A program made the translations under genes and the position numbers. From a virus, in the IMG/VR virus record IMGVR_UViG_3300027714_000009, positions 1-64,000 of that record: DNA of 64,000 bases; one strand, given 5' to 3'. Numbering within the stretch: the stretch's first letter is position 1; each line of letters begins with the position of its first letter. The notes beneath the pieces are model-generated. The model saw nothing but the letters and a program-made list of their open reading frames with translations. It did no database searches and had not been told where the DNA came from. Shown one piece after another: positions 1 to 64,000 of the stretch.

Positions 1-192
1 TGACCATGCTTCACTTAGCATGTTTTCAAAGTCTACTTCATTTTCTGGCATACTAGGTGAACCTTGAAGTAAATCTTGCTGTGGCTTCATTGCACTAACA
101 AATTGTTCAAACACTTCACAGTCGATAATAGTTTCGTCTGCTAGGTTCCAAAATTTGTCTTCGTTATCTAAAATATAATTACTCATTCCCAT
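1..192 (-). CDS. Hypothetical protein, C-terminus cut by window edge
   Basis: The reading frame is open from an ATG at 192 to the window edge, giving 64 residues of an acidic, soluble protein that starts MGMSNYILDNEDKFWNL. The start is chosen because GGAG lies 7 bases upstream. It is probably cotranscribed with the next upstream gene, whose stop is 11 bases away. I do not recognise the family, and the missing C-terminus prevents more. Confidence 0.6.
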   Translation of the reverse strand, partial: MGMSNYILDNEDKFWNLADETIIDCEVFEQFVSAMKPQQDLLQGSPSMPENEVDFENMLSEAWS

Positions 193-203
193 TTTTATCT
201 CCT

Positions 204-611
204 TTATTTACTTGTGTTAATGTAAGGCTTGTCGTATTTTCCAACTTCGATATTAACGTAGTATGCAGTACTGAAATAATCTGTCATTGCATCACTATCA
301 TCATACCATTTTCTGCCACCTGCTAAACCTGGTGCAGTATGTGCAATTTCTGAAAGCCTATCAAAGAAACCTTGGAATTCACCATACATATGTGTATGAT
401 AATGATTTACTTGAAAGTTACCATTGCTAGCCATCATATCACCTCTTTGATTCTTCATCTCATAAGTATCAAGTGGTGCAGGGCCTGCTTTAACAACAAT
501 GTTTACGCTTGAATGATGTTGCTTAGTAACACCAAATTTGAACTTGTTACCAAATTCAGCTTTTAATGCGTTTCTTACTGCTTTTACGTCTTCTGATGTA
601 ATATATGCCAT
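204..611 (-). CDS. Conserved phage protein, LPD29-like, early expressed
   Basis: This is a soluble protein of 135 residues. The N-terminus (YITSEDVKAVRNALKAEFGNK, then a strand like SSVNIVVKAGP) resembles the LPD29 domain of large polyvalent phage proteins; that match is from memory and tentative. The ATG at 611 is preferred over an in-frame TTG at 620 because GGAG sits 9 bases before it. A consensus sigma70 promoter with the palindromic spacer lies just upstream (649-677), so early expression is likely. Function unknown. Confidence 0.75.
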   Translation of the reverse strand: MAYITSEDVKAVRNALKAEFGNKFKFGVTKQHHSSVNIVVKAGPAPLDTYEMKNQRGDMMASNGNFQVNHYHTHMYGEFQGFFDRLSEIAHTAPGLAGGRKWYDDSDAMTDYFSTAYYVNIEVGKYDKPYINTSK

Positions 612-648
612 GTAATTCAACTCCGTTGTTTGTTTAACTTATATACTA

Positions 649-677
649 ATTATACGGCAAGATGTCTTACTTGTCAA
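649..677 (-). promoter_or_regulatory. Sigma70 promoter with palindromic spacer (copy 1)
   Basis: TTGACA (677-672), a 17-base spacer and TATAAT (654-649), all perfect consensus. The spacer holds the palindrome AAGACATCTT (659-668), starting five bases from the -10. It drives the gene at 204-611. The same arrangement occurs at four other promoters in the window. Confidence 0.9.
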
Positions 678-690
678 CCTTTAGTTAGCT

Positions 691-719
691 AAAAAAACCC
701 ATATAAAACAAGGGTTTTT
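691..719 (-). terminator. Intrinsic terminator-like hairpin without an upstream minus-strand gene
   Basis: On the minus strand AAAAACCC and GGGTTTTT form an 8-bp stem followed by a run of T. No minus-strand gene ends here, because the next genes upstream run the other way. The same module, colinear with its promoter, closes the halogenase gene at 58111-58137, so this copy looks like a remnant of an older gene order. Confidence 0.6.
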
Positions 720-741
720 AAATTAATTTAATTTTTCTTAG

Positions 742-748
742 ATAAATA
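742..748 (+). promoter_or_regulatory. T4-type late promoter ATAAATA
   Basis: ATAAATA lies 26 bases before the ATG at 775, with AAGGAG between them. The spacing suits a late transcript covering the two plus-strand genes. Confidence 0.7.
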
Positions 749-774
749 TTACTAATCGTAAGGAGATTAATCAT

Positions 775-1086
775 ATGAATATATATCATACTAAGGTTTT
801 TATAGGACCTTTTGCTGATTTAGCTGGATTTAAAGCTGGTTCAGAAGGACAAAGAATATCAAGCAAACAAGCATCATTTGACAATACAAATTGGACAAAT
901 ACACCAACAGTACAATATCAAATTGTTGGCGAACAAGTTATTTGTATGATGGGATTTGAAGATGAAGAACAAAAAAGAGCATTTGCAAATCATGTGTCTG
1001 AAAACAGAACATGGGAAAAAGGAATTAGGTTAGGAGAGTCAGGAATTGATGATGCTAGCATTACTGCTGATGGATGGGTGGAATGA
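775..1086 (+). CDS. Hypothetical protein, late
   Basis: A 103-residue protein with no recognised domain; it begins MNIYHTKVFIGPFADLAGF and ends in WVE. AAGGAG precedes the ATG by about 9 bases and a late box lies upstream. Its stop overlaps the next start in ATGA, so it is translationally coupled to the 2OG oxygenase. It may be a partner of that enzyme, but this is inference from position only. Confidence 0.75.
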   Translation: MNIYHTKVFIGPFADLAGFKAGSEGQRISSKQASFDNTNWTNTPTVQYQIVGEQVICMMGFEDEEQKRAFANHVSENRTWEKGIRLGESGIDDASITADGWVE

Positions 1087-2075
1087 GTGATTATTTTTAC
1101 AAAGATGAATTATACGAATCAGTAGAACATGATAATTTTGTAGATCCTGCACTAATAACAGGTCTTAAGGATTTTTACAATTATATAACACCAAAGTTTG
1201 CTGAAGAGATTGCACACATGGATCCTGCTCGTTTAAAAATTAATGATATTTGGGCAAGTTTTGATGTAGCTGGAGAAGAGACTGCAAGTTTTATTTGCTT
1301 TGATTATCTTAATGCAGTAAACCGTGCCAAAAGTGGATTGTTTAGATCTGCAGACAACGAAGTATACAGACAGTTTAAAAAGAAGTATCAAAATGACTTT
1401 AACATAATAAAAGAAATGCGTGATGCTGTACACACTAACTTAACTAAGTTAGGAAGAGATCCAGGTTGGATTTGGACAACATCAATATTTAATTTTAACA
1501 AGCCTTTTGAAATTCATACTGACGGAGTGGATACTCCTTTAAAAAGTCAAAATAGACCTGAGAAATGGGAAGACTTAAATCCTAAACAATATAAACCAAA
1601 TAAAGCAACTCCATGTGCTGGTCACCAAGGATTGATTAACATTGATGCTGGACCAACTGCTGGTACAGTTACTTTTAATCAATGGTATCCATATAGCGTA
1701 TACTTAAATTATGGTGCTGAAATTGAAGGTACATGGAGTGTAGGGCCTGCGCCTAAAAAGAGAATAATTTGTTTTGGTAAAGGTGACGAGCCAACAAGAT
1801 TTGGCGAGCATATACGTAACTTTACAGATGCTCCAATGAGTGATGAAGATTATGCACGTATTATGGAACATGTAGAAGACCACACACGTGTATTCAATCA
1901 AGAAGAAGGATATGGAACATCATTAGAAAAGATACTGTATTTTGGGGAACCTGGAAAACTTATATCCTGGGATTCAAAGCGTTTTCATAAGACAAAACCA
2001 TTCAATCATTTCTACCAACATAAGCTACATAACGAAAGTCGTATGTGCTACGCTTATATGTCTACTATGCTATAA
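1083..2075 (+). CDS. 2OG-Fe(II) oxygenase-like protein
   Basis: A 330-residue protein with the facial-triad signature of 2-oxoglutarate/Fe(II) dioxygenases: FEIHTDGVD supplies H145 and D147, and SKRFHKTKPF near residue 302 supplies the distal His, followed by a plausible Arg. Such enzymes hydroxylate protein, nucleobase or small-molecule substrates; the substrate is not evident. The start at 1083 is chosen over 1074 because it gives an ATGA overlap with the preceding gene. It converges with the minus-strand gene ending at 2070, overlapping it by 6 bases. Longer than most phage members, mainly through the region between the His residues. Confidence 0.7.
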   Translation: MSDYFYKDELYESVEHDNFVDPALITGLKDFYNYITPKFAEEIAHMDPARLKINDIWASFDVAGEETASFICFDYLNAVNRAKSGLFRSADNEVYRQFKKKYQNDFNIIKEMRDAVHTNLTKLGRDPGWIWTTSIFNFNKPFEIHTDGVDTPLKSQNRPEKWEDLNPKQYKPNKATPCAGHQGLINIDAGPTAGTVTFNQWYPYSVYLNYGAEIEGTWSVGPAPKKRIICFGKGDEPTRFGEHIRNFTDAPMSDEDYARIMEHVEDHTRVFNQEEGYGTSLEKILYFGEPGKLISWDSKRFHKTKPFNHFYQHKLHNESRMCYAYMSTML

Positions 2076-3146
2076 CTGCCAAGGAAACACTTTAAATTTA
2101 GGTAGTACTTCTTGTATTTCAATGTCATCTACCCACATAGCTTTTGGTGGTTGATTCATCTGTGGATCCATTAAAGTTATCATTACTTTGCTACCAAGGT
2201 TCCGGCTTTTTATGCTGTTTAGAAGCTCATTACGCATGCTTACACGGGCGTTTAGCCCAAAGTAGAATGCAGTAGCTTGATAGTGATAAATGTTGCTTAA
2301 ATGAACGTAAACGTTGCCTACGTTGCTTTGTATGGAGTCTAACAGCCTTGCATTGTCAGTAGGATTAAAGAAATCATGTATATGATATGAATACCCAATA
2401 TGCTTAAATGCATCTGCATGCCAATCCTTAAAACCTAGTTGATTATCCACTTGTGCTTGCATTTGATCAGCCATTTTATATCCACGTGTTTGGATAGTAT
2501 CACCATCAATAGTTGAAGCATTCTTCAGCATTAATGAGAAGGTTTTAGAGTCTATTCCATCCCATTCAGTTACCCAACGTTTAGCATTTATTAAAGCAAT
2601 ATTGCTTACATCTCTAACTTCTACTGTACAACTTGCTTCCATGCCCAATGACCAAGGATACAGTATGGGATTTAATCCACCTGCACTTGTTACTAATTTA
2701 GTGAATTGTATATCGCCTAAATCTGGCATGTAGTGTTCTGCAATATTTGGGTTGTCTGTGTTTGCTACGAATGTAACTTGTGTATTAAGAATTCTTAATA
2801 TTAGGTGTGAGAACATATCTGGTGTTGCTTTATTAAAATCTAATATAGTATCACCACCTGCTATAATCATAGGTGCAGTTGAATTTACAGAATTAAAGTA
2901 CTCGTCAATATTAGTAAACACAATGCCTTGCTTTATAATGAGTATTTGTTCAAAGCCATCTAGCTTTGATTGTTCTACCATTACTTCTATGTCATTGTGT
3001 ATGTACTGTTGTGCATTGTATTTGTCTACAACTACATAATAGTATTCTAATAAATTCTGAGAAAAACCAGTAACAAGTGTATTAACATTATCTGCCAATA
3101 ACCAGCCTACTGCTATTTTTTTATTATCTTTATTAAATTTATCCAT
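2070..3146 (-). CDS. Unknown protein, paralogue of the 476-aa protein at 51618-53048
   Basis: A 358-residue soluble protein. It shares several blocks with the product at 51618-53048: an N-terminal KKIAVGWL block, a central segment with SAGGLNPILY followed by VRDVSN and TEWDG, and near the C-terminus VHLSNIYHY then RVSMRNEL. The central block reads like the glycine-rich strand-loop and acidic strand end of a Rossmann or class I methyltransferase fold, but no full signature is visible. It starts a minus-strand run of accessory genes only 1 base after the stop of the next upstream gene. Function unknown. Confidence 0.7.
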   Translation of the reverse strand: MDKFNKDNKKIAVGWLLADNVNTLVTGFSQNLLEYYYVVVDKYNAQQYIHNDIEVMVEQSKLDGFEQILIIKQGIVFTNIDEYFNSVNSTAPMIIAGGDTILDFNKATPDMFSHLILRILNTQVTFVANTDNPNIAEHYMPDLGDIQFTKLVTSAGGLNPILYPWSLGMEASCTVEVRDVSNIALINAKRWVTEWDGIDSKTFSLMLKNASTIDGDTIQTRGYKMADQMQAQVDNQLGFKDWHADAFKHIGYSYHIHDFFNPTDNARLLDSIQSNVGNVYVHLSNIYHYQATAFYFGLNARVSMRNELLNSIKSRNLGSKVMITLMDPQMNQPPKAMWVDDIEIQEVLPKFKVFPWQL

Positions 3147-3147
3147 G

Positions 3148-3528
3148 TTAGTCCCAATGCATTACATTGGATTTTTGATGATAGTAATTATCTGAGATTC
3201 GTTGCATTTCTTGTTCTGAGATTCTAAAGCTAAATCTACTAAAGTTAATGCATACCATGTTAGCATCAATACATTCTGGGCGTGGTCCAAACGCACTGTG
3301 ATACCACCAAACTTTTCCATCATGCTTCATTTCTAAACCCTGTACACCTTCTCCAATTTTCCAATTTTCTAAAATGTATTCAAAGTCTTCTTGTTTAAAC
3401 TCTCTATTTGTGACTATATAATCAGTCACTTTAAATGATACCTTAACTGTTTTATCATCTTTAAAAAGATATATCTTTAATGGATCACTGAATAGTACTA
3501 CGTTGTTACTGTCTTTTATTGTAGGCAT
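3148..3528 (-). CDS. Hypothetical protein
   Basis: A 126-residue protein with a predicted beta-rich first half and an aromatic middle (GKVWWYHSAFGP). The ATG is preceded by AAGGA at 8 bases and lies 23 bases inside the end of the upstream gene, so the two are coupled. No family recognised. Confidence 0.7.
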   Translation of the reverse strand: MPTIKDSNNVVLFSDPLKIYLFKDDKTVKVSFKVTDYIVTNREFKQEDFEYILENWKIGEGVQGLEMKHDGKVWWYHSAFGPRPECIDANMVCINFSRFSFRISEQEMQRISDNYYHQKSNVMHWD

Positions 3529-4258
3529 CTGTTATTTCCTTAGCTAATTCTAAATTAATGTCTTGGTGATTATTATAGTCTTCGTAGTATCGTGCTATCC
3601 AGTCTTTGTCTGGAGACTCAATTTCTACAGTATCCCATAATGTTTGCAACCCATCTAAAGTTAGCCATTGGCTTTGCTTTATAATGCGATCGTTTTCACA
3701 TTCATCAATTTCATTGTTATATGCTTTCTTACTTATAAACTTATCTACAATGACATCGGTACCTGGCCAACTATGATCATCTGCACTATAGTTTGCATTG
3801 CGATCGTCTTCCATTAGCGTGTTGTACTCTCTGGATGCCCAGTTAACAATGTTACCGTCCCATTCATCCATTTCAGTCCTGATTAATAGTGCAGTTTTAC
3901 CTCTGCTCCATTTCCATATGTCTTCGTAATTTTGAGCATGTAATAATACTGCTATGCTCTTATCTTCTATTAAGTGTAAAAGTCCGTCTAACTGTTCAGT
4001 AGTAATAGACATGGCATTCCGGACCTCATAATTGTACCACTGTCTATCGCTTTCTGAAATATTCCAATAATCATCATGTACACGAATTTTGCCTAGCATG
4101 CCTGGTTCGTGATCAATCTCTTGACCATCTAGTTCATATGATGCCCAATGCTCACCAGCTTGGCTTGTACCGTGTAACATAGGACTGTTGTTGAGCAAAT
4201 ATGGAATCTCCATTTGGCTCATGCAACTATGACTGCAAACTAAGTATAATGTGTTCAT
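3506..4258 (-). CDS. Hypothetical protein
   Basis: A 250-residue soluble protein beginning with a hydrophobic strand and loop (MNTLYLVCSHSCMSQMEIPYLL). A middle strand-like block AVLLHAQNYEDIWKW is followed by TALLIRTEMDEWDG. The layout of a short strand, loop and helix at the N-terminus recalls the other accessory paralogues in this region and, distantly, sulfotransferase folds, but key residues are not clear. AAGGA precedes the ATG by 5 bases. Function unknown. Confidence 0.7.
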   Translation of the reverse strand: MNTLYLVCSHSCMSQMEIPYLLNNSPMLHGTSQAGEHWASYELDGQEIDHEPGMLGKIRVHDDYWNISESDRQWYNYEVRNAMSITTEQLDGLLHLIEDKSIAVLLHAQNYEDIWKWSRGKTALLIRTEMDEWDGNIVNWASREYNTLMEDDRNANYSADDHSWPGTDVIVDKFISKKAYNNEIDECENDRIIKQSQWLTLDGLQTLWDTVEIESPDKDWIARYYEDYNNHQDINLELAKEITDAYNKRQ

Positions 4259-4259
4259 T

Positions 4260-4517
4260 TTAATCCTTGTATTTTCTTTTTTCCCTTATTGCTTCTTGCA
4301 AATCCAGGATTTGTTCGTTTTCTATTAATCTAATAATAGTTTCTGTTACGCCAACTTCTTGTTGAATTCTTCCTAGCTTAGCCATTAAATTATCTAACTC
4401 TGTAGTATAAAATCTAAGCTCTTTCCGCTTTCTATCTCGTTGATCGTATATGTCCGTGATATCAATAATTAATTTCTTATCAGCATCACCCTTACTGTTA
4501 TGTCCTATTAGAGTCAT
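4260..4517 (-). CDS. Small coiled-coil protein
   Basis: 85 residues, highly charged, with a long predicted helix (IYDQRDRKRKELRFYTTEL onward) typical of a coiled coil. GAGAGG precedes the ATG. Only 1 base separates its stop from the next ATG, so it belongs to the same unit as 3506-4258. Function unknown. Confidence 0.65.
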   Translation of the reverse strand: MTLIGHNSKGDADKKLIIDITDIYDQRDRKRKELRFYTTELDNLMAKLGRIQQEVGVTETIIRLIENEQILDLQEAIREKRKYKD

Positions 4518-4620
4518 ATTTTACCTCTCTAATTTCAAATAAGCAGACGAATCATAAGTCCTATAGCTGTGTCCTGAAACGGTGAAATCCGTTGGGCCAA
4601 ACTATGCTTTGTCTACAACA
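4518..4620 (-). other. Intergenic leader with short hairpin
   Basis: About 100 bases separate two minus-strand genes. A 5-bp hairpin (AACGG/CCGTT, 4578-4593) and two direct GTCC-type repeats are visible. There is no promoter consensus, no reading frame with an SD, and no complete tRNA fold. Confidence 0.35.
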
Positions 4621-5331
4621 CTATTTACCAGTAAAAATACTGTATCCGATCTTGTAGTCTATACCTTGTGCATTAAAATTAACTGCACTATGTAGCTTAC
4701 CCATATCAAATGTTATTGCATCACCAGGTTGCCAACGTACAATTGCTTCAACTGTAAGACCATGTAATGCTTCATAAGGTATGTGTGTAAGATACTCGTT
4801 GTATATTTCTTTATTGAATGGAATGTCCGTAAAACCTTCTATGTTACTGTAGTCTGTTAAACTTTTATTATAGAAGCTTTCTGGAACTTTTGGATATCCC
4901 CTAAAGCACTTAATAGGACCATCTAAGTAATATTGATCAAATACAATAAAGCTAGTTGGCTTGGATATTTCTAATGGAATAACTACTGTCTTAAAGATAT
5001 CGTATATCTTTTCGTGGTAATCATCATTATGTACTATGTGAGGTTTTTCAACTTTAAATATGTTACTGCCCCATACCATATTGTCTTCACCAATTAAATG
5101 ATCTACAAAGTTTTGTACAGGAGTAAACCATGCTTCATACTCTTGTCTATCTGGGCTATAGTTCATAACAACAGGACCCTTAGATCCTGCTTCTTTATAT
5201 TTTACAATTTGTTTTGAATTATGATACTGATTAAGTAAGTAATCAATAAATCCTTGATTCACTACGTCCTTGTGTAATTCTGCTGTTGTATATCTATCTG
5301 TAATTAACTTTTTTTGTTCTGCTGTTCTCAT
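4621..5331 (-). CDS. 2OG-Fe(II) oxygenase-like protein
   Basis: A 236-residue protein with HIVHNDD in the middle (candidate HxD iron ligands) and GKLHSAVNFNA near the C-terminus (distal His), the order expected for a 2-oxoglutarate/Fe(II) dioxygenase double-stranded beta helix. The intervening VVIPLEI and TSFIVFDQYY segments fit core strands. Its ATG overlaps the stop of the ferredoxin-NADP reductase gene as ATGA, so the reductase and the oxygenase are translationally coupled. Substrate unknown. Confidence 0.65.
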   Translation of the reverse strand: MRTAEQKKLITDRYTTAELHKDVVNQGFIDYLLNQYHNSKQIVKYKEAGSKGPVVMNYSPDRQEYEAWFTPVQNFVDHLIGEDNMVWGSNIFKVEKPHIVHNDDYHEKIYDIFKTVVIPLEISKPTSFIVFDQYYLDGPIKCFRGYPKVPESFYNKSLTDYSNIEGFTDIPFNKEIYNEYLTHIPYEALHGLTVEAIVRWQPGDAITFDMGKLHSAVNFNAQGIDYKIGYSIFTGK

Positions 5332-6110
5332 CCTACGAATGCTCTTTCTATTACAAACTCTCCCGGCGTCTTATTTGTGCCTTCTGTGAATCCCATCTCT
5401 TCTAAATATTCTTTAAGTTCAATATTCATTTCCATAGATCCGCAAATCATTACTCTATCGTGTAATGGTGAAAGTTCTGGTAGTCCTAATTTGTCTTGTA
5501 CTTTGTTTTCATACATTGCTGTTGTAACACGGCCTTCGTTTTCATATGTTTCACGTGTACATGTAAAGTAACATTTTAGTTTGCCTTCAGTTACTTCACT
5601 AAATATTTCATCGTCATTTAGTCCTTCAAGTAGCTCTCTAAATGCAAGTTCCTTTGCAATCCTAGTGCCCCATACTAAAATAACATTATCATAATATTCG
5701 TATGTATCAATTCCACGTATAATACTCATAAACGGAGCAATGCCTGTTCCTGTAGCTAATAGATATAAGTTACGGCCAGGGTTTAAGTTAGCATGTACTA
5801 AGGTGCCAACTGGTTTGTCATTTACTAGAAACTCGTCGCCTGGTTTAATGTGCTGTAGCCTGCTTGTTAACGGTCCGTCTTGTACTTTAATACTGTAGAA
5901 CTCTAGTGTGTCTTGATGGTTAGGGCTTGCTACACTGTAAGCTCTCATTATTGGTTTACTTTTTTGTAACTTCTCAGACCAATTATCTAGTCCAATCATT
6001 AAAAACTCACCATCACGGAATCTAACGTGAGGCGCTCGTGTGGTTACAAAATGAAATAAGGTATCAGTGTAATGTGTTACTTCTAGTACTGTTTCTTTAA
6101 TTATTGCCAT
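5328..6110 (-). CDS. fpr: Ferredoxin-NADP reductase (Fpr type)
   Basis: A 260-residue flavoprotein matching bacterial Fpr in length. RAYSVAS (56-62) is the FAD-binding block, LLATGTGIAPF (117-127) the NADP-binding block, and the C-terminal FVIERAFVG is the usual end that stacks on the flavin. It moves electrons between NADPH and ferredoxin or flavodoxin. A longer frame to 6203 exists, but the ATG at 6110 gives the family N-terminus. It is coupled to a 2OG oxygenase gene. A reductase of this type in a phage suggests a need for reducing power for ribonucleotide reduction, Fe-S assembly or halogenation; that is inference. Confidence 0.9.
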   Translation of the reverse strand: MAIIKETVLEVTHYTDTLFHFVTTRAPHVRFRDGEFLMIGLDNWSEKLQKSKPIMRAYSVASPNHQDTLEFYSIKVQDGPLTSRLQHIKPGDEFLVNDKPVGTLVHANLNPGRNLYLLATGTGIAPFMSIIRGIDTYEYYDNVILVWGTRIAKELAFRELLEGLNDDEIFSEVTEGKLKCYFTCTRETYENEGRVTTAMYENKVQDKLGLPELSPLHDRVMICGSMEMNIELKEYLEEMGFTEGTNKTPGEFVIERAFVG

Positions 6111-6112
6111 TG

Positions 6113-6853
6113 TTATTTGTTCTCTGTAAAAAATGTGTCTGTATATTCTTTGACCAAGTCCTTCCAACCTTCGAGTGCTGGAGACTTTAAATGCACACAC
6201 CAATTGTTGTATTCATCTTCATCTAAATCAAATAGTATTTTGCCTACGTCTATTTCCACTACTTTAGGAACTAGCTTTTCTAAATCTGGTATATGTTCAC
6301 GTTGTCCTAGTAAGTTATCAAACAAGTATCTGTCATTTAACCCTGGATCATCATACGGTCTTAATTTTTCTGCTCTTGCTAAGAACTTATCATAGTGGTC
6401 TGGTTTAGAAACACAAAGTAAGTATAAACATTCAGGAGTTACTGTTTCAATTAGTTGCTCAACTACATGTTCTTTCATTGCATGCTTAACATTATGCAAC
6501 AAGTTTGGTTTAACGGATAGCTTAGTGAACGTGCGAACTGTTTCATTATCTTTTAATTTACTTGCCATAAGATACGACCATCTAACGTGTTCGTCCCATG
6601 CTACAACTGAAGTGTTTTGGTGTGGGCTATTTTCAGCTTCGCCTAATGCACCTTGCCATAGATTGTGTCGTTCAATTGATAAGTGTAATGGCTCTGGTGA
6701 TTTCTCACCCCAAAATTTATCTATACGTGTATTTCTATTCCATTTTTTACCACTTAAAAATCCTTCATGCTGTCCCATAAAATATAAAAAGAAATTTCCA
6801 CTCATACATGCTGTGTGCATTAATAAATGGCATTCTACATCTTTACTTTTCAC
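6113..6853 (-). CDS. Unknown protein, tandem paralogue A
   Basis: A 246-residue protein paralogous to the next gene upstream (6843-7565). Shared elements are an N-terminal ECHLLMHT then GNFFLYFMGQHEGF, a central KLSVKP, and a C-terminal IDVGKILFDLDEDEY followed by W and a helix. The N-terminal glycine loop before a helix and the acidic C-terminal motif resemble a degenerate sulfotransferase, but this is only a shape match. The start is GTG at 6853, chosen because AGGAG lies 7 bases upstream; it overlaps the upstream gene by 11 bases. Confidence 0.7.
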   Translation of the reverse strand: MKSKDVECHLLMHTACMSGNFFLYFMGQHEGFLSGKKWNRNTRIDKFWGEKSPEPLHLSIERHNLWQGALGEAENSPHQNTSVVAWDEHVRWSYLMASKLKDNETVRTFTKLSVKPNLLHNVKHAMKEHVVEQLIETVTPECLYLLCVSKPDHYDKFLARAEKLRPYDDPGLNDRYLFDNLLGQREHIPDLEKLVPKVVEIDVGKILFDLDEDEYNNWCVHLKSPALEGWKDLVKEYTDTFFTENK

Positions 6854-7565
6854 CTATAATCTCCTTTGCATAGTCTAGTTTTTTCTTCCAGTTAGCAATA
6901 GGCACTGTTCCTAACACTGTTAATACTTTCTGGTATTCCTCTTCGTCATATTTAAAAAACAATTTATCAACATCCACATCAAGTACCGAGTGTGTTTCTC
7001 TAATTGTTTCTAACGCTGTATCGTTTAGTTCTTTTTGTCTTATTGTGTTGTTTAACACTTCTTCATACGGTTCTATTGATGTGTTAAGAACTATTAACCT
7101 ATCTGTTATGTGTTCAAAGAATTTAATATTGTCCTTATCAGTAGTTAGGTTATATACTGTACTTATTGGTGCATTTAGAAACAGTTCTTTAGTCTTGGCA
7201 AGTATTTGCTTTGGTGCATGTACTTGCGGCTTTACTAATAACTTACTAATTGCTGTCTTTGATCGCCACTTTGTATCTGCTTGTTCTTTTAACACATTTG
7301 ATACGTGTGTGTTCCAATCCATGTCACTTAAAAACCACCTATGATAATCATCAGGTCTAAAGTGAAAGAAACCAATCTCTGGTCTAGCTGTTTCGTACTC
7401 ATCAGCTTTAGTTTCGTAATCACCACCCGGCTGTAGTTCTTTTACTGTGTGCCGAGGTCTTAGCGGAGCTTCTGCAAATCCTTCATGTAGGTTAAAAAAC
7501 CATAGAAATGTGTTTCCATAAAATCCTTGTGTATGCGTACATACGTGACATTCAATATTTTGCAT
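6843..7565 (-). CDS. Unknown protein, tandem paralogue B
   Basis: A 240-residue protein paralogous to 6113-6853. It shares ECHVCTHT then GNTFLWFFNLHEGF at the N-terminus, LLVKP in the middle, and VDVDKLFFKYDEEEY near the end. The frame extends to 7613, but that would overlap the tRNA-Glu gene; the ATG at 7565 has GAGG five bases upstream and gives an N-terminus aligned with the paralogue. Possible distant sulfotransferase-like fold; function unknown. Confidence 0.7.
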   Translation of the reverse strand: MQNIECHVCTHTQGFYGNTFLWFFNLHEGFAEAPLRPRHTVKELQPGGDYETKADEYETARPEIGFFHFRPDDYHRWFLSDMDWNTHVSNVLKEQADTKWRSKTAISKLLVKPQVHAPKQILAKTKELFLNAPISTVYNLTTDKDNIKFFEHITDRLIVLNTSIEPYEEVLNNTIRQKELNDTALETIRETHSVLDVDVDKLFFKYDEEEYQKVLTVLGTVPIANWKKKLDYAKEIIGEK

Positions 7566-7578
7566 TAATTCCTCAATT

Positions 7579-7653
7579 TGGTACACCCTAGGAGAATCGA
7601 ACTCCTCTTGCACGGATGAAAACCGTGTGTCCTAACCGATAGACGAAGGGTGC
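7579..7653 (-). tRNA. tRNA-Glu (UUC)
   Basis: A full cloverleaf is readable: acceptor GCACCCT pairs with AGGGTGT (first pair G-U), the anticodon stem is CACGG/CCGTG with loop TTTTCAT giving anticodon UUC, the T-loop is GTTCGATTC, and CCA is encoded. A sigma70 promoter ends 9 bases upstream. Confidence 0.95.
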
Positions 7654-7661
7654 ATGTTGCT

Positions 7662-7690
7662 ATTTTAGTATAAGTAGGTTAACTTGTCAA
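7662..7690 (-). promoter_or_regulatory. Sigma70 promoter for tRNA-Glu
   Basis: TTGACA (7690-7685), 17-base spacer, TAAAAT (7667-7662). The predicted +1 falls about 2 bases before the mature tRNA 5' end. The spacer lacks the AAGANNTCTT palindrome. Confidence 0.75.
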
Positions 7691-7695
7691 CCGTT

Positions 7696-8145
7696 TTACT
7701 TACACCAAGATTCTTTTTTGTCGCCGTAGTATTCTCTGGCAAATCCATTATCAATTAGCATGTGTCGTAAACTTTTGCCATCAATAATAATATCACCTAA
7801 TACACGCCCGCCATATTTGTCCCACTTATAGATTGCTACTTGTATTTTAGTTGCACCGTTAAGTTTGCTTTTAGTAAATTTACTTGCAAGCTCTCCCCAA
7901 CCAGCTTCTTCTGTACATTCAGCTCTCCAACTTTTCTCAGGAGTATCTACGCCGTAAACACGAATACTTAGTTCTTGTTTAAGTGGCTCTGGTAAAAAGT
8001 CTGCTTTAAATGCTACTGTGTCTCCATCTATAACTCGTGTAACTTCAAAATCATAAATCACCATGTTCACTTCTTTTGCAGTAGCTTGTCCTGCTGTAAG
8101 TAGAAGTGTGAGTGCGGCAAACATTGTTACTAATATCTTTTTCAT
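7696..8145 (-). CDS. Secreted thermonuclease (SNase-like)
   Basis: 149 residues: a signal peptide (MKKILVTMFAALTLLLTAG, cleavage after ATA or TAK near residue 23) followed by a staphylococcal-nuclease OB domain. VIDGDT (38-43), R62 in IRVYGVDTPE, E70 and R114 in YGGRVLG are the calcium-binding and catalytic positions. The family cuts DNA and RNA with calcium. Export would put it in the periplasm or outside. GGAG precedes the ATG; the gene abuts the upstream one by 2 bases. Possible roles are scavenging nucleotides or degrading competing DNA. Confidence 0.9.
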   Translation of the reverse strand: MKKILVTMFAALTLLLTAGQATAKEVNMVIYDFEVTRVIDGDTVAFKADFLPEPLKQELSIRVYGVDTPEKSWRAECTEEAGWGELASKFTKSKLNGATKIQVAIYKWDKYGGRVLGDIIIDGKSLRHMLIDNGFAREYYGDKKESWCK

Positions 8146-8147
8146 AA

Positions 8148-9059
8148 TTATTCTCCTTTGTAGTATTTATTATAAAGTTTTTTGTACGCATGCTTAACTG
8201 CATAGTACCTAGTGTGATACAATTTTGCTGTATCTTTTAATATTTGACTATTGCTTACGCCTAAATAATCAAGTATTTTGTCTGTTTTCTTAAACCATTC
8301 AACATCAATTACTAAATGATCTCTATTATAATTCTTTATGTACGACAATGATAAGTCTTGTGCTATTTCATCTGTAGTTTCATGCTTTCGTTCAAACAGT
8401 CTATGAAACGAATAGTCTAATTTAAAACTATTGTTGCCGTCAAGTTGTGCATGGTATAAATCCCAATGAGCAAAATTTAATTGCCACATGTACTGTAGCT
8501 TACCATCTGTTGCATCTTGAATACATTGCTGATGATAGTCTCTATACCAAACTTCTTTCCATTTTCCAATTTCTTTTCCAGCCATTAGCATATGATCTTC
8601 CCACCAAATCTTAGTATGGACATCGATTCTATCTGCAGGCATTCTATTAAATGCATATTGACTTATGTAAAACATTGCACTTTGTTTTGTTGTAGCTTTT
8701 GCAACAATAAGTTTTTCGCATTGTGGAGCAAATTGTGGGTTATCACAACAACCAAAGTAATTACTCCATACTGGGTATTCAAATTTGTTATTAAATTTAA
8801 AATAATCTGTAAGACAATCTACACTACCATTATTTTCTCTTTTGTTTTCCATCATTCTAAGTGATTCTTGATGGGAATTATATAGTTGTGTATCAATAGC
8901 AGAATCGGCACGTAATTCTGAAACTATATTACCAATTGCTAAGTTATCTGGATTTGGGTTTCTGCCTTCGTATATTTGGGGTCCAAAGCGTGGGTCGCTA
9001 GCAAGCCACCAGTGAATTGCTGGTGCGTGTGCATTAACGTGTTGGTATATTCCTATCAT
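8148..9059 (-). CDS. Unknown protein, paralogue C flanking the Fe-S cassette
   Basis: A 303-residue protein clearly paralogous to 10869-11774. Shared blocks are HWWLA near residue 17, GPQIY, SHQESL, FYISQYAF, MWQLNFAHWDL and LFERK. The first strand-loop-helix and the late VIDVEWF motif resemble a divergent sulfotransferase layout, but no PAPS-binding signature is complete. It lies 2 bases after the glutaredoxin stop, in the same unit. Function unknown. Confidence 0.75.
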   Translation of the reverse strand: MIGIYQHVNAHAPAIHWWLASDPRFGPQIYEGRNPNPDNLAIGNIVSELRADSAIDTQLYNSHQESLRMMENKRENNGSVDCLTDYFKFNNKFEYPVWSNYFGCCDNPQFAPQCEKLIVAKATTKQSAMFYISQYAFNRMPADRIDVHTKIWWEDHMLMAGKEIGKWKEVWYRDYHQQCIQDATDGKLQYMWQLNFAHWDLYHAQLDGNNSFKLDYSFHRLFERKHETTDEIAQDLSLSYIKNYNRDHLVIDVEWFKKTDKILDYLGVSNSQILKDTAKLYHTRYYAVKHAYKKLYNKYYKGE

Positions 9060-9061
9060 AT

Positions 9062-9382
9062 TTACTTTCTAGTTATAGTAGTACTTATCAGTTCGGCTAG
9101 TTCGCCCGATTGTGCCATGTCATTTACAATATCACAGCCGCCTATAAATTCACCGTTTACATATACTTGAGGTATTGTAGGCCAATCACTAAAGTCTTTT
9201 ATGCCTTGCCTTATTTCATCATCTTGTAATATATCAATATATGCAAACTTCTCATTACAATTTTGTAAGTTTTGTACTGTTTGTGCTGAAAATCCACAAG
9301 CTGGAAACGTAGGATTGCCTTTCATATAAAGTACAATAGCATTGCCATTAATTTGTTCTTTTATTTTATCTACTATATTCAT
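9062..9382 (-). CDS. grxD: Monothiol glutaredoxin (CGFS type)
   Basis: 106 residues with the CGFS active site (C29-S32), WPTIPQVYVNGEFIGGCD and a C-terminal helix, the hallmarks of Grx4/GrxD. CGFS glutaredoxins bind a bridging [2Fe-2S] cluster with glutathione and pass clusters from IscU to targets. A late box lies 24 bases upstream, inside the end of the SGNH-like gene. The first 22 bases of this gene occur again, with one change, at 10301-10322, where they form a truncated relic. Confidence 0.9.
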   Translation of the reverse strand: MNIVDKIKEQINGNAIVLYMKGNPTFPACGFSAQTVQNLQNCNEKFAYIDILQDDEIRQGIKDFSDWPTIPQVYVNGEFIGGCDIVNDMAQSGELAELISTTITRK

Positions 9383-9405
9383 TTTTTCTACTCTCGTTAT
9401 GCAGT

Positions 9406-9412
9406 TATTTAT
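9406..9412 (-). promoter_or_regulatory. T4-type late promoter ATAAATA
   Basis: GATAAATA on the minus strand, 24 bases before the grxD ATG and overlapping the stop of the SGNH-like gene. Confidence 0.65.
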
Positions 9413-10284
9413 CTTATAATCTTCTGGGAAAATGGGCCAGTCGAATGTGCGTCTATTTCTGGAAACACAATTTTAAATGTTTCGGAAAAACAATTCCAAT
9501 TGCCGTCTTGTAATAATTCTCTTTTAATTGGGTCACTATTATCAATGTAGTCAATTACTCGTTGGTATTCTTGTGTATAAAAATCTATGGTCTCTTGTTT
9601 CATTGTTAGACCTATTTTTTCAAGTACTGCGGTTGTGTGTTCAAGTTGTGCAATAATATCAGGATGATTATCTATTACACGACCACTAAACCGTGAATTA
9701 TGCTCATATCCTTTATTGTCATTGAATAATTCTTTTTCAGGTAAGTTTGCCCAATGCTGGTTAAAGTTATATCTACTGGAAGCAGGTTCAGTTTTCCAAT
9801 TTAATTTGTTCATAAGTTTATATGTTTTACTCTGTGCGTTATTATCTTCTAAATTATCATAATCAAAAATATGATGTTGATGTGTAATATTAAACATCTT
9901 ACTTGCGGCTATAATTGCCGAAGTGTTTCTCATTATGTCGTTTGACATTGACCAGTATTTTTTTATATATTCTTCACCATACTTATCAGAAGGATTAAGA
10001 GAAGTTAGTAGGTTACCATAACATTCCCAGAAACCGTTTTCTTGGAGTCTATCTTCCCTTGCCCATGCAGACCAACCTACTAATATAATATCGTCTTCTG
10101 TAAATTTAAAATGCAAATCATCTTCAAGCATCATGCAGAATATACCTTGATTGCCTAAGCCAGCATTAGAGTTTTTTATATATTTGTATTCGTCACCAAA
10201 GTTTTTCTGAATCATATCAGGCCAACAAGGCCAGCGCCATCTTCCAAAACTACAACCGTATGTAAAAATTCTTTTTATGGTCAT
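9409..10284 (-). CDS. SGNH-hydrolase-like protein
   Basis: A 291-residue protein with an SGNH layout: FTYGCSFG carries a candidate nucleophile Ser and oxyanion loop at the N-terminus, NAGLGNQGIF follows as the Gly block, and DNHPDI near residue 205 could supply the Asp/His pair. It lacks a signal peptide, so action in the cytoplasm or in the virion is likely. ATG at 10284 is preferred to TTG at 10290; it overlaps as ATGA the stop of a 13-codon leader that is a relic of grxD. A second SGNH-like gene lies at 19850-20653. Esterase activity is inferred only. Confidence 0.6.
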   Translation of the reverse strand: MTIKRIFTYGCSFGRWRWPCWPDMIQKNFGDEYKYIKNSNAGLGNQGIFCMMLEDDLHFKFTEDDIILVGWSAWAREDRLQENGFWECYGNLLTSLNPSDKYGEEYIKKYWSMSNDIMRNTSAIIAASKMFNITHQHHIFDYDNLEDNNAQSKTYKLMNKLNWKTEPASSRYNFNQHWANLPEKELFNDNKGYEHNSRFSGRVIDNHPDIIAQLEHTTAVLEKIGLTMKQETIDFYTQEYQRVIDYIDNSDPIKRELLQDGNWNCFSETFKIVFPEIDAHSTGPFSQKIIR

Positions 10285-10322
10285 ATCCAACTAGTTGTTG
10301 TTATTTTATCTACTGTATTCAT
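10281..10322 (-). pseudogene. Truncated relic of the grxD 5' end acting as a 13-codon leader
   Basis: The minus strand reads MNTVDKITTTSWI then TGA. The first 22 bases match the grxD start at 21 positions (grxD begins MNIVDKIK), and an AAGGA SD precedes the ATG by 6 bases. The stop overlaps the start of the SGNH-like gene as ATGA. This looks like the scar of an insertion that pushed grxD downstream, now perhaps serving to couple translation. Confidence 0.6.
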
Positions 10323-10341
10323 TTAACTTCCTTAATGTTAC

Positions 10342-10429
10342 TGGCGGAGGGTGAGAGATTCGAACTCTCGGAACCTTGCAGTTCATTGGTTTTCAAGACC
10401 AACGCGATCGACCACTCTGCCAACCCTCC
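10342..10429 (-). tRNA. tRNA-Ser (UGA)
   Basis: An 88-base class II tRNA: acceptor GGAGGGT/ACCCTCC, anticodon stem TTGGT/ACCAA with loop CTTGAAA giving UGA, a long variable arm, T-loop GTTCGAATC and encoded GCCA end. It lies between iscU and the grxD relic. Confidence 0.95.
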
Positions 10430-10443
10430 ACTATATTAGTTAT

Positions 10444-10857
10444 CTACTTAATTTCGTAGTAGCTAGCACCCTCAGGTACTGGGTTTTTGCCTTGATAATC
10501 TGCAATAGCAGATTTAATTGCATCTTCGGCTAGTACACTGCAATGTATCTTAACTGGAGGTAATGCAAGTTCATGTGCAATATCCATGTTCTTTATTGAG
10601 CCTGCTTTATCTAACGTCATACCTTTTACCATTGTAGTTAATAAACTACTACTAGCAATAGCACTACCGCAACCATAAGTTTTGAATTTAGCATCTTCAA
10701 TAATACCATTTTCATCTACTTTGATTTGTAAACGCATTACGTCTCCACACGCTGGAGCTCCTACCATACCTGTACCAATGTTACTTTCTTCAGCATTAAA
10801 TTTACCTACGTTTCGTGGGTTCTCATAATGGTCCATCACCTTGTCTGAATAAGCCAT
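10444..10857 (-). CDS. iscU: Fe-S cluster scaffold IscU
   Basis: 137 residues, close to cellular IscU. The three cluster cysteines are C37 (PACGD), C63 (YGCGSA) and C106 (HCSVLAED), with H105; D39 next to the first Cys is kept. LPPVK (99-103), the site bound by the HscA chaperone in bacteria, is intact, so the protein could plug into the host Isc machinery. No IscS or HscA is seen in the window, so sulfur and ATP-driven transfer would be host-supplied. AGGAG lies 8 bases before the ATG. Its neighbours include a CGFS glutaredoxin, the natural next carrier. Confidence 0.93.
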   Translation of the reverse strand: MAYSDKVMDHYENPRNVGKFNAEESNIGTGMVGAPACGDVMRLQIKVDENGIIEDAKFKTYGCGSAIASSSLLTTMVKGMTLDKAGSIKNMDIAHELALPPVKIHCSVLAEDAIKSAIADYQGKNPVPEGASYYEIK

Positions 10858-10868
10858 AGCCTATACTC

Positions 10869-11774
10869 CTATAAATGTTTTGAAAATTTATCTTCGTACA
10901 ATACTTTTTTTCGCATGTACATTTTGTGATAATCTAAATAGAATTTCTTAAGTCTAAATGTGTTTAACATATCAAGGTAACTTAAAATACTGTCTCCTTT
11001 ATCCTTAAACCAATCATCACCTACTACTATATGATCTATTTCTCTATTTGAATATTCAAATAAAGTATCTGTCATTGACTGCTCTGCTATATCGTTGCGT
11101 TTAACTTCAAACAGTCTTCCATGATCATCTGCATCAGGGATCTGTGTATCAGTTCCGCCACTCTTTAAATTGTTTGCCAAGTCATGATGTGCAAAGTTTA
11201 ATTGCCACATGTACTTGAGTGTTCCATCAGTAAATGCCTTATGGAAGACTTCCTTATGCTTATTTAACCAAATGTCGTTAAAAATTGACGATTCTGGGTG
11301 ATCGTTTACCCACTCTGTTGTTTGTTCATCTAAGTCTTCTATTGAATCAATCCACGAAAATGCGTATTGACTAATATAAAAGAATAGTTGTTCTTCAGGA
11401 GTGTTATCTACTAAAATAGTTTTATCTGCTTTAATAACCTGTGTTGTATCAAGTAAGTTACCACCAAAGTTACTCCATAAAAACATATCATGTTTTTCAG
11501 TGTGGTTAGTATCAGCTACGTTTGTAAAAGGAGCTAATACATCTAACTCGCCGGTTGCAGTAGTTGTATCTAATATTAACAGTGATTCTTTATGTGTACT
11601 GTGTAATTCTGCACTACTATCTTCAATTACAATGCCACCAACGTGATCTCCTGCCGGACGCAAATACGCATCAGTAAATGAATACAGCTGCGGTCCTACA
11701 TTAGTTTCATTAGCAAGCCACCAGTGAATTCCTGATGCACTTCCTAGATTGTTTTGATATATTACAGTTTTCAT
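10869..11774 (-). CDS. Unknown protein, paralogue D flanking the Fe-S cassette
   Basis: A 301-residue protein paralogous to 8148-9059: IHWWLA, GPQLY, STHKESL, FYISQYAFSW, MWQLNFAHHDL and LFEVK match in order and spacing. GGAAAT precedes the ATG. Together the two copies bracket grxD, the SGNH-like gene, tRNA-Ser and iscU. Function unknown; a sulfotransferase-like fold is a weak possibility. Confidence 0.75.
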   Translation of the reverse strand: MKTVIYQNNLGSASGIHWWLANETNVGPQLYSFTDAYLRPAGDHVGGIVIEDSSAELHSTHKESLLILDTTTATGELDVLAPFTNVADTNHTEKHDMFLWSNFGGNLLDTTQVIKADKTILVDNTPEEQLFFYISQYAFSWIDSIEDLDEQTTEWVNDHPESSIFNDIWLNKHKEVFHKAFTDGTLKYMWQLNFAHHDLANNLKSGGTDTQIPDADDHGRLFEVKRNDIAEQSMTDTLFEYSNREIDHIVVGDDWFKDKGDSILSYLDMLNTFRLKKFYLDYHKMYMRKKVLYEDKFSKHL

Positions 11775-11793
11775 TTATTTCCACTATTAAAAT

Positions 11794-11869
11794 TGGTGGA
11801 GCTGGACGGACTCGAACCGACTACCTCCTGCTTGCAAAGCAGGCGCTCTCCCAGGTGAGCTACAGCCCC
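11794..11869 (-). tRNA. tRNA-Ala (UGC)
   Basis: 76 bases: acceptor GGGGCTG/CAGCTCC with the G3-U70 pair that marks alanine tRNAs, anticodon loop giving UGC, T-loop GTTCGAGTC, encoded CCA. Confidence 0.96.
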
Positions 11870-11875
11870 GATAAT

Positions 11876-12073
11876 TTAGAAGTACGTACTTAGTACTTCA
11901 AGTTGATCGTGATATTTTGCAATTGCTTGAATCTCTTCTTCAACTGCGTCTATGACACCTGGATGTTCTCCAATGCCTACAGGATTCTTTAAGTAAATTA
12001 GTACGTTGGCTTTATGTTTCGCAATTTGGCCTCTGGCATGAAGTTCAAGTGCTTGCTTTATTGTATCTTCCAT
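11876..12073 (-). CDS. Small conserved phage protein
   Basis: 65 residues, mostly helical, no membrane segment (MEDTIKQALELHARGQIAKHK). Similar short proteins are common in T4-like marine phages. AAGGA precedes the ATG by 8 bases and a late box lies upstream at 12107-12113. Function unknown. Confidence 0.7.
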   Translation of the reverse strand: MEDTIKQALELHARGQIAKHKANVLIYLKNPVGIGEHPGVIDAVEEEIQAIAKYHDQLEVLSTYF

Positions 12074-12106
12074 TACAGTAATCCTTTCCTAACTTATTAC
12101 TATGTG

Positions 12107-12113
12107 TATTTAT
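12107..12113 (-). promoter_or_regulatory. T4-type late promoter ATAAATA
   Basis: CATAAATA on the minus strand, 33 bases before the ATG of the 65-residue gene and downstream of the tRNA-Leu gene. Confidence 0.6.
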
Positions 12114-12177
12114 GTCCGTTGTCTATTGCTTTTCTCAGCCGGCATTCCTATTAGCCTATTAATTAGTTCTAGTATTT

Positions 12178-12260
12178 TGGTGCCCCAAGAGAGACTCGAA
12201 CTCTCACGCTTTCGCACTAGTTCCTAAGACTAGCGTGTCTACCAATTCCACCATCGGGGC
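12178..12260 (-). tRNA. tRNA-Leu (UAG)
   Basis: 83 bases, class II: acceptor GCCCCGA/TTGGGGC, anticodon stem CTAGT/ACTAG with loop CTTAGGA giving UAG, a short variable stem, T-loop GTTCGAGTC and encoded CCA. Confidence 0.95.
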
Positions 12261-12271
12261 ATAGTATGTAA

Positions 12272-12347
12272 TGGTGCCGATACCAAGAGTCGAACTCGGG
12301 ACCTATTGATTACAAATCAATTGCTCTACCAGCTGAGCTACATCGGC
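12272..12347 (-). tRNA. tRNA-Thr (UGU)
   Basis: 76 bases: acceptor GCCGATG/TATCGGC, anticodon stem ATTGA/TCAAT with loop TTTGTAA giving UGU, T-loop GTTCGACTC, encoded CCA. It is 11 bases upstream of tRNA-Leu and probably cotranscribed with it. Confidence 0.95.
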
Positions 12348-12367
12348 ATAATTCGCTTACGTGTTAT

Positions 12368-12532
12368 TTAGTGCTGAATGTTCTCGTTAATTGCAGCCAC
12401 CTTTATTAATACGTCTACACCAATTTTGGGTTCCATATCTGATAAAGGATCATAAAAAGACTCACTTGCATGGGCATGTATATCCATATTCTCTGTTATA
12501 TCAAACAGATAATCAAGTACATCATCTTTCAT
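12368..12532 (-). CDS. Small acidic hypothetical protein
   Basis: 54 residues, acidic, beginning MKDDVLDYLFDITENMDIHA. The start overlaps the stop of the upstream 93-residue gene as TAATG, a standard coupling. It lies between the sigma70-driven gene at 12532-12813 and the tRNA-Thr gene, so the transcript probably continues into the tRNAs. Function unknown. Confidence 0.65.
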   Translation of the reverse strand: MKDDVLDYLFDITENMDIHAHASESFYDPLSDMEPKIGVDVLIKVAAINENIQH

Positions 12533-12813
12533 TATTGCAATTCCGGAAACATTTGCTTGACATAGTTCCTTACTATAACTTTCGTGTCATTATCTACAGA
12601 TTCTGATACAATAGCTTCAGTTCCATTTATGCGAACTTCTTCTTTTGCTAGCTGTAACAGTTCACGCTTGTTAAGGCGTTGCACTGCTGATAAATCAACT
12701 ACGTTACTTGTAAGGGCACTAAGAATAAAGTTACTAACATCGTCCTCACTCATTGGGACTTCAATTTTAGCTTTAATCCTCTTTATGCCATCGTCATATT
12801 TAGTTGCTCTCAT
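12532..12813 (-). CDS. Hypothetical protein, early
   Basis: 93 residues, mixed charge, mainly helical (MRATKYDDGIKRIKAKIEV). GGAAAA lies upstream of the ATG, and a TTGACA/TATAGT promoter sits about 50 bases upstream. It leads a unit that continues into a 54-residue gene and tRNA genes. Function unknown. Confidence 0.65.
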   Translation of the reverse strand: MRATKYDDGIKRIKAKIEVPMSEDDVSNFILSALTSNVVDLSAVQRLNKRELLQLAKEEVRINGTEAIVSESVDNDTKVIVRNYVKQMFPELQ

Positions 12814-12865
12814 TACTTTTTTCCATAATATTCACTTTTTCTAAGTTAAGTTCTTATTAACTACT

Positions 12866-12894
12866 ACTATACTAGTAAGAGTTACATTTGTCAA
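12866..12894 (-). promoter_or_regulatory. Sigma70 promoter
   Basis: TTGACA (12894-12889), 17-base spacer, TATAGT (12871-12866), 53 bases before the 93-residue gene. The spacer lacks the AAGANNTCTT palindrome. Confidence 0.75.
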
Positions 12895-12927
12895 CCGAAA
12901 TGTCTTGTTTTTTGTGGATTTGTGTAA

Positions 12928-12948
12928 AATAGCGTTATTAACGCTATT
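12928..12948 (-). terminator. Hairpin terminator overlapping a stop codon
   Basis: AATAGCGTT/AACGCTATT, a 9-bp stem with a 3-base loop, followed on the minus strand by a short T run (TTTTAC). The stem includes part of the stop of the collagen-like gene. The terminator at 43309-43334 uses a similar AATAGCGT arm. Confidence 0.65.
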
Positions 12949-14320
12949 ACGGTGTTATTTCTAATGATACTGCTGATACTATTGTTACCCATATTGTACC
13001 ATTCCAACCTTCAAACATATTTGTAGTTGTATTAAAGATAATTTGTCCTAATGCTGGGTTTGCTGGTCTATTACTTGTAGGTTGATTTTCAGCAATTGCA
13101 GCACCTGCTGGGCCTTGAGCACCTGTAGCACCTGTTGTGCCTTTTGCACCTGTTCCCATACGACTAGTACTACTGACAGATGATGTTCCATCAAGTACTG
13201 ATGTAGTAGCTGGTGTACTAGTTACTATTGTTCCACTTTCTGCTAATCCTACTAAGCCTGGTTGGGTGTTTGCTGATACAGGACTTCCTACACTAGTTTC
13301 TTGTACTGTTTGTGTACTACGCTCTGTATACCCAATAACCCTATTACAATGATCGTATATAGGATCTCTTTCTGATAATGGAACAGTCGTGCTTCCATCA
13401 TTGTTTAATTTTGCAATCATCTCTGGTTCTAGTAAATAATCAAAAATGTTATTACCATTTGCATCTACTTCGTATGCTTTTAATCCATTATATAATGATT
13501 GTAAGTTACTTGCATACTGCTGACTTTTTGCTAGTGTCATATTATCCATATCAACTGCTACGCCAACGTTTGCATTTACTCTATTTGTTGGTGAAAATAA
13601 GCTACCGCCATTTGACGAAGCTCCTGCAAAGTTATTTTCAAATTCTATTAAATTTTTCATATCTGAAGTAAACCCATTTAGGTCATTCATAATATCTTGC
13701 TTAATTGCATCTGGTAAACTAGATAACGCTCCAATTTGAGCTCCTAGCTTTCCTAACAATCCACCAGTAAATAGGTCTGGATTAAATTTACCATCTCCGC
13801 CTATACACCCACCAATGTCGCTACTTGCCATTGTGCCAAGTGTGTCAAGTATACCTTTTCCTGCACCTGTAAAACTACCCATTGCATCTCGTAAGACGTT
13901 TGGTATAGCACGTGGTACTACTGGTGTTCCACAGAAGTTAATCATGTTTGCAATAGCGGCAAATTCTGCTACTGCGGCATTAAGTCTACCTAGTGCATTG
14001 TCAATATTTGTATGTGCAATAAATTCGTCTAATGCGGCTTCTGCTTCTTCTAGTTTAGCTTTTAAGTCTTCTAAGCCTGCTGGAATCTCAGGTATTAATC
14101 TACCTAAGTTAATTTTTAAACATATTTGTAAGTTAGGCAATTTAATGCCGTTTCCTGCTAAAAGGCTACATATGATTTCTTTCAAGCTGTATGCTTGTGT
14201 TTGAGCTGTTATACTACCATCATTTGCGTTGACTGTAACTTTACCTGTAGGAATATCTACAGATGTGCCGTTTATATAATCACTAGCATCCTTTATACCT
14301 TCAACGAAATCATTGCTCAT
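12947..14320 (-). CDS. Putative virion protein with collagen-like and Trp-repeat C-terminus
   Basis: 457 residues. The N-terminal part is rich in small residues and helices, including an ELEDLKAKLEE-like coiled region. Around residue 385 a short collagen-like Gly-X-Y stretch appears (GAKGTTGATGAQGPAGAA). The C-terminus ends in a module seen on other virion proteins here (a Pro-rich start, then FNTTTNMFEGWNGTIWV). Position next to a PAAR tip gene suggests a baseplate, spike or fibre component. AGGA precedes the ATG by 7 bases, overlapping the end of the PAAR gene. Confidence 0.65.
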   Translation of the reverse strand: MSNDFVEGIKDASDYINGTSVDIPTGKVTVNANDGSITAQTQAYSLKEIICSLLAGNGIKLPNLQICLKINLGRLIPEIPAGLEDLKAKLEEAEAALDEFIAHTNIDNALGRLNAAVAEFAAIANMINFCGTPVVPRAIPNVLRDAMGSFTGAGKGILDTLGTMASSDIGGCIGGDGKFNPDLFTGGLLGKLGAQIGALSSLPDAIKQDIMNDLNGFTSDMKNLIEFENNFAGASSNGGSLFSPTNRVNANVGVAVDMDNMTLAKSQQYASNLQSLYNGLKAYEVDANGNNIFDYLLEPEMIAKLNNDGSTTVPLSERDPIYDHCNRVIGYTERSTQTVQETSVGSPVSANTQPGLVGLAESGTIVTSTPATTSVLDGTSSVSSTSRMGTGAKGTTGATGAQGPAGAAIAENQPTSNRPANPALGQIIFNTTTNMFEGWNGTIWVTIVSAVSLEITP

Positions 14321-14321
14321 A

Positions 14322-14606
14322 TTATAATCCTATGTATACGTCTGGACTTCCAGAACTAGCGTCTGGACCACAATGTGGTGGAATTGGACAGAACACGTCT
14401 GCGCCTGCTGGGTTACCATTTAGTACTACTAGCTTTCCACCTACATAAAAGTTTTTACATCTAGCACCAAGGCTTCCACCGCCATGGCTATTTGGATCTC
14501 CATCAACACTAATTGGTTGAGTGTTTATGTAGACATTCATATGTGCTTGTGCATTTGTAGTTGCACCACATAATCTAGCGTCTCCGTTTCTATGAACCTG
14601 TGGCAA
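14322..14606 (-). CDS. PAAR-motif spike tip protein (gp5.4-like)
   Basis: 94 residues with PAAR features: VHRNGDARLCGATT, a HGGGSLGARCKNFYVGGK stretch, GNPAGADVF and several Cys/His residues that could bind the metal at the cone tip. In T4-type phages such a protein sharpens the central spike. The start is TTG at 14606, supported by AGGA 7 bases upstream; it overlaps the previous gene by 17 bases. Confidence 0.8.
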   Translation of the reverse strand: MPQVHRNGDARLCGATTNAQAHMNVYINTQPISVDGDPNSHGGGSLGARCKNFYVGGKLVVLNGNPAGADVFCPIPPHCGPDASSGSPDVYIGL

Positions 14607-14892
14607 TTGCTATTCCTGTACTTTGTTTAATATACATATCTGCAGCATCTTTTGCTGTTTTAACTATGCATATAACATTATTTATCTTTAGTTTAAACTT
14701 CGCATCTGGAGTTACAGTAAACATAAATGGTGCAAGGCCTACTTGTCCGTCTGGATTTGCTATTAGCATGTAAGGCTTTACTATTGTAATTTCTGTTTCT
14801 GTTTCCGCTTCTAGTCTTGCGACCATTTCTTCACCTGAAGTAAGTTTTAAACTTACTATATCATTCTTCTTGTATTGTACGTCTATTAACAT
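14590..14892 (-). CDS. Lsm/Hfq-fold-like small protein
   Basis: 100 residues. KKNDIVSLKLTSGEEMVA followed by TEITIVKPY gives the bent-sheet Sm1-like pattern (hydrophobic strand, G-E turn, hydrophobic strand). It could be an RNA-binding Sm-like ring or merely share the fold. AGGAA precedes the ATG by 7 bases. It is coupled to the PAAR gene by overlap, so a role in tail assembly is also possible. Confidence 0.55.
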   Translation of the reverse strand: MLIDVQYKKNDIVSLKLTSGEEMVARLEAETETEITIVKPYMLIANPDGQVGLAPFMFTVTPDAKFKLKINNVICIVKTAKDAADMYIKQSTGIAIATGS

Positions 14893-14893
14893 A

Positions 14894-15151
14894 TTAGTTT
14901 CCTATTGTGTATCCAGTACCGTTGTATCCGGTATCTTCGATATATTGTAGTAGTTGATCGTAGCCACCTATATTGAGTTCGCCAATAACTATTTGTGGGA
15001 ACGTTCTTGCTGTTGGAAACTTTTCTGTCATTAGTTCCCTTTCAAAATCTGTGCCTAGCTGTTTATACTCGTATTCATATCCACGTTTTTCGCAAAGTGC
15101 CTTTGCTTGTACGCAATATGGACACGCTGTTTTTCCGTAAATTGTAATCAT
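14894..15151 (-). CDS. Glutaredoxin (dithiol CPYC)
   Basis: 85 residues with CPYC at 10-13, TFPQIVIGE (the cis-Pro strand) and GGYDQL, a complete small glutaredoxin. It lies 15 bases after the NrdB stop in the same direction as NrdA and NrdB, so it most likely regenerates the ribonucleotide reductase, as T4 NrdC does. The SD is weak. Distinct in type from the CGFS protein at 9062-9382. Confidence 0.9.
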   Translation of the reverse strand: MITIYGKTACPYCVQAKALCEKRGYEYEYKQLGTDFERELMTEKFPTARTFPQIVIGELNIGGYDQLLQYIEDTGYNGTGYTIGN

Positions 15152-15166
15152 TGTGCTATCGCTTTG

Positions 15167-16294
15167 TTATAAACTCATTCCTGAGAACGTATCGTCGGAT
15201 ACGTCTTTTTTCACACCGCCGACTATATAAGAACTAATCTCTGTTTCTTGTGGTGCTACTTGTACTTCTGCTCCACTAATCCATTTTGCTGTCCACGGAA
15301 GTGGATTAGACTGTGAAGTTGTATACGGACATTTCATACCCAATGCAACCATACGCTTACAACAAATCCATTCAATATATGAATGTAGTAGCTGTGCATT
15401 TAAGCCAATCATTGATCCGTCTTTGAACAGGTAATCTGCCCATTCTTTTTCTTGCTCTACTGCGTCCACAAACATTTGAATAACTTCTGGCTCGCATTCT
15501 TTTCTTATTTTTTCAAAATCTGGATCTTCTTTAGTTAACACTTTTGACAACAAATACTGTGTACTTGCTAAGTGTACATTTTCATCACGTGCAATGAACT
15601 TAATAATTTTAGCATTACCTTCCATTTTCTTAAGTTCTGCAAATGCCCACGAGCAAGCAAAACTAACATAGAATCTAATACCTTCAAGAACATTAACACT
15701 ATTAACACATAGCCAAACTTTCTTCTTCAGCTCGTACATGTCAATAACAATCTTCTTGCCATTTACTGTATGTGTACCTACGCCTAGTAGATGGTACCAT
15801 TTTGCATAATCAATAAGATCATTGTAGTACTTACTAATGTCGTCTGCACATTCAACAATCTCTTTACTGTCTGCTAATTCGTCAAACACTTTAGTTGGGT
15901 TTGAATAGATATTACGAATAATATGTGTGTAACTACGTGAGTGAATTGTTTCACTAAACGTCCACGTGATAATCCAGTTTTCAAGTTCTGGTAAACTAAC
16001 AATAGGAGCAAATGCTTCTACTGGTGCTCGTCCTTGTACGCTATCTAATAGGATCTGTCTTTTAAGGTTAGCCGTAAAGATATGTTGTTCGTGATCAGTA
16101 AGATCTTTAAAATCTTTTGAATCCTTACTAACATCTACTTCTTCTGGGCGCCAAAAGAAACCTAATTGTTTTTCAGTTAGTTTATCAAACTGTTTATACT
16201 TAACAGTATCATATCGCTGAAACCCAAGATCTCCATCTAGAAACGCATTCGCTTCTGTGTGGTATTTTTCATTTTTTACATTTAGTATTGACAT
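15167..16294 (-). CDS. nrdB: Ribonucleotide reductase beta subunit (class I)
   Basis: 375 residues. FSETIHSRSYTHIIRNI places the radical tyrosine at Y122, the same number as in the E. coli protein, with iron ligands in D/E helices (ARDENVHLASTQYLL). The C-terminal DDTFSGMSL peptide docks on the alpha subunit. It makes the diiron-tyrosyl radical that starts dNTP synthesis. GAGAG precedes the ATG. It is directly downstream of nrdA. Confidence 0.97.
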   Translation of the reverse strand: MSILNVKNEKYHTEANAFLDGDLGFQRYDTVKYKQFDKLTEKQLGFFWRPEEVDVSKDSKDFKDLTDHEQHIFTANLKRQILLDSVQGRAPVEAFAPIVSLPELENWIITWTFSETIHSRSYTHIIRNIYSNPTKVFDELADSKEIVECADDISKYYNDLIDYAKWYHLLGVGTHTVNGKKIVIDMYELKKKVWLCVNSVNVLEGIRFYVSFACSWAFAELKKMEGNAKIIKFIARDENVHLASTQYLLSKVLTKEDPDFEKIRKECEPEVIQMFVDAVEQEKEWADYLFKDGSMIGLNAQLLHSYIEWICCKRMVALGMKCPYTTSQSNPLPWTAKWISGAEVQVAPQETEISSYIVGGVKKDVSDDTFSGMSL

Positions 16295-16312
16295 TATCTC
16301 TCATCTTCTCTT

Positions 16313-18616
16313 TTAAATTACACAACTATCGCAATCGTCATCATCGATGATGCCTTGCGGTAAGTCTTCTAAATTTTCACTTGTTACGTCTATCTCGCCT
16401 TGGCCATCATATGTATTAAAATAGTATAATTGCTTTCCGCCATACTTATAAAACATAACTAGATGCTGTAGCATTGTAGACATTGGTATTTTTTCATCTT
16501 CATAAAATTCTGGGTTATAGCTTGTATTAACGCTGATACCTTGATCAATATACTTTTGTAATACAGCCATAATCTTTAAATAACCTTCTGGGCTACGTTG
16601 CGTCCACAGTAGGTCATATTTGTTCTTTAAGCGTGGATAACCTGGAACTACTTGTTTGAGTACTCCGTGTTTACTTTGCTTTACACTAACGAATGCACGT
16701 GGTGGCTCTATTCCGTTTGTGCTGTTACTAATTTGTGCTGAAGTTTCAGCTGGCATAAGCGCCATTAAAGTAGAATTACGTATACCTGTTTCTTTTAGTT
16801 GCTTGCGTAGTCCTTTCCAATCTTGACGTTCTTTATGAGGCACTAATTCATCTACCTCTTTTTTGTATGTCATGTTAGGTGTAATACCTAGTCCATACTT
16901 AGTTTCCATAACGCCGGTAATATTACCTTTTTCAATAGCTAAGTCTGCACTTGCTTTAATTAAGTAATAACTCCATGCTTCTGTCCATTCATCTATCTTT
17001 GCTAATCCTGCTGAGTCAATGTCTTGATAGTTTAAGTCATTCTTAGCTAACCAGAACGCAAAGTTAATAATACCAACACCAAGTGGTCTACGTTTCATAG
17101 TACTTAGTTCGGCGGCAATAACGGGATAGTTCTGATAATCTAATAACTCATCTAATGCTCTAACTGCTAAGTTACATACACGTTCAAAGTCTTTAGGTGA
17201 CTTAATGTTACCCCAATTAATAGCACTTAATGTACAAAGGCTAATTTCGCCTTCTTCGTCATGGAAATGCTTTAAAGGCTTAGTTGGTAAGTTAATTTCA
17301 CAACATAAGTTACTTTGTTTAATAGGTGCAACCTGCTCATCAAATGCTCCATGTGTATTTGCATGATCAACATTTTGTAAGTAAATGCGTCCTGTGTTTT
17401 TACGTTCTTCCATAAACGTACCAAAAACGTCCGAAGCTCTTAGAGTCTTCTTCCTAGTAACTGTACGCTCTGCTTCTTCGTATAATTCTTTAAATTTTTC
17501 TTGATCGTTAAAAAAGGCTTCGTATAGGCCAGGAACGTCACTAGGTGAGAATAAAGTAATATCTCCGCCAGTCATTAAACGTTCGTACATTAACTTGTTA
17601 AACTGTACACCGTAATCCATATGACGAACACGATTGTCTTCTGTACCTTTATTGTTTTTTAACACAAGTAATTCTTCTGCTTCTAAGTGCCAAATTGGAT
17701 AATACAATGTAGCCGCCCCACCACGTACACCACCTTGGCTACATGACTTTACTGCACTTTGAAATAATTTGTAGAACGGAATAACGCCTGTATGTGTAGC
17801 ATCTCCACGTCTAATAGGTGAACCAATAGAACGAATACTTCCTGCGCCAATACCAATGCCTGCTTTTTGACTTACGTACTTGACAATGCTACTAACAGTA
17901 GAATTAATACTATCGAGGCTATCGTCAGTTTCGATAAGGACACAACTTGAAAACTGCCTTTGTGGAGTGCGTAACCCAGCCATGATAGGAGTAGGTAAAC
18001 TGATATCAAAGTTGCTAATAGCATCATAAAAATCCTTTACATATTTCATACGTGTTTCTTTTGGATATGTACTAAACAACGTTGCTGATATCATCATATA
18101 TGCAACTTGCGGTGTTTCGTAAATCATTCCAGTAGCACGATTTTGTGCTAGGTACTTTCCTCTAAACTGTTCCATTCCAACATAAGCAATATTTTCATCT
18201 CGATCATGTTTAATAAATGTGTTTAGTTGTTCAACTTCTTCGTCATTATAAAAAGTAAAAAATGCTTCGTCGTATATGCCTAGATCAACATTCTTACGAG
18301 CTATATCACGCAAGTGGTCTGGTTCAAATGAGTTGTATACTATTTTTCGCAAATGATAATTAATTAAACGTCCTGCTACCCATTGATAATTAGGTGTCTC
18401 TTCTGAGATAAGATCTGCAGCAGACTTAATTAATGTTTCTTGTACGTCTTTTGTTTCAATACCATTATAAAAAGATATGTGGCTCTTAATTTCGACTTCA
18501 CTAGCACTAACTCCTGTAACACCTTCACATGCATAAAAAACTACTTTATGCATTTTTTCTAAATCTAATTCTTCCTTTGAACCGTCTCTTTTTGCTATAA
18601 TAATATTTTTACTCAT
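16313..18616 (-). CDS. nrdA: Ribonucleotide reductase alpha subunit (class I)
   Basis: 767 residues. An N-terminal ATP-cone (IIIAKRDGSKEELDLEKM) is present, so dATP feedback is plausible. FSSCVLIETDDS holds the first redox Cys, NLCCEINLP the active-site Asn-Cys-Glu, and the C-terminal CDSCVI is the disulfide relay reduced by glutaredoxin. It reduces ribonucleoside diphosphates. Order nrdA-nrdB-glutaredoxin makes one dNTP unit. The SD is weak. Confidence 0.97.
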   Translation of the reverse strand: MSKNIIIAKRDGSKEELDLEKMHKVVFYACEGVTGVSASEVEIKSHISFYNGIETKDVQETLIKSAADLISEETPNYQWVAGRLINYHLRKIVYNSFEPDHLRDIARKNVDLGIYDEAFFTFYNDEEVEQLNTFIKHDRDENIAYVGMEQFRGKYLAQNRATGMIYETPQVAYMMISATLFSTYPKETRMKYVKDFYDAISNFDISLPTPIMAGLRTPQRQFSSCVLIETDDSLDSINSTVSSIVKYVSQKAGIGIGAGSIRSIGSPIRRGDATHTGVIPFYKLFQSAVKSCSQGGVRGGAATLYYPIWHLEAEELLVLKNNKGTEDNRVRHMDYGVQFNKLMYERLMTGGDITLFSPSDVPGLYEAFFNDQEKFKELYEEAERTVTRKKTLRASDVFGTFMEERKNTGRIYLQNVDHANTHGAFDEQVAPIKQSNLCCEINLPTKPLKHFHDEEGEISLCTLSAINWGNIKSPKDFERVCNLAVRALDELLDYQNYPVIAAELSTMKRRPLGVGIINFAFWLAKNDLNYQDIDSAGLAKIDEWTEAWSYYLIKASADLAIEKGNITGVMETKYGLGITPNMTYKKEVDELVPHKERQDWKGLRKQLKETGIRNSTLMALMPAETSAQISNSTNGIEPPRAFVSVKQSKHGVLKQVVPGYPRLKNKYDLLWTQRSPEGYLKIMAVLQKYIDQGISVNTSYNPEFYEDEKIPMSTMLQHLVMFYKYGGKQLYYFNTYDGQGEIDVTSENLEDLPQGIIDDDDCDSCVI

Positions 18617-18688
18617 TTATCTCGTCCATATGTTGTTTTTGTTCTGTATCAAACAGTATTGTATTTAACTTGTGTTTATATCTAATAA

Positions 18689-19123
18689 CTATTTGGTTAA
18701 CTGTGTAACGTCAATATCTTCTAAAATATTTACATTGCCAATTGAATCTAACGTATCTATTGTGTTATAATTATAGTTGATTACATACTTATTGTCAACT
18801 AAAACTATTAACTTTATTTCACTATTATCCACATCTTGTACAAGCAACAATCTAGTAGGTGTGTTGCTGTACTGTAGAGTATATGCCATCATTAACGAAA
18901 TACTATTGTCGTCATATACATTCTCTTCTAATAGTTCCCAAGGACTAAGCCATGTGCTATTATCGTATGGGTCCATTGCTCTTGCACTTACCGGTGTTGA
19001 TTTCCAAAAATCTAAAACCTTTGTAACCTTCTCGCTAGTGCTTGGTAGTTCTTTAACTTCTGATCTCAAAAGACGCCATCGCTTGAGTCGTTCTTTCAAA
19101 GATAGTTGCCATGTGTCTTTCAT
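18689..19123 (-). CDS. Conserved phage protein of unknown function
   Basis: 144 residues, soluble. STWLSPWELLEENVYDDNS and LQYSNTPTRLLLVQDVD give a distinctive core of aromatic and acidic residues followed by beta strands (IKLIVLVDNKYVINYNY). Proteins with a similar W-P-W-E block occur in marine T4-like phages, from memory. A late box lies at 19145-19151. Function unknown. Confidence 0.7.
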   Translation of the reverse strand: MKDTWQLSLKERLKRWRLLRSEVKELPSTSEKVTKVLDFWKSTPVSARAMDPYDNSTWLSPWELLEENVYDDNSISLMMAYTLQYSNTPTRLLLVQDVDNSEIKLIVLVDNKYVINYNYNTIDTLDSIGNVNILEDIDVTQLTK

Positions 19124-19144
19124 TTGTTGTACTTTACTTGTATA

Positions 19145-19151
19145 TATTTAT
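19145..19151 (-). promoter_or_regulatory. T4-type late promoter ATAAATA
   Basis: CATAAATA on the minus strand, 21 bases before the ATG at 19123 and overlapping the end of the nuclease gene. Confidence 0.65.
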
Positions 19152-19837
19152 GATACGTTGTAGAACTGAGCTACTCGTTTCGACCATTTAATTTCCCAAT
19201 CTTTAAACTCTGCGGCGTCTGATTCAAACAGTTGAAACTCTAAATCTCCACTACACATAAAGATTGCAATGTTCTCAATCTTTGTTTCAAACATTTCGTT
19301 ATGTGCTAATGCATATGCAGCTCCTTGCATGAAATAATCATCGATCCATTCACGTTTTTTAGGTTTATTAGTTTGTTTAAAGTCCATGATAGTTTGCTTA
19401 CCTTTATACATACCAACTAAGTCAGTAGTACCAGCATATAGCTGTGGCAAACAAAGCATAACTTCAGTACCCCATATTTCTTGGATATCTGGTTCAATAT
19501 TTTCAATAACAACATCTGCCATTTTCTTAGCTTGTCTATGAACAATGTTATTTCCTGGATTGTATGTGTCATACTGTCCAAGTGCCCAATGTTCTAGGAT
19601 GTTGTGCATAACCGTTCCACGATTAGCGGCGGTTGTAGTTACACGTTGAGCTTCTTCTGTTCCTACACGTTTACGCCAGTTTGCAAGAGCTTTACGCTTC
19701 TCTGCTGGTTGTGTAGCACTAAGGATGGTAGTAACACTCGGAACTGGATCACCCCATGGGTTTTCATACAGTCTTTGGCCATCTACGCTCTTACGAGTTA
19801 ATTCTTTATACGGATAGGGATTAGTTAATTTAAGCAT
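19148..19837 (-). CDS. PD-(D/E)XK exonuclease, RecB/Cas4-like
   Basis: 229 residues. The nuclease core is readable: RGTVMHNILEHW (His/Glu helix), AGTTDLVGMY (catalytic Asp), IMDFKQTNKP (D-x-K) and FMQGAAYALAHN (the Q-x3-Y helix). No helicase or Fe-S cysteine cluster is present. Such enzymes process DNA ends in recombination or degrade host DNA. The promoter at 19844-19872 places the predicted +1 on the A of this ATG, with no SD visible, so the mRNA is probably leaderless. Confidence 0.85.
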   Translation of the reverse strand: MLKLTNPYPYKELTRKSVDGQRLYENPWGDPVPSVTTILSATQPAEKRKALANWRKRVGTEEAQRVTTTAANRGTVMHNILEHWALGQYDTYNPGNNIVHRQAKKMADVVIENIEPDIQEIWGTEVMLCLPQLYAGTTDLVGMYKGKQTIMDFKQTNKPKKREWIDDYFMQGAAYALAHNEMFETKIENIAIFMCSGDLEFQLFESDAAEFKDWEIKWSKRVAQFYNVS

Positions 19838-19843
19838 GTATAT

Positions 19844-19872
19844 ATAATACTATACTTCTGAGAGGATGTCAA
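19844..19872 (-). promoter_or_regulatory. Sigma70 promoter giving a leaderless mRNA
   Basis: TTGACA (19872-19867), 17-base spacer, TATTAT (19849-19844). Six bases separate the -10 from the ATG at 19837, so the usual start point coincides with the A of the start codon. Confidence 0.8.
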
Positions 19873-20653
19873 TGGTTTCTTTAGTTAATATATAATTTTT
19901 TAATGCCCACATGTTACCTTGTCTACTCCAGTGATCATCTGTTGGAGATACTATTAATCCTGCTTTAAAACATTCTAGTTGTTCTTCTTTAAAAGGTTTT
20001 AAACCACCTTTGTTAATTCCATGTGCGGCATACATTGCTTTTGTCGCACTGGGCAAATTACCGGACATATGCAATAATTCAAGTTTTATTATATGCTTAA
20101 AGTTGTACAAATTATGCATATTATCGTACCATTGATCATTATAACTTTGCTTATGCTCTGAACTGCTCTCATCTTGCAATCCAAATAGAAACCCGGCTTC
20201 CATAGGATGTACTTTTTTAGGATTAGACATAATATTAACTCTTTCGTGTAATCCAGCACTATACCATATTTCTTTATTTGGGTTCCAACATGTGTAGTTA
20301 TCAGATATTTCAAAACCTTCATATCTTCTATTGTTATATTCGGCTCCTGTATTAGCAAAGTACATATGTTTATCTTGACCAATTTTATCAATTTCAAACC
20401 TAAACGTTTGATTGCCCCATAGCTTACCTACTCTATGATTAAATGTTCTATTAGTAAAAATAAGGTCTACATCATGTTGTATTTTTGCATCAAGTAAACA
20501 CCATTGATAATAGTCATATCCTCTGCCGCCGCAAGCATAATTATGATATTCGTGTTGTGGGAATTGTTGGGAAAGTTGATATGTCCAGCTATTTTTATAC
20601 TGTCCATCTTGATGATAAGCTGAGAAGCTATCACCTATAAAGGCTATTTTCAA
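19850..20653 (-). CDS. SGNH-hydrolase-like protein
   Basis: 267 residues. IAFIGDSFSAYH is a canonical block I with the nucleophile Ser; YACGGRGYDYY resembles the Gly block; VDLIFTNRTFN the Asn block; and PTDDHWSRQGN near the C-terminus the Asp/His pair. Such hydrolases are esterases or lipases; phage versions may modify surface glycans. No signal peptide. The start is TTG at 20653, chosen for AAGGAG six bases upstream. It is unrelated by close sequence to the SGNH-like protein at 9409-10284. Confidence 0.7.
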   Translation of the reverse strand: MKIAFIGDSFSAYHQDGQYKNSWTYQLSQQFPQHEYHNYACGGRGYDYYQWCLLDAKIQHDVDLIFTNRTFNHRVGKLWGNQTFRFEIDKIGQDKHMYFANTGAEYNNRRYEGFEISDNYTCWNPNKEIWYSAGLHERVNIMSNPKKVHPMEAGFLFGLQDESSSEHKQSYNDQWYDNMHNLYNFKHIIKLELLHMSGNLPSATKAMYAAHGINKGGLKPFKEEQLECFKAGLIVSPTDDHWSRQGNMWALKNYILTKETIDILSEV

Positions 20654-20663
20654 TAGTAACTCC

Positions 20664-21278
20664 TTACCAGTAAATGTACCATTTCAATGTATTACTAGTA
20701 GTAGAATTAGTAAGTCTCTCTAACTTATAACCTAAGTTTTGAAAATGCTTAATTACTGATTCCATTTGGTTTTGCAATCCTCTGTCAATTGCAGTACCTT
20801 GCCATACATTAAAATAGCTAACACTAGTTGGATGTGTTATACTGTACGTGCCAGCAGTAATACCTAGTGAAGTATTTGCTGTGCCTGCACCAATTATATA
20901 ATTCCATGCGTTTGCTGATGCTTCTATAGTTAATACCAAATATCCTGCATCTTTACTAGCTGTAATTCCAGCTACTCCTGCATCATTAATATCACTAACT
21001 ACTGCATTAAGTGAGGTTCCTGTAGTACCTAGTGTGATTGTCTGTGCATTTATAATAACAGTGTCTCCATTAGAGACAGTTGGTGTGTTTATTGTTCCAA
21101 TTTTATTTGCACTTGGAGTTGACAGTGTCATTGTTGTAGTATCATCTACATACGCTTCGAAATTGCCTGAAGAACTTTCAGTGATTACTTGCTTCATGAT
21201 AGCCTGTGTTTCATTAAACACAATCATATCTTGTGATGCTTTTGCCCTTGCCTGTGCTGCGTTCAATCCTACACTCAT
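20664..21278 (-). CDS. Putative virion or fibre-associated protein
   Basis: 204 residues, rich in Thr, Ser and Ala. TVIINAQTITLG then LNAVVSDINDAGVAGITASK, VLTIE and SLGITAGT follow the repeated strand pattern seen in flagellin-hook-like (IN) and phage tail modules. The C-terminal part is a helix then KLERLTN. The start overlaps the upstream stop as ATGA. A structural role is inferred from composition and its late-gene neighbours. Confidence 0.6.
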   Translation of the reverse strand: MSVGLNAAQARAKASQDMIVFNETQAIMKQVITESSSGNFEAYVDDTTTMTLSTPSANKIGTINTPTVSNGDTVIINAQTITLGTTGTSLNAVVSDINDAGVAGITASKDAGYLVLTIEASANAWNYIIGAGTANTSLGITAGTYSITHPTSVSYFNVWQGTAIDRGLQNQMESVIKHFQNLGYKLERLTNSTTSNTLKWYIYW

Positions 21279-21601
21279 TTGTTTAACTCTTTATCTACTT
21301 GCTTCTTAGCCATCGCCTTAACTTGTTTATTACCTTTTTCTGGATCCACCTTGTTAAGGTTAGACGCACCCATACTCGCTGTGTTAAAATAAACTACGCC
21401 ATCTTTAATGTTGTTAACGATAGGCAAATTCTGTAATTCATCGAACAAACTCTGATCGTCTGCATCAATGCCCATAGATACAAGTTCTTTAACTAATGCA
21501 TCTATAGGTATACTTTCAACACCTTCGCTGCTTAATATCGATAAGAGATCTATTACTTTAGAGTCTACCGAAGAGATTTCCATTAGGTCAGCGTATCTCA
21601 T
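21275..21601 (-). CDS. Hypothetical protein
   Basis: 108 residues, N-terminal half acidic and helical, resembling a small winged-helix layout (IDLLSILSSEGVESIPIDAL then a basic Lys-rich tail, KQVKAMAKKQVDKELNK). One base separates it from the 260-residue gene. Probably part of the virion-protein unit; function unknown. Confidence 0.6.
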   Translation of the reverse strand: MRYADLMEISSVDSKVIDLLSILSSEGVESIPIDALVKELVSMGIDADDQSLFDELQNLPIVNNIKDGVVYFNTASMGASNLNKVDPEKGNKQVKAMAKKQVDKELNK

Positions 21602-21602
21602 A

Positions 21603-22385
21603 CTACTTCTTTAAAACCGCAAATGCTTGCTTTAAAATTTCTTTATTAACTTTGCCGTCTGCCTGTGCTTCTTTTACCATACGTAATGCAGTTAGATATG
21701 AATCTTCTTTCATTTCTCTTCCATCTACGTCTGATTCTGCACTTGCCGCGTCTGCGCCTTCAAAGTCATCCATTGGTGCTTCTGCGTCAACATCCATCGG
21801 TGCGTCTAGTCCCATTTCTGGTTCCATTGTAGCATCCATGTCTGCGTCCATTCCATCATCCATACCCATGTCTGTTTCTGGTGCTTGGCCTTGAGCTACT
21901 AATACAGCGTCTGCAACCTGTGCGTTTGCTGCCTTAACTGCTTCCAAAGCTGAACCAATTGCTGCTTCTGCTGATGCTGTAAATGCATCTGCTTCTGCTA
22001 CGCCAACTTCTTCTTTCATTGCATTGGTAATGCTCATTAACTCTTCTACTTGCATACTAGCTAAATTTTCAGCCATTTTCTGTAGATCGTCTGCCATTTG
22101 TTTTGCGGCTAGTAGGACTTCAGCTGAAGCTAGTTCGTCTTCTTTTAAAATGTTTGTTTTCATAGCTGTGTTTATACCTTCTAGTACTAGCAATAACTTC
22201 TGATATCGCTTGTCACTTACTTCAATGCCACTTTCACGTAGCTTTGTAATTTTAGTTTCAGTTGCTACTTTAACCTTTGCTAATTTGGCATTTCCTGCCG
22301 CAAAGTCAAATTTCATACCGAATACTTCGTTTAGAACTTTATCTAACTTGGTTAGTCTAGTTCCTTCTAAATGTTTTAATTCCAT
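21603..22385 (-). CDS. Acidic, Met/Asp-repeat protein, possible prohead core component
   Basis: 260 residues. An N-terminal helical and coiled region is followed by an extremely acidic low-complexity segment around residues 170-215 (DMGMDDGMDADMDATMEPEM) and a C-terminal helix. Acidic internal scaffold or core proteins of T4-like phages have this character, but no gp22 signature is clear. A late box lies at 22420-22426, 34 bases upstream. Confidence 0.6.
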   Translation of the reverse strand: MELKHLEGTRLTKLDKVLNEVFGMKFDFAAGNAKLAKVKVATETKITKLRESGIEVSDKRYQKLLLVLEGINTAMKTNILKEDELASAEVLLAAKQMADDLQKMAENLASMQVEELMSITNAMKEEVGVAEADAFTASAEAAIGSALEAVKAANAQVADAVLVAQGQAPETDMGMDDGMDADMDATMEPEMGLDAPMDVDAEAPMDDFEGADAASAESDVDGREMKEDSYLTALRMVKEAQADGKVNKEILKQAFAVLKK

Positions 22386-22419
22386 ATTTTTTACCCCACT
22401 AGGTTTTTGTTATATAATG

Positions 22420-22426
22420 TATTTAT
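22420..22426 (-). promoter_or_regulatory. T4-type late promoter ATAAATA
   Basis: CATAAATA on the minus strand, 34 bases before the 260-residue acidic protein gene. Confidence 0.65.
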
Positions 22427-22428
22427 GC

Positions 22429-23046
22429 TCAAAGGGCCGATTTGATTTGTTTTTTCAAACTACTCATCTTCGACACCGCTGCCTGTTGTTTTGTAATTGC
22501 AATATCAAGTTTATAACCTTCTTTAAGAGTCTTGGTTTTAACCCTAAACATTGCCGCTTCCGCTAAGTTACTAGCATATCTATTATCTAAGTCTAATAAC
22601 TTATCAATATTGATTGTATTACCAAATAGTAAACCTTTAACGATACCCATAGCAGTTTCAAACAATGCTACTTGACTATATAACGTTTCGTTACCTTCTT
22701 TGATATTATAAAATGTTTTCTTTATACCCGGCACTACTGTTGCCTTTTCAAGTACAACTTCATACCTGCCTACTGCTACAGTATCATTGACTTTTGAAGC
22801 ACTTAGTAAAGATACGTCATGCTTTGATTCAGTAATAACTTGTTTAGTAGCTGATGTTGTAGCCTTCTCAAACTTTTCTAGAATTGATAGCATTCCTACT
22901 GCATCTTTACTAACGCTTGCTAGTATAGTTGGCTTAGGTGCATTCTTTAAGTTTTGTGCTTTTGTTGCAGGTGAAACTTCCATAGCTTCTACTTCGTTCA
23001 GCTTGGATAGTATTGACATCATGTCTTGTACTTCTGGTGTTGGCAT
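22429..23046 (-). CDS. Putative virion-associated protein
   Basis: 205 residues: an N-terminal helical region with DMMSILSKLNEVEAM and a similar GMLSILEKFEKATT about 45 residues later (an internal repeat), a beta-rich middle, and a basic C-terminus. GGGAG precedes the ATG by 6 bases. The MLSIL-type repeat may be a cleavage or docking peptide; that is speculation. Function unknown. Confidence 0.6.
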   Translation of the reverse strand: MPTPEVQDMMSILSKLNEVEAMEVSPATKAQNLKNAPKPTILASVSKDAVGMLSILEKFEKATTSATKQVITESKHDVSLLSASKVNDTVAVGRYEVVLEKATVVPGIKKTFYNIKEGNETLYSQVALFETAMGIVKGLLFGNTINIDKLLDLDNRYASNLAEAAMFRVKTKTLKEGYKLDIAITKQQAAVSKMSSLKKQIKSAL

Positions 23047-23255
23047 TATAGACTCCCTTTCATTCGTTCATAATATACTTTATTATTCTCTACTATTTTT
23101 CTAACAATGTTCTTGTTAACTAAACTTTGAATTAAGTAATTATCACGTTCAGATAGGTCCGTTTTACATATACGTTCTAATAAGTTTTCGTACATTTCGT
23201 TTTCTCTTAGTGATAAGAATGTTGGGATTCCGCCTGGCGTTTCAATTGTTTTCAT
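23046..23255 (-). CDS. Small hypothetical protein
   Basis: 69 residues, helical, beginning MKTIETPGGIPTFLSLRENE. Its stop shares a base with the start of the 205-residue gene and its start directly follows the stop of the 170-residue gene. The fold could be a small winged helix (LSERDNYLIQSLVNKNIVRKI). Unknown. Confidence 0.6.
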   Translation of the reverse strand: MKTIETPGGIPTFLSLRENEMYENLLERICKTDLSERDNYLIQSLVNKNIVRKIVENNKVYYERMKGSL

Positions 23256-23768
23256 TTATCTGGCGCCTGCTAGTTGTTTTAATCGTTCAATTTCTTGTGC
23301 ATTATATGCTGCCTGGTTGGCATTTTCTGCACCTTGTTGTGCATTTTGTCCACGTTGGACATCATCTGGATCATCATTTGGTGATGCTCTATTTGCACCT
23401 TGTCCAGTGGCAGTTTTACTTGCGCCTGCTACTGTACGGTTTGGGGTTCTTGAATCTCTGTTTTGATCTTGTGCTATGTTGTTAGCACGTCTATTTTCTA
23501 CGTCTCCAGATCCAGCTCTAATAGTAGCTCTACTTGGATTCGCTGTGCCTGCTCCGCCATATCCGGCTTCGTTCATTGCACTTAAATCTATAATTTCTGA
23601 GAACTCTTCTGGTTCATCATTTTTCATTGAGCTCAATAGTTTTAAAGTTTGTGAAAATGATAACGCTTTTAATTGTTCAACAATATCTTCTGATGTTAGC
23701 TCCATTCCAAACTTTACGTTTGCAAAATCTATTACAGTATCAATTGTGCTGTTGTTTATTACATCCAT
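23256..23768 (-). CDS. Putative virion protein with low-complexity C-terminus
   Basis: 170 residues: an ordered N-terminal domain (VIDFANVKFGMELTSEDIVEQ) followed by a long disordered Asn, Gln, Ala, Asp and Arg-rich half. Disordered tails of this type are common in phage head or scaffold proteins. It sits in a tight run of late genes. Function unknown. Confidence 0.6.
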   Translation of the reverse strand: MDVINNSTIDTVIDFANVKFGMELTSEDIVEQLKALSFSQTLKLLSSMKNDEPEEFSEIIDLSAMNEAGYGGAGTANPSRATIRAGSGDVENRRANNIAQDQNRDSRTPNRTVAGASKTATGQGANRASPNDDPDDVQRGQNAQQGAENANQAAYNAQEIERLKQLAGAR

Positions 23769-23772
23769 GTTA

Positions 23773-24060
23773 TTATCCTCTAGCCTTATTTAATCTTGCT
23801 ACAATACGACTTGCAGGACTTAATCTTTTAGTCCTCTGTGCCTTCTTGTTCATTCTAGCACCTTTAGCGTTTTTTGTTCTTTTTAATATAAACCTTTTCT
23901 TAAGATTTATAGGAGCAGCACATTGACCTGGGTTTGCTACTACTCGTCCCTTACGTGGTCCTACTGTGCATCTAAATTTTCTAGCTACACTATTTCCTCG
24001 TTTAGCAAAAACTACTTTAGCTTCTGAAACGATTGTGTTGTATGACTCGTTAAGTAACAT
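23773..24060 (-). CDS. Small highly basic protein, possibly DNA-binding internal protein
   Basis: 95 residues with a strongly basic C-terminal two thirds (RKFRCTVGPRKGRVVANP, LKKRFILKRTKNAKGARM). The RKFRCTVGPRKGR block with a second Cys 14 residues later recurs, from memory, in other T4-like marine phages. Packaged DNA-binding protein is a reasonable guess. It abuts the next gene. Confidence 0.6.
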   Translation of the reverse strand: MLLNESYNTIVSEAKVVFAKRGNSVARKFRCTVGPRKGRVVANPGQCAAPINLKKRFILKRTKNAKGARMNKKAQRTKRLSPASRIVARLNKARG

Positions 24061-24345
24061 TTAACCACCTACTAACGGCGTGACCGTATTTAGATTTAAC
24101 AATAGCAATACTACTGTTGAAAGCAAGCCGGCGATAACTGTTGCAGCTGCTCCAATTACTAGCTTGTTGCTACCAAGTGTTGCCGCTGTCTGTTTCTCTG
24201 CTACCTTATTCATAGCAGATGCCAAAGCGTCAACTTTGGACTCTAATCTGATTAATTTTTCTTCTAACACGCGATATCTCTCCGCACATAAGTCTACATG
24301 TGCCTCTAGATTTTCACGCTCAAGTCTTGACTGTTGCATTGCCAT
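24061..24345 (-). CDS. Coiled-coil plus C-terminal membrane helix (holin/XhlA-like layout)
   Basis: 94 residues. A coiled coil (YRVLEEKLIRLESKVDALAS) is followed by one membrane helix (LVIGAAATVIAGLLSTVVLLLL) and a short tail. This is the layout of XhlA-type lysis accessory proteins, but also of other small membrane proteins. ATG at 24345 is chosen over TTG at 24360 because GAGAG lies 6 bases upstream. A perfect TATAAATA late box sits at 24423-24430. Confidence 0.6.
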   Translation of the reverse strand: MAMQQSRLERENLEAHVDLCAERYRVLEEKLIRLESKVDALASAMNKVAEKQTAATLGSNKLVIGAAATVIAGLLSTVVLLLLNLNTVTPLVGG

Positions 24346-24422
24346 ATTTTGCTCTCGCAATCTTTAGCAGCGTCTTTAAAAGAGCTGATTTAAAAAAGCA
24401 ACAATCGTGTTACTTACATTAC

Positions 24423-24430
24423 TATTTATA
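24423..24430 (-). promoter_or_regulatory. T4-type late promoter TATAAATA
   Basis: Exact TATAAATA on the minus strand, about 78 bases before the ATG of the coiled-coil membrane protein and overlapping the end of the upstream gene. Confidence 0.75.
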
Positions 24431-24881
24431 CGTTTTCGCTGAACTTAAAGTACGTATTTTTATTATTTGTCTTTGTGTCTATTTGCTCTGGATTAATGTT
24501 CGCTGTTTCTTCTAATATTGTGTGTATTGGTGTTTTGTTAAAGTCTTCTGTTAGTTCGTATGTAGGGTTTGTATCTCTTCTCCATGCATCTGCTGTATCA
24601 CTTGCAAACTTAAACACCCAAACATCATGGATTCCAGTAAAGTTTGATCCAAACTCGTAATCCGATAAGTCTACTGCGTCTAGCTTACTTACACTACTTA
24701 GTACAGGTTGCGAACGCAAACTTATGCATTGTATAAAAGTATTTAAGTTCTGTGCTTCAAAGTACCCATTAGCATCATCTTTAGGTGTGAGTACTCCAGT
24801 ATCCGTAATATCAACTAACGTGCATATTGTATAAAAATCAGTGGATCCAGTTAAAACCTCGTTAGGTCTACTTGTGCCCAT
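24426..24881 (-). CDS. Hypothetical protein, conserved-type in T4-like marine phages
   Basis: 151 residues, beta-rich and acidic; motifs include FYTICTLVDITDTGV, IQCISLRSQPVL and VWVFKFASDTADAW. It looks like a compact beta-barrel virion or assembly protein. SD weak; 3 bases separate it from the upstream gene. Function unknown. Confidence 0.65.
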   Translation of the reverse strand: MGTSRPNEVLTGSTDFYTICTLVDITDTGVLTPKDDANGYFEAQNLNTFIQCISLRSQPVLSSVSKLDAVDLSDYEFGSNFTGIHDVWVFKFASDTADAWRRDTNPTYELTEDFNKTPIHTILEETANINPEQIDTKTNNKNTYFKFSENV

Positions 24882-24884
24882 ATC

Positions 24885-25613
24885 TTACATACCAGTCATT
24901 TTGCCAGCAGTGTAACCTGCCGCAAATGCTGCTGCACCACGTGCTACTCTAGCGCCTATTGACTTCTTATCGTCTCTGCCAATTAACAAGTTCTTGTCAT
25001 TTGCATATTTTCCAAACATTGGAAACAAATCACTGCGTCTAGCATTAAGTCTAAAATGCTTGTTTAATTGTGTGGCTGCTAACTGTTGTTGATTTGTAGT
25101 TAAGTTGTCCCAACTACCTACTAAGCGTCTTGCCGCTTTTAATTTTGGATCTTGGATAGCTAAGTCTTTTTCTAGTTTATAGAAAAATGCTTGTACGGAA
25201 CCTGGGTTTAACTTACCATATTCCATTTGCTTTAAAAAGGCTCTAATTCTACGATCATCAACTCTTACTTTGTTTAAAAGTAATTTGTCTTTAGGATCAT
25301 CATTTAGTCCTTCTGGTTTTTTCAATGAAAAAATTGTTTGATACAAATCTGTTCCACTTGGACTAGCTCTATTAAATCCACCAAATGCAGTAGTACGCTT
25401 AACATACTTTGTTGCTTCTGGTGCAAACTTATAATCGTTTGACATAGCGTAAAGGCTTAACATACTAACAAATAAATGGTCAGTAATACTTCTAGCACCT
25501 TGGCGCTGAATTTGTGTTCTTGTTTTAAACATACGTGCTTCACCCAATGATTGAATAAACTTCAACTCTTTTAGTGGGTTTGTTTCTCCGTACTGTTCTT
25601 CTATTTCATTCAT
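24885..25613 (-). CDS. Hypothetical protein with Gly/Ala-rich tail
   Basis: 242 residues, basic and helical, ending in GARVARGAAAFAAGYTAG, a small-residue segment that may insert in or lie on a membrane. AAGGA precedes the ATG. Repeated basic blocks (RTQIQRQGARS, RRLVGSW, RLNARRSDL) suggest nucleic-acid or internal head contacts. Unrecognised. Confidence 0.6.
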   Translation of the reverse strand: MNEIEEQYGETNPLKELKFIQSLGEARMFKTRTQIQRQGARSITDHLFVSMLSLYAMSNDYKFAPEATKYVKRTTAFGGFNRASPSGTDLYQTIFSLKKPEGLNDDPKDKLLLNKVRVDDRRIRAFLKQMEYGKLNPGSVQAFFYKLEKDLAIQDPKLKAARRLVGSWDNLTTNQQQLAATQLNKHFRLNARRSDLFPMFGKYANDKNLLIGRDDKKSIGARVARGAAAFAAGYTAGKMTGM

Positions 25614-25623
25614 AATATTTTCC

Positions 25624-25824
25624 TTAATCGCTAAATGTGTCCATTAGCATGGGTCCAAACGTTCCGCCTGCCCAGGCTAGTGCTACGAGTGTAATAACTC
25701 CGTATACTAACCACTTAATCTTAAAATCGTCTACTGTCATTTTTAAACCTATTAGTTCATTACCAAGTACCCTTAATGATACTTCTAATTTCCCTACTTC
25801 ATCTTTTGGTTTTAATGCCGACAT
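25624..25824 (-). CDS. Small membrane protein
   Basis: 66 residues: an amphipathic N-terminal helix, one strong membrane span (WLVYGVITLVALAWAGGTF), and an acidic end. Its start lies 5 bases after the ligase-like gene stop. Possible lysis or assembly accessory. Unknown. Confidence 0.6.
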   Translation of the reverse strand: MSALKPKDEVGKLEVSLRVLGNELIGLKMTVDDFKIKWLVYGVITLVALAWAGGTFGPMLMDTFSD

Positions 25825-25829
25825 TTTAA

Positions 25830-27041
25830 TTATCTTTCCTGTGCCATATTTGCGGCTGTAAATCCTGCTCTGTTAACTAGTTTAACATCCTTGTCCACTA
25901 CATACCCTTCACCGCCTCTTTGACCTGAAGTGCTAGCTTCAACATCTGCGTCTTGTGCATCTAGTGTTTTAATAACTATATTCTTTACTTTTTGAATGCC
26001 TTTAATAAAATTAAATGTTGCATTAAATCCGTCTATGTTACTATTTATGTAATCCATTAAACGTGCTTTCTTTGGTTCTGATAACTTACTACCATCAACA
26101 AACTTTTGGAAAGTACTTCCAAGATCATTTAGGTTGCCTGCTTTAACACTGTTGTTGATGTAAGCATAAAGTATCTTGCCAAAGTCTGCCATTTTTAATT
26201 CTGGTGGTACTGCAAACAATTTATCTATTGCTTGTGCATTTTTGTCTAAGTAATTTTCTAATTCGTCTATTGCTGGAATGTCCACACCTGGAGATTTTGT
26301 TACCATTACAGGTGGCATAATGTATGTTGCGCCTTGTTGAAATTGTGTCATATCAACATTGCTTTTTTCGCCATCTAAGCCAACTGCCATGTGTATTACT
26401 ACACCAACTTCACTGTCAGTAATCTTCTTACCAACTTCACTGTCTGCTTTTACTGAATACGTTGTTGTGTTAGGTGTGAATACATATTTGTTGTCTGTTA
26501 CTTGTGGCTTTGTTAACCAAAGTAAATCACCCATCACATATCCTCTAAAGTTATCTGGTACACAACTTTCTACTTTATCCCATATGTTAGTCATCGCTCC
26601 TATAAACTTTTTATAGTCATTTGCTTTTTTAGCATCTGGGTTTTTTGCACCTGGGCGGTTGCTTAACATTTGATTTAGACCTTTAGCACTAGTTGCTTTT
26701 CCGTCATAACCTTTTGCACTAAATCCACTTTTATCAGTAAGTACAAATTCACCTTTTTCATTTCTTCCAAACATAACAGCTGGTGAGCCGTCCCATTTAA
26801 TAGTAACTGTATTTGGTTGTTGTTCTACTTGATGTAATGTTGCAATTGCTTTTTTAGCACCTTGACTACCGTCCCATAGAATAAGATCTTCTAAGTGCTG
26901 AATTCTAGCACCGCCGGCATCTTCTGCTAATTTAGTTAAATTTGGAGTATAAAGATCTTTCTGAACTAACCTGCGTTTGCGGCTGTCTCTGTTTAGGCGT
27001 TTCTTTGTTCCTACTATATGTTCAATATCACTTATTTTCAT
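25830..27041 (-). CDS. ATP-grasp-unrelated nucleotidyltransferase, ligase-like
   Basis: 403 residues with the ordered signature of covalent nucleotidyltransferases (DNA/RNA ligases): motif I TIKWDGSPA (Lys82 is the candidate adenylated lysine), GYVMGDLLW as a motif IIIa-like strand, GEGYVV (377-382) as motif IV and VKLVNR just after as motif V. The N-terminal RDSRKRRLVQKDL is basic. T4-like marine phages carry such proteins (I recall the DUF6267 label). End joining or repair of nucleic acid is inferred; the substrate is not evident. AGGAC precedes the ATG. Confidence 0.75.
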   Translation of the reverse strand: MKISDIEHIVGTKKRLNRDSRKRRLVQKDLYTPNLTKLAEDAGGARIQHLEDLILWDGSQGAKKAIATLHQVEQQPNTVTIKWDGSPAVMFGRNEKGEFVLTDKSGFSAKGYDGKATSAKGLNQMLSNRPGAKNPDAKKANDYKKFIGAMTNIWDKVESCVPDNFRGYVMGDLLWLTKPQVTDNKYVFTPNTTTYSVKADSEVGKKITDSEVGVVIHMAVGLDGEKSNVDMTQFQQGATYIMPPVMVTKSPGVDIPAIDELENYLDKNAQAIDKLFAVPPELKMADFGKILYAYINNSVKAGNLNDLGSTFQKFVDGSKLSEPKKARLMDYINSNIDGFNATFNFIKGIQKVKNIVIKTLDAQDADVEASTSGQRGGEGYVVDKDVKLVNRAGFTAANMAQER

Positions 27042-27289
27042 TTCGGTCCTCTAATTTTCCTAACCCCACGATTGAATCGTTCTGGGTCTCTATTCTTTAT
27101 ACTTAACATGATACGCTTTGTCAAGTCTTGTGCTACGTCTGCATCGTAATGATTCTCAATTAAATCTAATACATTTATAACACTACTTATGGCGTTGGAA
27201 CCTCTACTTTCTAAGATTGCATCTTTAGACTTTTTTGGAGCTAAAAGATTTATTTCTTCTAATAAGCTACGAGTTCGTTTCTGTGTCAT
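27038..27289 (-). CDS. Small conserved phage protein
   Basis: 83 residues, helical, basic at both ends, with SSVINVLDLIENHYDADVAQ and a C-terminal RNPERF-like segment (IKNRDPERFNRGVRKI). Its stop overlaps the ligase-like start by 4 bases, so the two are coupled and could act together. GGAG precedes the ATG and a late box lies at 27331-27337. Unknown. Confidence 0.65.
   Translation of the reverse strand: MTQKRTRSLLEEINLLAPKKSKDAILESRGSNAISSVINVLDLIENHYDADVAQDLTKRIMLSIKNRDPERFNRGVRKIRGPK
27096..27124 (-). promoter_or_regulatory. Candidate sigma70 promoter inside a gene
   Basis: TTGACA (27124-27119), 17-base spacer, TATAAA (27101-27096), inside the 83-residue gene and about 50 bases before the ligase-like gene. 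Plausible driver of that gene. Confidence 0.5.
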
Positions 27290-27330
27290 GTTTCTTCTCC
27301 AGTAATAATTTACTTCTTACTTTATTGTAG

Positions 27331-27337
27331 TATTTAT
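27331..27337 (-). promoter_or_regulatory. T4-type late promoter ATAAATA
   Basis: GATAAATA on the minus strand, 41 bases before the 83-residue gene. Confidence 0.6.
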
Positions 27338-28756
27338 CTAACTATTACTTCTTTTGAGCATAGAACGTAACTTGTCGTGGCCCTGTATTGTGTTCTCCAC
27401 AACACTATTTTCAGCAATATTCTTTTCTTGATGTGATACTTTGTTTTGTGCTTTAATTTTCTCAAACATAGCACTAGGTTGATTCATTGTAGTTCCTTGA
27501 TCATCTTCGTCTAGATCCTCAATACGCAATCCTGCAATATCAAATTTTAAGTCTACTTTTTGTCCAACACCACTACTACTACGTGTCTTCATAAACTGTA
27601 CTTGGTAACGCCCACGTTCACGCATTGCTTGGCTTGTAAATATACCAATAACGTTGTCTGCTGTTTGAATCTTACTTATACCACCTGCAATGTGGGAGTG
27701 ATCAAATTCTACTTCCTCTACTGCCGCTCTGTTTAACTGAGATGCTGTTGCAAACAAATAATCATATTCTACTGCAAAGTTACGTAATTCTTCTGATACA
27801 AATTTATCTTTAATAAACAAATCACTTGGATTTACTTTATTTTGTGCTGGCATCATTAGATCCAAGTAATCAATACATACTGCATCTATTTTGACATCAC
27901 TTTTAATTTCAAATTCTCTAATATAACTTGTAATAGCATTAATTGTAATACCATTTGGCAATTGTACAATCTGTAGCTTACCTGCTTTCTTACCTTGCAT
28001 ACGTACTTTTAAATCTACGTCAGCGGCGTTCTTAAATACTGATCTTGTGTCCATGCCAGTAATCATACTGTCTAATCGCATACTAGATAATTCTTCACTA
28101 AGCTCTAGTGTAATATATACTACATTCAATCCTGCAATTGACCAATTCAGTGCTAAGTTCTGTAAGAACAAACTCTTACCACCACCCGATGGAGCTGCAA
28201 ATATATTTAATTCGCCTCTGTTAAATCCACCATATAGTTTGTTATCAATATCTTTCCAACCTGTGCTTGTGCCACCACGTTGATTACGTACACGTTCAAT
28301 ACGTGCCGCTGGATCTTCCCAATAGTCTGTACCCATATGTTTAGCAAGTCCAATATTGACTGCATCTTTAATCATACGTTCTACTGGTCCGTAGTCACCT
28401 TTTTCTAACAAGTCTGCACTTGTTAAGATTGCACCTTCTAATGCTTTATGTCTACAAAATACTTCAAACTCATCTATAAACCATTTCTTGTGTCTGTCAT
28501 CTACATCTTTTAGTGGCTGTAACTCTAGCCCTGTTGTAGCTACAATTTGCTCCAATGTAGGTAACGCACTATATCCCATAGAATGTTCTTGTATAAACTC
28601 AACACCCTTGCGTAGTTCTCTATCAAAATACAAAGGATCAAGTATTCCATTTACTCTAGCGAATAAGTCTTGGTCCTGAGATAAAAACTCAACAAATAAT
28701 CGTTGTAAGTCTATGCCATATTCTTTTGCTTGTACATTTTCATCTTTTTTCATCAT
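27338..28756 (-). CDS. gp41: Replicative DNA helicase (gp41, DnaB-like)
   Basis: 472 residues. An N-terminal domain of about 170 residues is followed by a RecA-type motor: Walker A FAAPSGGGKSLFL near residue 195, VVYITLELSEEL, Walker B AVCIDYLDLMMP and TASQLNRAA. It unwinds the lagging-strand template as a hexamer with the primase. The ATG at 28756 is chosen over a TTG at 28762: it overlaps the primase stop as ATGA. A TTGACA-N17-TACAAT promoter inside the primase gene may give it a private transcript. Confidence 0.95.
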   Translation of the reverse strand: MMKKDENVQAKEYGIDLQRLFVEFLSQDQDLFARVNGILDPLYFDRELRKGVEFIQEHSMGYSALPTLEQIVATTGLELQPLKDVDDRHKKWFIDEFEVFCRHKALEGAILTSADLLEKGDYGPVERMIKDAVNIGLAKHMGTDYWEDPAARIERVRNQRGGTSTGWKDIDNKLYGGFNRGELNIFAAPSGGGKSLFLQNLALNWSIAGLNVVYITLELSEELSSMRLDSMITGMDTRSVFKNAADVDLKVRMQGKKAGKLQIVQLPNGITINAITSYIREFEIKSDVKIDAVCIDYLDLMMPAQNKVNPSDLFIKDKFVSEELRNFAVEYDYLFATASQLNRAAVEEVEFDHSHIAGGISKIQTADNVIGIFTSQAMRERGRYQVQFMKTRSSSGVGQKVDLKFDIAGLRIEDLDEDDQGTTMNQPSAMFEKIKAQNKVSHQEKNIAENSVVENTIQGHDKLRSMLKRSNS

Positions 28757-29766
28757 TTGCAATACTTTCTCATAATTAATTCAATTTTAGTTGCATTACT
28801 TTCTGCACTATTTAATATACTCTTTATTGTATACAATCTTCCGTATTTTGTCAAGGCATCTGCGGCATCTTTGCAATCTTTCCATTCTGGAAATGCTACA
28901 CTCCACCCATGCTTTATTGCTGCCTTACACATTAACTTTCCTGCATCATCTGCGTCTGGTAATATTATAATATGTTTCTGTAAGCTGTGTAGTATATCTG
29001 CTTGTTCATCATTTATATTATTACTACCTATTGCACACCCATCAGTTACTATTGCATCAAGTTGTCCTTCAGTTACAATAACAACATGCTTGTCTGGAGT
29101 CTGTCTATCTAACCCATACACAAAGTCTTTCTTAGGTTGCTGATTGTAGTACTTGGGCATACCATCTGGAATACTATCTCCTGCCCATCTTGCTGTGTAT
29201 CCTACTACTTTATTTTTATATGTAAATGGTAATATGAAACGCTTGTTGACTCTACCATTTGTTTTACTATTACTATACATGAATCTAGGATCAGTTACAT
29301 CAAACCCACGTCTAGTTAAATATTCTACTGCTTCCGACCAATCTGCTGTAGGCTCGTCATGTAGCATAAATGGTTTAGTATCTTCTGGCAGCTCTTTTAA
29401 GTCCCAATCAATAATTAAGTTTTTACGTTTCTCTGTTTTTATTAATAAAGTTGCTACATCTTGTTCACGTAACAATTCAAGTTGAATACGATTAATATCA
29501 TTCTCATCTGCACCTAATGTAGTTAGTAATTGTTTTAATCTAGATGTTACTTTGCCCTGTGGTGCCCATCCAGTTTTAAATGTGCAATTAAAGCAATTAT
29601 ATTGAAACTTTTCTACGTCAAATAAGAATCCACCTCTGCCTTTAGTATCAGGTCGTGCTTGACCATTTCTAGTACACATTGGGCAATTGCCAGATATCCA
29701 TCCACTAGGGCTTGATCGCCAGTTAGCCGGTACCAGAGTTCTTACGTAGTCGTTCATCAAAGTCAT
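28753..29766 (-). CDS. gp61: DNA primase (gp61, DnaG-like)
   Basis: 337 residues. A zinc ribbon at C28, C31, C58 and C61 (CPMC and CFNC) is followed by a TOPRIM domain: VIVTEGQLDAI carries the catalytic Glu and HIIILPDADDAG the DxD pair. It makes RNA primers with gp41. The promoter at 29773-29801 puts its predicted +1 on the A of the chosen ATG; there is no SD, so a leaderless mRNA is likely. Confidence 0.93.
   Translation of the reverse strand: MTLMNDYVRTLVPANWRSSPSGWISGNCPMCTRNGQARPDTKGRGGFLFDVEKFQYNCFNCTFKTGWAPQGKVTSRLKQLLTTLGADENDINRIQLELLREQDVATLLIKTEKRKNLIIDWDLKELPEDTKPFMLHDEPTADWSEAVEYLTRRGFDVTDPRFMYSNSKTNGRVNKRFILPFTYKNKVVGYTARWAGDSIPDGMPKYYNQQPKKDFVYGLDRQTPDKHVVIVTEGQLDAIVTDGCAIGSNNINDEQADILHSLQKHIIILPDADDAGKLMCKAAIKHGWSVAFPEWKDCKDAADALTKYGRLYTIKSILNSAESNATKIELIMRKYCK
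28826..28854 (-). promoter_or_regulatory. Sigma70 promoter inside the primase gene
   Basis: TTGACA (28854-28849), 17-base spacer, TACAAT (28831-28826). Predicted +1 is about 63 bases before the helicase ATG, so helicase could be made in excess of primase. Confidence 0.6.
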
Positions 29767-29772
29767 ACATGT

Positions 29773-29801
29773 ATATTACACTCTTATTACTACTTTGTCA
29801 A
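29773..29801 (-). promoter_or_regulatory. Sigma70 promoter giving a leaderless mRNA
   Basis: TTGACA (29801-29796), 17-base spacer, TAATAT (29778-29773). Six bases lie between the -10 and the primase ATG at 29766. An out-of-frame ATG four bases upstream would fall before the predicted +1. Confidence 0.75.
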
Positions 29802-30609
29802 GTGTTCCTGTTGGTGATGTGTGTTTTGTTCTGATTAATTTTACGTTTGTACGGAATGTCCATGGATCTATTCCAGTGTGATTAGTATATGGGTAAAATT
29901 CTTCGGTGTACGAGCCTAATATTATGTTAAACCAGTCGCTTTCGCCTGGATTGTCATTTAATGAGCCTTGCACCCAAAAATTACCTGTATAGCCTGTGCC
30001 ATATACTGCTAGTGTAATTAATCCGTTTGGTTTGTTATAGTATCCTGTGGCTTTCATGGCACTACTGTAATAGTATGTGTCTACGCCTACAACTGAAGTT
30101 GTAAAGGATGAATTAATTTGTGTTGTTAATGGTAATGCATCACCATCTTCTGTTACTTCAACAGTGTAGTTAGGTCGCATGTTTAAGTCTGCAAACATAG
30201 GAACAACTAAACCTTGATCAGTAGTGTAACTAAACACTAGATCATAAAATCCTTGTGAGAATAAAGAACTCTCTCCACTTGTAATTATTACTTTAACACT
30301 ACCTGCATCGTAGTCTGTTATAATAGCTTTTTTACTAACTACAGTAGATCTATCATTACGATCAATTAAGGATACTTGCATAGTAGTGCCGTGTAACATA
30401 ATTGGCTTGCGATCTTGGTTCTTTATAAAGAAGAAAAACTCAGTATCAAATCCTCGAAATAGTTTTAAAAATCTATAGTTAACCGGACTGTTTACTGAGG
30501 TACCTTTTGCACTTGCGTACTTGCCAAGCCCTGGCGATGAACCGTGGTCTTGTAAGGTGTAAAGATCACCTACTTGATTAATATTGTATGTTGTTCCGTA
30601 ATTTGACAT
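29776..30609 (-). CDS. Putative virion structural protein
   Basis: 277 residues, beta-rich, many Tyr, Thr and Gly (VIITSGESSLFSQGFYDLVF, NFWVQGSLNDNPGESDWF). The second half reads like a jelly-roll or fibre domain. GGAG precedes the ATG by 8 bases and a late box lies at 30629-30635. It overlaps the primase promoter region at its 3' end. A tail or baseplate component is inferred from composition and late control. Confidence 0.65.
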   Translation of the reverse strand: MSNYGTTYNINQVGDLYTLQDHGSSPGLGKYASAKGTSVNSPVNYRFLKLFRGFDTEFFFFIKNQDRKPIMLHGTTMQVSLIDRNDRSTVVSKKAIITDYDAGSVKVIITSGESSLFSQGFYDLVFSYTTDQGLVVPMFADLNMRPNYTVEVTEDGDALPLTTQINSSFTTSVVGVDTYYYSSAMKATGYYNKPNGLITLAVYGTGYTGNFWVQGSLNDNPGESDWFNIILGSYTEEFYPYTNHTGIDPWTFRTNVKLIRTKHTSPTGTLDKVVIRV

Positions 30610-30628
30610 GTGTTAGACTCCTGTATTG

Positions 30629-30635
30629 TATTTAT
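30629..30635 (-). promoter_or_regulatory. T4-type late promoter ATAAATA
   Basis: GATAAATA on the minus strand, 19 bases before the ATG at 30609 with GGAG in between. It lies 24 bases from a divergent plus-strand late box. Confidence 0.7.
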
Positions 30636-30659
30636 CAAAATTGTTCGGATTTTGAAAGC

Positions 30660-30666
30660 ATAAATA
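30660..30666 (+). promoter_or_regulatory. T4-type late promoter, possibly leaderless
   Basis: CATAAATA on the plus strand; exactly 6 bases separate it from the ATG at 30673 and no SD fits in between. Confidence 0.6.
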
Positions 30667-30672
30667 GAAGTA

Positions 30673-31044
30673 ATGCAAACAAAACATCAGAAACTATTAG
30701 ACGAATATCCATTCTTAACTGTCATAGCATATGCCGGAAACGAATACCTTGGGATTATCCAAAATATAGATAACCATGTTGCTAGCTTATATGTGTACGA
30801 TCGCTTAACTGATACCCAAGAGAGAATTAAGTTCTTGGAATTAGGCGAAGAATGGTGGTGGGAAACGAATAGAAAATTACCCATCAACATTGCATTACTT
30901 AATAGATGGAATTACCAATACGCAATTCAAAGTTTTAATGTAAAACAAATGGAAGTTATTGTAGGACCAGAAGTAAGACTAAGCAACAGCATCACCAAGC
31001 GGATTAAAAGACGTAGTATTAACCTTGTAAAGAAAAACCACTAG
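30673..31044 (+). CDS. Conserved phage protein, RNA-binding-like small fold
   Basis: 123 residues. FLTVIAYAGNEYLGIIQNID then VASLYVYDRL gives an Sm/SH3-like strand pattern, followed by GEEWWWETNRKLPI and a basic tail (SITKRIKRRSINLVKK). The only plus-strand gene between 2 and 60 kb. A late box 6 bases before the ATG implies a leaderless late transcript. Its 3' end overlaps the convergent gene by 26 bases. Function unknown. Confidence 0.7.
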   Translation: MQTKHQKLLDEYPFLTVIAYAGNEYLGIIQNIDNHVASLYVYDRLTDTQERIKFLELGEEWWWETNRKLPINIALLNRWNYQYAIQSFNVKQMEVIVGPEVRLSNSITKRIKRRSINLVKKNH

Positions 31045-31603
31045 CTAACATATTTAATTGCAATACTATAGCAACTGCATATGCGTGAGCATGTGCTTTT
31101 TTAAAAAAGTATTCATCTGTGCTAGGTTTAACCCATACATCAGCGTTAATAGCGTCCCAACCCTTATTAAGTAAGTGACGCTTCGCCGGTCTGATTACTG
31201 CAAGCACTGCCGCTAGCTGTTCTACACTAGTAGGCTTCATTGTATTAATAATATCAAAGTGCTTATGTATGTGGAAACATTGTTCTACTACTTCTCGATG
31301 TTCTAGTAACTCCCACATAGGATCCATTGCAAGCAAATCATCTAGCTTCTTCTTAGTATCAATAGATTTATATAATCCAACGTTAATAACATCAATTTTA
31401 AAGTAACCCATAGACTCTGCTTCTTTATGATCTATTGTGCTAAGTCCATTAAAAGGATTACTTGGTATTTCATGGAAGTACACACCAGTGTTATGTTTTA
31501 CTTGCTTATGTTCGCGAGCAATCATTGCAGGTGTGCCGTTAATAAGGTTTAATAGCTTATCTCTATTAGCTACATCAATGTCAATATCTGTGTTAACTAT
31601 CAT
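31019..31603 (-). CDS. Mini DnaE-like protein (C-family polymerase palm/finger remnant)
   Basis: 194 residues. Four blocks match, in order, blocks of bacterial DNA polymerase III alpha: VNTDIDID (D8, D10; compare PDFDIDF), HNTGVYF then MGYFKIDVINVGLYKSI (D71; compare GLLKFDFLGL), SVEQLAAVLAVIRPA (126-140) and FFKKAHAHAYA (166-176; compare FNKSHAAAY). All three catalytic Asp positions seem kept in a protein about one sixth of the usual size. The match is by eye. ATG at 31603 has AGGA 8 bases upstream; the longer frame to 31651 lacks an SD. Activity unknown. Confidence 0.55.
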   Translation of the reverse strand: MIVNTDIDIDVANRDKLLNLINGTPAMIAREHKQVKHNTGVYFHEIPSNPFNGLSTIDHKEAESMGYFKIDVINVGLYKSIDTKKKLDDLLAMDPMWELLEHREVVEQCFHIHKHFDIINTMKPTSVEQLAAVLAVIRPAKRHLLNKGWDAINADVWVKPSTDEYFFKKAHAHAYAVAIVLQLNMLASGFSLQG

Positions 31604-31685
31604 TTGGGTCTTCCTTATCCATTTTATATAACATATATACTGGTAATACAAAACATGCTAATATATAAATCAATGACCATATCAT
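31593..31685 (-). CDS. 30-residue single-span membrane peptide
   Basis: MIWSLIYILACFVLPVYMLY followed by a charged tail KMDKEDPNDS. The start overlaps the stop of the zinc-finger gene as ATGA and its end overlaps the start of the DnaE-like gene, so it fits a coupled chain with no gap. GGAG lies 11 bases upstream. One membrane helix, N-terminus probably inside or outside not decided. Function unknown. Confidence 0.55.
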   Translation of the reverse strand: MIWSLIYILACFVLPVYMLYKMDKEDPNDS

Positions 31686-32353
31686 ATTTTCATTTGCTCC
31701 ATAATTTCTGTTACAAATCTACCATCCTGTGGATTGACATTCATTCTACGTTGCCAATAATCAACATCTAAATAATCTGTTATCATTTTTAGTTGTTCGC
31801 CACTCATGTTATCAATTAAATCTTGTGCCGCTGTACTTGTAAACAATACCCACGGACTAATTTTGCCACTGCATATATGAAATACTGCAAGTGCTGGTGC
31901 TATTGTATGAAAGTATGTATTATATGTTGTGTTGTTTTCTTCTGCCCACTTCTGTAAAAACAATACAGTACGCTCAACACCTCTTTCACACGATTCGTTG
32001 TTTTGTCGTTCTTTCATCCAAGCCGCAAAATGCTTATCTCTACACCAATGGTCTAATCTTATTGAATTCTTTAATAGCCAAGTTGTGTAAGACGGTACAT
32101 CATCAATACCAATGTCCCTACAATAATAACCATACTTACAGAACGCAATATAATATTGACTTTTTGCAAACTCCTGGTAGCTTTTTTCATTCTTTGCATT
32201 TGTTCCTATTTTATAGAATAACTGATAACCTCTAAAACCAAGTTGTACATGCTTTTCGTCTTTTTGCATGTGCCTACGCTTCTGTTCACATAAATGAACA
32301 ACTAGTGTATTCTCTTTCTTGAATGTTTTAGAACAGTATTCACATTTAAACAT
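31682..32353 (-). CDS. C2H2 zinc-finger protein
   Basis: 223 residues. The N-terminus is a single C2H2 finger (FKCEYCSKTFKKENTLVVHL, then a C and HxxxH-like H), unusual outside eukaryotes but recurrent in T4-like phages. The remainder is helical and rich in Trp, Tyr and Cys. It abuts the 152-residue gene. DNA or RNA binding is likely; target unknown. Confidence 0.7.
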   Translation of the reverse strand: MFKCEYCSKTFKKENTLVVHLCEQKRRHMQKDEKHVQLGFRGYQLFYKIGTNAKNEKSYQEFAKSQYYIAFCKYGYYCRDIGIDDVPSYTTWLLKNSIRLDHWCRDKHFAAWMKERQNNESCERGVERTVLFLQKWAEENNTTYNTYFHTIAPALAVFHICSGKISPWVLFTSTAAQDLIDNMSGEQLKMITDYLDVDYWQRRMNVNPQDGRFVTEIMEQMKI

Positions 32354-32812
32354 TTATTTTAACAGCTCTTTAATTTGCTTCTTATCGTACCCATACTCTT
32401 CAAACAACTCCTTGAAGTCATCTTTAGTTTTAGTACTAATAAAAATTTCTACTTCATCGTCATTCAGATGATTATAGTTTTCTATAACCCACTTCTGTAT
32501 CTTACTTTGTTTCATTGCTTTTCCAGGTGCAATCCAAGGATGGAATGTAGTCTTCCCTAGTCCAACTAACTGCATTAGCTGATGTTGCAACTGTGGGTGC
32601 TTACGTAGCTTGTTAAAGTGTACATTTACTACTTCGTTAGTCCACTCTAAGTAATGCTCAGTAAACATCTTATCACCACAACTACTAGTATAACGCATTA
32701 GTAGCCATATGCCTAGCTTTTTCTTTTCTTCTTCAGTAAGACTGTCATACCAACCTCTATCCTTGGTATCAATACCTCGCATCTCTTCTTTAATGTTTAG
32801 TTTATTTGACAA
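32354..32812 (-). CDS. Conserved phage protein of unknown function
   Basis: 152 residues, helical and basic with an acidic C-terminus (DDEVEIFISTKTKDDFKELF). The start is TTG at 32812, supported by AGGAG 9 bases upstream and overlap with the upstream gene; the ATG at 32782 is an alternative. Part of a coupled chain from UvsW to the DnaE-like gene. Confidence 0.6.
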   Translation of the reverse strand: MSNKLNIKEEMRGIDTKDRGWYDSLTEEEKKKLGIWLLMRYTSSCGDKMFTEHYLEWTNEVVNVHFNKLRKHPQLQHQLMQLVGLGKTTFHPWIAPGKAMKQSKIQKWVIENYNHLNDDEVEIFISTKTKDDFKELFEEYGYDKKQIKELLK

Positions 32813-33023
32813 TTACTACTTCTCCTTCAGTTTCTATCCAAACTTTAGCACCACATGATAGTGGTTTGTCTGGACTGTATATAACTTTCGAATCACCTTT
32901 AATAGACACTTCATGTCCATATGTATTACTCTTAGAAGTCTTGCATGTTAATACAGGTTCTCTTTCACCTGTCTTAGCATTACGTTTAACAACGTGCTGA
33001 TTAACATGTATCCTAGTCTTCAT
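32802..33023 (-). CDS. Small beta-rich conserved phage protein
   Basis: 73 residues, basic, almost all strand (RIHVNQHVVKRNAKTG, VLTCKTSKSNTYGHEVSI, KVWIETEGEVVIVK). It overlaps the following gene by 11 bases. It could bind nucleic acid through an OB- or SH3-like barrel; unrecognised. Confidence 0.6.
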   Translation of the reverse strand: MKTRIHVNQHVVKRNAKTGEREPVLTCKTSKSNTYGHEVSIKGDSKVIYSPDKPLSCGAKVWIETEGEVVIVK

Positions 33024-33029
33024 AGTTTA

Positions 33030-33530
33030 CTACCAAAGCTCACTAATGTCAAGTACTTCAGGTAACTTGTTTGATTCCTTTACAAACAGTACACAGGGTG
33101 GATTTGCTCCGTCATGCAATGGAACATTTAATAAATGTCCAAACTTTAGCTTAGGTGCATACCATTTTACATCTGTGTAAATATTAGTTATTGATATGTC
33201 CAAGTACTTAGGTGTAAATCCTGTAATAGGATTAAATGCAAACACACTAAAGCCCCTGTCATTCAAACTCATTAAACTTACAACTTCTGGATCACCAACT
33301 GATGGATCACAAATAACTATGCTCCAATCTAATGGCATTGTAATTGAGTAATCACCAATTTTTAATACTGCGGCTGGTGCATAAAAACTTTCTAGGAACA
33401 CTAATGGAATAAAATAGTAATCAATGTGTCCTGGGTTGCTATAGTCTAAAATGCTGTATCGTAAGTCTTCTACCTGATCTGGAATCTCATCCAGTTCGTA
33501 AGTATTGTTTTCTACTGTTAAAATTTTCAT
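33030..33530 (-). CDS. Conserved phage protein of unknown function
   Basis: 166 residues, beta-rich, with DYSITMPLDWSIVICDPSVGD and DVKWYAPKLKFGHLLNVPL. AGGAA precedes the ATG by 8 bases. Cyanophage-type T4-like genomes have a similar protein next to UvsW, from memory. Function unknown. Confidence 0.65.
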   Translation of the reverse strand: MKILTVENNTYELDEIPDQVEDLRYSILDYSNPGHIDYYFIPLVFLESFYAPAAVLKIGDYSITMPLDWSIVICDPSVGDPEVVSLMSLNDRGFSVFAFNPITGFTPKYLDISITNIYTDVKWYAPKLKFGHLLNVPLHDGANPPCVLFVKESNKLPEVLDISELW

Positions 33531-33549
33531 ATTTTATTTCCTGTGTGGC

Positions 33550-35001
33550 TTATTGCCATTCTACTTTTTCTATAGAGAATGGATAATTGGCTTCTTTATA
33601 AAACTTCTTACGCTCGGTTAAGTGTTTTTTACTAAATTTTGCTGTACTTGTAATGTCCCATATTTGAACATTGTCTTTATCTTCAGCTTTACGTATTCCA
33701 CGTCCAATACTTTGTATTACTCTAACAAAACTCTTACCGGGCTCTATTAGTACTAAGTTAAAAATACGTGGAATGTTAATACCAACTGCCGCAACTCCGT
33801 ATGTTGCTACAACAATTTGGTTTGTTCCTTCATTAATCTCATCATAATGATCTTTACGTGTTGTAGTTTTCATCTCACCACTTACAAAGTTTGCATGTGG
33901 AAGGTTTTCACAAATCATTTGTCCACCCTTGATACGATCTACTAATACTAGTGTGTTTCCGCTTTTACTAATCTTATCAATTAGTCCACTAATATGTTTT
34001 ATACGTGCTTTGTCTGTAGTTAAATAACTTAACTCACTTTGATAATTATTGTAGACTGCAAACTCTTTCATTTGCACTACGTTAACATGACATTGACTTA
34101 ATACATCCATCTCCTGCAACGTGCTTGCACTTAGCTTGTTAGTTACTTCACCTAGACATGCTTGTAAGCAAACCTTTTCATGTTCTGCCTTTGGTATAGT
34201 TCCTGTTAGTCCCCACCTTAAAGGAATCTTTGCAAACTCCTTAGTCAATAGTTCTTTTAATACGTCTGCTTTAGCTTGATGAACTTCGTCTACAATCACA
34301 CATACTACGTCTTCTGCAAACTCTGCTAAACTTAATTCGCTTTGTCCTTCTCTAAATCTTTTCTTAATACTATTCAAACTCTGCCACGTACAAATTGTAT
34401 GTGTTTTGCCTAGTTCTTTTTTGTCACCGTAATACACGCCAACATCTAATCCTAAGTTCTCATAATCTGCCGCTGTTTGTTTTACCAAGTCTTTGTTTGG
34501 TACAATAACAATTGACCTTCCATACTTTTCTACACGTTCACTAAGTGCCGCTGTAATAAGAGTTTTACCTGCACCTGTTGCAATTTCTTGCAAGCAATGT
34601 GGAGTTTCTAAATACTTGTTTACAATCTCAATCTGATAATCACGTAGTGTAACTGGCTGTCCTACCATTTGGTGTTTTTCAGGCCACAGTTTATGTTGAA
34701 ATGTTGATTCATCTACTACATTAAAATCAAGTTCATATTTTGTTCTTAAGTCTTCAATGTCAATGTCATAACCTTCATTCATTATAATGGGAAGCACTTT
34801 GTCAAGTAAGTTAGTATATGTTACACCACCTACTGTAAAGTAACTTTGACATCCATCCCATCTACCCAACTTATATGCTGGCACGTGGAATGCGTATGGA
34901 AGAAAGAACTTTAATTCCTTCTCACATTTTCTTCGAGTGTTAACGTCAAGACCTTCGATCTTGCAGTTCACTTCATCTTTTAATACGATTTTACATTTCA
35001 T
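33550..35001 (-). CDS. uvsW: UvsW-type SF2 helicase
   Basis: 483 residues. A short N-terminal domain is followed by SF2 motifs: QEIATGAGKTLITA (Walker A), VCVIVDEVHQAK (DEVH), LTGTIPK, VVATYGVAAVGINI and QSIGRGIRK (motif VI). T4 UvsW remodels R-loops and branched DNA and switches replication mode. The ATG at 35001 is chosen over a GTG at 35016 because the promoter -10 overlaps that region and its +1 falls on this A; the mRNA is probably leaderless. Confidence 0.92.
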   Translation of the reverse strand: MKCKIVLKDEVNCKIEGLDVNTRRKCEKELKFFLPYAFHVPAYKLGRWDGCQSYFTVGGVTYTNLLDKVLPIIMNEGYDIDIEDLRTKYELDFNVVDESTFQHKLWPEKHQMVGQPVTLRDYQIEIVNKYLETPHCLQEIATGAGKTLITAALSERVEKYGRSIVIVPNKDLVKQTAADYENLGLDVGVYYGDKKELGKTHTICTWQSLNSIKKRFREGQSELSLAEFAEDVVCVIVDEVHQAKADVLKELLTKEFAKIPLRWGLTGTIPKAEHEKVCLQACLGEVTNKLSASTLQEMDVLSQCHVNVVQMKEFAVYNNYQSELSYLTTDKARIKHISGLIDKISKSGNTLVLVDRIKGGQMICENLPHANFVSGEMKTTTRKDHYDEINEGTNQIVVATYGVAAVGINIPRIFNLVLIEPGKSFVRVIQSIGRGIRKAEDKDNVQIWDITSTAKFSKKHLTERKKFYKEANYPFSIEKVEWQ

Positions 35002-35007
35002 ACTATT

Positions 35008-35036
35008 ATAATACACTAATTGTTAAGGAAAGTCAA
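35008..35036 (-). promoter_or_regulatory. Sigma70 promoter giving a leaderless mRNA
   Basis: TTGACT (35036-35031), 17-base spacer, TATTAT (35013-35008). Six bases separate the -10 from the UvsW ATG. The overlapping TATAAT three bases downstream would need a 20-base spacer. Confidence 0.7.
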
Positions 35037-35047
35037 GTGGTAGTCAC

Positions 35048-35070
35048 AAAAAAAGCCCCGAAGGGCTTTT
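35048..35070 (-). terminator. Intrinsic terminator
   Basis: On the minus strand AAAAGCCC, loop TTCG, GGGCTTTT then TTT: a perfect 8-bp stem with a UUCG tetraloop, directly after the AAA+ ATPase gene and before the UvsW promoter. Confidence 0.93.
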
Positions 35071-35082
35071 CTAATTTAGAAG

Positions 35083-35961
35083 CTATACAACAGCAACCCT
35101 ACGCATACATGTAACTTCTGCAGTACGTTTCCACTTCTCAGAACCGAAGCTCTTTTTCAAGTCTGCTAATTTAGTAACCATACGCAATGATATTTCACGC
35201 ATCTTTTCTTTGTTACTAATCATAAAGTCCATTATGTCTGTTTCTTCTTCTGCTGTAAAGTCATACTCATTAAGCATGCCATCTGCAACAATCTGCTTAC
35301 AACGTAATACTTTTTCACGTGTAGTATCCATTGTAAGATCTAAGTAATGACAACGTGACATGATTGCCGCTAAGTGATCTTTAATTTTACCACGTACATT
35401 ATCAAACTTAAGGTTAGTAATAAAAATTACACTACCTTGGAATTCAAAAGTATCTGGAATACCTTCCCTACGTAGTAATGCACTATCTGTATTCCAGCAT
35501 AGCTTACGCTTCTTACATGAGTCAAGTGCTGCCTTTAGCAAGTTAAGCGATGTCTCATCATACAATACTGTATCACAATCATCTAACACAAGAACACTGT
35601 TTTTGTCTGCATTATTGTAAAGTACTTTGTACAAACCAATTGCACTACTAGCACCTTTAATAACTTCAAAACGTAATTTATTGTTAGCAAGGACATCAAA
35701 CAAACTATTCTTTTCTAGAACTTGTTCAACACCATATGACTTACCAACTCCTGGAGGACCCGTTACAACCATACCACGTACAACACCATCAATTGATGCT
35801 TGTGTCATATCGTCTAGTATTTGGAAACGTTCACGCATACGTTCAATAATCTGAGCGTCTGTTTCTTTGGGATTGTCTACAACGTTATTTGGAAGTACTT
35901 CAATAATTGTCTCGCCTTTACGATCTTTACGAGCTTTCTTAAGTTGCATTGTTTTCGACAT
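35083..35961 (-). CDS. AAA+ ATPase
   Basis: 292 residues. Walker A TGPPGVGKS (67-75), Walker B VLVLDDCD, sensor 1 IFITNLKFDN, then MSRCHYLDL as an arginine-finger region and a C-terminal lid. It is distinct from the gp44 clamp loader and resembles phage AAA+ proteins of unknown target. A promoter with the palindromic spacer (36014-36042) drives it and a terminator follows directly, so it forms a single-gene early unit. GGAG precedes the ATG. Confidence 0.85.
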   Translation of the reverse strand: MSKTMQLKKARKDRKGETIIEVLPNNVVDNPKETDAQIIERMRERFQILDDMTQASIDGVVRGMVVTGPPGVGKSYGVEQVLEKNSLFDVLANNKLRFEVIKGASSAIGLYKVLYNNADKNSVLVLDDCDTVLYDETSLNLLKAALDSCKKRKLCWNTDSALLRREGIPDTFEFQGSVIFITNLKFDNVRGKIKDHLAAIMSRCHYLDLTMDTTREKVLRCKQIVADGMLNEYDFTAEEETDIMDFMISNKEKMREISLRMVTKLADLKKSFGSEKWKRTAEVTCMRRVAVV

Positions 35962-36013
35962 ATTTTGAACTCCTGTTCTTTTGTTTACTTCAATTAACTA
36001 ACTTTATATACTA

Positions 36014-36042
36014 AGTATACAGTAAGAAGTCTTACTTGTCAA
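36014..36042 (-). promoter_or_regulatory. Sigma70 promoter with palindromic spacer (copy 2)
   Basis: TTGACA (36042-36037), 17 bases, TATACT (36019-36014). AAGACTTCTT lies at 36024-36033, five bases from the -10, as in the other four copies. Drives the AAA+ ATPase. Confidence 0.9.
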
Positions 36043-36092
36043 CCGGTATATTGCAATTATTTTAATCTTTTTTTGATTAGTTTATTCATACG

Positions 36093-36121
36093 ATTGGGCC
36101 AGTCCAAAAGGACGGCCCAAT
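36093..36121 (-). terminator. Strong hairpin after the winged-helix gene
   Basis: A 12-bp stem (ATTGGGCC and GTCC with their complements) has one bulged base and a 4-base T loop on the minus strand. It follows the winged-helix gene stop by 12 bases but lacks a T run, so it could be a terminator, an RNA-stability element or a processing site. Confidence 0.55.
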
Positions 36122-36132
36122 TGTTGTAAGTA

Positions 36133-36393
36133 TTATACTGCTACTCTTTTTTTAGATATAGTGTACTCGTTAGCAGATCTGCCAACGTTACCTTCTGAAA
36201 TAGCTGTAGCTCTAACATTAAAGCCCATGTCTCTTAATTCAGATAGTCTAGCACCCGGAGATGCGATGTCTAATTTATCTCTTAGACTGTCCATAGTAAA
36301 CGTTTTACCAGTACCCCAGAATCTTGCTAGGATTTGTTGGTTTTGTGTTCCTTCTTTAAAGAACTTAGTTCCTACTGCTTTTTTATTTTTCAT
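36133..36393 (-). CDS. Winged-helix DNA-binding protein
   Basis: 86 residues. NQQILARFWGTGKTFTMDSL, then LDIASPGARLSELRDMGFNV is a helix-turn-helix with a recognition helix followed by wing residues (GRSANEYTISKKR). Small proteins of this kind are candidates for phage transcription regulators. Its own promoter (36447-36475) lacks the palindrome found in the two flanking early promoters, so it could be the factor that reads it; that is inference. Confidence 0.7.
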   Translation of the reverse strand: MKNKKAVGTKFFKEGTQNQQILARFWGTGKTFTMDSLRDKLDIASPGARLSELRDMGFNVRATAISEGNVGRSANEYTISKKRVAV

Positions 36394-36446
36394 ATTATTA
36401 CTTCCTTTTAGTTTGTAACAAACTGTTTGTCTGTTAAGTTAAGTAT

Positions 36447-36475
36447 ATAATACTATTAATCGGGGAATATGTCAA
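36447..36475 (-). promoter_or_regulatory. Sigma70 promoter
   Basis: TTGACA (36475-36470), 17 bases, TATTAT (36452-36447), 53 bases before the winged-helix gene. No AAGANNTCTT in the spacer. Confidence 0.8.
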
Positions 36476-36489
36476 CCTTTAATAAACCC

Positions 36490-37197
36490 CTATAATGCTA
36501 GGATTTTTACCCGGTTTAACATAGTTTCTTTAGAATCTGAGTACTTTGACACTTCATGGTTCTTAACTGTGCCTCGTATCTTAATAACTCTATCAGCAAC
36601 AATGTCGCTAATATCTGGTTGATCTCTCCACCAAAACTTAATAATGTCTTTACCCATGTAACATGCAGATATCATGTAAATGTTACTAGATTGTATAAAT
36701 TTAACATCTAGCACTTCTACAGCAAGATCGTAACGTTTAGACTTCTCACCAAAGTATTGGCTACTGTGCTTCAAAGAAACCATTTTATCAGCTACTACTT
36801 CACGTTTTTTATCAACTGTAACACTATGTGGCAAGCTAGCAATAATACTAACAGAAAACTTACTTACATCAGCTTCTGACAATGCTTTAACAACATTAGC
36901 TTCAAAGTTGTTAAGATTATTAGTCATCTTCTTAATCATAAGTTTGCCGTTAATGTGATCAACTAAGTCTGTACCCTTTGATGAGTACTCATTTACAATT
37001 GCTGTAGTTCTTGCCTTTGAAGATAGAATTTTTCCAATTTCAGACTTATTGTCCTCAATTCTTACTTCTGTTTCAGAATCGGTAGTTGTGTCAATATACC
37101 CTTGACCACTGCGGATAAAACCTTGCTTTTCGTGTACTTTGATAGCTACACACATTACATCATGTACTGTAACTGAAGGGTAAGGAACTTTTTTCAT
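36490..37197 (-). CDS. Putative OB-fold nucleic-acid-binding protein, early
   Basis: 235 residues. The N-terminal half has IKVHEKQGFIRSGQGYIDT; the C-terminal part reads DRVIKIRGTVKNHEVSKYSD and ETMLNRVKIL, a strand pattern with basic residues that recurs in phage DNA-metabolism proteins and looks like an OB fold. CGGAGT precedes the ATG. The promoter at 37229-37257 carries the palindromic spacer. Role unknown; recombination or replication is likely from the neighbourhood. Confidence 0.6.
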   Translation of the reverse strand: MKKVPYPSVTVHDVMCVAIKVHEKQGFIRSGQGYIDTTTDSETEVRIEDNKSEIGKILSSKARTTAIVNEYSSKGTDLVDHINGKLMIKKMTNNLNNFEANVVKALSEADVSKFSVSIIASLPHSVTVDKKREVVADKMVSLKHSSQYFGEKSKRYDLAVEVLDVKFIQSSNIYMISACYMGKDIIKFWWRDQPDISDIVADRVIKIRGTVKNHEVSKYSDSKETMLNRVKILAL

Positions 37198-37228
37198 ATC
37201 ATATACTCCGTTTCTGACTTATATATAC

Positions 37229-37257
37229 ATTATACGGTAAGATATCTTACTTGTCAA
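37229..37257 (-). promoter_or_regulatory. Sigma70 promoter with palindromic spacer (copy 3)
   Basis: TTGACA (37257-37252), 17 bases, TATAAT (37234-37229). The palindrome AAGATATCTT (37239-37248) is perfect. Confidence 0.92.
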
Positions 37258-37270
37258 CCTTTAATTTAGA

Positions 37271-37729
37271 CTATAATGAAATGTCTTCTAATCCGGCTGC
37301 TCGTAATTTAACAATATTATTAATCTGAAAGCCTTTAGCTTCTAATGCTTTAATAATACCAATGTACTTGTTACGTACTAAGCTAAAGTCGTTAATCAAA
37401 TACTGCATGTCTACTACTTCTTGTTCACCATCTACATACTTCTCTGCATCACGTGAACTAAGTGCTTTATTGTAATTTTCTAAAAACTTGCGAAATGTGC
37501 GTGATCTAAGTTTACGCATTTCTGTGTGAAGGAATTCAAGTATCGCTTCAACTTCTTGTAGTTGATTAAAGCGATACTCAACGATACCGGGCATGTCTCT
37601 GCTTTGACGCTCAAGCACACCTTTCATACTACATTCAAACCTGCCTTCTTCGATTTGTTGTTCGAAGAAAGAGATAGCCGAAACTATCTCTCCCAGGTTC
37701 TGTGTAACTTTACGATACCAAGCACTCAT
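37271..37729 (-). CDS. uvsY: UvsY-like recombination mediator
   Basis: 152 residues, helical and basic in the middle. The C-terminus YIGIIKALEAKGFQINNIVK then LRAAG matches the end of T4 UvsY in spacing and character, and the gene lies two genes downstream of uvsX. UvsY helps load UvsX on gp32-coated ssDNA. Its start overlaps the upstream stop as TAATG. The overall match is weak outside the C-terminus. Confidence 0.65.
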   Translation of the reverse strand: MSAWYRKVTQNLGEIVSAISFFEQQIEEGRFECSMKGVLERQSRDMPGIVEYRFNQLQEVEAILEFLHTEMRKLRSRTFRKFLENYNKALSSRDAEKYVDGEQEVVDMQYLINDFSLVRNKYIGIIKALEAKGFQINNIVKLRAAGLEDISL

Positions 37730-37998
37730 TAGTAGTCTTCACTTTCATCGTCTTCATTATACTCGTCAAAGATAGGTTCATCCTCTTCTTCTGCTTCTAA
37801 CCAAGAATCCATAGCATCGCCTAAAAACTCACAATGATCAGAGATCTCTTTAATTGCAGGCTTAATATCAAACCCATAATCAGCTAGTTGTAGAATGACT
37901 TTAGATGCAAACTCGGGCTTATCCTTATCGTGAATAAAGTGCGTAGCTTCGTCGTACATGTTAAAAATAAACTCAAAATCTCCATCAGATAGATTCAT
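37729..37998 (-). CDS. Small acidic protein between uvsX and uvsY
   Basis: 89 residues, strongly acidic at the end (EAEEEDEPIFDEYNEDDESE). A GGAGG SD inside the end of uvsX precedes the ATG by 7 bases, so the two genes overlap by 14 bases and are coupled. The acidic tail may contact UvsX or gp32; inference only. Confidence 0.65.
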   Translation of the reverse strand: MNLSDGDFEFIFNMYDEATHFIHDKDKPEFASKVILQLADYGFDIKPAIKEISDHCEFLGDAMDSWLEAEEEDEPIFDEYNEDDESEDY

Positions 37999-39094
37999 TT
38001 ACAACCTCCTCGGTTTCATTGTGTTCAATTAAATCGTCTTCTTCAATTGGGGCATCAACTCTTTCATCATCATACTCTGACATGACTAAGTCAAGTGCTC
38101 CATCTTTGTTAAGATTCCAAGGCTTACGGAACATTTTAATTACTTCGCCAGTTACCGGGCTAATGTACTCTAAACTGTTTCCACTTTTCTTTAGCAATTC
38201 TTTAGCTTCAAAAAAGTCAGTTAAGCCACTGTATGGTGACATACCTGTTTCGTATGGGATTTCAACTTGCACACTTTCAAACGGCTTAGAATAACGTGTT
38301 TTCATTACTTTACAAGCGGCACGAATACCATGTACTTGAGAAGTTTTATTTCCGTCTGCGTCTGTTTTAAGTTTTAGTTTACGCATAGCAATAACAATAC
38401 TTGATGCATATATAAAGCCCTGTCCGCCTGAGATCTTGTCATCTGGGTCAAACATATCTTGTGATGCATAAGTGTGATTAGTTGCTAATAGCCCTACGTT
38501 GTATTGTCCAAACATATTAACTGTGTTACGTACTAATGATGTAAGTGCTTTAGGTTTACGACCCATGTCACCTTTCATATCACCTTTTTGAAACTGATCA
38601 ACATCAGTAGGTGTTAGTAGCATACCCAGTGAATCAACTACAAATAACACTTTAGGACGTTCTTCATCGGCCTTATCAGCGTATTCTGCTTTGTAGTCTT
38701 TCATAAAGTCACTAACTGTTTTAGCAACGTCATCAATCATTGACATGTTTAGTTTTAGTAGTTTATCAGGTGTAGTGTCTACATCAAGTGCATGTAGCCA
38801 TTTCTCATCAAGTGCGTTTTCTGAGTCAATTAAGATAACAAAAATGCCTTGATCCTGCGCCGCCTTTACTACATTGCCTGCGGCAATATATGATTTACCT
38901 GCACCACTTTCGCCTGCAAGTACTGTTACTTTACCTAGTGGAATTCCTTTAGTAAACTCTCCACTGATAAGTTTGTTTAGTGTGTAATTTCCGGTACTAA
39001 TCCATGTATCAGGGTCGTTGAATCCAACACTTAGTCCTGGTACGCTTTTTGTAATAGCTTTACGGAATTTACTTACGTCAAATGGTCTCGCCAT
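37985..39094 (-). CDS. uvsX: RecA-like recombinase UvsX
   Basis: 369 residues. Walker A GESGAGKS (61-68), Walker B VLFVVDSLGML, GLLATNHTYASQDM as the L2-like segment and a C-terminal acidic tail. It forms the presynaptic filament for strand exchange and replication restart. GGAG precedes the ATG. It is followed by a small acidic gene and uvsY, and preceded by gp32, giving one recombination unit. Confidence 0.95.
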   Translation of the reverse strand: MARPFDVSKFRKAITKSVPGLSVGFNDPDTWISTGNYTLNKLISGEFTKGIPLGKVTVLAGESGAGKSYIAAGNVVKAAQDQGIFVILIDSENALDEKWLHALDVDTTPDKLLKLNMSMIDDVAKTVSDFMKDYKAEYADKADEERPKVLFVVDSLGMLLTPTDVDQFQKGDMKGDMGRKPKALTSLVRNTVNMFGQYNVGLLATNHTYASQDMFDPDDKISGGQGFIYASSIVIAMRKLKLKTDADGNKTSQVHGIRAACKVMKTRYSKPFESVQVEIPYETGMSPYSGLTDFFEAKELLKKSGNSLEYISPVTGEVIKMFRKPWNLNKDGALDLVMSEYDDERVDAPIEEDDLIEHNETEEVVNESI

Positions 39095-39115
39095 AGTTTT
39101 CTCCTTTAATTAATA

Positions 39116-39147
39116 AATGTACAGCAACTATTATGCCACTGTACATT
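39116..39147 (-). promoter_or_regulatory. Intergenic hairpin between gp32 and uvsX
   Basis: AATGTACAG and CTGTACATT form a 9-bp perfect stem with a 14-base loop, just upstream of the uvsX SD. No T run follows, so attenuation, RNase processing or mRNA stability are more likely than full termination. Confidence 0.5.
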
Positions 39148-39165
39148 CATAATGTTTATTTTAGC

Positions 39166-40224
39166 TTATTGCTTTCGGTTACGAATTGCTGCCAAAATGT
39201 CCTGGGCACTCGGTGCATCAGTAGTAGTTACTTCGGGTGCCGCTGCTGCCATTGCCATTGCTGGTTCTGGAGTTGCTACTGCCGCCGGAGGCGCTACTGG
39301 TGCCGCTACAGGTGCAACTGGTGCAGGTGCTGTAGGAACTGCTTCTACTATTGGTGCAGGAGCAATTGGTGCTGTTGGAGCAATTGGTGCTGCCGGAGCG
39401 GGTGCTGGTGCTGGTGCTGTACCTTGTGCAGGTGCATCAACTCCATATGGACGATAGAACGTTGCAAAACGTGCTGGATCGTACAATTGCCCATCAACAC
39501 TAGCTTCAAACATTTCGAAGATAGCATTTAGTGCTTCAGCATCTGGCTTCTTAGGAAGATAATCATTTAGATTATACAAGCCATGTGTTGCAATTGCATC
39601 ACGTTCTGCTTGATCTAAACTACGCTCCCTACGAGCCCAATTCGATGTTGAGTAGTCAGCATATTGACCCTTGGTAGATTTCTTAATTGTGAAATCAGTA
39701 CCAGCTTCATAGTCTGTTGGAATTTCCTGAAACTCAGGATCCATCAGTGCTGAACTAATGATCTTATAGATCTGTGGTGAGATTACGAAACGCCTAATAG
39801 GATTCTCAGGTACTGAGTCTTCCTGCATTTCACTTTGTGGTACAAAGCCTTGGAAAATATACGAACGCTTTTTCCAATACTTACGACCCATGTCTTCCAT
39901 AGATGGATCTTTAAACCAAGGACGAATTTCTGCGTGTACAGGACATTGATCGCCCCACATTTCCACACAAGGAACTTGTACTGTTACTGGTTTATTTTCG
40001 TCTCCACCTTTTACTCCTGGAAACTGTAGACGAATCATTTGACGTTCTTTCCAAAAGAAAGTGTTGTCTTCGTCTGCGTCTGGGAGGAATCGCAACGTGG
40101 CTGAAGTGCCTTCTGGAATGTTCCAGTGTGCGAATATTGCGTTGTCGCCGCCGCTATTACTAGAGCCTGAACTCTTTTTATCTTGTGCCTGTAATTTTGC
40201 ACGGATGTCTGCTAAAGATGCCAT
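39166..40224 (-). CDS. gp32: Single-stranded DNA-binding protein gp32
   Basis: 352 residues. The N-terminal SLADIRAKL resembles the LAST cooperativity motif; a core with CVEMWGDQCPVH supplies a Cys/His zinc site; a Pro/Ala-rich linker of about 80 residues precedes the C-terminal SAQDILAAIRNRK, which replaces the acidic tail of T4 with a mixed one. It coats ssDNA in replication and recombination. The 103-base leader has two hairpins (see 40225-40327). Confidence 0.88.
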   Translation of the reverse strand: MASLADIRAKLQAQDKKSSGSSNSGGDNAIFAHWNIPEGTSATLRFLPDADEDNTFFWKERQMIRLQFPGVKGGDENKPVTVQVPCVEMWGDQCPVHAEIRPWFKDPSMEDMGRKYWKKRSYIFQGFVPQSEMQEDSVPENPIRRFVISPQIYKIISSALMDPEFQEIPTDYEAGTDFTIKKSTKGQYADYSTSNWARRERSLDQAERDAIATHGLYNLNDYLPKKPDAEALNAIFEMFEASVDGQLYDPARFATFYRPYGVDAPAQGTAPAPAPAPAAPIAPTAPIAPAPIVEAVPTAPAPVAPVAAPVAPPAAVATPEPAMAMAAAAPEVTTTDAPSAQDILAAIRNRKQ

Positions 40225-40327
40225 TATTAGTTTCTCCTATTTTAGCCTTTATTTGTAGCGGAACAGTATCGTTCCACTTTGTTTAGCAACTAACCTCTCG
40301 TTAGTTACTTGTTTTGCCTTTGTTAGC
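40225..40327 (-). promoter_or_regulatory. Structured gp32 mRNA leader
   Basis: The region between the predicted start point and the ATG holds two perfect hairpins: AACTAAC/GTTAGTT with a 5-base loop (40288-40306) and GGAAC/GTTCC with a 6-base loop (40260-40275), then AGGAG. T4 gp32 represses its own translation through a leader pseudoknot, so an autoregulatory role is plausible here. Confidence 0.5.
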
Positions 40328-40333
40328 CTTTAC

Positions 40334-40362
40334 AGTATATAATATCTTACACCTACTGTCAA
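40334..40362 (-). promoter_or_regulatory. Sigma70 promoter for gp32
   Basis: TTGACA (40362-40357), 17 bases, TATACT (40339-40334). No palindromic spacer. Confidence 0.8.
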
Positions 40363-40372
40363 GTGTTTTTAC

Positions 40373-40400
40373 AAAAAAGATTGCAAATAATTATGCAACC
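40373..40400 (-). terminator. Intrinsic terminator overlapping a stop codon
   Basis: Minus strand GGTTGCA/TGCAATC stem (one G-U) with an 8-base loop, followed by six T. It closes the 425-residue gene and precedes the gp32 promoter by 11 bases. Confidence 0.8.
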
Positions 40401-41668
40401 TTTCTACGTAATTCGTTTAGTACTGACTCATCTAGTGATTCAGCTGGTTGTGCTTGGGGTTCTGCATTGTAGTTTGAATCCAAGTACTTACATATCTTAG
40501 CAAGCAAAATAACATGTTTTTGAGGCAAGTTATGTAGCTCTGAGCCAATATGTGATAATATGTTAAATGCTTCATCATTCTTACTACACATAGCAAGGTA
40601 TGATAACATACTGCTTAGTTTTGCCATTGCACCCATTCCACCTGAGTATTTTACTGGATCTTCATTATCAGGATGTTCTGGATCATTTGGATCAATTGTT
40701 AGCTTAAAATCTTCCTTACCTTTAATCATTTCCATTAAACGATCAAAATATTGCTTAGTTAGGTCTGTCATGCTATCTTTCTCCTTTATAATTCGTGCTA
40801 CGGTTTCTAATACAGCGTCCATATCTGTATTCTTAAATGTATTATACATGAACTTATCTGAGATGTCAACCTCTGAATCGCTATTTTCTACGATTTCTTG
40901 TGGTTTTACTGCATATCCATCATATCCTTTAACAGTTTGTAGACTGTTAACTGTATGCTTTAATTCTGTTAGTTTTGCTTTAACTGTTTCAACAATGTCT
41001 TGATTAGCTTCAGTAACTAGCTTGTTTGAACGTACATGACGTAAAAACTGGTTACATTGTGTTACTTCATTACATATGCTTAAAATTGATTCACCTAGCT
41101 CATCATATGGTGTTCCGCCCATACTTACGTGCTTGGCCATAGCTTTAGCACCACTTAAATATTTGTGTGGGAAACGGAATCTCTCGCCTGCTGAATTCTC
41201 AATAAACATAGCTTGTATGTTACGTGAGCGTGAACCGCGTACTTCTTCATTAACACTCTTACTGTGTTTAATTACAAGTCTAGTTGACTCGGGTAACTGT
41301 ATGTAGCTTGTTTTCATAGAACCTGTTGCACGTGCATATCCTTCTGATACTGTATCATGTGCGAAATCTTTTGGTACTATTTTCTTATCAAACTTTCTTA
41401 TTGTATATTCTGCCATAGCGTTATGTCCTGCTTTCTTGATACTACTTAATAAATCTTTATGCTTATTAAAGCTAAAATCCGCTCCTGCTTGAACTAAAAC
41501 CTCAACTTCGTCATTTTCTATACGTATAGTGACTAGAAAATCTTCATCATATGCATAGAGCCTTGCTGAGTTCTGTGCGTCTAAAGTTTTGTTTCCTCCA
41601 AAGTCAAACATTTTTAATTTAATGTTTGCACCTTTTAAGATGTTAAAGATTTCGGTTGATAATTCCAT
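40391..41668 (-). CDS. Putative virion protein, conserved-type
   Basis: 425 residues, mixed fold, with ARLYAYDEDFLVTIRIENDEVE near the N-terminus and a helical acidic middle (LTIDPNDPEHPDNEDPVKYS). A late box lies at 41687-41693. It sits between gp32 and the terminase, a place often filled by late structural or assembly genes. A perfect sigma70 promoter (40841-40869) is embedded in it. Function unknown. Confidence 0.6.
   Translation of the reverse strand: MELSTEIFNILKGANIKLKMFDFGGNKTLDAQNSARLYAYDEDFLVTIRIENDEVEVLVQAGADFSFNKHKDLLSSIKKAGHNAMAEYTIRKFDKKIVPKDFAHDTVSEGYARATGSMKTSYIQLPESTRLVIKHSKSVNEEVRGSRSRNIQAMFIENSAGERFRFPHKYLSGAKAMAKHVSMGGTPYDELGESILSICNEVTQCNQFLRHVRSNKLVTEANQDIVETVKAKLTELKHTVNSLQTVKGYDGYAVKPQEIVENSDSEVDISDKFMYNTFKNTDMDAVLETVARIIKEKDSMTDLTKQYFDRLMEMIKGKEDFKLTIDPNDPEHPDNEDPVKYSGGMGAMAKLSSMLSYLAMCSKNDEAFNILSHIGSELHNLPQKHVILLAKICKYLDSNYNAEPQAQPAESLDESVLNELRRKVA
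40841..40869 (-). promoter_or_regulatory. Perfect sigma70 promoter inside a coding region
   Basis: TTGACA (40869-40864), 17 bases, TATAAT (40846-40841). The predicted +1 near 40834 is 12 bases before an in-frame ATG at 40822, which would give a 143-residue C-terminal product. No good SD is seen. Confidence 0.55.
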
Positions 41669-41686
41669 AGTAGTATTCCTTTAATG

Positions 41687-41693
41687 TATTTAT
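41687..41693 (-). promoter_or_regulatory. T4-type late promoter ATAAATA
   Basis: GATAAATA on the minus strand, 18 bases before the ATG at 41668, with AAAGGA between. Confidence 0.65.
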
Positions 41694-41710
41694 CTAATTA
41701 TGTTTTTTTA

Positions 41711-43267
41711 CTATAACAAGCTAAACGGCATGGGTTCCATTCCGTCTTCGTCGTCAAAGTCTTCATTTAAGTATTCAAATGCACTTTCTTCGTACTTTGA
41801 TACTTCCATGCTCATTCTTACTATTAATGCTAATGCCATTACTAAGTCATCAGTTTCGCCATCTTTGGCTGCATAGCTGTTTCCTCTGGCAATAAATGTT
41901 TTTAATTCACGTAGCAATGGTTTACTTGCTATCTCTATTTTTTCTGTTTCTATCCAATGTTTTAATTTTGAACATGCCGCAATTTTACTTTTGTGTGTAG
42001 TAGTAAAGCCTCGTCTGTATCTTTTAGCATTTCCATGTTGTCTTGTTTCACTTAGGAATGTACCAGGAAAGTTCTCTTCTCCTGTTTCTTCTACAACTAC
42101 TAATGCCGCTTCGCCTAATGTATTGTTTTCCATACTGTAGTATATTTCACAGTCGCCGCCCGTTTCACTTTCTATATATTGTGATATTTCTCGTAGAATT
42201 TTAATCTGACCTTGTACTGTAGTTCTATTGTGCATCCACTCAGCTACCTGTTTCATTCCTGGCATACTGTATACTTCAATGGCTGCATTGTCGCCTCCTG
42301 TACCTAAACTAGGATCTAATCCTATTACATATAACTTGCCTTTAGCTACTGGTGCATACCAACGAACTTGTCCTGCTTTTGCATAAGCATCACGTGCTTC
42401 CATATTACTAAGTTTAATACTATCAATTAGTGTCTCATCAAACGCAATAAATTCACAGTTATGTTCACGTCTAAATCTTTCTTCACCAATTTTTCCACGC
42501 TCTATATTTGCCCAGTCTTCATCTCTATCTGGATGTACTTCCCATGATGCTAGGTAGTGTGCAAATCCGTTTATGCCTTGAGCTGTTGCATTTCCATACT
42601 CATCTGCATTCTTATTAGCATCTCTCCAAATTTGTGCAAATTGATCATCGTCCATGTTTGGTGTACTTGTAATAATACATTTACCACCTGTTGCCAATGT
42701 AGGCGAAAGTGATGTCCAAAACTCTTTAGCAATGTTAGGACGCACAAATGCAAACTCGTCTAAGTATGCTAATGATATAGACAAACCACGTCCAGTATTT
42801 TCTGTTGTACTCTGTGCTACAATGCGTGATCCGTTATCAAATTCCAACGATCCTTTGTTATATGCAGTAACACCAGCTCTAATGAAATCAGGTAGTGTTT
42901 CGTACGCAAATCTAATACGTTGCATAATTTCACTAGCACCTGAATATTTGTGTGCCGCAATAAGAATTGTTTGGTCTGGATTAAACATAGCATACCAAAG
43001 TAAATATCCTGCCGCACAAGTTGATTTACCTGTTTGACGTGCAAGCATACTAATGCTGTATCTATTATTGTGGTATGTGTCTACTAGTTCTTCTTGGAAG
43101 TCGTATAGAGCAAATTTCATACGTCCTTTTGTAGGATGCTGAATATAACAGTGTTCCTTCATAAAATGTTTAGGAGACTGCGAGCATAATGCAAGTTCAT
43201 GTATTTGCTGTTCTGTATACTTTTCTTTTGTATAAGGGGTTTTAGTTAATTTTGTATCTACTGCCAT
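41711..43267 (-). CDS. gp17: Large terminase subunit (gp17)
   Basis: 518 residues. The ATPase has MLARQTGKST (Walker A, 75-83), SLAYLDEFAFV (Walker B) and TSTPN (coupling motif). The C-terminal RNase-H-like nuclease has VIGLDPSLGTGGD with catalytic Asp and GETDDLVMAL near the end. It packages DNA into the head with gp16. A GTAAATA late-box variant lies 5 bases before the ATG, and a terminator lies upstream. Confidence 0.95.
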   Translation of the reverse strand: MAVDTKLTKTPYTKEKYTEQQIHELALCSQSPKHFMKEHCYIQHPTKGRMKFALYDFQEELVDTYHNNRYSISMLARQTGKSTCAAGYLLWYAMFNPDQTILIAAHKYSGASEIMQRIRFAYETLPDFIRAGVTAYNKGSLEFDNGSRIVAQSTTENTGRGLSISLAYLDEFAFVRPNIAKEFWTSLSPTLATGGKCIITSTPNMDDDQFAQIWRDANKNADEYGNATAQGINGFAHYLASWEVHPDRDEDWANIERGKIGEERFRREHNCEFIAFDETLIDSIKLSNMEARDAYAKAGQVRWYAPVAKGKLYVIGLDPSLGTGGDNAAIEVYSMPGMKQVAEWMHNRTTVQGQIKILREISQYIESETGGDCEIYYSMENNTLGEAALVVVEETGEENFPGTFLSETRQHGNAKRYRRGFTTTHKSKIAACSKLKHWIETEKIEIASKPLLRELKTFIARGNSYAAKDGETDDLVMALALIVRMSMEVSKYEESAFEYLNEDFDDEDGMEPMPFSLL

Positions 43268-43304
43268 ACTACTATTTACCTTAATAAACTATGCAGTTAA
43301 TAAA

Positions 43305-43334
43305 GAAAAATAGCGTAACCTAAGTTACGCTATT
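43305..43334 (-). terminator. Intrinsic terminator upstream of gp17
   Basis: An 11-bp perfect stem (AATAGCGTAAC/GTTACGCTATT) with a 4-base loop, followed on the minus strand by TTTTTC. It separates the acidic 450-residue gene from gp17. Confidence 0.88.
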
Positions 43335-43352
43335 ATTTCGGGAGGGATGTCT

Positions 43353-44705
43353 TTATTTATTTTTTGCTTTGTTATATGCTTCTTTGATACCATCAACTGT
43401 ATGCTCTTTTAAGCCTACTTTCATGTCTTCTGCATCTAAGTAACGTTTAAGACTTAAATTTACACTCTGTGCATATTCATATGGGTCACCATGTGATGTT
43501 TCTGCTTCTTCAGCAGCTCCATCTGGGGTATTTGCCCATTCGTCTAATTTTGTTTTAATTTTCTCTTCTGATAAACCTGAGTTCTTCATAAGTGTAATTA
43601 ACTGTGTAGTGTCCATTGTTGGAGACTCTTCTAAATCTTCTTTATCTTTAGATTCATCTTCATCAGCATCATCTGCTTTTTTTCCACCTTTAGAAGCTAG
43701 CATTTTTGCAAACGCTGCTTTCTGTGCTGGACTTTGTGCTTCATCTAAATCTTCTTTATCCCATGGTGCCTTTGCTACAGAAACTTTCTTCTTCTTCTCA
43801 CCGCGTGGTGATTCGTAGTTTTTTGCTCTGTCCTGTGCTTTCTCTTTAGCTTCATCAGATATTGATTCTGCTACCCAATGTGATCCAGCTGCATCATGTG
43901 AATCATGTGTACATTCGCAACCTGGTTTAGGATTGTCAATTTGACATCCGCATGCTTCACATACGCCAGATGCTTCTGTCATTTCTTCTGCTTCTGGTTG
44001 ATCCATAAGTCCTAGTTCAACAAGTCTAGCTTGAATAGCTGGTCTACAATCTGTGTCAGGACCTAAGTCTACTGACATTTGATGAAACTCATCAAATAAT
44101 TCGTCGTCACCTAAAATGCCGTACATTACATCTGCAGCACCATCACCGTCTTCACCGCAAGGTAAAGGTTGTGACATTATTTCTTTTAGCTTTTCAATTT
44201 GCTCAGGAGTTTCTGGAACTGCCCAAGTGCCTTCTACCATGTCTTCTTCTTTTGTGTATTCTTTACCAGCTACTTTAAACTTTTCGCCTTTGTGCTTACC
44301 AACTTGTGCGCCTGAGAAAGCATTGCCTTCGTTTGGCTCTTCATTAAAATGCTTTTTTAATTCTTCTTCATCTTCATCATCCATGTCAGTAAACTCGTCA
44401 TCTTTAAACAAATCATCATTTTCATCTTCATCTTCAGGATCAACAGATTCCATTTCTGGGTTTTCTGGCATTTCGTTATGACGTCTAAAGTCTGCTACAA
44501 AGTCTTGAAGTGTGTCGCCATCTAAATAACGAACTAATTCGTTAAATACTGGATGGTCGCTACAATCTAATTCGTCGCATAATGCCCAAACGCCTTCTGC
44601 TGTATCGCCTACTGCTTCTGGTGTTATTTCTCTATCGCTTGACTGGCTTTGAGCTCTGCTTGTGCCATGGCCAGCAAGTTTTAAAATTCTATCTAAATCA
44701 CTCAT
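43353..44705 (-). CDS. Large acidic protein with a Cys/His cluster
   Basis: 450 residues, very acidic (DPEDEDENDDLFKDDEFTDM). A cluster CEACGCQIDNPKPGCECTHD with HDSHD around residue 245 could bind zinc. Repeated disordered charged segments and coupling with small terminase-region genes suggest a head-core or assembly chaperone role. The start overlaps the upstream stop. Unrecognised. Confidence 0.6.
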   Translation of the reverse strand: MSDLDRILKLAGHGTSRAQSQSSDREITPEAVGDTAEGVWALCDELDCSDHPVFNELVRYLDGDTLQDFVADFRRHNEMPENPEMESVDPEDEDENDDLFKDDEFTDMDDEDEEELKKHFNEEPNEGNAFSGAQVGKHKGEKFKVAGKEYTKEEDMVEGTWAVPETPEQIEKLKEIMSQPLPCGEDGDGAADVMYGILGDDELFDEFHQMSVDLGPDTDCRPAIQARLVELGLMDQPEAEEMTEASGVCEACGCQIDNPKPGCECTHDSHDAAGSHWVAESISDEAKEKAQDRAKNYESPRGEKKKKVSVAKAPWDKEDLDEAQSPAQKAAFAKMLASKGGKKADDADEDESKDKEDLEESPTMDTTQLITLMKNSGLSEEKIKTKLDEWANTPDGAAEEAETSHGDPYEYAQSVNLSLKRYLDAEDMKVGLKEHTVDGIKEAYNKAKNK

Positions 44706-45189
44706 CGCCTTTTTCCTTTTGTTTTTTAAGTTTTAATAACTCTTTAATGAAACTGGTGTTGTACTCATCACCATAATGATCCTTTGATTCTACTTTATTA
44801 GCTTCGTCATAATCAGGATCTTCCAATATACTTTTAACTTCTGTTCCGTCAGCCTCGATGTTATCATCGGGTTCGTTTTCGCCTTTAATTTTAAAAGTGC
44901 CATCTGCTAATCCTAACATATTGCGGATTCCATTTGCAAGTTCCCATCCACTAGCAATTAAGTTAGTGTCAAAGTCATATGTAAATACTTCATATCCTCT
45001 ATGTTGTGGAAAATCACGTGGCGTACTTTGCAAAATTGTTTTCCGTGCAGCACCGAGTCCTTTAGAGTCGTATTTACCGAGGTGCTTCTCTATGCGATCA
45101 CATTGTTCGTCAGTAAGTTCGTGTATTGTTTTCACTTTGAACTTCCAAGACTTTTTATTCTCTGTCAAATATTCAGTATAAGATTTCAT
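44698..45189 (-). CDS. Conserved-type protein near the terminase
   Basis: 163 residues: WKFKVKTIHELTDEQCDRIE then LGAARKTILQSTPRDFPQHR and a C-terminal acidic-basic region. ATG at 45189 is chosen over 45207 because GGGAGAG lies 7 bases upstream and a late box at 45214-45220 sits at a normal distance. Function unknown. Confidence 0.65.
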   Translation of the reverse strand: MKSYTEYLTENKKSWKFKVKTIHELTDEQCDRIEKHLGKYDSKGLGAARKTILQSTPRDFPQHRGYEVFTYDFDTNLIASGWELANGIRNMLGLADGTFKIKGENEPDDNIEADGTEVKSILEDPDYDEANKVESKDHYGDEYNTSFIKELLKLKKQKEKGDE

Positions 45190-45212
45190 TACAGTTATCT
45201 CTCCCATTAATA

Positions 45213-45755
45213 CTATTTATCTATTTCAGGCAACTTATCCATAATTTCTGCGAGCAACTGTGTTCTATTACCAACAATCCTTGCTTCAGAGGCGCCTTGA
45301 TCTTCATCTAAACCTAATTCGCTATTCTTCTGTGCTACATATGCATCTATCTTTTCGCTGTCTTTTTCAAGTCTAGCTTGACGCATTTGTAGTTCAACCA
45401 TTTTCAATTTCTTGTCCATTTTAGCTTGTTTAGCTTGTAAAGCCGCACTAATCATCTTACTTGCACTATCAAATATCGGAGCCGCATGTCTATCTTCTAC
45501 GTTTTTGCCTAGATCAACTAAATCATCAAATGTAGCCATTGCTTTGGCTGCATACTCGTCCATTTCTCTATCCAATTGTTCTAATCCTACTACAATAGGT
45601 AACGCTGCCGAAGCACGTTCCACCATACTCATTTCTCCTTGATACATTGCTATATCATGTTGAATATCATCTATTGTAGGCTCAACTGCTTCTTCTTCAT
45701 CAAGCAAGTGATCTAAATCGGGTAAGTTTAATTCTTCTTCTAATTTTTTTGTCAT
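45213..45755 (-). CDS. gp16: Small terminase subunit (gp16-like)
   Basis: 180 residues. The central segment YAAKAMATFDDLVDLGKNVE then RHAAPIFDSASKMISAALQA and a long Lys/Met coiled coil (AKMDKKLKMVELQMRQARL) follow the gp16 pattern. The small subunit oligomerises, recognises DNA and stimulates gp17. It is separated from gp17 by two genes, unlike T4, where they are adjacent. Confidence 0.72.
   Translation of the reverse strand: MTKKLEEELNLPDLDHLLDEEEAVEPTIDDIQHDIAMYQGEMSMVERASAALPIVVGLEQLDREMDEYAAKAMATFDDLVDLGKNVEDRHAAPIFDSASKMISAALQAKQAKMDKKLKMVELQMRQARLEKDSEKIDAYVAQKNSELGLDEDQGASEARIVGNRTQLLAEIMDKLPEIDK
45214..45220 (-). promoter_or_regulatory. T4-type late promoter ATAAATA
   Basis: GATAAATA on the minus strand, 24 bases before the ATG at 45189, overlapping the gp16 stop. 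Confidence 0.65.
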
Positions 45756-45758
45756 ATT

Positions 45759-46202
45759 CTATTTCTTCTTTTTTGAACCTTTAGGTTTATTAAATATCTG
45801 ATGTTCAGTTATTACTCTAAACCCTAGTCCTTTTGATTTTGCATATGCATGTGCCGAAGCCCATTTTGCATGATTAACAACTGCTGCCGCTTTCTGCGAT
45901 GGTGTTCTAGCTTCGCCTAATGTTTGACTAGCAGGCTTGACTTCAACTATCTCTGCATGATTCTTTCCTTGTTTGTCTTTATAAACAATTAATAAATCAG
46001 GTACATATGTACTAGCTTTTCCTGTAAGAGGGTTCTTATAAGGAATTCTGTGTGTTTCACTTCCCCAACCTAATATAGCTGGATGATTGTCGCACATTCT
46101 AAATACTGCAAGTTCCCATCCACTTCTAAAGTAAGGAACTCGTTTACCTAAGTATTTAGCAGGATTATTTGGAGTGAAACTGCCTTGGTGAAATTTTGGC
46201 AC
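45759..46202 (-). CDS. gp4: Head-completion nuclease (gp4-like)
   Basis: 147 residues. FTPNNPAKYLG, YFRSGWELAVF, then a nuclease-type DLLIVYK and EIVEVKPASQ (E-x-K) and a basic Lys tail. T4 gp4 (also called 50/65) finishes packaged heads and has the same N-terminal TPNNP and RSxWE blocks. The start is GTG at 46202, directly after the upstream stop. Confidence 0.82.
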   Translation of the reverse strand: MPKFHQGSFTPNNPAKYLGKRVPYFRSGWELAVFRMCDNHPAILGWGSETHRIPYKNPLTGKASTYVPDLLIVYKDKQGKNHAEIVEVKPASQTLGEARTPSQKAAAVVNHAKWASAHAYAKSKGLGFRVITEHQIFNKPKGSKKKK

Positions 46203-47132
46203 TTACTGTACACCAGTTTTCTTTACTACAGGTGCTGGTACTTTGTAAGATACGCCATTAATATTTCTAACTTTTTCACCTGTTTTAAGATTTCCATCCC
46301 ATCTTTCTAATTCTGGTTGATTTGAAGTAACTGCACCTTTATTTCTTGTAAATTGAGCTTCATCTTCAGCTGTATTGTTTTCTGCATTTCCTGCTGACTT
46401 TCCAGTAGCATTACCAGTTTCATCTGGAACGACTGTATACATCCCAAATCTGGCCTGTTCTTCAGTTACTACGGTTGCTGATATGTTTGGACCAGTGCCA
46501 AATTCATTAGCTAGGTTTGGATTGTTAACATGATCTGGTGGCATTACAGTGTTTGAACTTAGTACCCTATAACCTTCATATCCAAATGTTACTCTAATAA
46601 TTGATGCACCACTATCTGAATAGTCTAGTGTATCAGTATCAATGTTTTGAATATATGCGTTAAAGATTTCAATTTCACTCTCTAACTTTGCTTCCTTGTT
46701 ATCTGGATCATGTCGTAATATTTTTATAGACTTAATGTATGTCTTTTCTTCGCGTAGTTCTAATCCTTTTGGACTAGTTAACCAAGTAGCATAATCTTCA
46801 TCATTCATAGGACCAGCAAAGTAATATCTTGCGTAGTCCTTTAGGAATGTTTCAAATACAGCATCCTTTGTATCGTATGCTGTTAGTGTTATAGGAGTAT
46901 AATCTATTCCTGTTTGAATAATACTTTTATTATTGTACTTGTTTAACGTTTGTGTTCTAAGTGTAAATGTCGGCATCTGAATATTAGCGATACGTTCTAG
47001 CTTTAAGGCCTCCGTTACACCGGTACGAGTAAGAGTAACAGTAAAGTTAAACTTATTTCGAGGTATCGCGTCTATTACGCCAGTTCTAAGAGCCTGGCTA
47101 TAGATTTTATATCCTGCGTTCCCAATCGTCAT
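46203..47132 (-). CDS. Tail-tube/tube-initiator-like protein (gp54 or gp19 fold)
   Basis: 309 residues. The N-terminal KFNFTVTLTRTG, ERIANIQMPTF and TLRTQTLNKYNNKSIIQTG, then DAVFETFLKDYARYYFAG resemble gp19-fold tube-initiator proteins such as gp54, followed by a strand block near IRVTFGYEGYRVL. The C-terminal 90 residues are low complexity. GGAAC precedes the ATG. It follows gp19 directly, so a baseplate-tube junction role is reasonable. Confidence 0.65.
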   Translation of the reverse strand: MTIGNAGYKIYSQALRTGVIDAIPRNKFNFTVTLTRTGVTEALKLERIANIQMPTFTLRTQTLNKYNNKSIIQTGIDYTPITLTAYDTKDAVFETFLKDYARYYFAGPMNDEDYATWLTSPKGLELREEKTYIKSIKILRHDPDNKEAKLESEIEIFNAYIQNIDTDTLDYSDSGASIIRVTFGYEGYRVLSSNTVMPPDHVNNPNLANEFGTGPNISATVVTEEQARFGMYTVVPDETGNATGKSAGNAENNTAEDEAQFTRNKGAVTSNQPELERWDGNLKTGEKVRNINGVSYKVPAPVVKKTGVQ

Positions 47133-47150
47133 GGTTAGTTCCTAACTATG

Positions 47151-47759
47151 TTACTTAGTCGCGCCAGTTTTTGTTCTATCTGCATCTGTAGCTATTGCAC
47201 TTAGTACATCACTTCCATCAATAAGGTGAATTGCATTATCAAAACGTATTGACAATGTAACTTGTACCATACTTGAATCAGCATAGTTTAAGTCGCCATA
47301 TTGTACGTTAGTAATGAAACAACCTTGTAGTGTCCAATTATCAAACACTGATGGTTTAGTTGCACCGTTAGCGCCGTCAAGTGTTTCAATTTGTACACCA
47401 AACTTATATGCGTTACCAGAGATAGAACTTGATTGATCAGCATGATCAACTTGTCTATTCAACTGAGCGCCAAGTTTCTTAATTACTCTTGATGACATAT
47501 CATCACGGAATACAATTGTAATTGGATCCCATGTGTGCTTACCTGCTAGGTAAATCTTTGAGTTGTATGAATCAACAACAACTTCTTCATGAGTTAATGC
47601 TGGTCTACCAGTACTAATCACGTTTTGTGTTACTTCGTCTGTTCCACCGGGTCCGCCTAGATCTTCAAATCGTACTCTAAAACGATATTGTAGCTTGGGC
47701 ATAAGTGTAGTACCTGCCGAGCTATCTGTTGGAACTCCGAAATTTGTAATTACAGCCAT
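47151..47759 (-). CDS. gp19: Tail tube protein (gp19-like)
   Basis: 202 residues. MPKLQYRFRVRFEDLGG then ISTGRPALTHEEVVVDSYNS and HTWDPITIVFRDD are the tube-protein core, ending in VTLSIRFDNAIHL. Subunits stack to form the inner tube around which gp18 contracts. GGAG precedes the ATG; a late box lies at 47810-47816. Confidence 0.87.
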   Translation of the reverse strand: MAVITNFGVPTDSSAGTTLMPKLQYRFRVRFEDLGGPGGTDEVTQNVISTGRPALTHEEVVVDSYNSKIYLAGKHTWDPITIVFRDDMSSRVIKKLGAQLNRQVDHADQSSSISGNAYKFGVQIETLDGANGATKPSVFDNWTLQGCFITNVQYGDLNYADSSMVQVTLSIRFDNAIHLIDGSDVLSAIATDADRTKTGATK

Positions 47760-47809
47760 TTGTTTTTCTCCTATAATACTTACTATGGTAGTATCTTCTT
47801 GTTATATTG

Positions 47810-47816
47810 TATTTAT
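47810..47816 (-). promoter_or_regulatory. T4-type late promoter ATAAATA
   Basis: GATAAATA on the minus strand, 50 bases before the gp19 ATG. Confidence 0.7.
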
Positions 47817-47880
47817 CACTTCTTCACTCAAAAAGATAGGTCACTCAAATAAAGCAACCCATCTTCACTATTACCATGTA

Positions 47881-48189
47881 TTATACAGTCCAACTAGTGA
47901 TTGTAGCAAATTTATCGTCGGCCAATTCTAAATCTCTTAGACTTTGTCCAAATCCTGCTAGTGAGTCTGTTGTATTCAAATATGTTTTAAATTCTAACAA
48001 CTTAGCGTCAGTATCAAAATTATAATTGATCCAGATCTTATTACCTTCTAATATGTATCCCATAGTTACATCAATATCACCAGGAGTGAATCCTGTGATA
48101 GCGTTTGCGATTGCTGTATGTTCTGCCGAAGCTTTGAACTCGTCAACCGATGCCCAGTTACCTGGGGCTTGTCTAATTTTATTAGCCAT
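47881..48189 (-). CDS. Small hypothetical protein between sheath and tube genes
   Basis: 102 residues, predicted alpha/beta, with an N-terminal NKIRQAPGNWASVDEFKAS and a C-terminal FATITSWTV. GAGG precedes the ATG. A late box lies at 48256-48262. It could be a tail assembly factor; unrecognised. Confidence 0.6.
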   Translation of the reverse strand: MANKIRQAPGNWASVDEFKASAEHTAIANAITGFTPGDIDVTMGYILEGNKIWINYNFDTDAKLLEFKTYLNTTDSLAGFGQSLRDLELADDKFATITSWTV

Positions 48190-48255
48190 ATGGTTTATCC
48201 TCTTAAATGTCTTTAAGTTCCTTCAAGGAACTATATGCATTGCAATGTGCAACTG

Positions 48256-48262
48256 TATTTAT
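48256..48262 (-). promoter_or_regulatory. T4-type late promoter ATAAATA
   Basis: CATAAATA on the minus strand, 66 bases before the ATG at 48189 and downstream of the gp18 terminator. Confidence 0.65.
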
Positions 48263-48280
48263 GCAAAGTATAGTCATAAA

Positions 48281-48316
48281 AAAAGGCTACTATAATCATT
48301 TATACAGTAGCCTTTT
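48281..48316 (-). terminator. Intrinsic terminator of gp18
   Basis: AAAAGGCTACT/AGTAGCCTTTT, an 11-bp stem with a 14-base loop followed by a T run on the minus strand. Confidence 0.92.
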
Positions 48317-48332
48317 TAATAATTTTAAGCTA

Positions 48333-50780
48333 TTAGCTTAATTCGCCTGTGTTTACAATTCTAATTGGAATGTAAATAAACTCTGCTGACTTAGTTGGCT
48401 CAATTGCCACGTCAATGTAGAATTCGTTTGCATCAATACGTGCGGCTGTGTTGTTTGTTGTATCACACACAACTGCAAAGTCGTAAATACCACGTTGTTG
48501 TAAAATGTTAGCTAAGAAGCCATCAAATACTTGTTTAGCATTTAAACGTGTTCCAGCATCATTTGGTTCAAATAAGAACGGTCTTGAAATAACTGAGAAA
48601 CGCTCTCTTAGATAAGCTGTAAGTCTTGCAACGTTAACTCTATCTAATGCTGAAGCACCTGTATGTAATGATTTTTGTCCAAACACTACAACACCCTCTG
48701 CCGGGAATCTTGCGATTGGATTCATTTTAGCTTCGTACATTGCATCACGTGAACCTTGTGTTAAAGCTAGTTTAACAAATTCGTTCTCGCTGTTTAAGTA
48801 ACCAACGTTAGATGCATTTTGTACAACACCACGTGTTAAGCCTGCTGGTGCAAACCATTGGTATGATGCATTATCACTGTAAGCAAATGTATATAGTGCA
48901 ATGTGTGATGCCGGAGCAACAACACTATCACCAGTTACATGGTTAGTTGTTAATGCGTGTGGATAGTAAACTGCTGAGTAAGTGTTTTTAGAAGTTAATC
49001 CTTTTTCACCATTCTCTGTTGCCGCTGTACCTGCTATCCAAGTAATTGCTTCTGTTTGATTTAAACGGAATGGAGCATCTGCGATAATAAAGGCTGTTTC
49101 ATCTTTATCAGCGTTCAATGTAATCATTTCGTCATATAACTCTGGGTAACCAGGAGCTGCAATTAGTCTAAATTGAACTGTATCTTCACGTAGTTCTGTT
49201 GCGCCTGCTGCCGCTTGCATTGCTACTGTTACAACTTTACGCTGTGCTAGTCTACCAAATGATCCTGAACCATCGGCTGCATTGCTTGCTTTGTTACGCC
49301 ATTTCCATGCTGTAGTTAGTGCTGTGTTGTATACACGAACAGTACTTGCTGAACGACACATGTTAATACCTGTCATTCCAACTGGATATACTAATGGATT
49401 TGGAGCACCTGCTAATAGAGTTGCTTCAAACGTATCATTAGCTGTTGCGTTAGCAGTAATATCACCAAATACAACACCTGCCGCTGTACTTTGATCTGCT
49501 TTGTTTTTAACTACCCATGCTGTACCGTTATGTCTGTAAATTACAGGATAACCTGTTGCATCAGTGTCAATCCAATAAGCGCCGGCTGCTAAAGAACCAC
49601 CTGCTTTATTTGTAGTAGGTGCTGATGTTACATACTGTATATCAGATACTTTTTTCCATTTTTGTGTTCCTGAATCACTAGCAACTTCATAAATTGCAAG
49701 ATCATTAACATCTGGATCAAACCATACTGTGTTATTAACTGGAGTGCCTGTTGGCTGTGTAGATAAAACAGTAGAAATAAATCCACCAGTTCCACCACCG
49801 TCTAATTCGATATCGTCCCAATCAGTTCCGACACTGTCGTAACGTTTGATTGCAATTTTACCACTTGTACCATTTACTGCATCGTGGTCTAACCAAATGT
49901 CGCCATCTGAGAATGTACGTGCTGTTGCAGAAGTACCATCAGCAAATATGTCTGATGTTGTTCCTGCTGGTGTTCCGTTTTGTGAGTATACTGCACTCTT
50001 CTTCATAAATGCGCCGGCTACTGTTGTAAATAATTTAATATCTACGTTTATGCCGCCTCCTGGAGAAGTAGTTTTAATCCAAACATCGCCTGCTGTAGGT
50101 GAAGCTGGAACAGTGTAGTGTGCTGACCAATCTACTTCGCTTGCGAAGCCATTGTCTAGTAGGTCCCAAGCACCTGATACACCTTTGTAATAATAAGCCG
50201 CTGTTTCAGTGTTACTGTTTACTACTTCAACTAAGTAATTTCCATTAACAACTGTTGCCGTTGCTGAGCCTGCAGAAGAAACAATTTCTACTGTTGGAAG
50301 TTTTTCAACCCAAGCTGATCCTACGTATTCGTATATACCCCAACTTGATGTTGTAGGGCTGGTCCAATATGTGTTGTTAGCAGGGTCGCCTGTTGGCTCT
50401 GCTGATAGTGGACGTAATGCTGTTAAGTCAACGTCTGCACGAACAATATATGCCGCTGAACTTTGACCGAGAAAGCTGTATGCCGCTAGTAGTCCATATT
50501 CGTTTGTTTCGTCACCTTGTGATACTGTACCACTTACTTTACGGAAATCTACATTTCCAAAGTATTGTGTTAGTTCACGTTGTGATGTTACTAGAATAGG
50601 TTTCTTAGCATTTACTGATTTTGTGTATTTTGCTTTGCCGTCGGTTTCAGTTAGGGTTGGATCAACCTTGTCCTGTCCTGTAGCAATAAACAACATTGGA
50701 ACAGTGCCCGCACCCGCTGGTCCGTATACTGATTCGTCTGTTACTGTTACCTGTACGCCAGGTGAAACAAGATTTGCCAT
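48333..50780 (-). CDS. gp18: Tail sheath protein (gp18-like) with inserted repeats
   Basis: 815 residues versus 659 in T4. The N-terminus PGVQVTVTDESVYGPAGAGT and C-terminal RVNVARLTAYLRERFSV then FDGFLANILQQRGIYDFAVV are sheath blocks. Between about residues 120 and 430 are repeated units in which a Pro-rich start is followed by YW, VW or IW, then IYEY, and a W-V end (NNTYWTSP, GDVWIKT, GDIWLDHD, NTVWFDPD, GAYWIDTD). These are not part of the contracting core and probably decorate the outer surface. GGAG precedes the ATG; a GTAAATA late-box variant lies upstream. Confidence 0.93.
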   Translation of the reverse strand: MANLVSPGVQVTVTDESVYGPAGAGTVPMLFIATGQDKVDPTLTETDGKAKYTKSVNAKKPILVTSQRELTQYFGNVDFRKVSGTVSQGDETNEYGLLAAYSFLGQSSAAYIVRADVDLTALRPLSAEPTGDPANNTYWTSPTTSSWGIYEYVGSAWVEKLPTVEIVSSAGSATATVVNGNYLVEVVNSNTETAAYYYKGVSGAWDLLDNGFASEVDWSAHYTVPASPTAGDVWIKTTSPGGGINVDIKLFTTVAGAFMKKSAVYSQNGTPAGTTSDIFADGTSATARTFSDGDIWLDHDAVNGTSGKIAIKRYDSVGTDWDDIELDGGGTGGFISTVLSTQPTGTPVNNTVWFDPDVNDLAIYEVASDSGTQKWKKVSDIQYVTSAPTTNKAGGSLAAGAYWIDTDATGYPVIYRHNGTAWVVKNKADQSTAAGVVFGDITANATANDTFEATLLAGAPNPLVYPVGMTGINMCRSASTVRVYNTALTTAWKWRNKASNAADGSGSFGRLAQRKVVTVAMQAAAGATELREDTVQFRLIAAPGYPELYDEMITLNADKDETAFIIADAPFRLNQTEAITWIAGTAATENGEKGLTSKNTYSAVYYPHALTTNHVTGDSVVAPASHIALYTFAYSDNASYQWFAPAGLTRGVVQNASNVGYLNSENEFVKLALTQGSRDAMYEAKMNPIARFPAEGVVVFGQKSLHTGASALDRVNVARLTAYLRERFSVISRPFLFEPNDAGTRLNAKQVFDGFLANILQQRGIYDFAVVCDTTNNTAARIDANEFYIDVAIEPTKSAEFIYIPIRIVNTGELS

Positions 50781-50874
50781 GTTATAGCTCCTTTAGTGTG
50801 TTTAGAATATATCTAAATTTTGTTATACTAGTATTTACCGCAAAATGCTTAAAAGGGGGGTTTACAGAGTTAAC

Positions 50875-51630
50875 TTAGCTGTTAATGGTGGCTAATAGCT
50901 GATCAAAACTTGCACATATCATATGTTCAAATCCATCACCCCATTTACCATGAACAATCATGTGAATTCTGTTTTCTGTACCGTTGTTTATAACACTATG
51001 CCTTCTTCCTATATCAATTCCTCTAGCTTCACCAGGTTCCCATGGTACAAGTCCTGCTTCTTCTAATGCAAAGTCCACTCCTGGTGGATTACTTAATGAT
51101 ACGTTAAATGCAGCCATGCTTCTTCTATCAAAGTCCTGATGTGGTTGAATATAACCACCCGGTTCTAATAACATGAATCTACATCGTTGATACTCTTTAA
51201 ACGGCCAGGCATTCTTTAGCCAGTCTACTGTTACTGGACAATGTTCTGCTATGTCTGTCCAACCATATGGGGCACTATTTTCTTCTGTGTCTATTCCTTC
51301 TCTTATGTAATGATCAGCTGGTTGTGTTCTTTCTGCTGTTTGTCCATGTACACAAATGCTACTCCAGCCTGGATGCATATCACCTCGGTGCTCAACATAT
51401 CTGTCTAAAACTTTTTCAGCTTCAGCTGCCATTGCTTCATGTGGTACTTCTATATTAGTAACTAAACTAGGACAATTTGATTCATTCATAATCCATTTAC
51501 AGTACTGTATCATTGTACCTCGGTGTTCTCTCCAATTTAAAAACTGGTCACCTGGATTATTTAAATTTTCGTAGTGAGAATGCTTTTTACATTCATTGAT
51601 AAAATTAGTTACGTTATCTATTTGTTCCAT
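50875..51630 (-). CDS. Aspartyl/asparaginyl hydroxylase-like oxygenase
   Basis: 251 residues. LEPGGYIQPHQDFDRR carries the HxD iron ligands, VSLSNPPGVDFALEE a core strand pair, and GRRHSVINNGTENRIHMIVHG the distal His and 2-oxoglutarate-binding Arg: the order of the Asp/Asn beta-hydroxylase group of 2OG-Fe(II) enzymes. Likely hydroxylates a protein or small molecule; substrate unknown. It overlaps the upstream gene by 13 bases. Confidence 0.82.
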   Translation of the reverse strand: MEQIDNVTNFINECKKHSHYENLNNPGDQFLNWREHRGTMIQYCKWIMNESNCPSLVTNIEVPHEAMAAEAEKVLDRYVEHRGDMHPGWSSICVHGQTAERTQPADHYIREGIDTEENSAPYGWTDIAEHCPVTVDWLKNAWPFKEYQRCRFMLLEPGGYIQPHQDFDRRSMAAFNVSLSNPPGVDFALEEAGLVPWEPGEARGIDIGRRHSVINNGTENRIHMIVHGKWGDGFEHMICASFDQLLATINS

Positions 51631-53048
51631 TTGAACATCTTTCCTAATGTATTACTTGGTAGATTTTCAAAATCTATTGATGTATGATTTTCTACAAATT
51701 TAATTGGTCCTGCGATCTGATCTTGTGTTAACAATGGACTTGTACACTTAGCAACAATATTATTGTTAGAGTAAAACTTCAGTTTAGCAAATAGCTCATT
51801 GTACATTATTACACGTTGTTCTAAGCTATAATAAACCGCTGTTGGGTAATAATGAAAGATGTTACTTAAATGAACATACGTCAATCCTTTAGCTGAATAA
51901 TTAGCAGACCATTTTGCAAATGATGTATACCTATTAGGATTCATTAAATTTGTTTGTTCATATTGAATGTTAAATGTGCTAAATGTATCTCTCCACCATT
52001 CTTGCCATTCAGGCATTGAATCAAGTAGTTTTTGTGTATCCTGTAGTTGTTGCTGTCCTCTAAATAATTCGTCTTTCCTAGAATAGTAACTGCATTTACT
52101 ATCCATCATTTTATTCATGTATTCAGTGTAGTTTGTTCCATCCCATTCTGTTATTAATTGTTGCATACAGTCTAAAGCAAATGTACTAATATCGTATATA
52201 ATAATTGTACTGCCTGGTGGTAATCTAAGATTCTTTGCATACAACATAGGACTTATACCAGCTGACGGTGCAACTACTTTAGTAAACTTTTGGTCCTTGT
52301 CACCAATATTATTTGTTTCAGTGTCGGGTATTTCAGTATTACCAACAAAGAATATTTGCGTATCCATCTGTTCATGTAGATAGAATATATTTCTCCAAGC
52401 ATCATCACGAACCTCTGCATACAAATATTCCTTAGATTGACGTAATGAGAGATCCCAAGAATGAATAGTTTGGTTATCATCTAAAAGTGCTTTTACTAAA
52501 TTCCACCCGCCATTTTTATGTGTATATGTAGCTGGTTCGGATCCTGGTTTAACCCAATAAGGAGTATACTTGTCATGATGATTCTGTGTACTGCGTATTG
52601 GCTTTGTTGTTTCCCAAGGCCCGCTATCATGTTCGTCTCCCCATTCTGGCATGCCTGCTTCTGCCCACCAATCTAAGTCAATTAAAAAGCATTGTGGATG
52701 AATCCAAAAGTACTCGTCTCCCTTATCTAGTATATGTCCTATAAATTTTGAGTCAAGATGTTTTTCATAAAATTCAGGGAATACTCTCTCAAAATATTTG
52801 TGTACTGTTCCTTGCTTAAATACAACTATCTTTGAATAGCCTGCATTATATGCTTGTGTTAATAATCCTGATATTTTTTCATCCACGAATTGCTGATCAC
52901 AGAAAAGCCCAAATTCGACAGAGTCGTATTCAGCTATATTTTGGGATATTCCGTTGAGGAGGGAGTTGCTTATGCGGTCGTTATATAACCAACCTACACA
53001 TAATTCTTTAGTTTCTACTTTGGCGTTCCACCAATCATCATTAAACAT
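51618..53048 (-). CDS. Unknown protein, paralogue of 2070-3146
   Basis: 476 residues, about 120 longer than the paralogue because of an extra insert in the N-terminal half. Shared blocks: KELCVGWLYNDR, FVGNTEIPDTE, KFTKVVAPSAGISPML, TEWDGTNY, TYVHLSNIFHYYPTAVYY and RVIMYNEL. A Rossmann or methyltransferase-like core is possible. A late box lies at 53078-53084. Function unknown. Confidence 0.7.
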   Translation of the reverse strand: MFNDDWWNAKVETKELCVGWLYNDRISNSLLNGISQNIAEYDSVEFGLFCDQQFVDEKISGLLTQAYNAGYSKIVVFKQGTVHKYFERVFPEFYEKHLDSKFIGHILDKGDEYFWIHPQCFLIDLDWWAEAGMPEWGDEHDSGPWETTKPIRSTQNHHDKYTPYWVKPGSEPATYTHKNGGWNLVKALLDDNQTIHSWDLSLRQSKEYLYAEVRDDAWRNIFYLHEQMDTQIFFVGNTEIPDTETNNIGDKDQKFTKVVAPSAGISPMLYAKNLRLPPGSTIIIYDISTFALDCMQQLITEWDGTNYTEYMNKMMDSKCSYYSRKDELFRGQQQLQDTQKLLDSMPEWQEWWRDTFSTFNIQYEQTNLMNPNRYTSFAKWSANYSAKGLTYVHLSNIFHYYPTAVYYSLEQRVIMYNELFAKLKFYSNNNIVAKCTSPLLTQDQIAGPIKFVENHTSIDFENLPSNTLGKMFKWNK

Positions 53049-53077
53049 ATGTTGTCCTTGTAATTTGTCTACAACAT

Positions 53078-53084
53078 TATTTAT
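53078..53084 (-). promoter_or_regulatory. T4-type late promoter ATAAATA
   Basis: GATAAATA on the minus strand, 29 bases before the ATG at 53048. Confidence 0.65.
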
Positions 53085-53716
53085 CTTACAAAATGGTTGA
53101 GTGTTTGTTCCTTTAGATCAACTAGTGAAGTAGTGTTGGCTATCTGTTTATCAAACTTCCAGCCTGCCCAGCTCCATTCACTTTTGTGTACTTCTGGAAA
53201 TACTATAGACATACTGTTATCTGCTGGAATGGGTGTATTTGCTGTGTTAATACCTACTGCTGTTGCCCACCAATCTGGGTTCTCTGAGCGCCATACAACC
53301 GCTGTGTGCCCACCTAAGCGTTTTATAGCCTTTAGCTCATTAAAGAATCTACAGTCTGATATAACAACGTTTCTGTCAGTTTGTTCAATTTGTCGTTCAC
53401 ATGCCGCTACCCAAATGTCTGGGTGGAAGTGTGTTCTTAGTACATCAGTACCTACGTGTTGCAATGCCCAACGTGGAGTAAAGTTAGGAATGTCTAAGCG
53501 TTTAGCCCACCAGTCATCAACTGTCTCACGCCAAACTCTGCTTTCAGGTGTATTACCTTCTAGCAGTATTCTATCCCAACCAAAAATATTAGCACATGCA
53601 TCTTTTAATACTCCTGCAAAACTAACTCGTGCAAATCCTTCTTCAATTAGAAAGCCTGCCGCTGTATCTTTACCGTGTCCTATAAGACCACATATACCTA
53701 CAATTTTCTTAGTCAT
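53081..53716 (-). CDS. gp1: Deoxynucleoside monophosphate kinase (gp1-like)
   Basis: 211 residues. IVGICGLIGHGKDTAAGFL is a P-loop of the deoxynucleoside monophosphate kinase group. RNVVISDCRFFNELKAIKRL gives a second conserved acidic-basic segment. T4 gp1 phosphorylates dNMPs, including modified ones, and so complements NrdA/NrdB. GGAG precedes the ATG by 7 bases. A perfect sigma70 promoter lies at 53740-53768. Confidence 0.82.
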   Translation of the reverse strand: MTKKIVGICGLIGHGKDTAAGFLIEEGFARVSFAGVLKDACANIFGWDRILLEGNTPESRVWRETVDDWWAKRLDIPNFTPRWALQHVGTDVLRTHFHPDIWVAACERQIEQTDRNVVISDCRFFNELKAIKRLGGHTAVVWRSENPDWWATAVGINTANTPIPADNSMSIVFPEVHKSEWSWAGWKFDKQIANTTSLVDLKEQTLNHFVR

Positions 53717-53739
53717 TCTATTGCTCCGTTGTAATTTAT

Positions 53740-53768
53740 ATTATAATTGATTTTTAATTAGTTGTCAA
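53740..53768 (-). promoter_or_regulatory. Sigma70 promoter for the dNMP kinase
   Basis: TTGACA (53768-53763), 17 bases, TATAAT (53745-53740), both perfect; no palindromic spacer. Confidence 0.85.
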
Positions 53769-53776
53769 GTACAAAC

Positions 53777-54358
53777 TTAATTATTTGATTTTCCATTTAT
53801 TCCTGTTACAGGACAGCTAACAATTGTTGTAGAAATAATACGCATATGTGTACTTGCTTCTACTATATTAAAAATAGCCAATGCAAGCATTGTTTTATCT
53901 ATTAAATGTTTATCTTTATTATCGTTATATTTGCTACTATTAAATCTGCCAGGTTTAATATTAATTACTTGACAGTGTTTTTCCATAGTAGATAAGTTTA
54001 ATGCAATTTCGTCTAATGCGTGTTTACCAGCATCATATCTTTTTTGTTGTGTGCTTTCGTTTTTTCTATTTCTAGTTTGTGGAGAAGATCCACTAATAAC
54101 TACAATCTTTTTATGCTGATCTTTATATTCGTCCCATAGCTCACAAAGCATATCAATTTGTGCAAATCTGTTTTCATTACTACTTGCTACAATGTATATG
54201 ACAGCAATATCTTTAGCATTTTTTACAATTTTCTCTCTGCTGCTGAAATTAGAAATATCATATCCATTATCTAAACTAAAGCCTAGTGGATTCTTATGTA
54301 GTTTGAAAATTTCATTCCCAAGTCCACTACTATGGCCAATAATTAAACAATCATACAT
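53777..54358 (-). CDS. Short-chain dehydrogenase/reductase-like protein
   Basis: 193 residues. CLIIGHSSGLGNEIF is a shortened glycine-rich NAD(P)-binding loop; VVISGSSPQTRN and RYDAGKHALDEIALNLS supply the Ser and a Y-x3-K pair; INIKPGRFNS follows as in SDR enzymes. The protein is about 50 residues shorter than typical. Start overlaps the upstream gene by 8 bases. The substrate is unknown. Confidence 0.7.
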   Translation of the reverse strand: MYDCLIIGHSSGLGNEIFKLHKNPLGFSLDNGYDISNFSSREKIVKNAKDIAVIYIVASSNENRFAQIDMLCELWDEYKDQHKKIVVISGSSPQTRNRKNESTQQKRYDAGKHALDEIALNLSTMEKHCQVINIKPGRFNSSKYNDNKDKHLIDKTMLALAIFNIVEASTHMRIISTTIVSCPVTGINGKSNN

Positions 54359-54974
54359 TTATAAACTTGCCTTCTTTGTAGCGTTTGATCATATCTTCGT
54401 ATGTTTCATGAGTAATTTTAATTCTAAACATTACTCGTTCATATTTTATCTGTTCAACACTATGTAATGTTTTTCCATTAAAAATACTTGGATGATTCAT
54501 ATCATATGTATACTCATATTCAATTCCTAGAGGGTTATCTCTGTCACTATCCTCACCTTTCCAAAAAGTAATTTTTTCAAAATCATTCTCTGGCAAAATA
54601 GGAAGCATTATATTATAGTGCATCTGCCTATCAGTATGAGGTTTAAAAACAAATTCTGGTTCGTAATACATAAATGTTATATCGTCGTTACCAAGAGGTT
54701 CTAAAAAATTAAATTTACTTATTAGTTCTTTAACTTCTGGATATTCCTGCATATGTTTTCCTTCGTATGCAGGGCTATACACTCCCATTAATCTTCCAGA
54801 ATAGCCATCTGTTCGACCTTGGTGTCTGTGTACTTGATTTTTTCTATTTTTAATAGCAGTCTTGTATTCGTTCCACTCTAACGCACAATGACTCATACGC
54901 TCATATAAATTTTTAAGAGCGGGTCGATTGTATACAAGTTCGTCTACTACAACATGATGTTTTGATTCTTGCAT
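54351..54974 (-). CDS. 2OG-Fe(II) oxygenase-like protein
   Basis: 207 residues. FVFKPHTDRQMHYNIMLPIL gives HxD and a core strand; FNGKTLHSVEQIKYERVMFRI gives the distal His and 2OG-binding Arg at normal spacing. A double-stranded beta-helix oxygenase of unknown target. It is coupled to the SDR-like gene by overlap. SD weak. Confidence 0.72.
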   Translation of the reverse strand: MQESKHHVVVDELVYNRPALKNLYERMSHCALEWNEYKTAIKNRKNQVHRHQGRTDGYSGRLMGVYSPAYEGKHMQEYPEVKELISKFNFLEPLGNDDITFMYYEPEFVFKPHTDRQMHYNIMLPILPENDFEKITFWKGEDSDRDNPLGIEYEYTYDMNHPSIFNGKTLHSVEQIKYERVMFRIKITHETYEDMIKRYKEGKFINV

Positions 54975-54985
54975 TAATAGTTACT

Positions 54986-55723
54986 TTATCCAATTAGGAA
55001 TCCCAAACCGGTACTTCCATCATTGAATAATGTTAGTTCTATTTCCAGTTTGTCAATTTCTGCTTGAGCATCTGCTCGTAGTTGGTCTGCGTTCATTGTA
55101 GTTCCACCCTGTGGTCCTGCAATCTGTGTAAACTTACCACGTGCTTCTGATAAGATTAATTTAGCATGTGCGAACGCATAGTCTTTTAACCAAGGTCCTG
55201 CATATGTATCTAACAACAAGTCATCTGCTGGCCTGTAGTTATAGCAATGCAGTACTGCGTTGTCATTTGCTTTAATCTTACGTTGTAAAATTAGCTTTTT
55301 ATCTTGTGGGCGCCATGTGAACATTATCTCTGCTCCAAATAGTCTACCCATTGCTTCTCTATTTTGCTGAAGGAAATCAAAAGTTGCTAGTCCGCCATTA
55401 CGACTACTGCCTAGCAAATAAGTGTTCATGTATGCCGCTTGGAATGGTTCGATGTCATTTCCTGTACCACTACTTACACCTGTTGTCCTACGATAGATGT
55501 CACGTACTTCCATTACCTCAGTTGGTAATGTATATTCGCTCTGATCTTTCATCATTTCTAAAATAATGAAACTTTCTTCAACTGCGTTCTCAGCACGTTG
55601 GCGATATTTCTGAAGAGATTTTGATATCGCTAGCTCATAATGTTCTGGGTCTAGTTCGACATCGATCATTCCACCACCTAGGCGTAATTCAATCTCTTTC
55701 TGAAGTTTGTTTAATGCACTCAT
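54986..55723 (-). CDS. Neck protein, gp13-like
   Basis: 245 residues. LQKEIELRLGGGMIDVELDP and HYELAISKSLQKYRQRAEN open a helical-beta connector; LKDYAFAHAKLILSEARGK and the DQLRADAQAEIDKLEIELTL end resemble cyanophage gp13. It would join head and tail. GGAG precedes the ATG and a late box lies at 55743-55749. The gp13 name rests on recalled patterns. Confidence 0.65.
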   Translation of the reverse strand: MSALNKLQKEIELRLGGGMIDVELDPEHYELAISKSLQKYRQRAENAVEESFIILEMMKDQSEYTLPTEVMEVRDIYRRTTGVSSGTGNDIEPFQAAYMNTYLLGSSRNGGLATFDFLQQNREAMGRLFGAEIMFTWRPQDKKLILQRKIKANDNAVLHCYNYRPADDLLLDTYAGPWLKDYAFAHAKLILSEARGKFTQIAGPQGGTTMNADQLRADAQAEIDKLEIELTLFNDGSTGLGFLIG

Positions 55724-55742
55724 TTAAGTTTGTCTCCTGCTG

Positions 55743-55749
55743 TATGTAT
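55743..55749 (-). promoter_or_regulatory. T4-type late promoter ATAAATA
   Basis: GATAAATA on the minus strand, 19 bases before the gp13-like ATG. Confidence 0.7.
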
Positions 55750-55759
55750 TTATCAGAGT

Positions 55760-57055
55760 TTACTTATTAAATGTCGCTATAAGAATCGTCTCACCATTAA
55801 TACGTCCATTCAGTTTTGTTTCTGTTGTTTTTAAGGAGTCAACTAACTTCTCTAACTTAGATCTAGTAGACTTCTTCATTTGTGGAAGCACTTCTGCAGG
55901 CTTACGTATTGTACGTTGTATACTCTTGTTCTCATCGTACCCAATAATAGTAGTTCCTTTAACACTAAGTCCACTACCTTCACGTTGTAGTCCCATTGGA
56001 TCTACATTGCTAGCATAGTAAATACCTAGCTTACGGTTGCGAGTGTTAAATACCACCAGCATTCGGGCGTAAACGATATCAGCTGGCAATATGCTTGCTA
56101 AACCATAATCGGGGTCGCTTTGCTTAAATTTGAGCTTCTTAACTAGGTCTTCTGGACTCTTAGTACGTACTTTACGTACTTTGCGATTCAATTTACCTTC
56201 TGCTTCACAAATATCACATGCACCTTCAATCTTTCTGTATATTGCAAGTGCCGCTTTTTGTTGAGCAGTTGACATGTGACTGTAACCTTCTTCAAGTTGT
56301 AAACGGTTGTCATCTTTGTCATCTTTAGATACTTTAGCATTAAGCTCTGCAAATTCTGCAACTGCATCAGCATAGTACTTACGAATAATTCTAGCATGTG
56401 CTGTTTTAACGCCTGCTTTTTTAAGCATAGCAGTTGGTTCAAAGTCTTTTGCCAGTGATGTATCATATCCACTGTTAAGCCATACGTCTAAGAAGTCTTC
56501 TACTTCACCTGTCATATCAATTGCGGCTCTGTGTAACAACTCTTGAATAGTAGGCTTGCGAGTATTTAATTCTAACCTAGCATCTAGTATTGCTTTCTCT
56601 TCTGCTTCTTTAACAAATGATGTTCCTTCGTCAATTGCATTAGCAATGCGTTTCTTAATGAAGTCACTAATTGGTTTAGGAGTTCCTGATGTACCAGCTA
56701 GCCCTTCCCAATATGCATTCCAAGCGAGATGCTCGTCTGGACAACCCATAGTAAGCATGCGACAGTAGTAACCTGTTACTGCACTTATTGATTGACTCTT
56801 CGCTGCCTTAACACATTTAATGTCTTGCTTAGTATATTCGTTAGCAAGCATCCAAGTGAATGCAAAGTCATGCAGATCACTTACTTTGTAATTTTGATAA
56901 TAATAATCCGTTGCGGCTTGACGTTTCTGATGAAACTCTTTACCTGACCAACCATCTGCACCATCCCAATTAGGATCCTGTAAAAGGTTTTTACGAATCT
57001 TTAAAGAAGTTGCTCTTGGCTTCTTCTTTTTTGTTAATTTTATTCCTACTGCCAT
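55760..57055 (-). CDS. Putative virion or assembly protein, highly basic N-terminus
   Basis: 431 residues. It begins MAVGIKLTKKKKPRATSLKI and is helical and charged throughout; a CDICEAEG pair of Cys occurs near residue 285. The C-terminal third has VVFNTRNRKLGIYYASNVDP, a beta-rich unit. GGAG lies 6 bases before the ATG. It sits between early and late units. Unrecognised. Confidence 0.6.
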   Translation of the reverse strand: MAVGIKLTKKKKPRATSLKIRKNLLQDPNWDGADGWSGKEFHQKRQAATDYYYQNYKVSDLHDFAFTWMLANEYTKQDIKCVKAAKSQSISAVTGYYCRMLTMGCPDEHLAWNAYWEGLAGTSGTPKPISDFIKKRIANAIDEGTSFVKEAEEKAILDARLELNTRKPTIQELLHRAAIDMTGEVEDFLDVWLNSGYDTSLAKDFEPTAMLKKAGVKTAHARIIRKYYADAVAEFAELNAKVSKDDKDDNRLQLEEGYSHMSTAQQKAALAIYRKIEGACDICEAEGKLNRKVRKVRTKSPEDLVKKLKFKQSDPDYGLASILPADIVYARMLVVFNTRNRKLGIYYASNVDPMGLQREGSGLSVKGTTIIGYDENKSIQRTIRKPAEVLPQMKKSTRSKLEKLVDSLKTTETKLNGRINGETILIATFNK

Positions 57056-57056
57056 T

Positions 57057-57221
57057 TTATTCTCCGTGATAACTTTGAAACATTAGACGATCAATTTCGT
57101 CTGCTTTATTTTGGTACTTATCAATTAGTGAAGAAATCTGCTTGTTATCAACAAATCCTTTAGGATCTGCTGTTGATTGTAAATTTTGTAGTGCTTCGAT
57201 AAACTCTAAATGTTCTAACAA
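57057..57221 (-). CDS. Small helical protein with TTG start
   Basis: 54 residues: MLEHLEFIEALQNLQS at the start, then ISSLIDKYQNKADEIDRLM. The start is TTG at 57221, supported by AGGAG 8 bases upstream; the stop precedes the next ATG by 1 base and provides its SD. Coiled-coil-like. Function unknown. Confidence 0.6.
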   Translation of the reverse strand: MLEHLEFIEALQNLQSTADPKGFVDNKQISSLIDKYQNKADEIDRLMFQSYHGE

Positions 57222-57252
57222 AAGTATTACTCCTTGATTGCAATTTGTTTAT

Positions 57253-57281
57253 AGTGTACTACGCTTCTACAGCGATGTCAA
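57253..57281 (-). promoter_or_regulatory. Candidate sigma70 promoter
   Basis: TTGACA (57281-57276), 17 bases, TACACT (57258-57253), overlapping the end of the 120-residue gene and about 32 bases before the TTG-start gene. Confidence 0.6.
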
Positions 57282-57621
57282 CCTTTTCAAATCCAAAGTC
57301 TGCAACAACGTGCATAATTCCATTAGAATCTTGCACAACATCAGCAACACTAACACTATGCATTTCGTTTAAACGTTCAATATTTTCTTCCGGGCCCATG
57401 TTACCTATGTGAAATACACCTTCAAGTGTATCAGCAGTAATATTAGCAACATGTGAATAATAACCATCTAATATGGCTTTACCTGCTTTAGAAGCAATGC
57501 TTTTTGAAAACTGCATATCTAGCTTTGCTTTATGATGAGGAACTGCATCGTGTCCTTCTGCGTTAATTAGGTCAACATCTGCATCTGAGAGTTTAATTTG
57601 AAAAAGTTTAAAGTTTGCCAT
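57259..57621 (-). CDS. Hypothetical protein, early
   Basis: 120 residues, acidic; MANFKLFQIKLSDADVDLIN opens a helix and the C-terminus is strand-rich (GIMHVVADFGFEKVDIAVEA). AGGAG precedes the ATG. The promoter at 57650-57678 carries the palindromic spacer. Function unknown. Confidence 0.7.
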   Translation of the reverse strand: MANFKLFQIKLSDADVDLINAEGHDAVPHHKAKLDMQFSKSIASKAGKAILDGYYSHVANITADTLEGVFHIGNMGPEENIERLNEMHSVSVADVVQDSNGIMHVVADFGFEKVDIAVEA

Positions 57622-57649
57622 TTTGTAGTTCTCCTTTGTTTATAATACT

Positions 57650-57678
57650 ATTATAAGGTAAGACGTCTTGCTTGTCAA
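57650..57678 (-). promoter_or_regulatory. Sigma70 promoter with palindromic spacer (copy 4)
   Basis: TTGACA (57678-57673), 17 bases, TATAAT (57655-57650). The palindrome AAGACGTCTT (57660-57669) is perfect. Confidence 0.92.
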
Positions 57679-57681
57679 CCA

Positions 57682-58035
57682 TTAAATGAATAAATTACTT
57701 TTCATTCCTCTTTTTTCTCTCCAAGCATTAACAATACGGTCACTCCAGCCTGGGTTGTTATTATCTAACACGATAGTTGGTGCAACTTCATGTCCGTTAC
57801 GTGCTTCAACATACTCTTCAACAGTAAAGTTGTTAACAAGTTCTTTCATAAACTTTGCTTTAGTAATTGGCGTTCCGGCATATTTAAAACGTGCAATAAA
57901 CAAGTCAATTCCACGACCAACATTACTTGGATGTACATTTTTACCTGCTTCGTAAACTGGCTGACCTTCATATGCACCTCTGTACATTAAGTATCCACCG
58001 TGGTAACTAAAATCTGCTTTATTAAACTGTGTCAT
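57682..58035 (-). CDS. Hypothetical protein, early
   Basis: 117 residues, basic. It begins MTQFNKADFSYHGGYLMYRG. The frame extends to 58131 but that region is promoter and terminator; the ATG at 58035 has GGAG 6 bases upstream. It lies between two palindromic promoters, each reading the same way. Function unknown. Confidence 0.7.
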   Translation of the reverse strand: MTQFNKADFSYHGGYLMYRGAYEGQPVYEAGKNVHPSNVGRGIDLFIARFKYAGTPITKAKFMKELVNNFTVEEYVEARNGHEVAPTIVLDNNNPGWSDRIVNAWREKRGMKSNLFI

Positions 58036-58068
58036 ATTCAACTCCGTTTTTTTATTGTCTATACTTAT

Positions 58069-58097
58069 AGTATACAGTAAGAAGTCTTGGTTGTCAA
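58069..58097 (-). promoter_or_regulatory. Sigma70 promoter with palindromic spacer (copy 5)
   Basis: TTGACA (58097-58092), 17 bases, TATACT (58074-58069). AAGACTTCTT lies at 58079-58088. The whole block is colinear with copy 1 at an offset of 57,420 bases. Confidence 0.9.
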
Positions 58098-58110
58098 CCA
58101 GAACCGCCAT

Positions 58111-58137
58111 AAAAAAACCCTTGTATTTCAAAGGGTT
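58111..58137 (-). terminator. Intrinsic terminator of the halogenase unit
   Basis: Minus strand AACCCTT/AAGGGTT stem with an 8-base loop then a T run, 19 bases after the halogenase stop and upstream of promoter copy 5. Confidence 0.88.
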
Positions 58138-58155
58138 GTAAATTAATTTAATTTT

Positions 58156-59361
58156 TTATTCTGGATAGTGTTTAAAATCGTCAAAATATAGGCCTAATGA
58201 TGCCCATATTGCGTCTGGGTACAAACTTGTATACTTGTTTGAATTCTTTTTATAGCTTTCCCATAAAGTTTTACTTGCATCCAACTTACTGTAGTATTTC
58301 CAAAACTCTGTATCTGTGCGATTACTTAACATATAATGGTGTAATATGTAATCTGAGTTATCTTTTTGTACTTTCATTATTGCCTTGTTGTATGCTTTTG
58401 GTGGTGAACCTTTTAATATACATCTTACTAGTAGTGTGATACTGTATTGTACTAAAAATAATCCATTTGCTTCTAATGGATCAACAAACCCTTGACCAAG
58501 TCCAATTGATACTACATTATCTACCCAAGGGTTCTTCAGTACACCTGGAGTCCATTTAAGTAAACGTGGCTCTATTCCTTTAAATGGTGTTCTGTGAGCA
58601 GTCCATTTTTTAAACTTTTCTAACGCTTCTTCTTCGCTTACAAAATCAGTACTAAAAACATAACCAGTTCCTGTTCTATGTTGCAAGTCTACCATAAACT
58701 GCCAACCATCTGGTCTAGCGAATGTTTTTGTATATGGTATACTTTCGCCTTCTAGTTCTAACGGCCTAACCCAAGAACGATTAACTTTATGATGTTCACT
58801 AAATGTTTCTTCTGTTTTATCTTTGACAAACTGTCTACGAAATCCTGTAGCGTCTACATATAAATCATATCCTGGTGGAAGTTCTTCTAATGTATCAATA
58901 ACATGGTTAACACGTTTACAATGATCACGTACAACGTGTCCTGCAAGGTTAGCATCTAAATGATATGCTACTGCTCTCCATCCTTCTTTATCGTACAAGT
59001 CTGGATTTATATCATCTCTAACTTTTTTACCTTGCTTAAATTCTTTATACCAATCATTAAATAATGTTTTAGGTTCGTTTTGCCAAAAAGTCATTAAGTA
59101 TGGATCTGCACCTAATGCATCCCATTCGTATTTTATATTTCCATATTTGTGAACTGCATTACATCCGTCCATCCATTCTTTTTCTGGAATACCTAGTTCT
59201 TCAAAAAATGCACCTATTTGTGGAAGTGTTCCTTCTCCTACTCCTACAGTAGGAATTTCATCACTTTCTATAAGTGTTATTTCTGCATCAGGTAAAAACT
59301 TTTCCATGTAACCTGCACACCACCAGCCTGCTGTTCCACCGCCAATAATACATATTTTCAT
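58156..59361 (-). CDS. Flavin-dependent tryptophan-halogenase-like protein
   Basis: 401 residues. IIGGGTAGWWCAGY (GxGxxG plus the GWW signature of tryptophan halogenases), PTVGVGEGTLPQI and GLGQGFVDPLEANGLFL are family blocks; the Lys in HKYGNIKYEW matches the region of the catalytic lysine. The classical WxWxIP block is not seen; DGWQFMVDLQHRTGTGYVFS stands in its place, so halogenation is not certain. It needs reduced FAD. Its start overlaps the upstream stop as ATGA. Confidence 0.82.
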   Translation of the reverse strand: MKICIIGGGTAGWWCAGYMEKFLPDAEITLIESDEIPTVGVGEGTLPQIGAFFEELGIPEKEWMDGCNAVHKYGNIKYEWDALGADPYLMTFWQNEPKTLFNDWYKEFKQGKKVRDDINPDLYDKEGWRAVAYHLDANLAGHVVRDHCKRVNHVIDTLEELPPGYDLYVDATGFRRQFVKDKTEETFSEHHKVNRSWVRPLELEGESIPYTKTFARPDGWQFMVDLQHRTGTGYVFSTDFVSEEEALEKFKKWTAHRTPFKGIEPRLLKWTPGVLKNPWVDNVVSIGLGQGFVDPLEANGLFLVQYSITLLVRCILKGSPPKAYNKAIMKVQKDNSDYILHHYMLSNRTDTEFWKYYSKLDASKTLWESYKKNSNKYTSLYPDAIWASLGLYFDDFKHYPE

Positions 59362-59705
59362 CCGATATAATACCTTATGATTATAAACGAGCTAATACCA
59401 ATCCATAAACTATTGAATGCTACTAATGTAGGTAGTAGCTTTTGTTCGCTCACCCATATTAACAACGCTGAAGTCATTAATGTTATGAAATGTGCCCATA
59501 TAACTTCTTTTCCAAAAATTATAGCAGGAAGTATCACAAGTAGTTTAGCAGTCCATGCTGCTGCTTCAACTACATTGTATCTTTTTAGCCAATAACCTTT
59601 ACTAAACCATAAACAATAAGATTTATGTATTTCCTTGAAACCAACTTTGTTATAGACAACAAAAACAATTGTTGCCCATAATGTTAGTGTTAATATAGTT
59701 ACCAT
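59358..59705 (-). CDS. Small multi-span membrane protein
   Basis: 115 residues with about four hydrophobic segments (ILTLTLWATIVFVVY, LLVILPAIIFG, FITLMTSALLIWV, LWIGISSFIIIRYY) and a basic loop with aromatic residues (CLWFSKGYWLKRYN). It lies between the SbmA-like and halogenase genes, overlapping one and abutting the other. A late box sits 5 bases before the ATG with no SD. Unrecognised; a transporter subunit is possible. Confidence 0.65.
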   Translation of the reverse strand: MVTILTLTLWATIVFVVYNKVGFKEIHKSYCLWFSKGYWLKRYNVVEAAAWTAKLLVILPAIIFGKEVIWAHFITLMTSALLIWVSEQKLLPTLVAFNSLWIGISSFIIIRYYIG

Positions 59706-59709
59706 ACTA

Positions 59710-60684
59710 TTATTTATCCGCTTTTATTAGTCTTTCAAACTCTCTAAGTCTTTTATAAACACTTGCTAATTCAATAATTGTTGGCCATGCTTTTAACAAA
59801 TATTGCATCGAACCTTCAACTCTTCCAAATGCTCTTATAATTTGTTGCATAACACCTAATGTTACAACACCTGCTACAATAGCTGGAGCTAAGAAAACAT
59901 AAGCTGATAACACATTGGCTTGTAAATATGAAAGTCTACCTATATTAAAATATAAATATCTTATATAAGATTTAAAGTGAATTCCTCTAACATCTTGGAA
60001 TATTTCTTCAATTGTTTTAGGACGAATAGTATTATCATCTTCTGCAATGACAAGTATCTTTCTGTAAGCTGCTTCTTTCTTTTGTAAGTCATATTCGACT
60101 CCAACTAGACGCAACACCCATCCTAATGCTATTAAGAATATAGTTCCACCAACAGTCCATATTAATGCACCTGTTATTAATCCATATTGCCAATCACCAA
60201 AGAAGAATATTGGAATACCAGCTGATAATCCTAAAAGAATAGGAATAAACTGTATTAACACCATAACTGATTCAATAAAACTTGTACCAAGTGATTCCAT
60301 GATACGACTAAACTTAATTGTATCTTCTTGTACACGTTGAGCCGCACCTTCTATTGTACGAGCTTTATCGTATACGCTGTGATACCATTCTACCATTGCT
60401 GCTCGCCAACGGAACAGATAGTGTGCTGTAAAGTAACTGATAAGAACATATATTAAAACATAAATTGCGGCCAAGTAAAAGAAACTTGCTAAACTTGCCC
60501 AGTATTCACCAATAGTTATTGCATTTGGCTCGCCTAATGCTTTTTGTATCATATCATAAAATTGTCCAAACCATTCGTTAATTTTAACGTCAATTTGAAC
60601 TTGTATCCATAAAGAACTCAGGATAACAGCTGAACCCAGCCATGACCATAACTTCCAATGGGTTTCTGTAAAAAATCTAAACAT
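59710..60684 (-). CDS. sbmA: SbmA/BacA-family inner-membrane peptide transporter
   Basis: 324 residues (about 80 shorter than E. coli SbmA, mostly at the N-terminus). LFRWRAAMVEWYH, IEGAAQRVQEDTIKFS, FIESVMVLIQFIPILLGL and FGRVEGSMQYLLKAWPTIIE are near-invariant family blocks, with at least six membrane spans. SbmA/BacA import antimicrobial peptides and related cargo using the proton gradient, without an ATPase domain. GAGG precedes the ATG and a TATAAATA late box lies upstream. Unexpected in a phage; late expression argues against a simple entry role. Confidence 0.92.
   Translation of the reverse strand: MFRFFTETHWKLWSWLGSAVILSSLWIQVQIDVKINEWFGQFYDMIQKALGEPNAITIGEYWASLASFFYLAAIYVLIYVLISYFTAHYLFRWRAAMVEWYHSVYDKARTIEGAAQRVQEDTIKFSRIMESLGTSFIESVMVLIQFIPILLGLSAGIPIFFFGDWQYGLITGALIWTVGGTIFLIALGWVLRLVGVEYDLQKKEAAYRKILVIAEDDNTIRPKTIEEIFQDVRGIHFKSYIRYLYFNIGRLSYLQANVLSAYVFLAPAIVAGVVTLGVMQQIIRAFGRVEGSMQYLLKAWPTIIELASVYKRLREFERLIKADK
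59711..59717 (-). promoter_or_regulatory. T4-type late promoter, close to ATG
   Basis: GATAAATA on the minus strand, 5 bases before the ATG at 59705, overlapping the sbmA stop. Confidence 0.55.
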
Positions 60685-60727
60685 AAGTTTTCCTCTTATA
60701 AAATGTAGTTTTAACTACACACATAAC

Positions 60728-60735
60728 TATTTATA
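60728..60735 (-). promoter_or_regulatory. T4-type late promoter TATAAATA
   Basis: Exact TATAAATA on the minus strand, 43 bases before the sbmA ATG; a GTAGTT/AACTAC hairpin lies in the leader. It is divergent from the next box. Confidence 0.75.
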
Positions 60736-60757
60736 TGTTTCTACGATACGAAATTGC

Positions 60758-60764
60758 ATAAATA
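60758..60764 (+). promoter_or_regulatory. T4-type late promoter ATAAATA
   Basis: CATAAATA on the plus strand, 21 bases before the ATG at 60786, with AAGGAAA as SD. Confidence 0.75.
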
Positions 60765-60785
60765 CAATATAACAAGGAAACCTAC

Positions 60786-61853
60786 ATGCCAAGATTAAGT
60801 TTATACAAACCATTTAAAGGTAACGACTATAAGTTTATGGATCATGCAATCCGTGAGCAATTCGACATAGGTGGTACCGGAATACACGTACACAAGTACT
60901 TAGGCCCAAACGTTAGAAGAGATAGTAACGACCCTAGTGAGCCTAACTACGGTAGTGGTTTAGAAGTTGACAATATAACTGGACAAGAAATAAATCCCGA
61001 AGGCAACATAGACGAAACAAAGATACAAGATCTATTGTTTATGGAAAACCGAGACAGGAAGTATGATCCAGATATTTTTGAATTACGTGGAGTATATAAT
61101 GTAAGTGACAACGACTTTGACTTAACCCAATTTGGCCTATTCTTAACAAACGATACACTTTTTATTAGTTTTCACATTAACGACATGGTTGAACGTATGG
61201 GTCGTAGACTTATGCCAGGAGATGTAATTGAATTACCTCATTTAAGAGATGAATTATTGCTTACTGCGGAACGTGAAGCTATTAACAAATTTTATGTAGT
61301 ACAAGATGCGGCAAGAGGCAGTGAAGGATATAGTCAAACATGGTATCCACACATTTGGCGTGTTAAAGTAGCACCACTTACAGATACACAAGAATACGCA
61401 GATATACTTGGTACTGCTAACGATCCAGACAGTTTAAAACAAGATTTAAGTAATTATAAAACAGAACTTAACATTAGTAATGCAATTGTAGCGGCTGCTG
61501 AAAACGCAGATCCATTAGGGCTTCCATTAGCAGAACATTTATTTGGACAAGAAGATAAAACTGATGAATATGTACATGGCGACACACTAGTACAAGGTGA
61601 TCAGTTTCCAGCTTTTCCAAATGATGGAGAATACTTTGTTAGAACTGATTTCCAACCAAATAGACTGTTTGTAAGACGTGGAAGTAAATGGCATAGATTA
61701 TATGACAATATTACTGGCCAAACTTGGAGTGATAGAACATACAATGCAAGTAGCTTTATTAACAATAATAAAACAACAGTAGTAGATGATAAAGAACAGC
61801 CAGAACGTCAGGCAATATCACAAGCTATTAAACCTAAGAGTGATTTTAAATAA
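60786..61853 (+). CDS. Neck protein, gp14-like
   Basis: 355 residues. RKYDPDIFELRGVYNVSDND, QFGLFLTNDTLFISFHINDM and LMPGDVIELPHLRD recall gp14 of cyanophages. It has an extended C-terminus with GEYFVRTDFQPNRLFVRRGS and KWHRLYDNITGQTW, a Trp-rich module like those on other virion proteins here. It would form the neck with gp13. The stop overlaps the next start as TAATG. Confidence 0.65.
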   Translation: MPRLSLYKPFKGNDYKFMDHAIREQFDIGGTGIHVHKYLGPNVRRDSNDPSEPNYGSGLEVDNITGQEINPEGNIDETKIQDLLFMENRDRKYDPDIFELRGVYNVSDNDFDLTQFGLFLTNDTLFISFHINDMVERMGRRLMPGDVIELPHLRDELLLTAEREAINKFYVVQDAARGSEGYSQTWYPHIWRVKVAPLTDTQEYADILGTANDPDSLKQDLSNYKTELNISNAIVAAAENADPLGLPLAEHLFGQEDKTDEYVHGDTLVQGDQFPAFPNDGEYFVRTDFQPNRLFVRRGSKWHRLYDNITGQTWSDRTYNASSFINNNKTTVVDDKEQPERQAISQAIKPKSDFK

Positions 61854-63211
61854 TGGCACAACAATATTTTTATGATAAACAAATTCGTAGATACATTCAG
61901 CAATTTATAAGATTGTTTAGTGGCTTTAACGTTGAAATGGGAAAGAACGATCAGGACTTAGCTGTATTCCAACAAGTTCCTGTACGTTATGGTGACATTA
62001 ACAGAATGGCTGCCCACATAACAAGAGAGAACAGTGAAAACATTATTAATACTGTTCCATTTTTAAGTTGTTATGTAACTAGTTTAGACATGATGGCAGA
62101 TCGTAGAACATATCAAGATCATGTTGATAAGGTTCAAGTGTTTGAAAAGAAATATGACGACACTACAGGAGCATATACTAACGAAAAAGGTAACAGCTAC
62201 ACAGTTGAAAGACACGCACCCGTTCCTTACATGCTACAAATGAATACTGACATTTGGACATCTAACACAGATCAAAAATTACAGTTAATGGAACAAATAC
62301 TTGTATTGTTTAATCCTACATTAGATATTAGAACTAATAGCAGTGTAATAGATTGGACAGCACTAAGTCATGTAGAGTTAACTGGAACAACATGGAGTAC
62401 TAGAAGTGTTGGTTCTAGTATAGATGATATTATTGATGTTGCAACGTTAAGTTTTAACATACCAGTATACATTAATCCACCAGCTAAAGTAAAACAACAG
62501 AAATTAATTCACACTATTATCAGTGAACTTTATAACCTAGACGAAGACAACTTAGACTTGTTTAAGAACGAACAAGCATTCGACAAAAAGACGTTACAAT
62601 ACACAGTTGTAACATATGAAGATAGAAAAGTAAAGTATGAAGATGGCAATCTGCAATTACTAAATCAAAACGGATCTACATTAGACGACGATGGTATAAC
62701 TTTAGATTGGTCTAAAGAATTACTAGCATTTGGAGTTTTAAGACCCGGTATAAGTCAATTGCGACTTAGAAAAAGTACACAAGTATCTGATGTAACAGAA
62801 GATATTATTGGCAGATTAGACATACATCCATCAAATGTAAATCTATTAACAGTCGACATAGATGCAACAACATTACCTACTAATACATTAGGTACAGTTG
62901 ATGCTATATTAGATCCAGCGATTAACTTCCCTGGCGATGGTACTATGCCATCAGCAGCTACAGGCCAAAGGTATATCTTATTATCTGATTTACCGTCAAG
63001 CACTAATTGGGGCAATGTAGTAGCTGGTAAGTATGATATCATAGAGTATAATGGGTCAGCATGGATTGTAAGTTTTGATAGCTCTAACATTTCGGCAGTA
63101 AATTACGTAACTAACGTAGCAAGTAATGACCAATTAGAATGGAATGGCTCTGAATGGGTCAACAGCTATGAAGGAATTTATAATGCAGGCTACTGGCGAC
63201 TATATCTGTAA
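61853..63211 (+). CDS. gp15: Tail terminator/completion protein gp15
   Basis: 452 residues. IRRYIQQFIRLFSGFNVEMG, VPVRYGDINRMAAHI, NSYTVERHAPVPYMLQMN, DIWTSNTDQKLQLMEQILVL and VYINPPAKVKQQKLIH are the gp15 core. T4 gp15 is about 270 residues; the extra C-terminal half carries Trp-rich units (EYNGSAWIV, EWNGSEWV) that may decorate the tail end. It caps the tube and sheath for head joining. Confidence 0.9.
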   Translation: MAQQYFYDKQIRRYIQQFIRLFSGFNVEMGKNDQDLAVFQQVPVRYGDINRMAAHITRENSENIINTVPFLSCYVTSLDMMADRRTYQDHVDKVQVFEKKYDDTTGAYTNEKGNSYTVERHAPVPYMLQMNTDIWTSNTDQKLQLMEQILVLFNPTLDIRTNSSVIDWTALSHVELTGTTWSTRSVGSSIDDIIDVATLSFNIPVYINPPAKVKQQKLIHTIISELYNLDEDNLDLFKNEQAFDKKTLQYTVVTYEDRKVKYEDGNLQLLNQNGSTLDDDGITLDWSKELLAFGVLRPGISQLRLRKSTQVSDVTEDIIGRLDIHPSNVNLLTVDIDATTLPTNTLGTVDAILDPAINFPGDGTMPSAATGQRYILLSDLPSSTNWGNVVAGKYDIIEYNGSAWIVSFDSSNISAVNYVTNVASNDQLEWNGSEWVNSYEGIYNAGYWRLYL

Positions 63212-63260
63212 CACAGATGATCCATGCGACGATTGCACACATTGGATAGGCACACTATAA
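63183..63260 (+). CDS. 25-residue Cys-rich peptide
   Basis: MQATGDYICNTDDPCDDCTH then WIGTL; three Cys in a C-x5-C-x2-C pattern with Asp-rich spacing and a His, a possible metal site. AAGGA lies 7 bases before the ATG. It overlaps the gp15 end and its stop lies 1 base before the Nudix ATG, so it may be a leader or a true peptide. Not in any family I know. Confidence 0.55.
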   Translation: MQATGDYICNTDDPCDDCTHWIGTL

Positions 63261-63261
63261 C

Positions 63262-63699
63262 ATGATAACAGCAAGCGGTTGCTTATTTTTAAGCACAGAC
63301 ACAGGCAGAGTTATGCTACAGCAAAGAAGTGGCGCTGTCAACCATCCTAGAACATGGGGCTTTTTTGGCGGCAAAGCTGAGGGTAAAGAAAGACCTGTTG
63401 AATGTTTAATGCGTGAGGTTGAAGAAGAATTAGGATTAGTTCCTGATGTTAAAAAAGTTATTCCAATTAACAAGTTTACAAGTCCTAATAAGAAATTTAT
63501 ATACCATACATTTGTAGTTACAGTAGAAGAAGAATTTCTTCCTATATTAAATAATGAAAGTGATGGTTATTGTTGGGTTAAAGTAGGTAATTGGCCTAGG
63601 CCGTTGCACCCTGGTGCTAAGATACAATGTAGTTCAAAACAGTTCATTAAAAAAATAAAAACTGTATACGAACAGCATACTACGCCGTTGGAAAAATAA
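63262..63699 (+). CDS. Nudix hydrolase
   Basis: 145 residues. The Nudix box is complete: GGKAEGKERPVECL then MREVEEELGL (G-x5-E-x7-REUxEExGU). It cleaves a nucleoside diphosphate linked to X; T4 NudE acts on nucleotide derivatives. No own SD is clear; coupling to the 25-residue ORF is likely. The 3' end overlaps the convergent gene by 20 bases. Confidence 0.9.
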   Translation: MITASGCLFLSTDTGRVMLQQRSGAVNHPRTWGFFGGKAEGKERPVECLMREVEEELGLVPDVKKVIPINKFTSPNKKFIYHTFVVTVEEEFLPILNNESDGYCWVKVGNWPRPLHPGAKIQCSSKQFIKKIKTVYEQHTTPLEK

Positions 63700-64000
63700 T
63701 ACCCATTTCTTTTCTAGTAAACATTCTATCTAAAAATGCATTAAATACTTCTTCAGTATCATATTGATGAAGTTCGCTAAATTCAGGATCAACTTCAATA
63801 ATTTCTTCTATAGTTCTTATATTATATGTAAAGCCTAATGCAATTGCAGTTTCTTTCCAACCCGAATATCTTTTTAACTTAAAATGTTTTTTTATTTCAG
63901 CACATTCAATTTTAACTTGCTGTAGCATTTTTTCATCATTCTCGTACCAAGTGTACATCGGGTAATCAATGTCCCACCCGCCTACATGTTTCCACCATTT
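63680..64000 (-). CDS. Hypothetical protein, N-terminus cut by window edge
   Basis: The frame is open to the window edge (KWWKHVGGWDIDYP before an internal Met at 63958), so the gene extends beyond. The visible 106 residues hold a helical region and FTRKEMGIIFPTA at the end. Unrecognised. Confidence 0.6.
   Translation of the reverse strand, partial: KWWKHVGGWDIDYPMYTWYENDEKMLQQVKIECAEIKKHFKLKRYSGWKETAIALGFTYNIRTIEEIIEVDPEFSELHQYDTEEVFNAFLDRMFTRKEMGIIFPTA

What the first reader, a model, noticed from the sequence alone, without database searches (positions are those of the whole stretch)
31019..31603. 194-residue protein carrying all three catalytic-Asp blocks of DnaE-type polymerase
VNTDIDID, MGYFKIDVINV, SVEQLAAVLAVIRPA and FFKKAHAHAYA appear in the same order as in bacterial DNA polymerase III alpha, with the spacing collapsed. 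T4-like phages normally use a B-family polymerase, so this may be a domesticated palm/finger fragment: an active minimal nucleotidyltransferase, or a decoy binding the host clamp or primer-template.
Basis: partly seen in the sequence, partly recalled or inferred. Interest (0 to 1): 0.75.

Follow-up and report, generated by a model that had tools for sequence, protein, structure and literature searches.

The report
Half of a split phage polymerase
The gene encodes the catalytic half of a stripped-down bacterial-type (DnaE-like) DNA polymerase that large phages make as two separate small proteins next to their own T4-type polymerase; this split enzyme was predicted from genomes in 2021 but, as far as I could find, never tested in the laboratory.

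Summary
A 194-aa gene (31019-31603, minus strand) carries the collinear motifs of bacterial DNA polymerase III alpha. Profile-profile comparison (97.3%, E 7e-11), an AlphaFold2 model (pLDDT 90) whose eleven best PDB matches are all Pol III alpha, and a Pfam fingers-domain hit in an orthologue show true C-family homology. It is not a lone palm fragment or decoy. It is the C-terminal half (DxDxD strand, third Asp, fingers) of a trans-split miniature polymerase. The N-terminal half (about 170 aa, GRGS nucleotide-binding motif) ends where DnaE residue 393 lies. It is encoded 11 kb to more than 180 kb away on the same strand, beside the clamp-loader gene, while this half lies between uvsW and primase-helicase. 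Of 80 annotated phage records listed with this half, 78 also hold the other. The catalytic residues are invariant and dN/dS is about 0.05-0.10. The C-family Arg-Arg...GKK segment and the PHP, OB and C-terminal domains have no counterpart. The partner is missing from this 90-kb record, most likely because the contig ends too early. Iyer et al. (2021, PMC7824862) already described the split enzyme, so this is a new (marine) member of a known, untested kind.

The parts
31019..31603 (-). CDS of the C-terminal (catalytic/template-binding) half of a split minimal C-family DNA polymerase, 194 aa, PHROG 11778
31574..31588 (-). DIDID motif, residues D6-D10 (E. coli DnaE D401, D403, D405 by alignment)
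31484..31495 (-). HNTG, residues 37-40 (DnaE H511-A-G-G); His invariant
31391..31399 (-). K69-I-D71, the third catalytic Asp (DnaE K553-F-D555); K and D invariant
31181..31192 (-). RPAK, residues 138-141 (DnaE R639-P640-G-P); R, P and K invariant
31079..31105 (-). FKKAHAHAY, residues 167-175 (DnaE FNKSHSAAYA 756-765, fingers)
30673..31044 (+). convergent 123-aa ORF overlapping the 3' end of the polymerase gene; PHROG 11637, unknown function; homologues in the same convergent place in the related phages compared, except the distant Slicko01, which has an unmatched convergent ORF there
31682..32353 (-). conserved upstream neighbour (PHROG 11058) with an N-terminal invariant C-x2-C-x12-H-x-C motif; candidate accessory protein
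28753..29766 (-). DNA primase (T4 gp61-like), conserved downstream neighbour
27338..28762 (-). DnaB-like replicative helicase (T4 gp41-like), conserved downstream neighbour
33550..35016 (-). UvsW-like helicase, conserved upstream neighbour

Best explanation
The gene makes one subunit of a two-subunit, miniature C-family DNA polymerase of about 360 residues in total. The other subunit ('part 1', not in this record) supplies the first palm helices and the GRGS motif that in DnaE helps hold the incoming nucleotide. This subunit starts at the DxDxD strand and supplies the metal-binding Asp residues and a reduced fingers region. Shown: homology, complementarity, co-occurrence, purifying selection. 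Inferred: the halves assemble and catalyse. Because part 2 is encoded with uvsW and primase-helicase and part 1 with the clamp loader, and the fully searched carriers of both also have a family-B polymerase, I think it most likely makes short stretches of DNA as an auxiliary replisome polymerase, for example extending primers before hand-off to the B-family enzyme or filling gaps during UvsX/UvsW recombination-dependent replication. The role is inferred (about 0.35 for primer hand-off).
For: Homology of part 2 to DnaE: hhalign 97.3%, E 7e-11; PDB profile hits exclusively Pol III alpha; Foldseek PDB ranks 1-11 all Pol III alpha, E 8e-4, prob 1.00; Pfam fingers domain PF17657 hits part 2 of phage XacN1 above its cut-off. 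Partner: a second small ORF matches PF07733 positions about 16-98 of 260 in all ten phage genomes checked; hhalign 99.1%, E 7e-18, ending at DnaE residue 393 of 1160, just before PDFDVDF at 400. The two do not overlap on DnaE, and neither model is confident at the junction (part 1 C-terminus and RGS loop pLDDT <50, part 2 first ten residues 67). Co-occurrence: 78 of 80 listed phage records with part 2 also have part 1, as do contigs G001, G021 and G022. Catalytic columns invariant in 78 sequences; dN/dS 0.05-0.10. Conserved neighbourhoods. A published analysis reached the same split-enzyme conclusion (PMC7824862).
Against: No biochemical data were found. The LRRAMGKK segment, conserved in C-family polymerases (E. 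coli 708-715), falls in the roughly 110 residues missing from part 2, so normal dNTP handling may be impaired unless another residue substitutes. Thumb, PHP, OB and clamp-binding regions have no recognised counterpart. No complex of the two halves could be modelled here. The whole-model superposition is loose (TM 0.41-0.43, rmsd 14 A over about 194 columns). Part 1 is not in the window's own 90-kb record, and IMG/VR contigs G018 and G020 have part 1 without part 2; both may be fragments.
Confidence: 0.72

Rival explanations
1. The two halves assemble and bind nucleotide and DNA, but because part of the fingers is lost the enzyme is a specialised nucleotidyltransferase or very distributive repair polymerase (end-filling, lesion bypass, recombination-coupled synthesis) rather than a replisome polymerase.
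For: Loss of the RR...GKK segment and of all processivity and proofreading modules; neighbourhood with UvsW, and often UvsX, in the conserved cluster.
Against: The position next to primase-helicase and the clamp loader is at least as constant as that next to recombination genes.
Confidence: 0.15
2. One reading: part 2 alone is an active minimal nucleotidyltransferase.
For: All three Asp blocks and fingers motifs sit in one chain.
Against: The GRGS motif and first palm helices are in a separate co-conserved protein; the DxDxD end is among the least confident parts of the stand-alone model (pLDDT 67).
Confidence: 0.05
3. One reading: a catalytically dead decoy or regulator that binds the host clamp or primer-template.
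For: Some small phage proteins act this way (own knowledge); nothing in the results points to it.
Against: Catalytic residues invariant across 78 divergent sequences; dN/dS 0.05-0.10; the same gene in phages of very different hosts; the partner subunit keeps its own catalytic-core motif.
Confidence: 0.06
4. Intron or intein split: the two pieces are one gene interrupted by a mobile element and rejoined by splicing.
For: Split DnaE with trans-splicing inteins exists in cyanobacteria (own knowledge).
Against: Both halves begin and end cleanly with their own start and stop and no extra intein-like sequence; the same split point in every genome; the halves lie 11 kb to more than 180 kb apart.
Confidence: 0.02

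Closest known systems
Split minimal DNA polymerase III alpha of group 2.2 jumbo phages (Iyer et al. 2021, Viruses 13:63, PMC7824862; PHROGs 11778 and 11127)
   Same: Same two-gene split into an N-terminal NTP-binding and a C-terminal Mg/template-binding piece at distant loci; accompanies a family-B polymerase; no other Pol III domains. The window protein matches PHROG 11778 at E 2e-62.
   Different: The window is an uncultured, apparently marine lineage and its record holds only the C-terminal half. Relatives extend to a 141-kb circular phage (Slicko01) with the two genes 11 kb apart. I found no description of the gene neighbourhoods in the passages read.
Bacterial DNA polymerase III alpha / DnaE (E. 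coli DnaE, Thermus Pol III alpha)
   Same: Palm Asp triad, GRGS (in the partner), HAGG, RPGP and FNKSHSAAYA motifs in order; fold match in the PDB.
   Different: Two chains of about 170 and 194 aa instead of about 1160; no PHP, OB, clamp-binding or C-terminal domains recognised; most of the region of E. coli 643-750, including LRRAMGKK, is absent.
Full-length phage-encoded DnaE (e.g. Pseudomonas PB1-like, Streptomyces and Mycobacterium phages)
   Same: C-family catalytic core carried by a phage.
   Different: A single long chain; in the window's relatives the split form sits beside a family-B polymerase instead.

Membership tests
C-family DNA polymerase (Pol III alpha) | Catalytic Asp triad (E. 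coli D401, D403, D555) in order | tested here: met
   D6, D8, D71, Asp in every covering sequence
C-family DNA polymerase (Pol III alpha) | Pol III alpha fold of palm and fingers | tested here: met
   AF2 pLDDT 90.4; Foldseek PDB ranks 1-11 all Pol III alpha; overall superposition loose (TM about 0.4)
C-family DNA polymerase (Pol III alpha) | GRGS nucleotide-binding motif in the first half of the palm | tested here: not met
   Absent from this protein; present in the separate partner. Met only for the pair, so this protein alone is not filed as a polymerase.
C-family DNA polymerase (Pol III alpha) | Conserved R(R/K)...K segment of the fingers (E. coli 708-715) | tested here: not met
   No counterpart in the profile alignment
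C-family DNA polymerase (Pol III alpha) | Template-directed DNA synthesis | not testable with these tools
   Needs an assay
Split minimal Pol III alpha of jumbo phages (Iyer et al. 2021) | C-terminal piece homologous to PHROG 11778 | tested here: met
   E 2.3e-62 over residues 4-187
Split minimal Pol III alpha of jumbo phages (Iyer et al. 2021) | Separate N-terminal piece in the same genome | tested here: inconclusive
   Not in the 90-kb fragment. Present in the closest long relative G001, 117 kb away on the primase side, beyond the end of this record.
Split minimal Pol III alpha of jumbo phages (Iyer et al. 2021) | Family-B polymerase in the same genome | tested here: inconclusive
   Not in the fragment; present in relatives G001 and G002 and all complete phage records tested
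Split minimal Pol III alpha of jumbo phages (Iyer et al. 2021) | Jumbo genome (200 kb or more) | tested here: inconclusive
   Record is 90 kb; close relatives are 204 and 221 kb and possibly incomplete

The most novel reading that the evidence does not exclude
The two proteins together are the smallest known C-family DNA polymerase, an obligate heterodimer of about 360 residues that works as a dedicated second replisome polymerase (primer extension or lagging-strand role) beside a B-family replicase, linking the primosome (part 2) and the clamp loader (part 1). It would be an independently usable model of the C-family core.
Probability: 0.3. Interest if true: 0.78.

Novelty: new member of a known kind. 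Interest (0 to 1): 0.48.

Why it matters
Bacterial chromosomes are copied by C-family polymerases of roughly 1,000 residues or more; a two-piece version stripped to the palm and part of the fingers would show what the minimal catalytic core is. It would also be a natural mixed replisome with B-family and C-family enzymes. The neighbourhoods found here (one half with primase-helicase, the other with the clamp loader) give directly testable partners. Because the split enzyme was already predicted in 2021, the value lies in extending and sharpening that prediction, not in discovering it.

Tried and rejected
Pfam scan of the single protein: no family. Single-sequence phmmer against the PDB: nothing convincing. 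Hhalign against E. coli DnaE alone was weak (probability 8.7%) and became strong only with an 11-member DnaE profile. Search for A-family polymerase in the relatives: none. A DnaQ-like exonuclease as obligate partner: rejected, present in 8 of 15 records and absent from the marine ones. A separate fingers gene: none; the only PF17657 hit was part 2 itself. Cellular origin: only 13 matching contigs in 84,980 bacterial and archaeal genomes, 12 titled MAG and one a metagenomic bin, probably misbinned phage.

Full report
What is there. The finding is a real gene on the minus strand, 31019-31603 (194 aa plus stop). Pfam has no family for it, but PHROG 11778, already labelled 'DNA polymerase', matches at E 2e-62. 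Relatives occur in 90 annotated phage records (all under 60% identical) and in at least 588 IMG/VR stretches. In 84,980 bacterial and archaeal genomes only 13 contigs match, 12 titled MAG and one a metagenomic bin, probably misbinned phage. It is a phage family.

Is the polymerase resemblance real? Yes. With a family profile, the only PDB sequences at E<=10 are seven DNA polymerase III alpha chains, with motif matches in the right order. Hhalign against an alignment of eleven diverse DnaE/PolC proteins gives 97.3%, E 7.4e-11. AlphaFold2 with 78 family members gives pLDDT 90.4; Foldseek ranks Pol III alpha 1st to 11th in the PDB (best E 8e-4, prob 1.00), and the named top hits in the viral library are phage DNA polymerases of the DnaE type. 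The Pfam fingers model PF17657 independently hits the orthologue in phage XacN1 above its cut-off. By alignment D6, D8, D10 and D71 correspond to E. coli D401, D403, D405 and D555; that D401, D403 and D555 are the catalytic triad is established knowledge. D71, K69, H37, R138, P139, K141 and H171 are invariant in 78 divergent sequences, and D6, D8 and D10 are Asp in all 76 that cover them. Estimated dN/dS against relatives is 0.05-0.10 (synonymous sites near saturation, so rough).

It is half an enzyme. Scanning complete relatives for PF07733 found a second small ORF (about 170-180 aa) in all ten phages and in the 204-kb contig G001, matching only profile positions about 16-98 of 260. That protein ends in ...GVGRGSSVASY...DSIKYELDIKEFLK, the counterpart of DnaE ...GPGRGSGAGSLVAY...LEFDLLFERFLN. 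Hhalign gives 99.1%, E 7e-18, with its last residue at DnaE 393; PDFDVDF starts at 400, and the window protein starts with its version of that motif. The two proteins are complementary, non-overlapping pieces of one palm. Foldseek of the part-1 model (pLDDT 84) puts Pol III alpha at ranks 1-4, without a significant E-value (best 0.36). Of 80 part-2 records listed by accession, 74 also appear in the part-1 lists and four more were found by profile, giving 78; one 109-kb unverified record lacks part 1 and one was not tested. The genes are always apart, on the same strand in every pair compared: about 11 kb in Slicko01, 15 kb in XacN1, 31 kb in 121Q, 182 kb in Atu_ph07. No intein-like sequence was seen at the junction.

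Why the partner is not in the window. The record is a 90-kb fragment. In G001 (part 2 80% identical, same orientation and neighbours) part 1 lies about 117 kb away on the primase side; only 31 kb exist on that side here. G002 (221 kb) also lacks part 1, and its end falls about 10 kb beyond the B-family polymerase gene, whereas in G001 part 1 lies about 19 kb beyond it. Two contigs with part 1 only (184 and 192 kb) are probably fragments too, but that is not shown.

Neighbourhood. The order uvsW, PHROG 11279, a variable ORF, PHROG 11058, part 2, the convergent PHROG 11637, an ORF resembling a virion protein, primase, helicase is kept in the window, G001, G002 and most complete phages compared; XacN1 and the more distant Slicko01 keep it only in part. 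Part 1 sits about 1-5 kb upstream of the gp44-like clamp loader wherever checked: 121Q, GAP32, Paride, Phosso and seven uncultured contigs. In Slicko01, a circular 141-kb genome, the clamp loader, part 2 and primase/helicase lie together and part 1 is about 11 kb upstream. The fully searched phage records that hold both parts also encode a family-B polymerase; none of the 17 records searched encodes an A-family enzyme.

Mechanism. Shown: homology, split, complementarity, co-conservation, purifying selection, replication-gene context. Inferred: the halves assemble into one active site and synthesise DNA. Likely features: low processivity (no clamp-binding or OB regions recognised) and no own proofreading; a DnaQ-like exonuclease is present in only 8 of 15 records. 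Open weakness: the LRRAMGKK segment, conserved in C-family enzymes, falls in the part that is missing. I rate assembly into a C-family core at about 0.9, DNA polymerase activity at about 0.65, and a primer-extension or hand-off role at about 0.35.

Relation to what is known. Iyer and colleagues (PMC7824862; [quoted passage not shown] The window gene is a member of that kind. I found no experimental study in the open-access library, which lacks most subscription journals and all bioRxiv preprints. Additions here: wide occurrence in uncultured viruses, a 141-kb carrier, constant neighbourhoods of both halves, residue correspondence including what is lost, and a candidate accessory protein.

Noticed in passing
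30673-31044 (+): A convergent ORF (PHROG 11637, unknown function) overlaps the 3' end of the polymerase gene by 26 bases; homologues keep the same convergent position in marine, enterobacterial, Pseudomonas, rhizobial and Salicola phages.
   Followed up: partly
31682-32353 (-): PHROG 11058 protein with an invariant N-terminal C-x2-C-x12-H-x-C (zinc-finger-like) motif, conserved one or a few genes upstream of part 2 in the relatives compared; possible accessory subunit.
   Followed up: partly
L244 (Slicko01, OQ508956.1): A 141-kb circular, non-jumbo phage carries both polymerase halves only about 11 kb apart, and its family-B polymerase matches lie in two ORFs (578 and 322 aa).
   Followed up: partly
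35083-35961 (-): AAA-type ATPase (PHROG 1250, weak DnaC-like helicase-loader match) beside uvsW; among the loci compared, matched only in relatives G001 and G002.
   Followed up: no
39152-39457 (+) and overlapping ORFs: Low-complexity Ala/Gly-rich ORFs lie opposite the Ala/Pro-rich tail of the ORF at 39166-40224; probably not genes.
   Followed up: no
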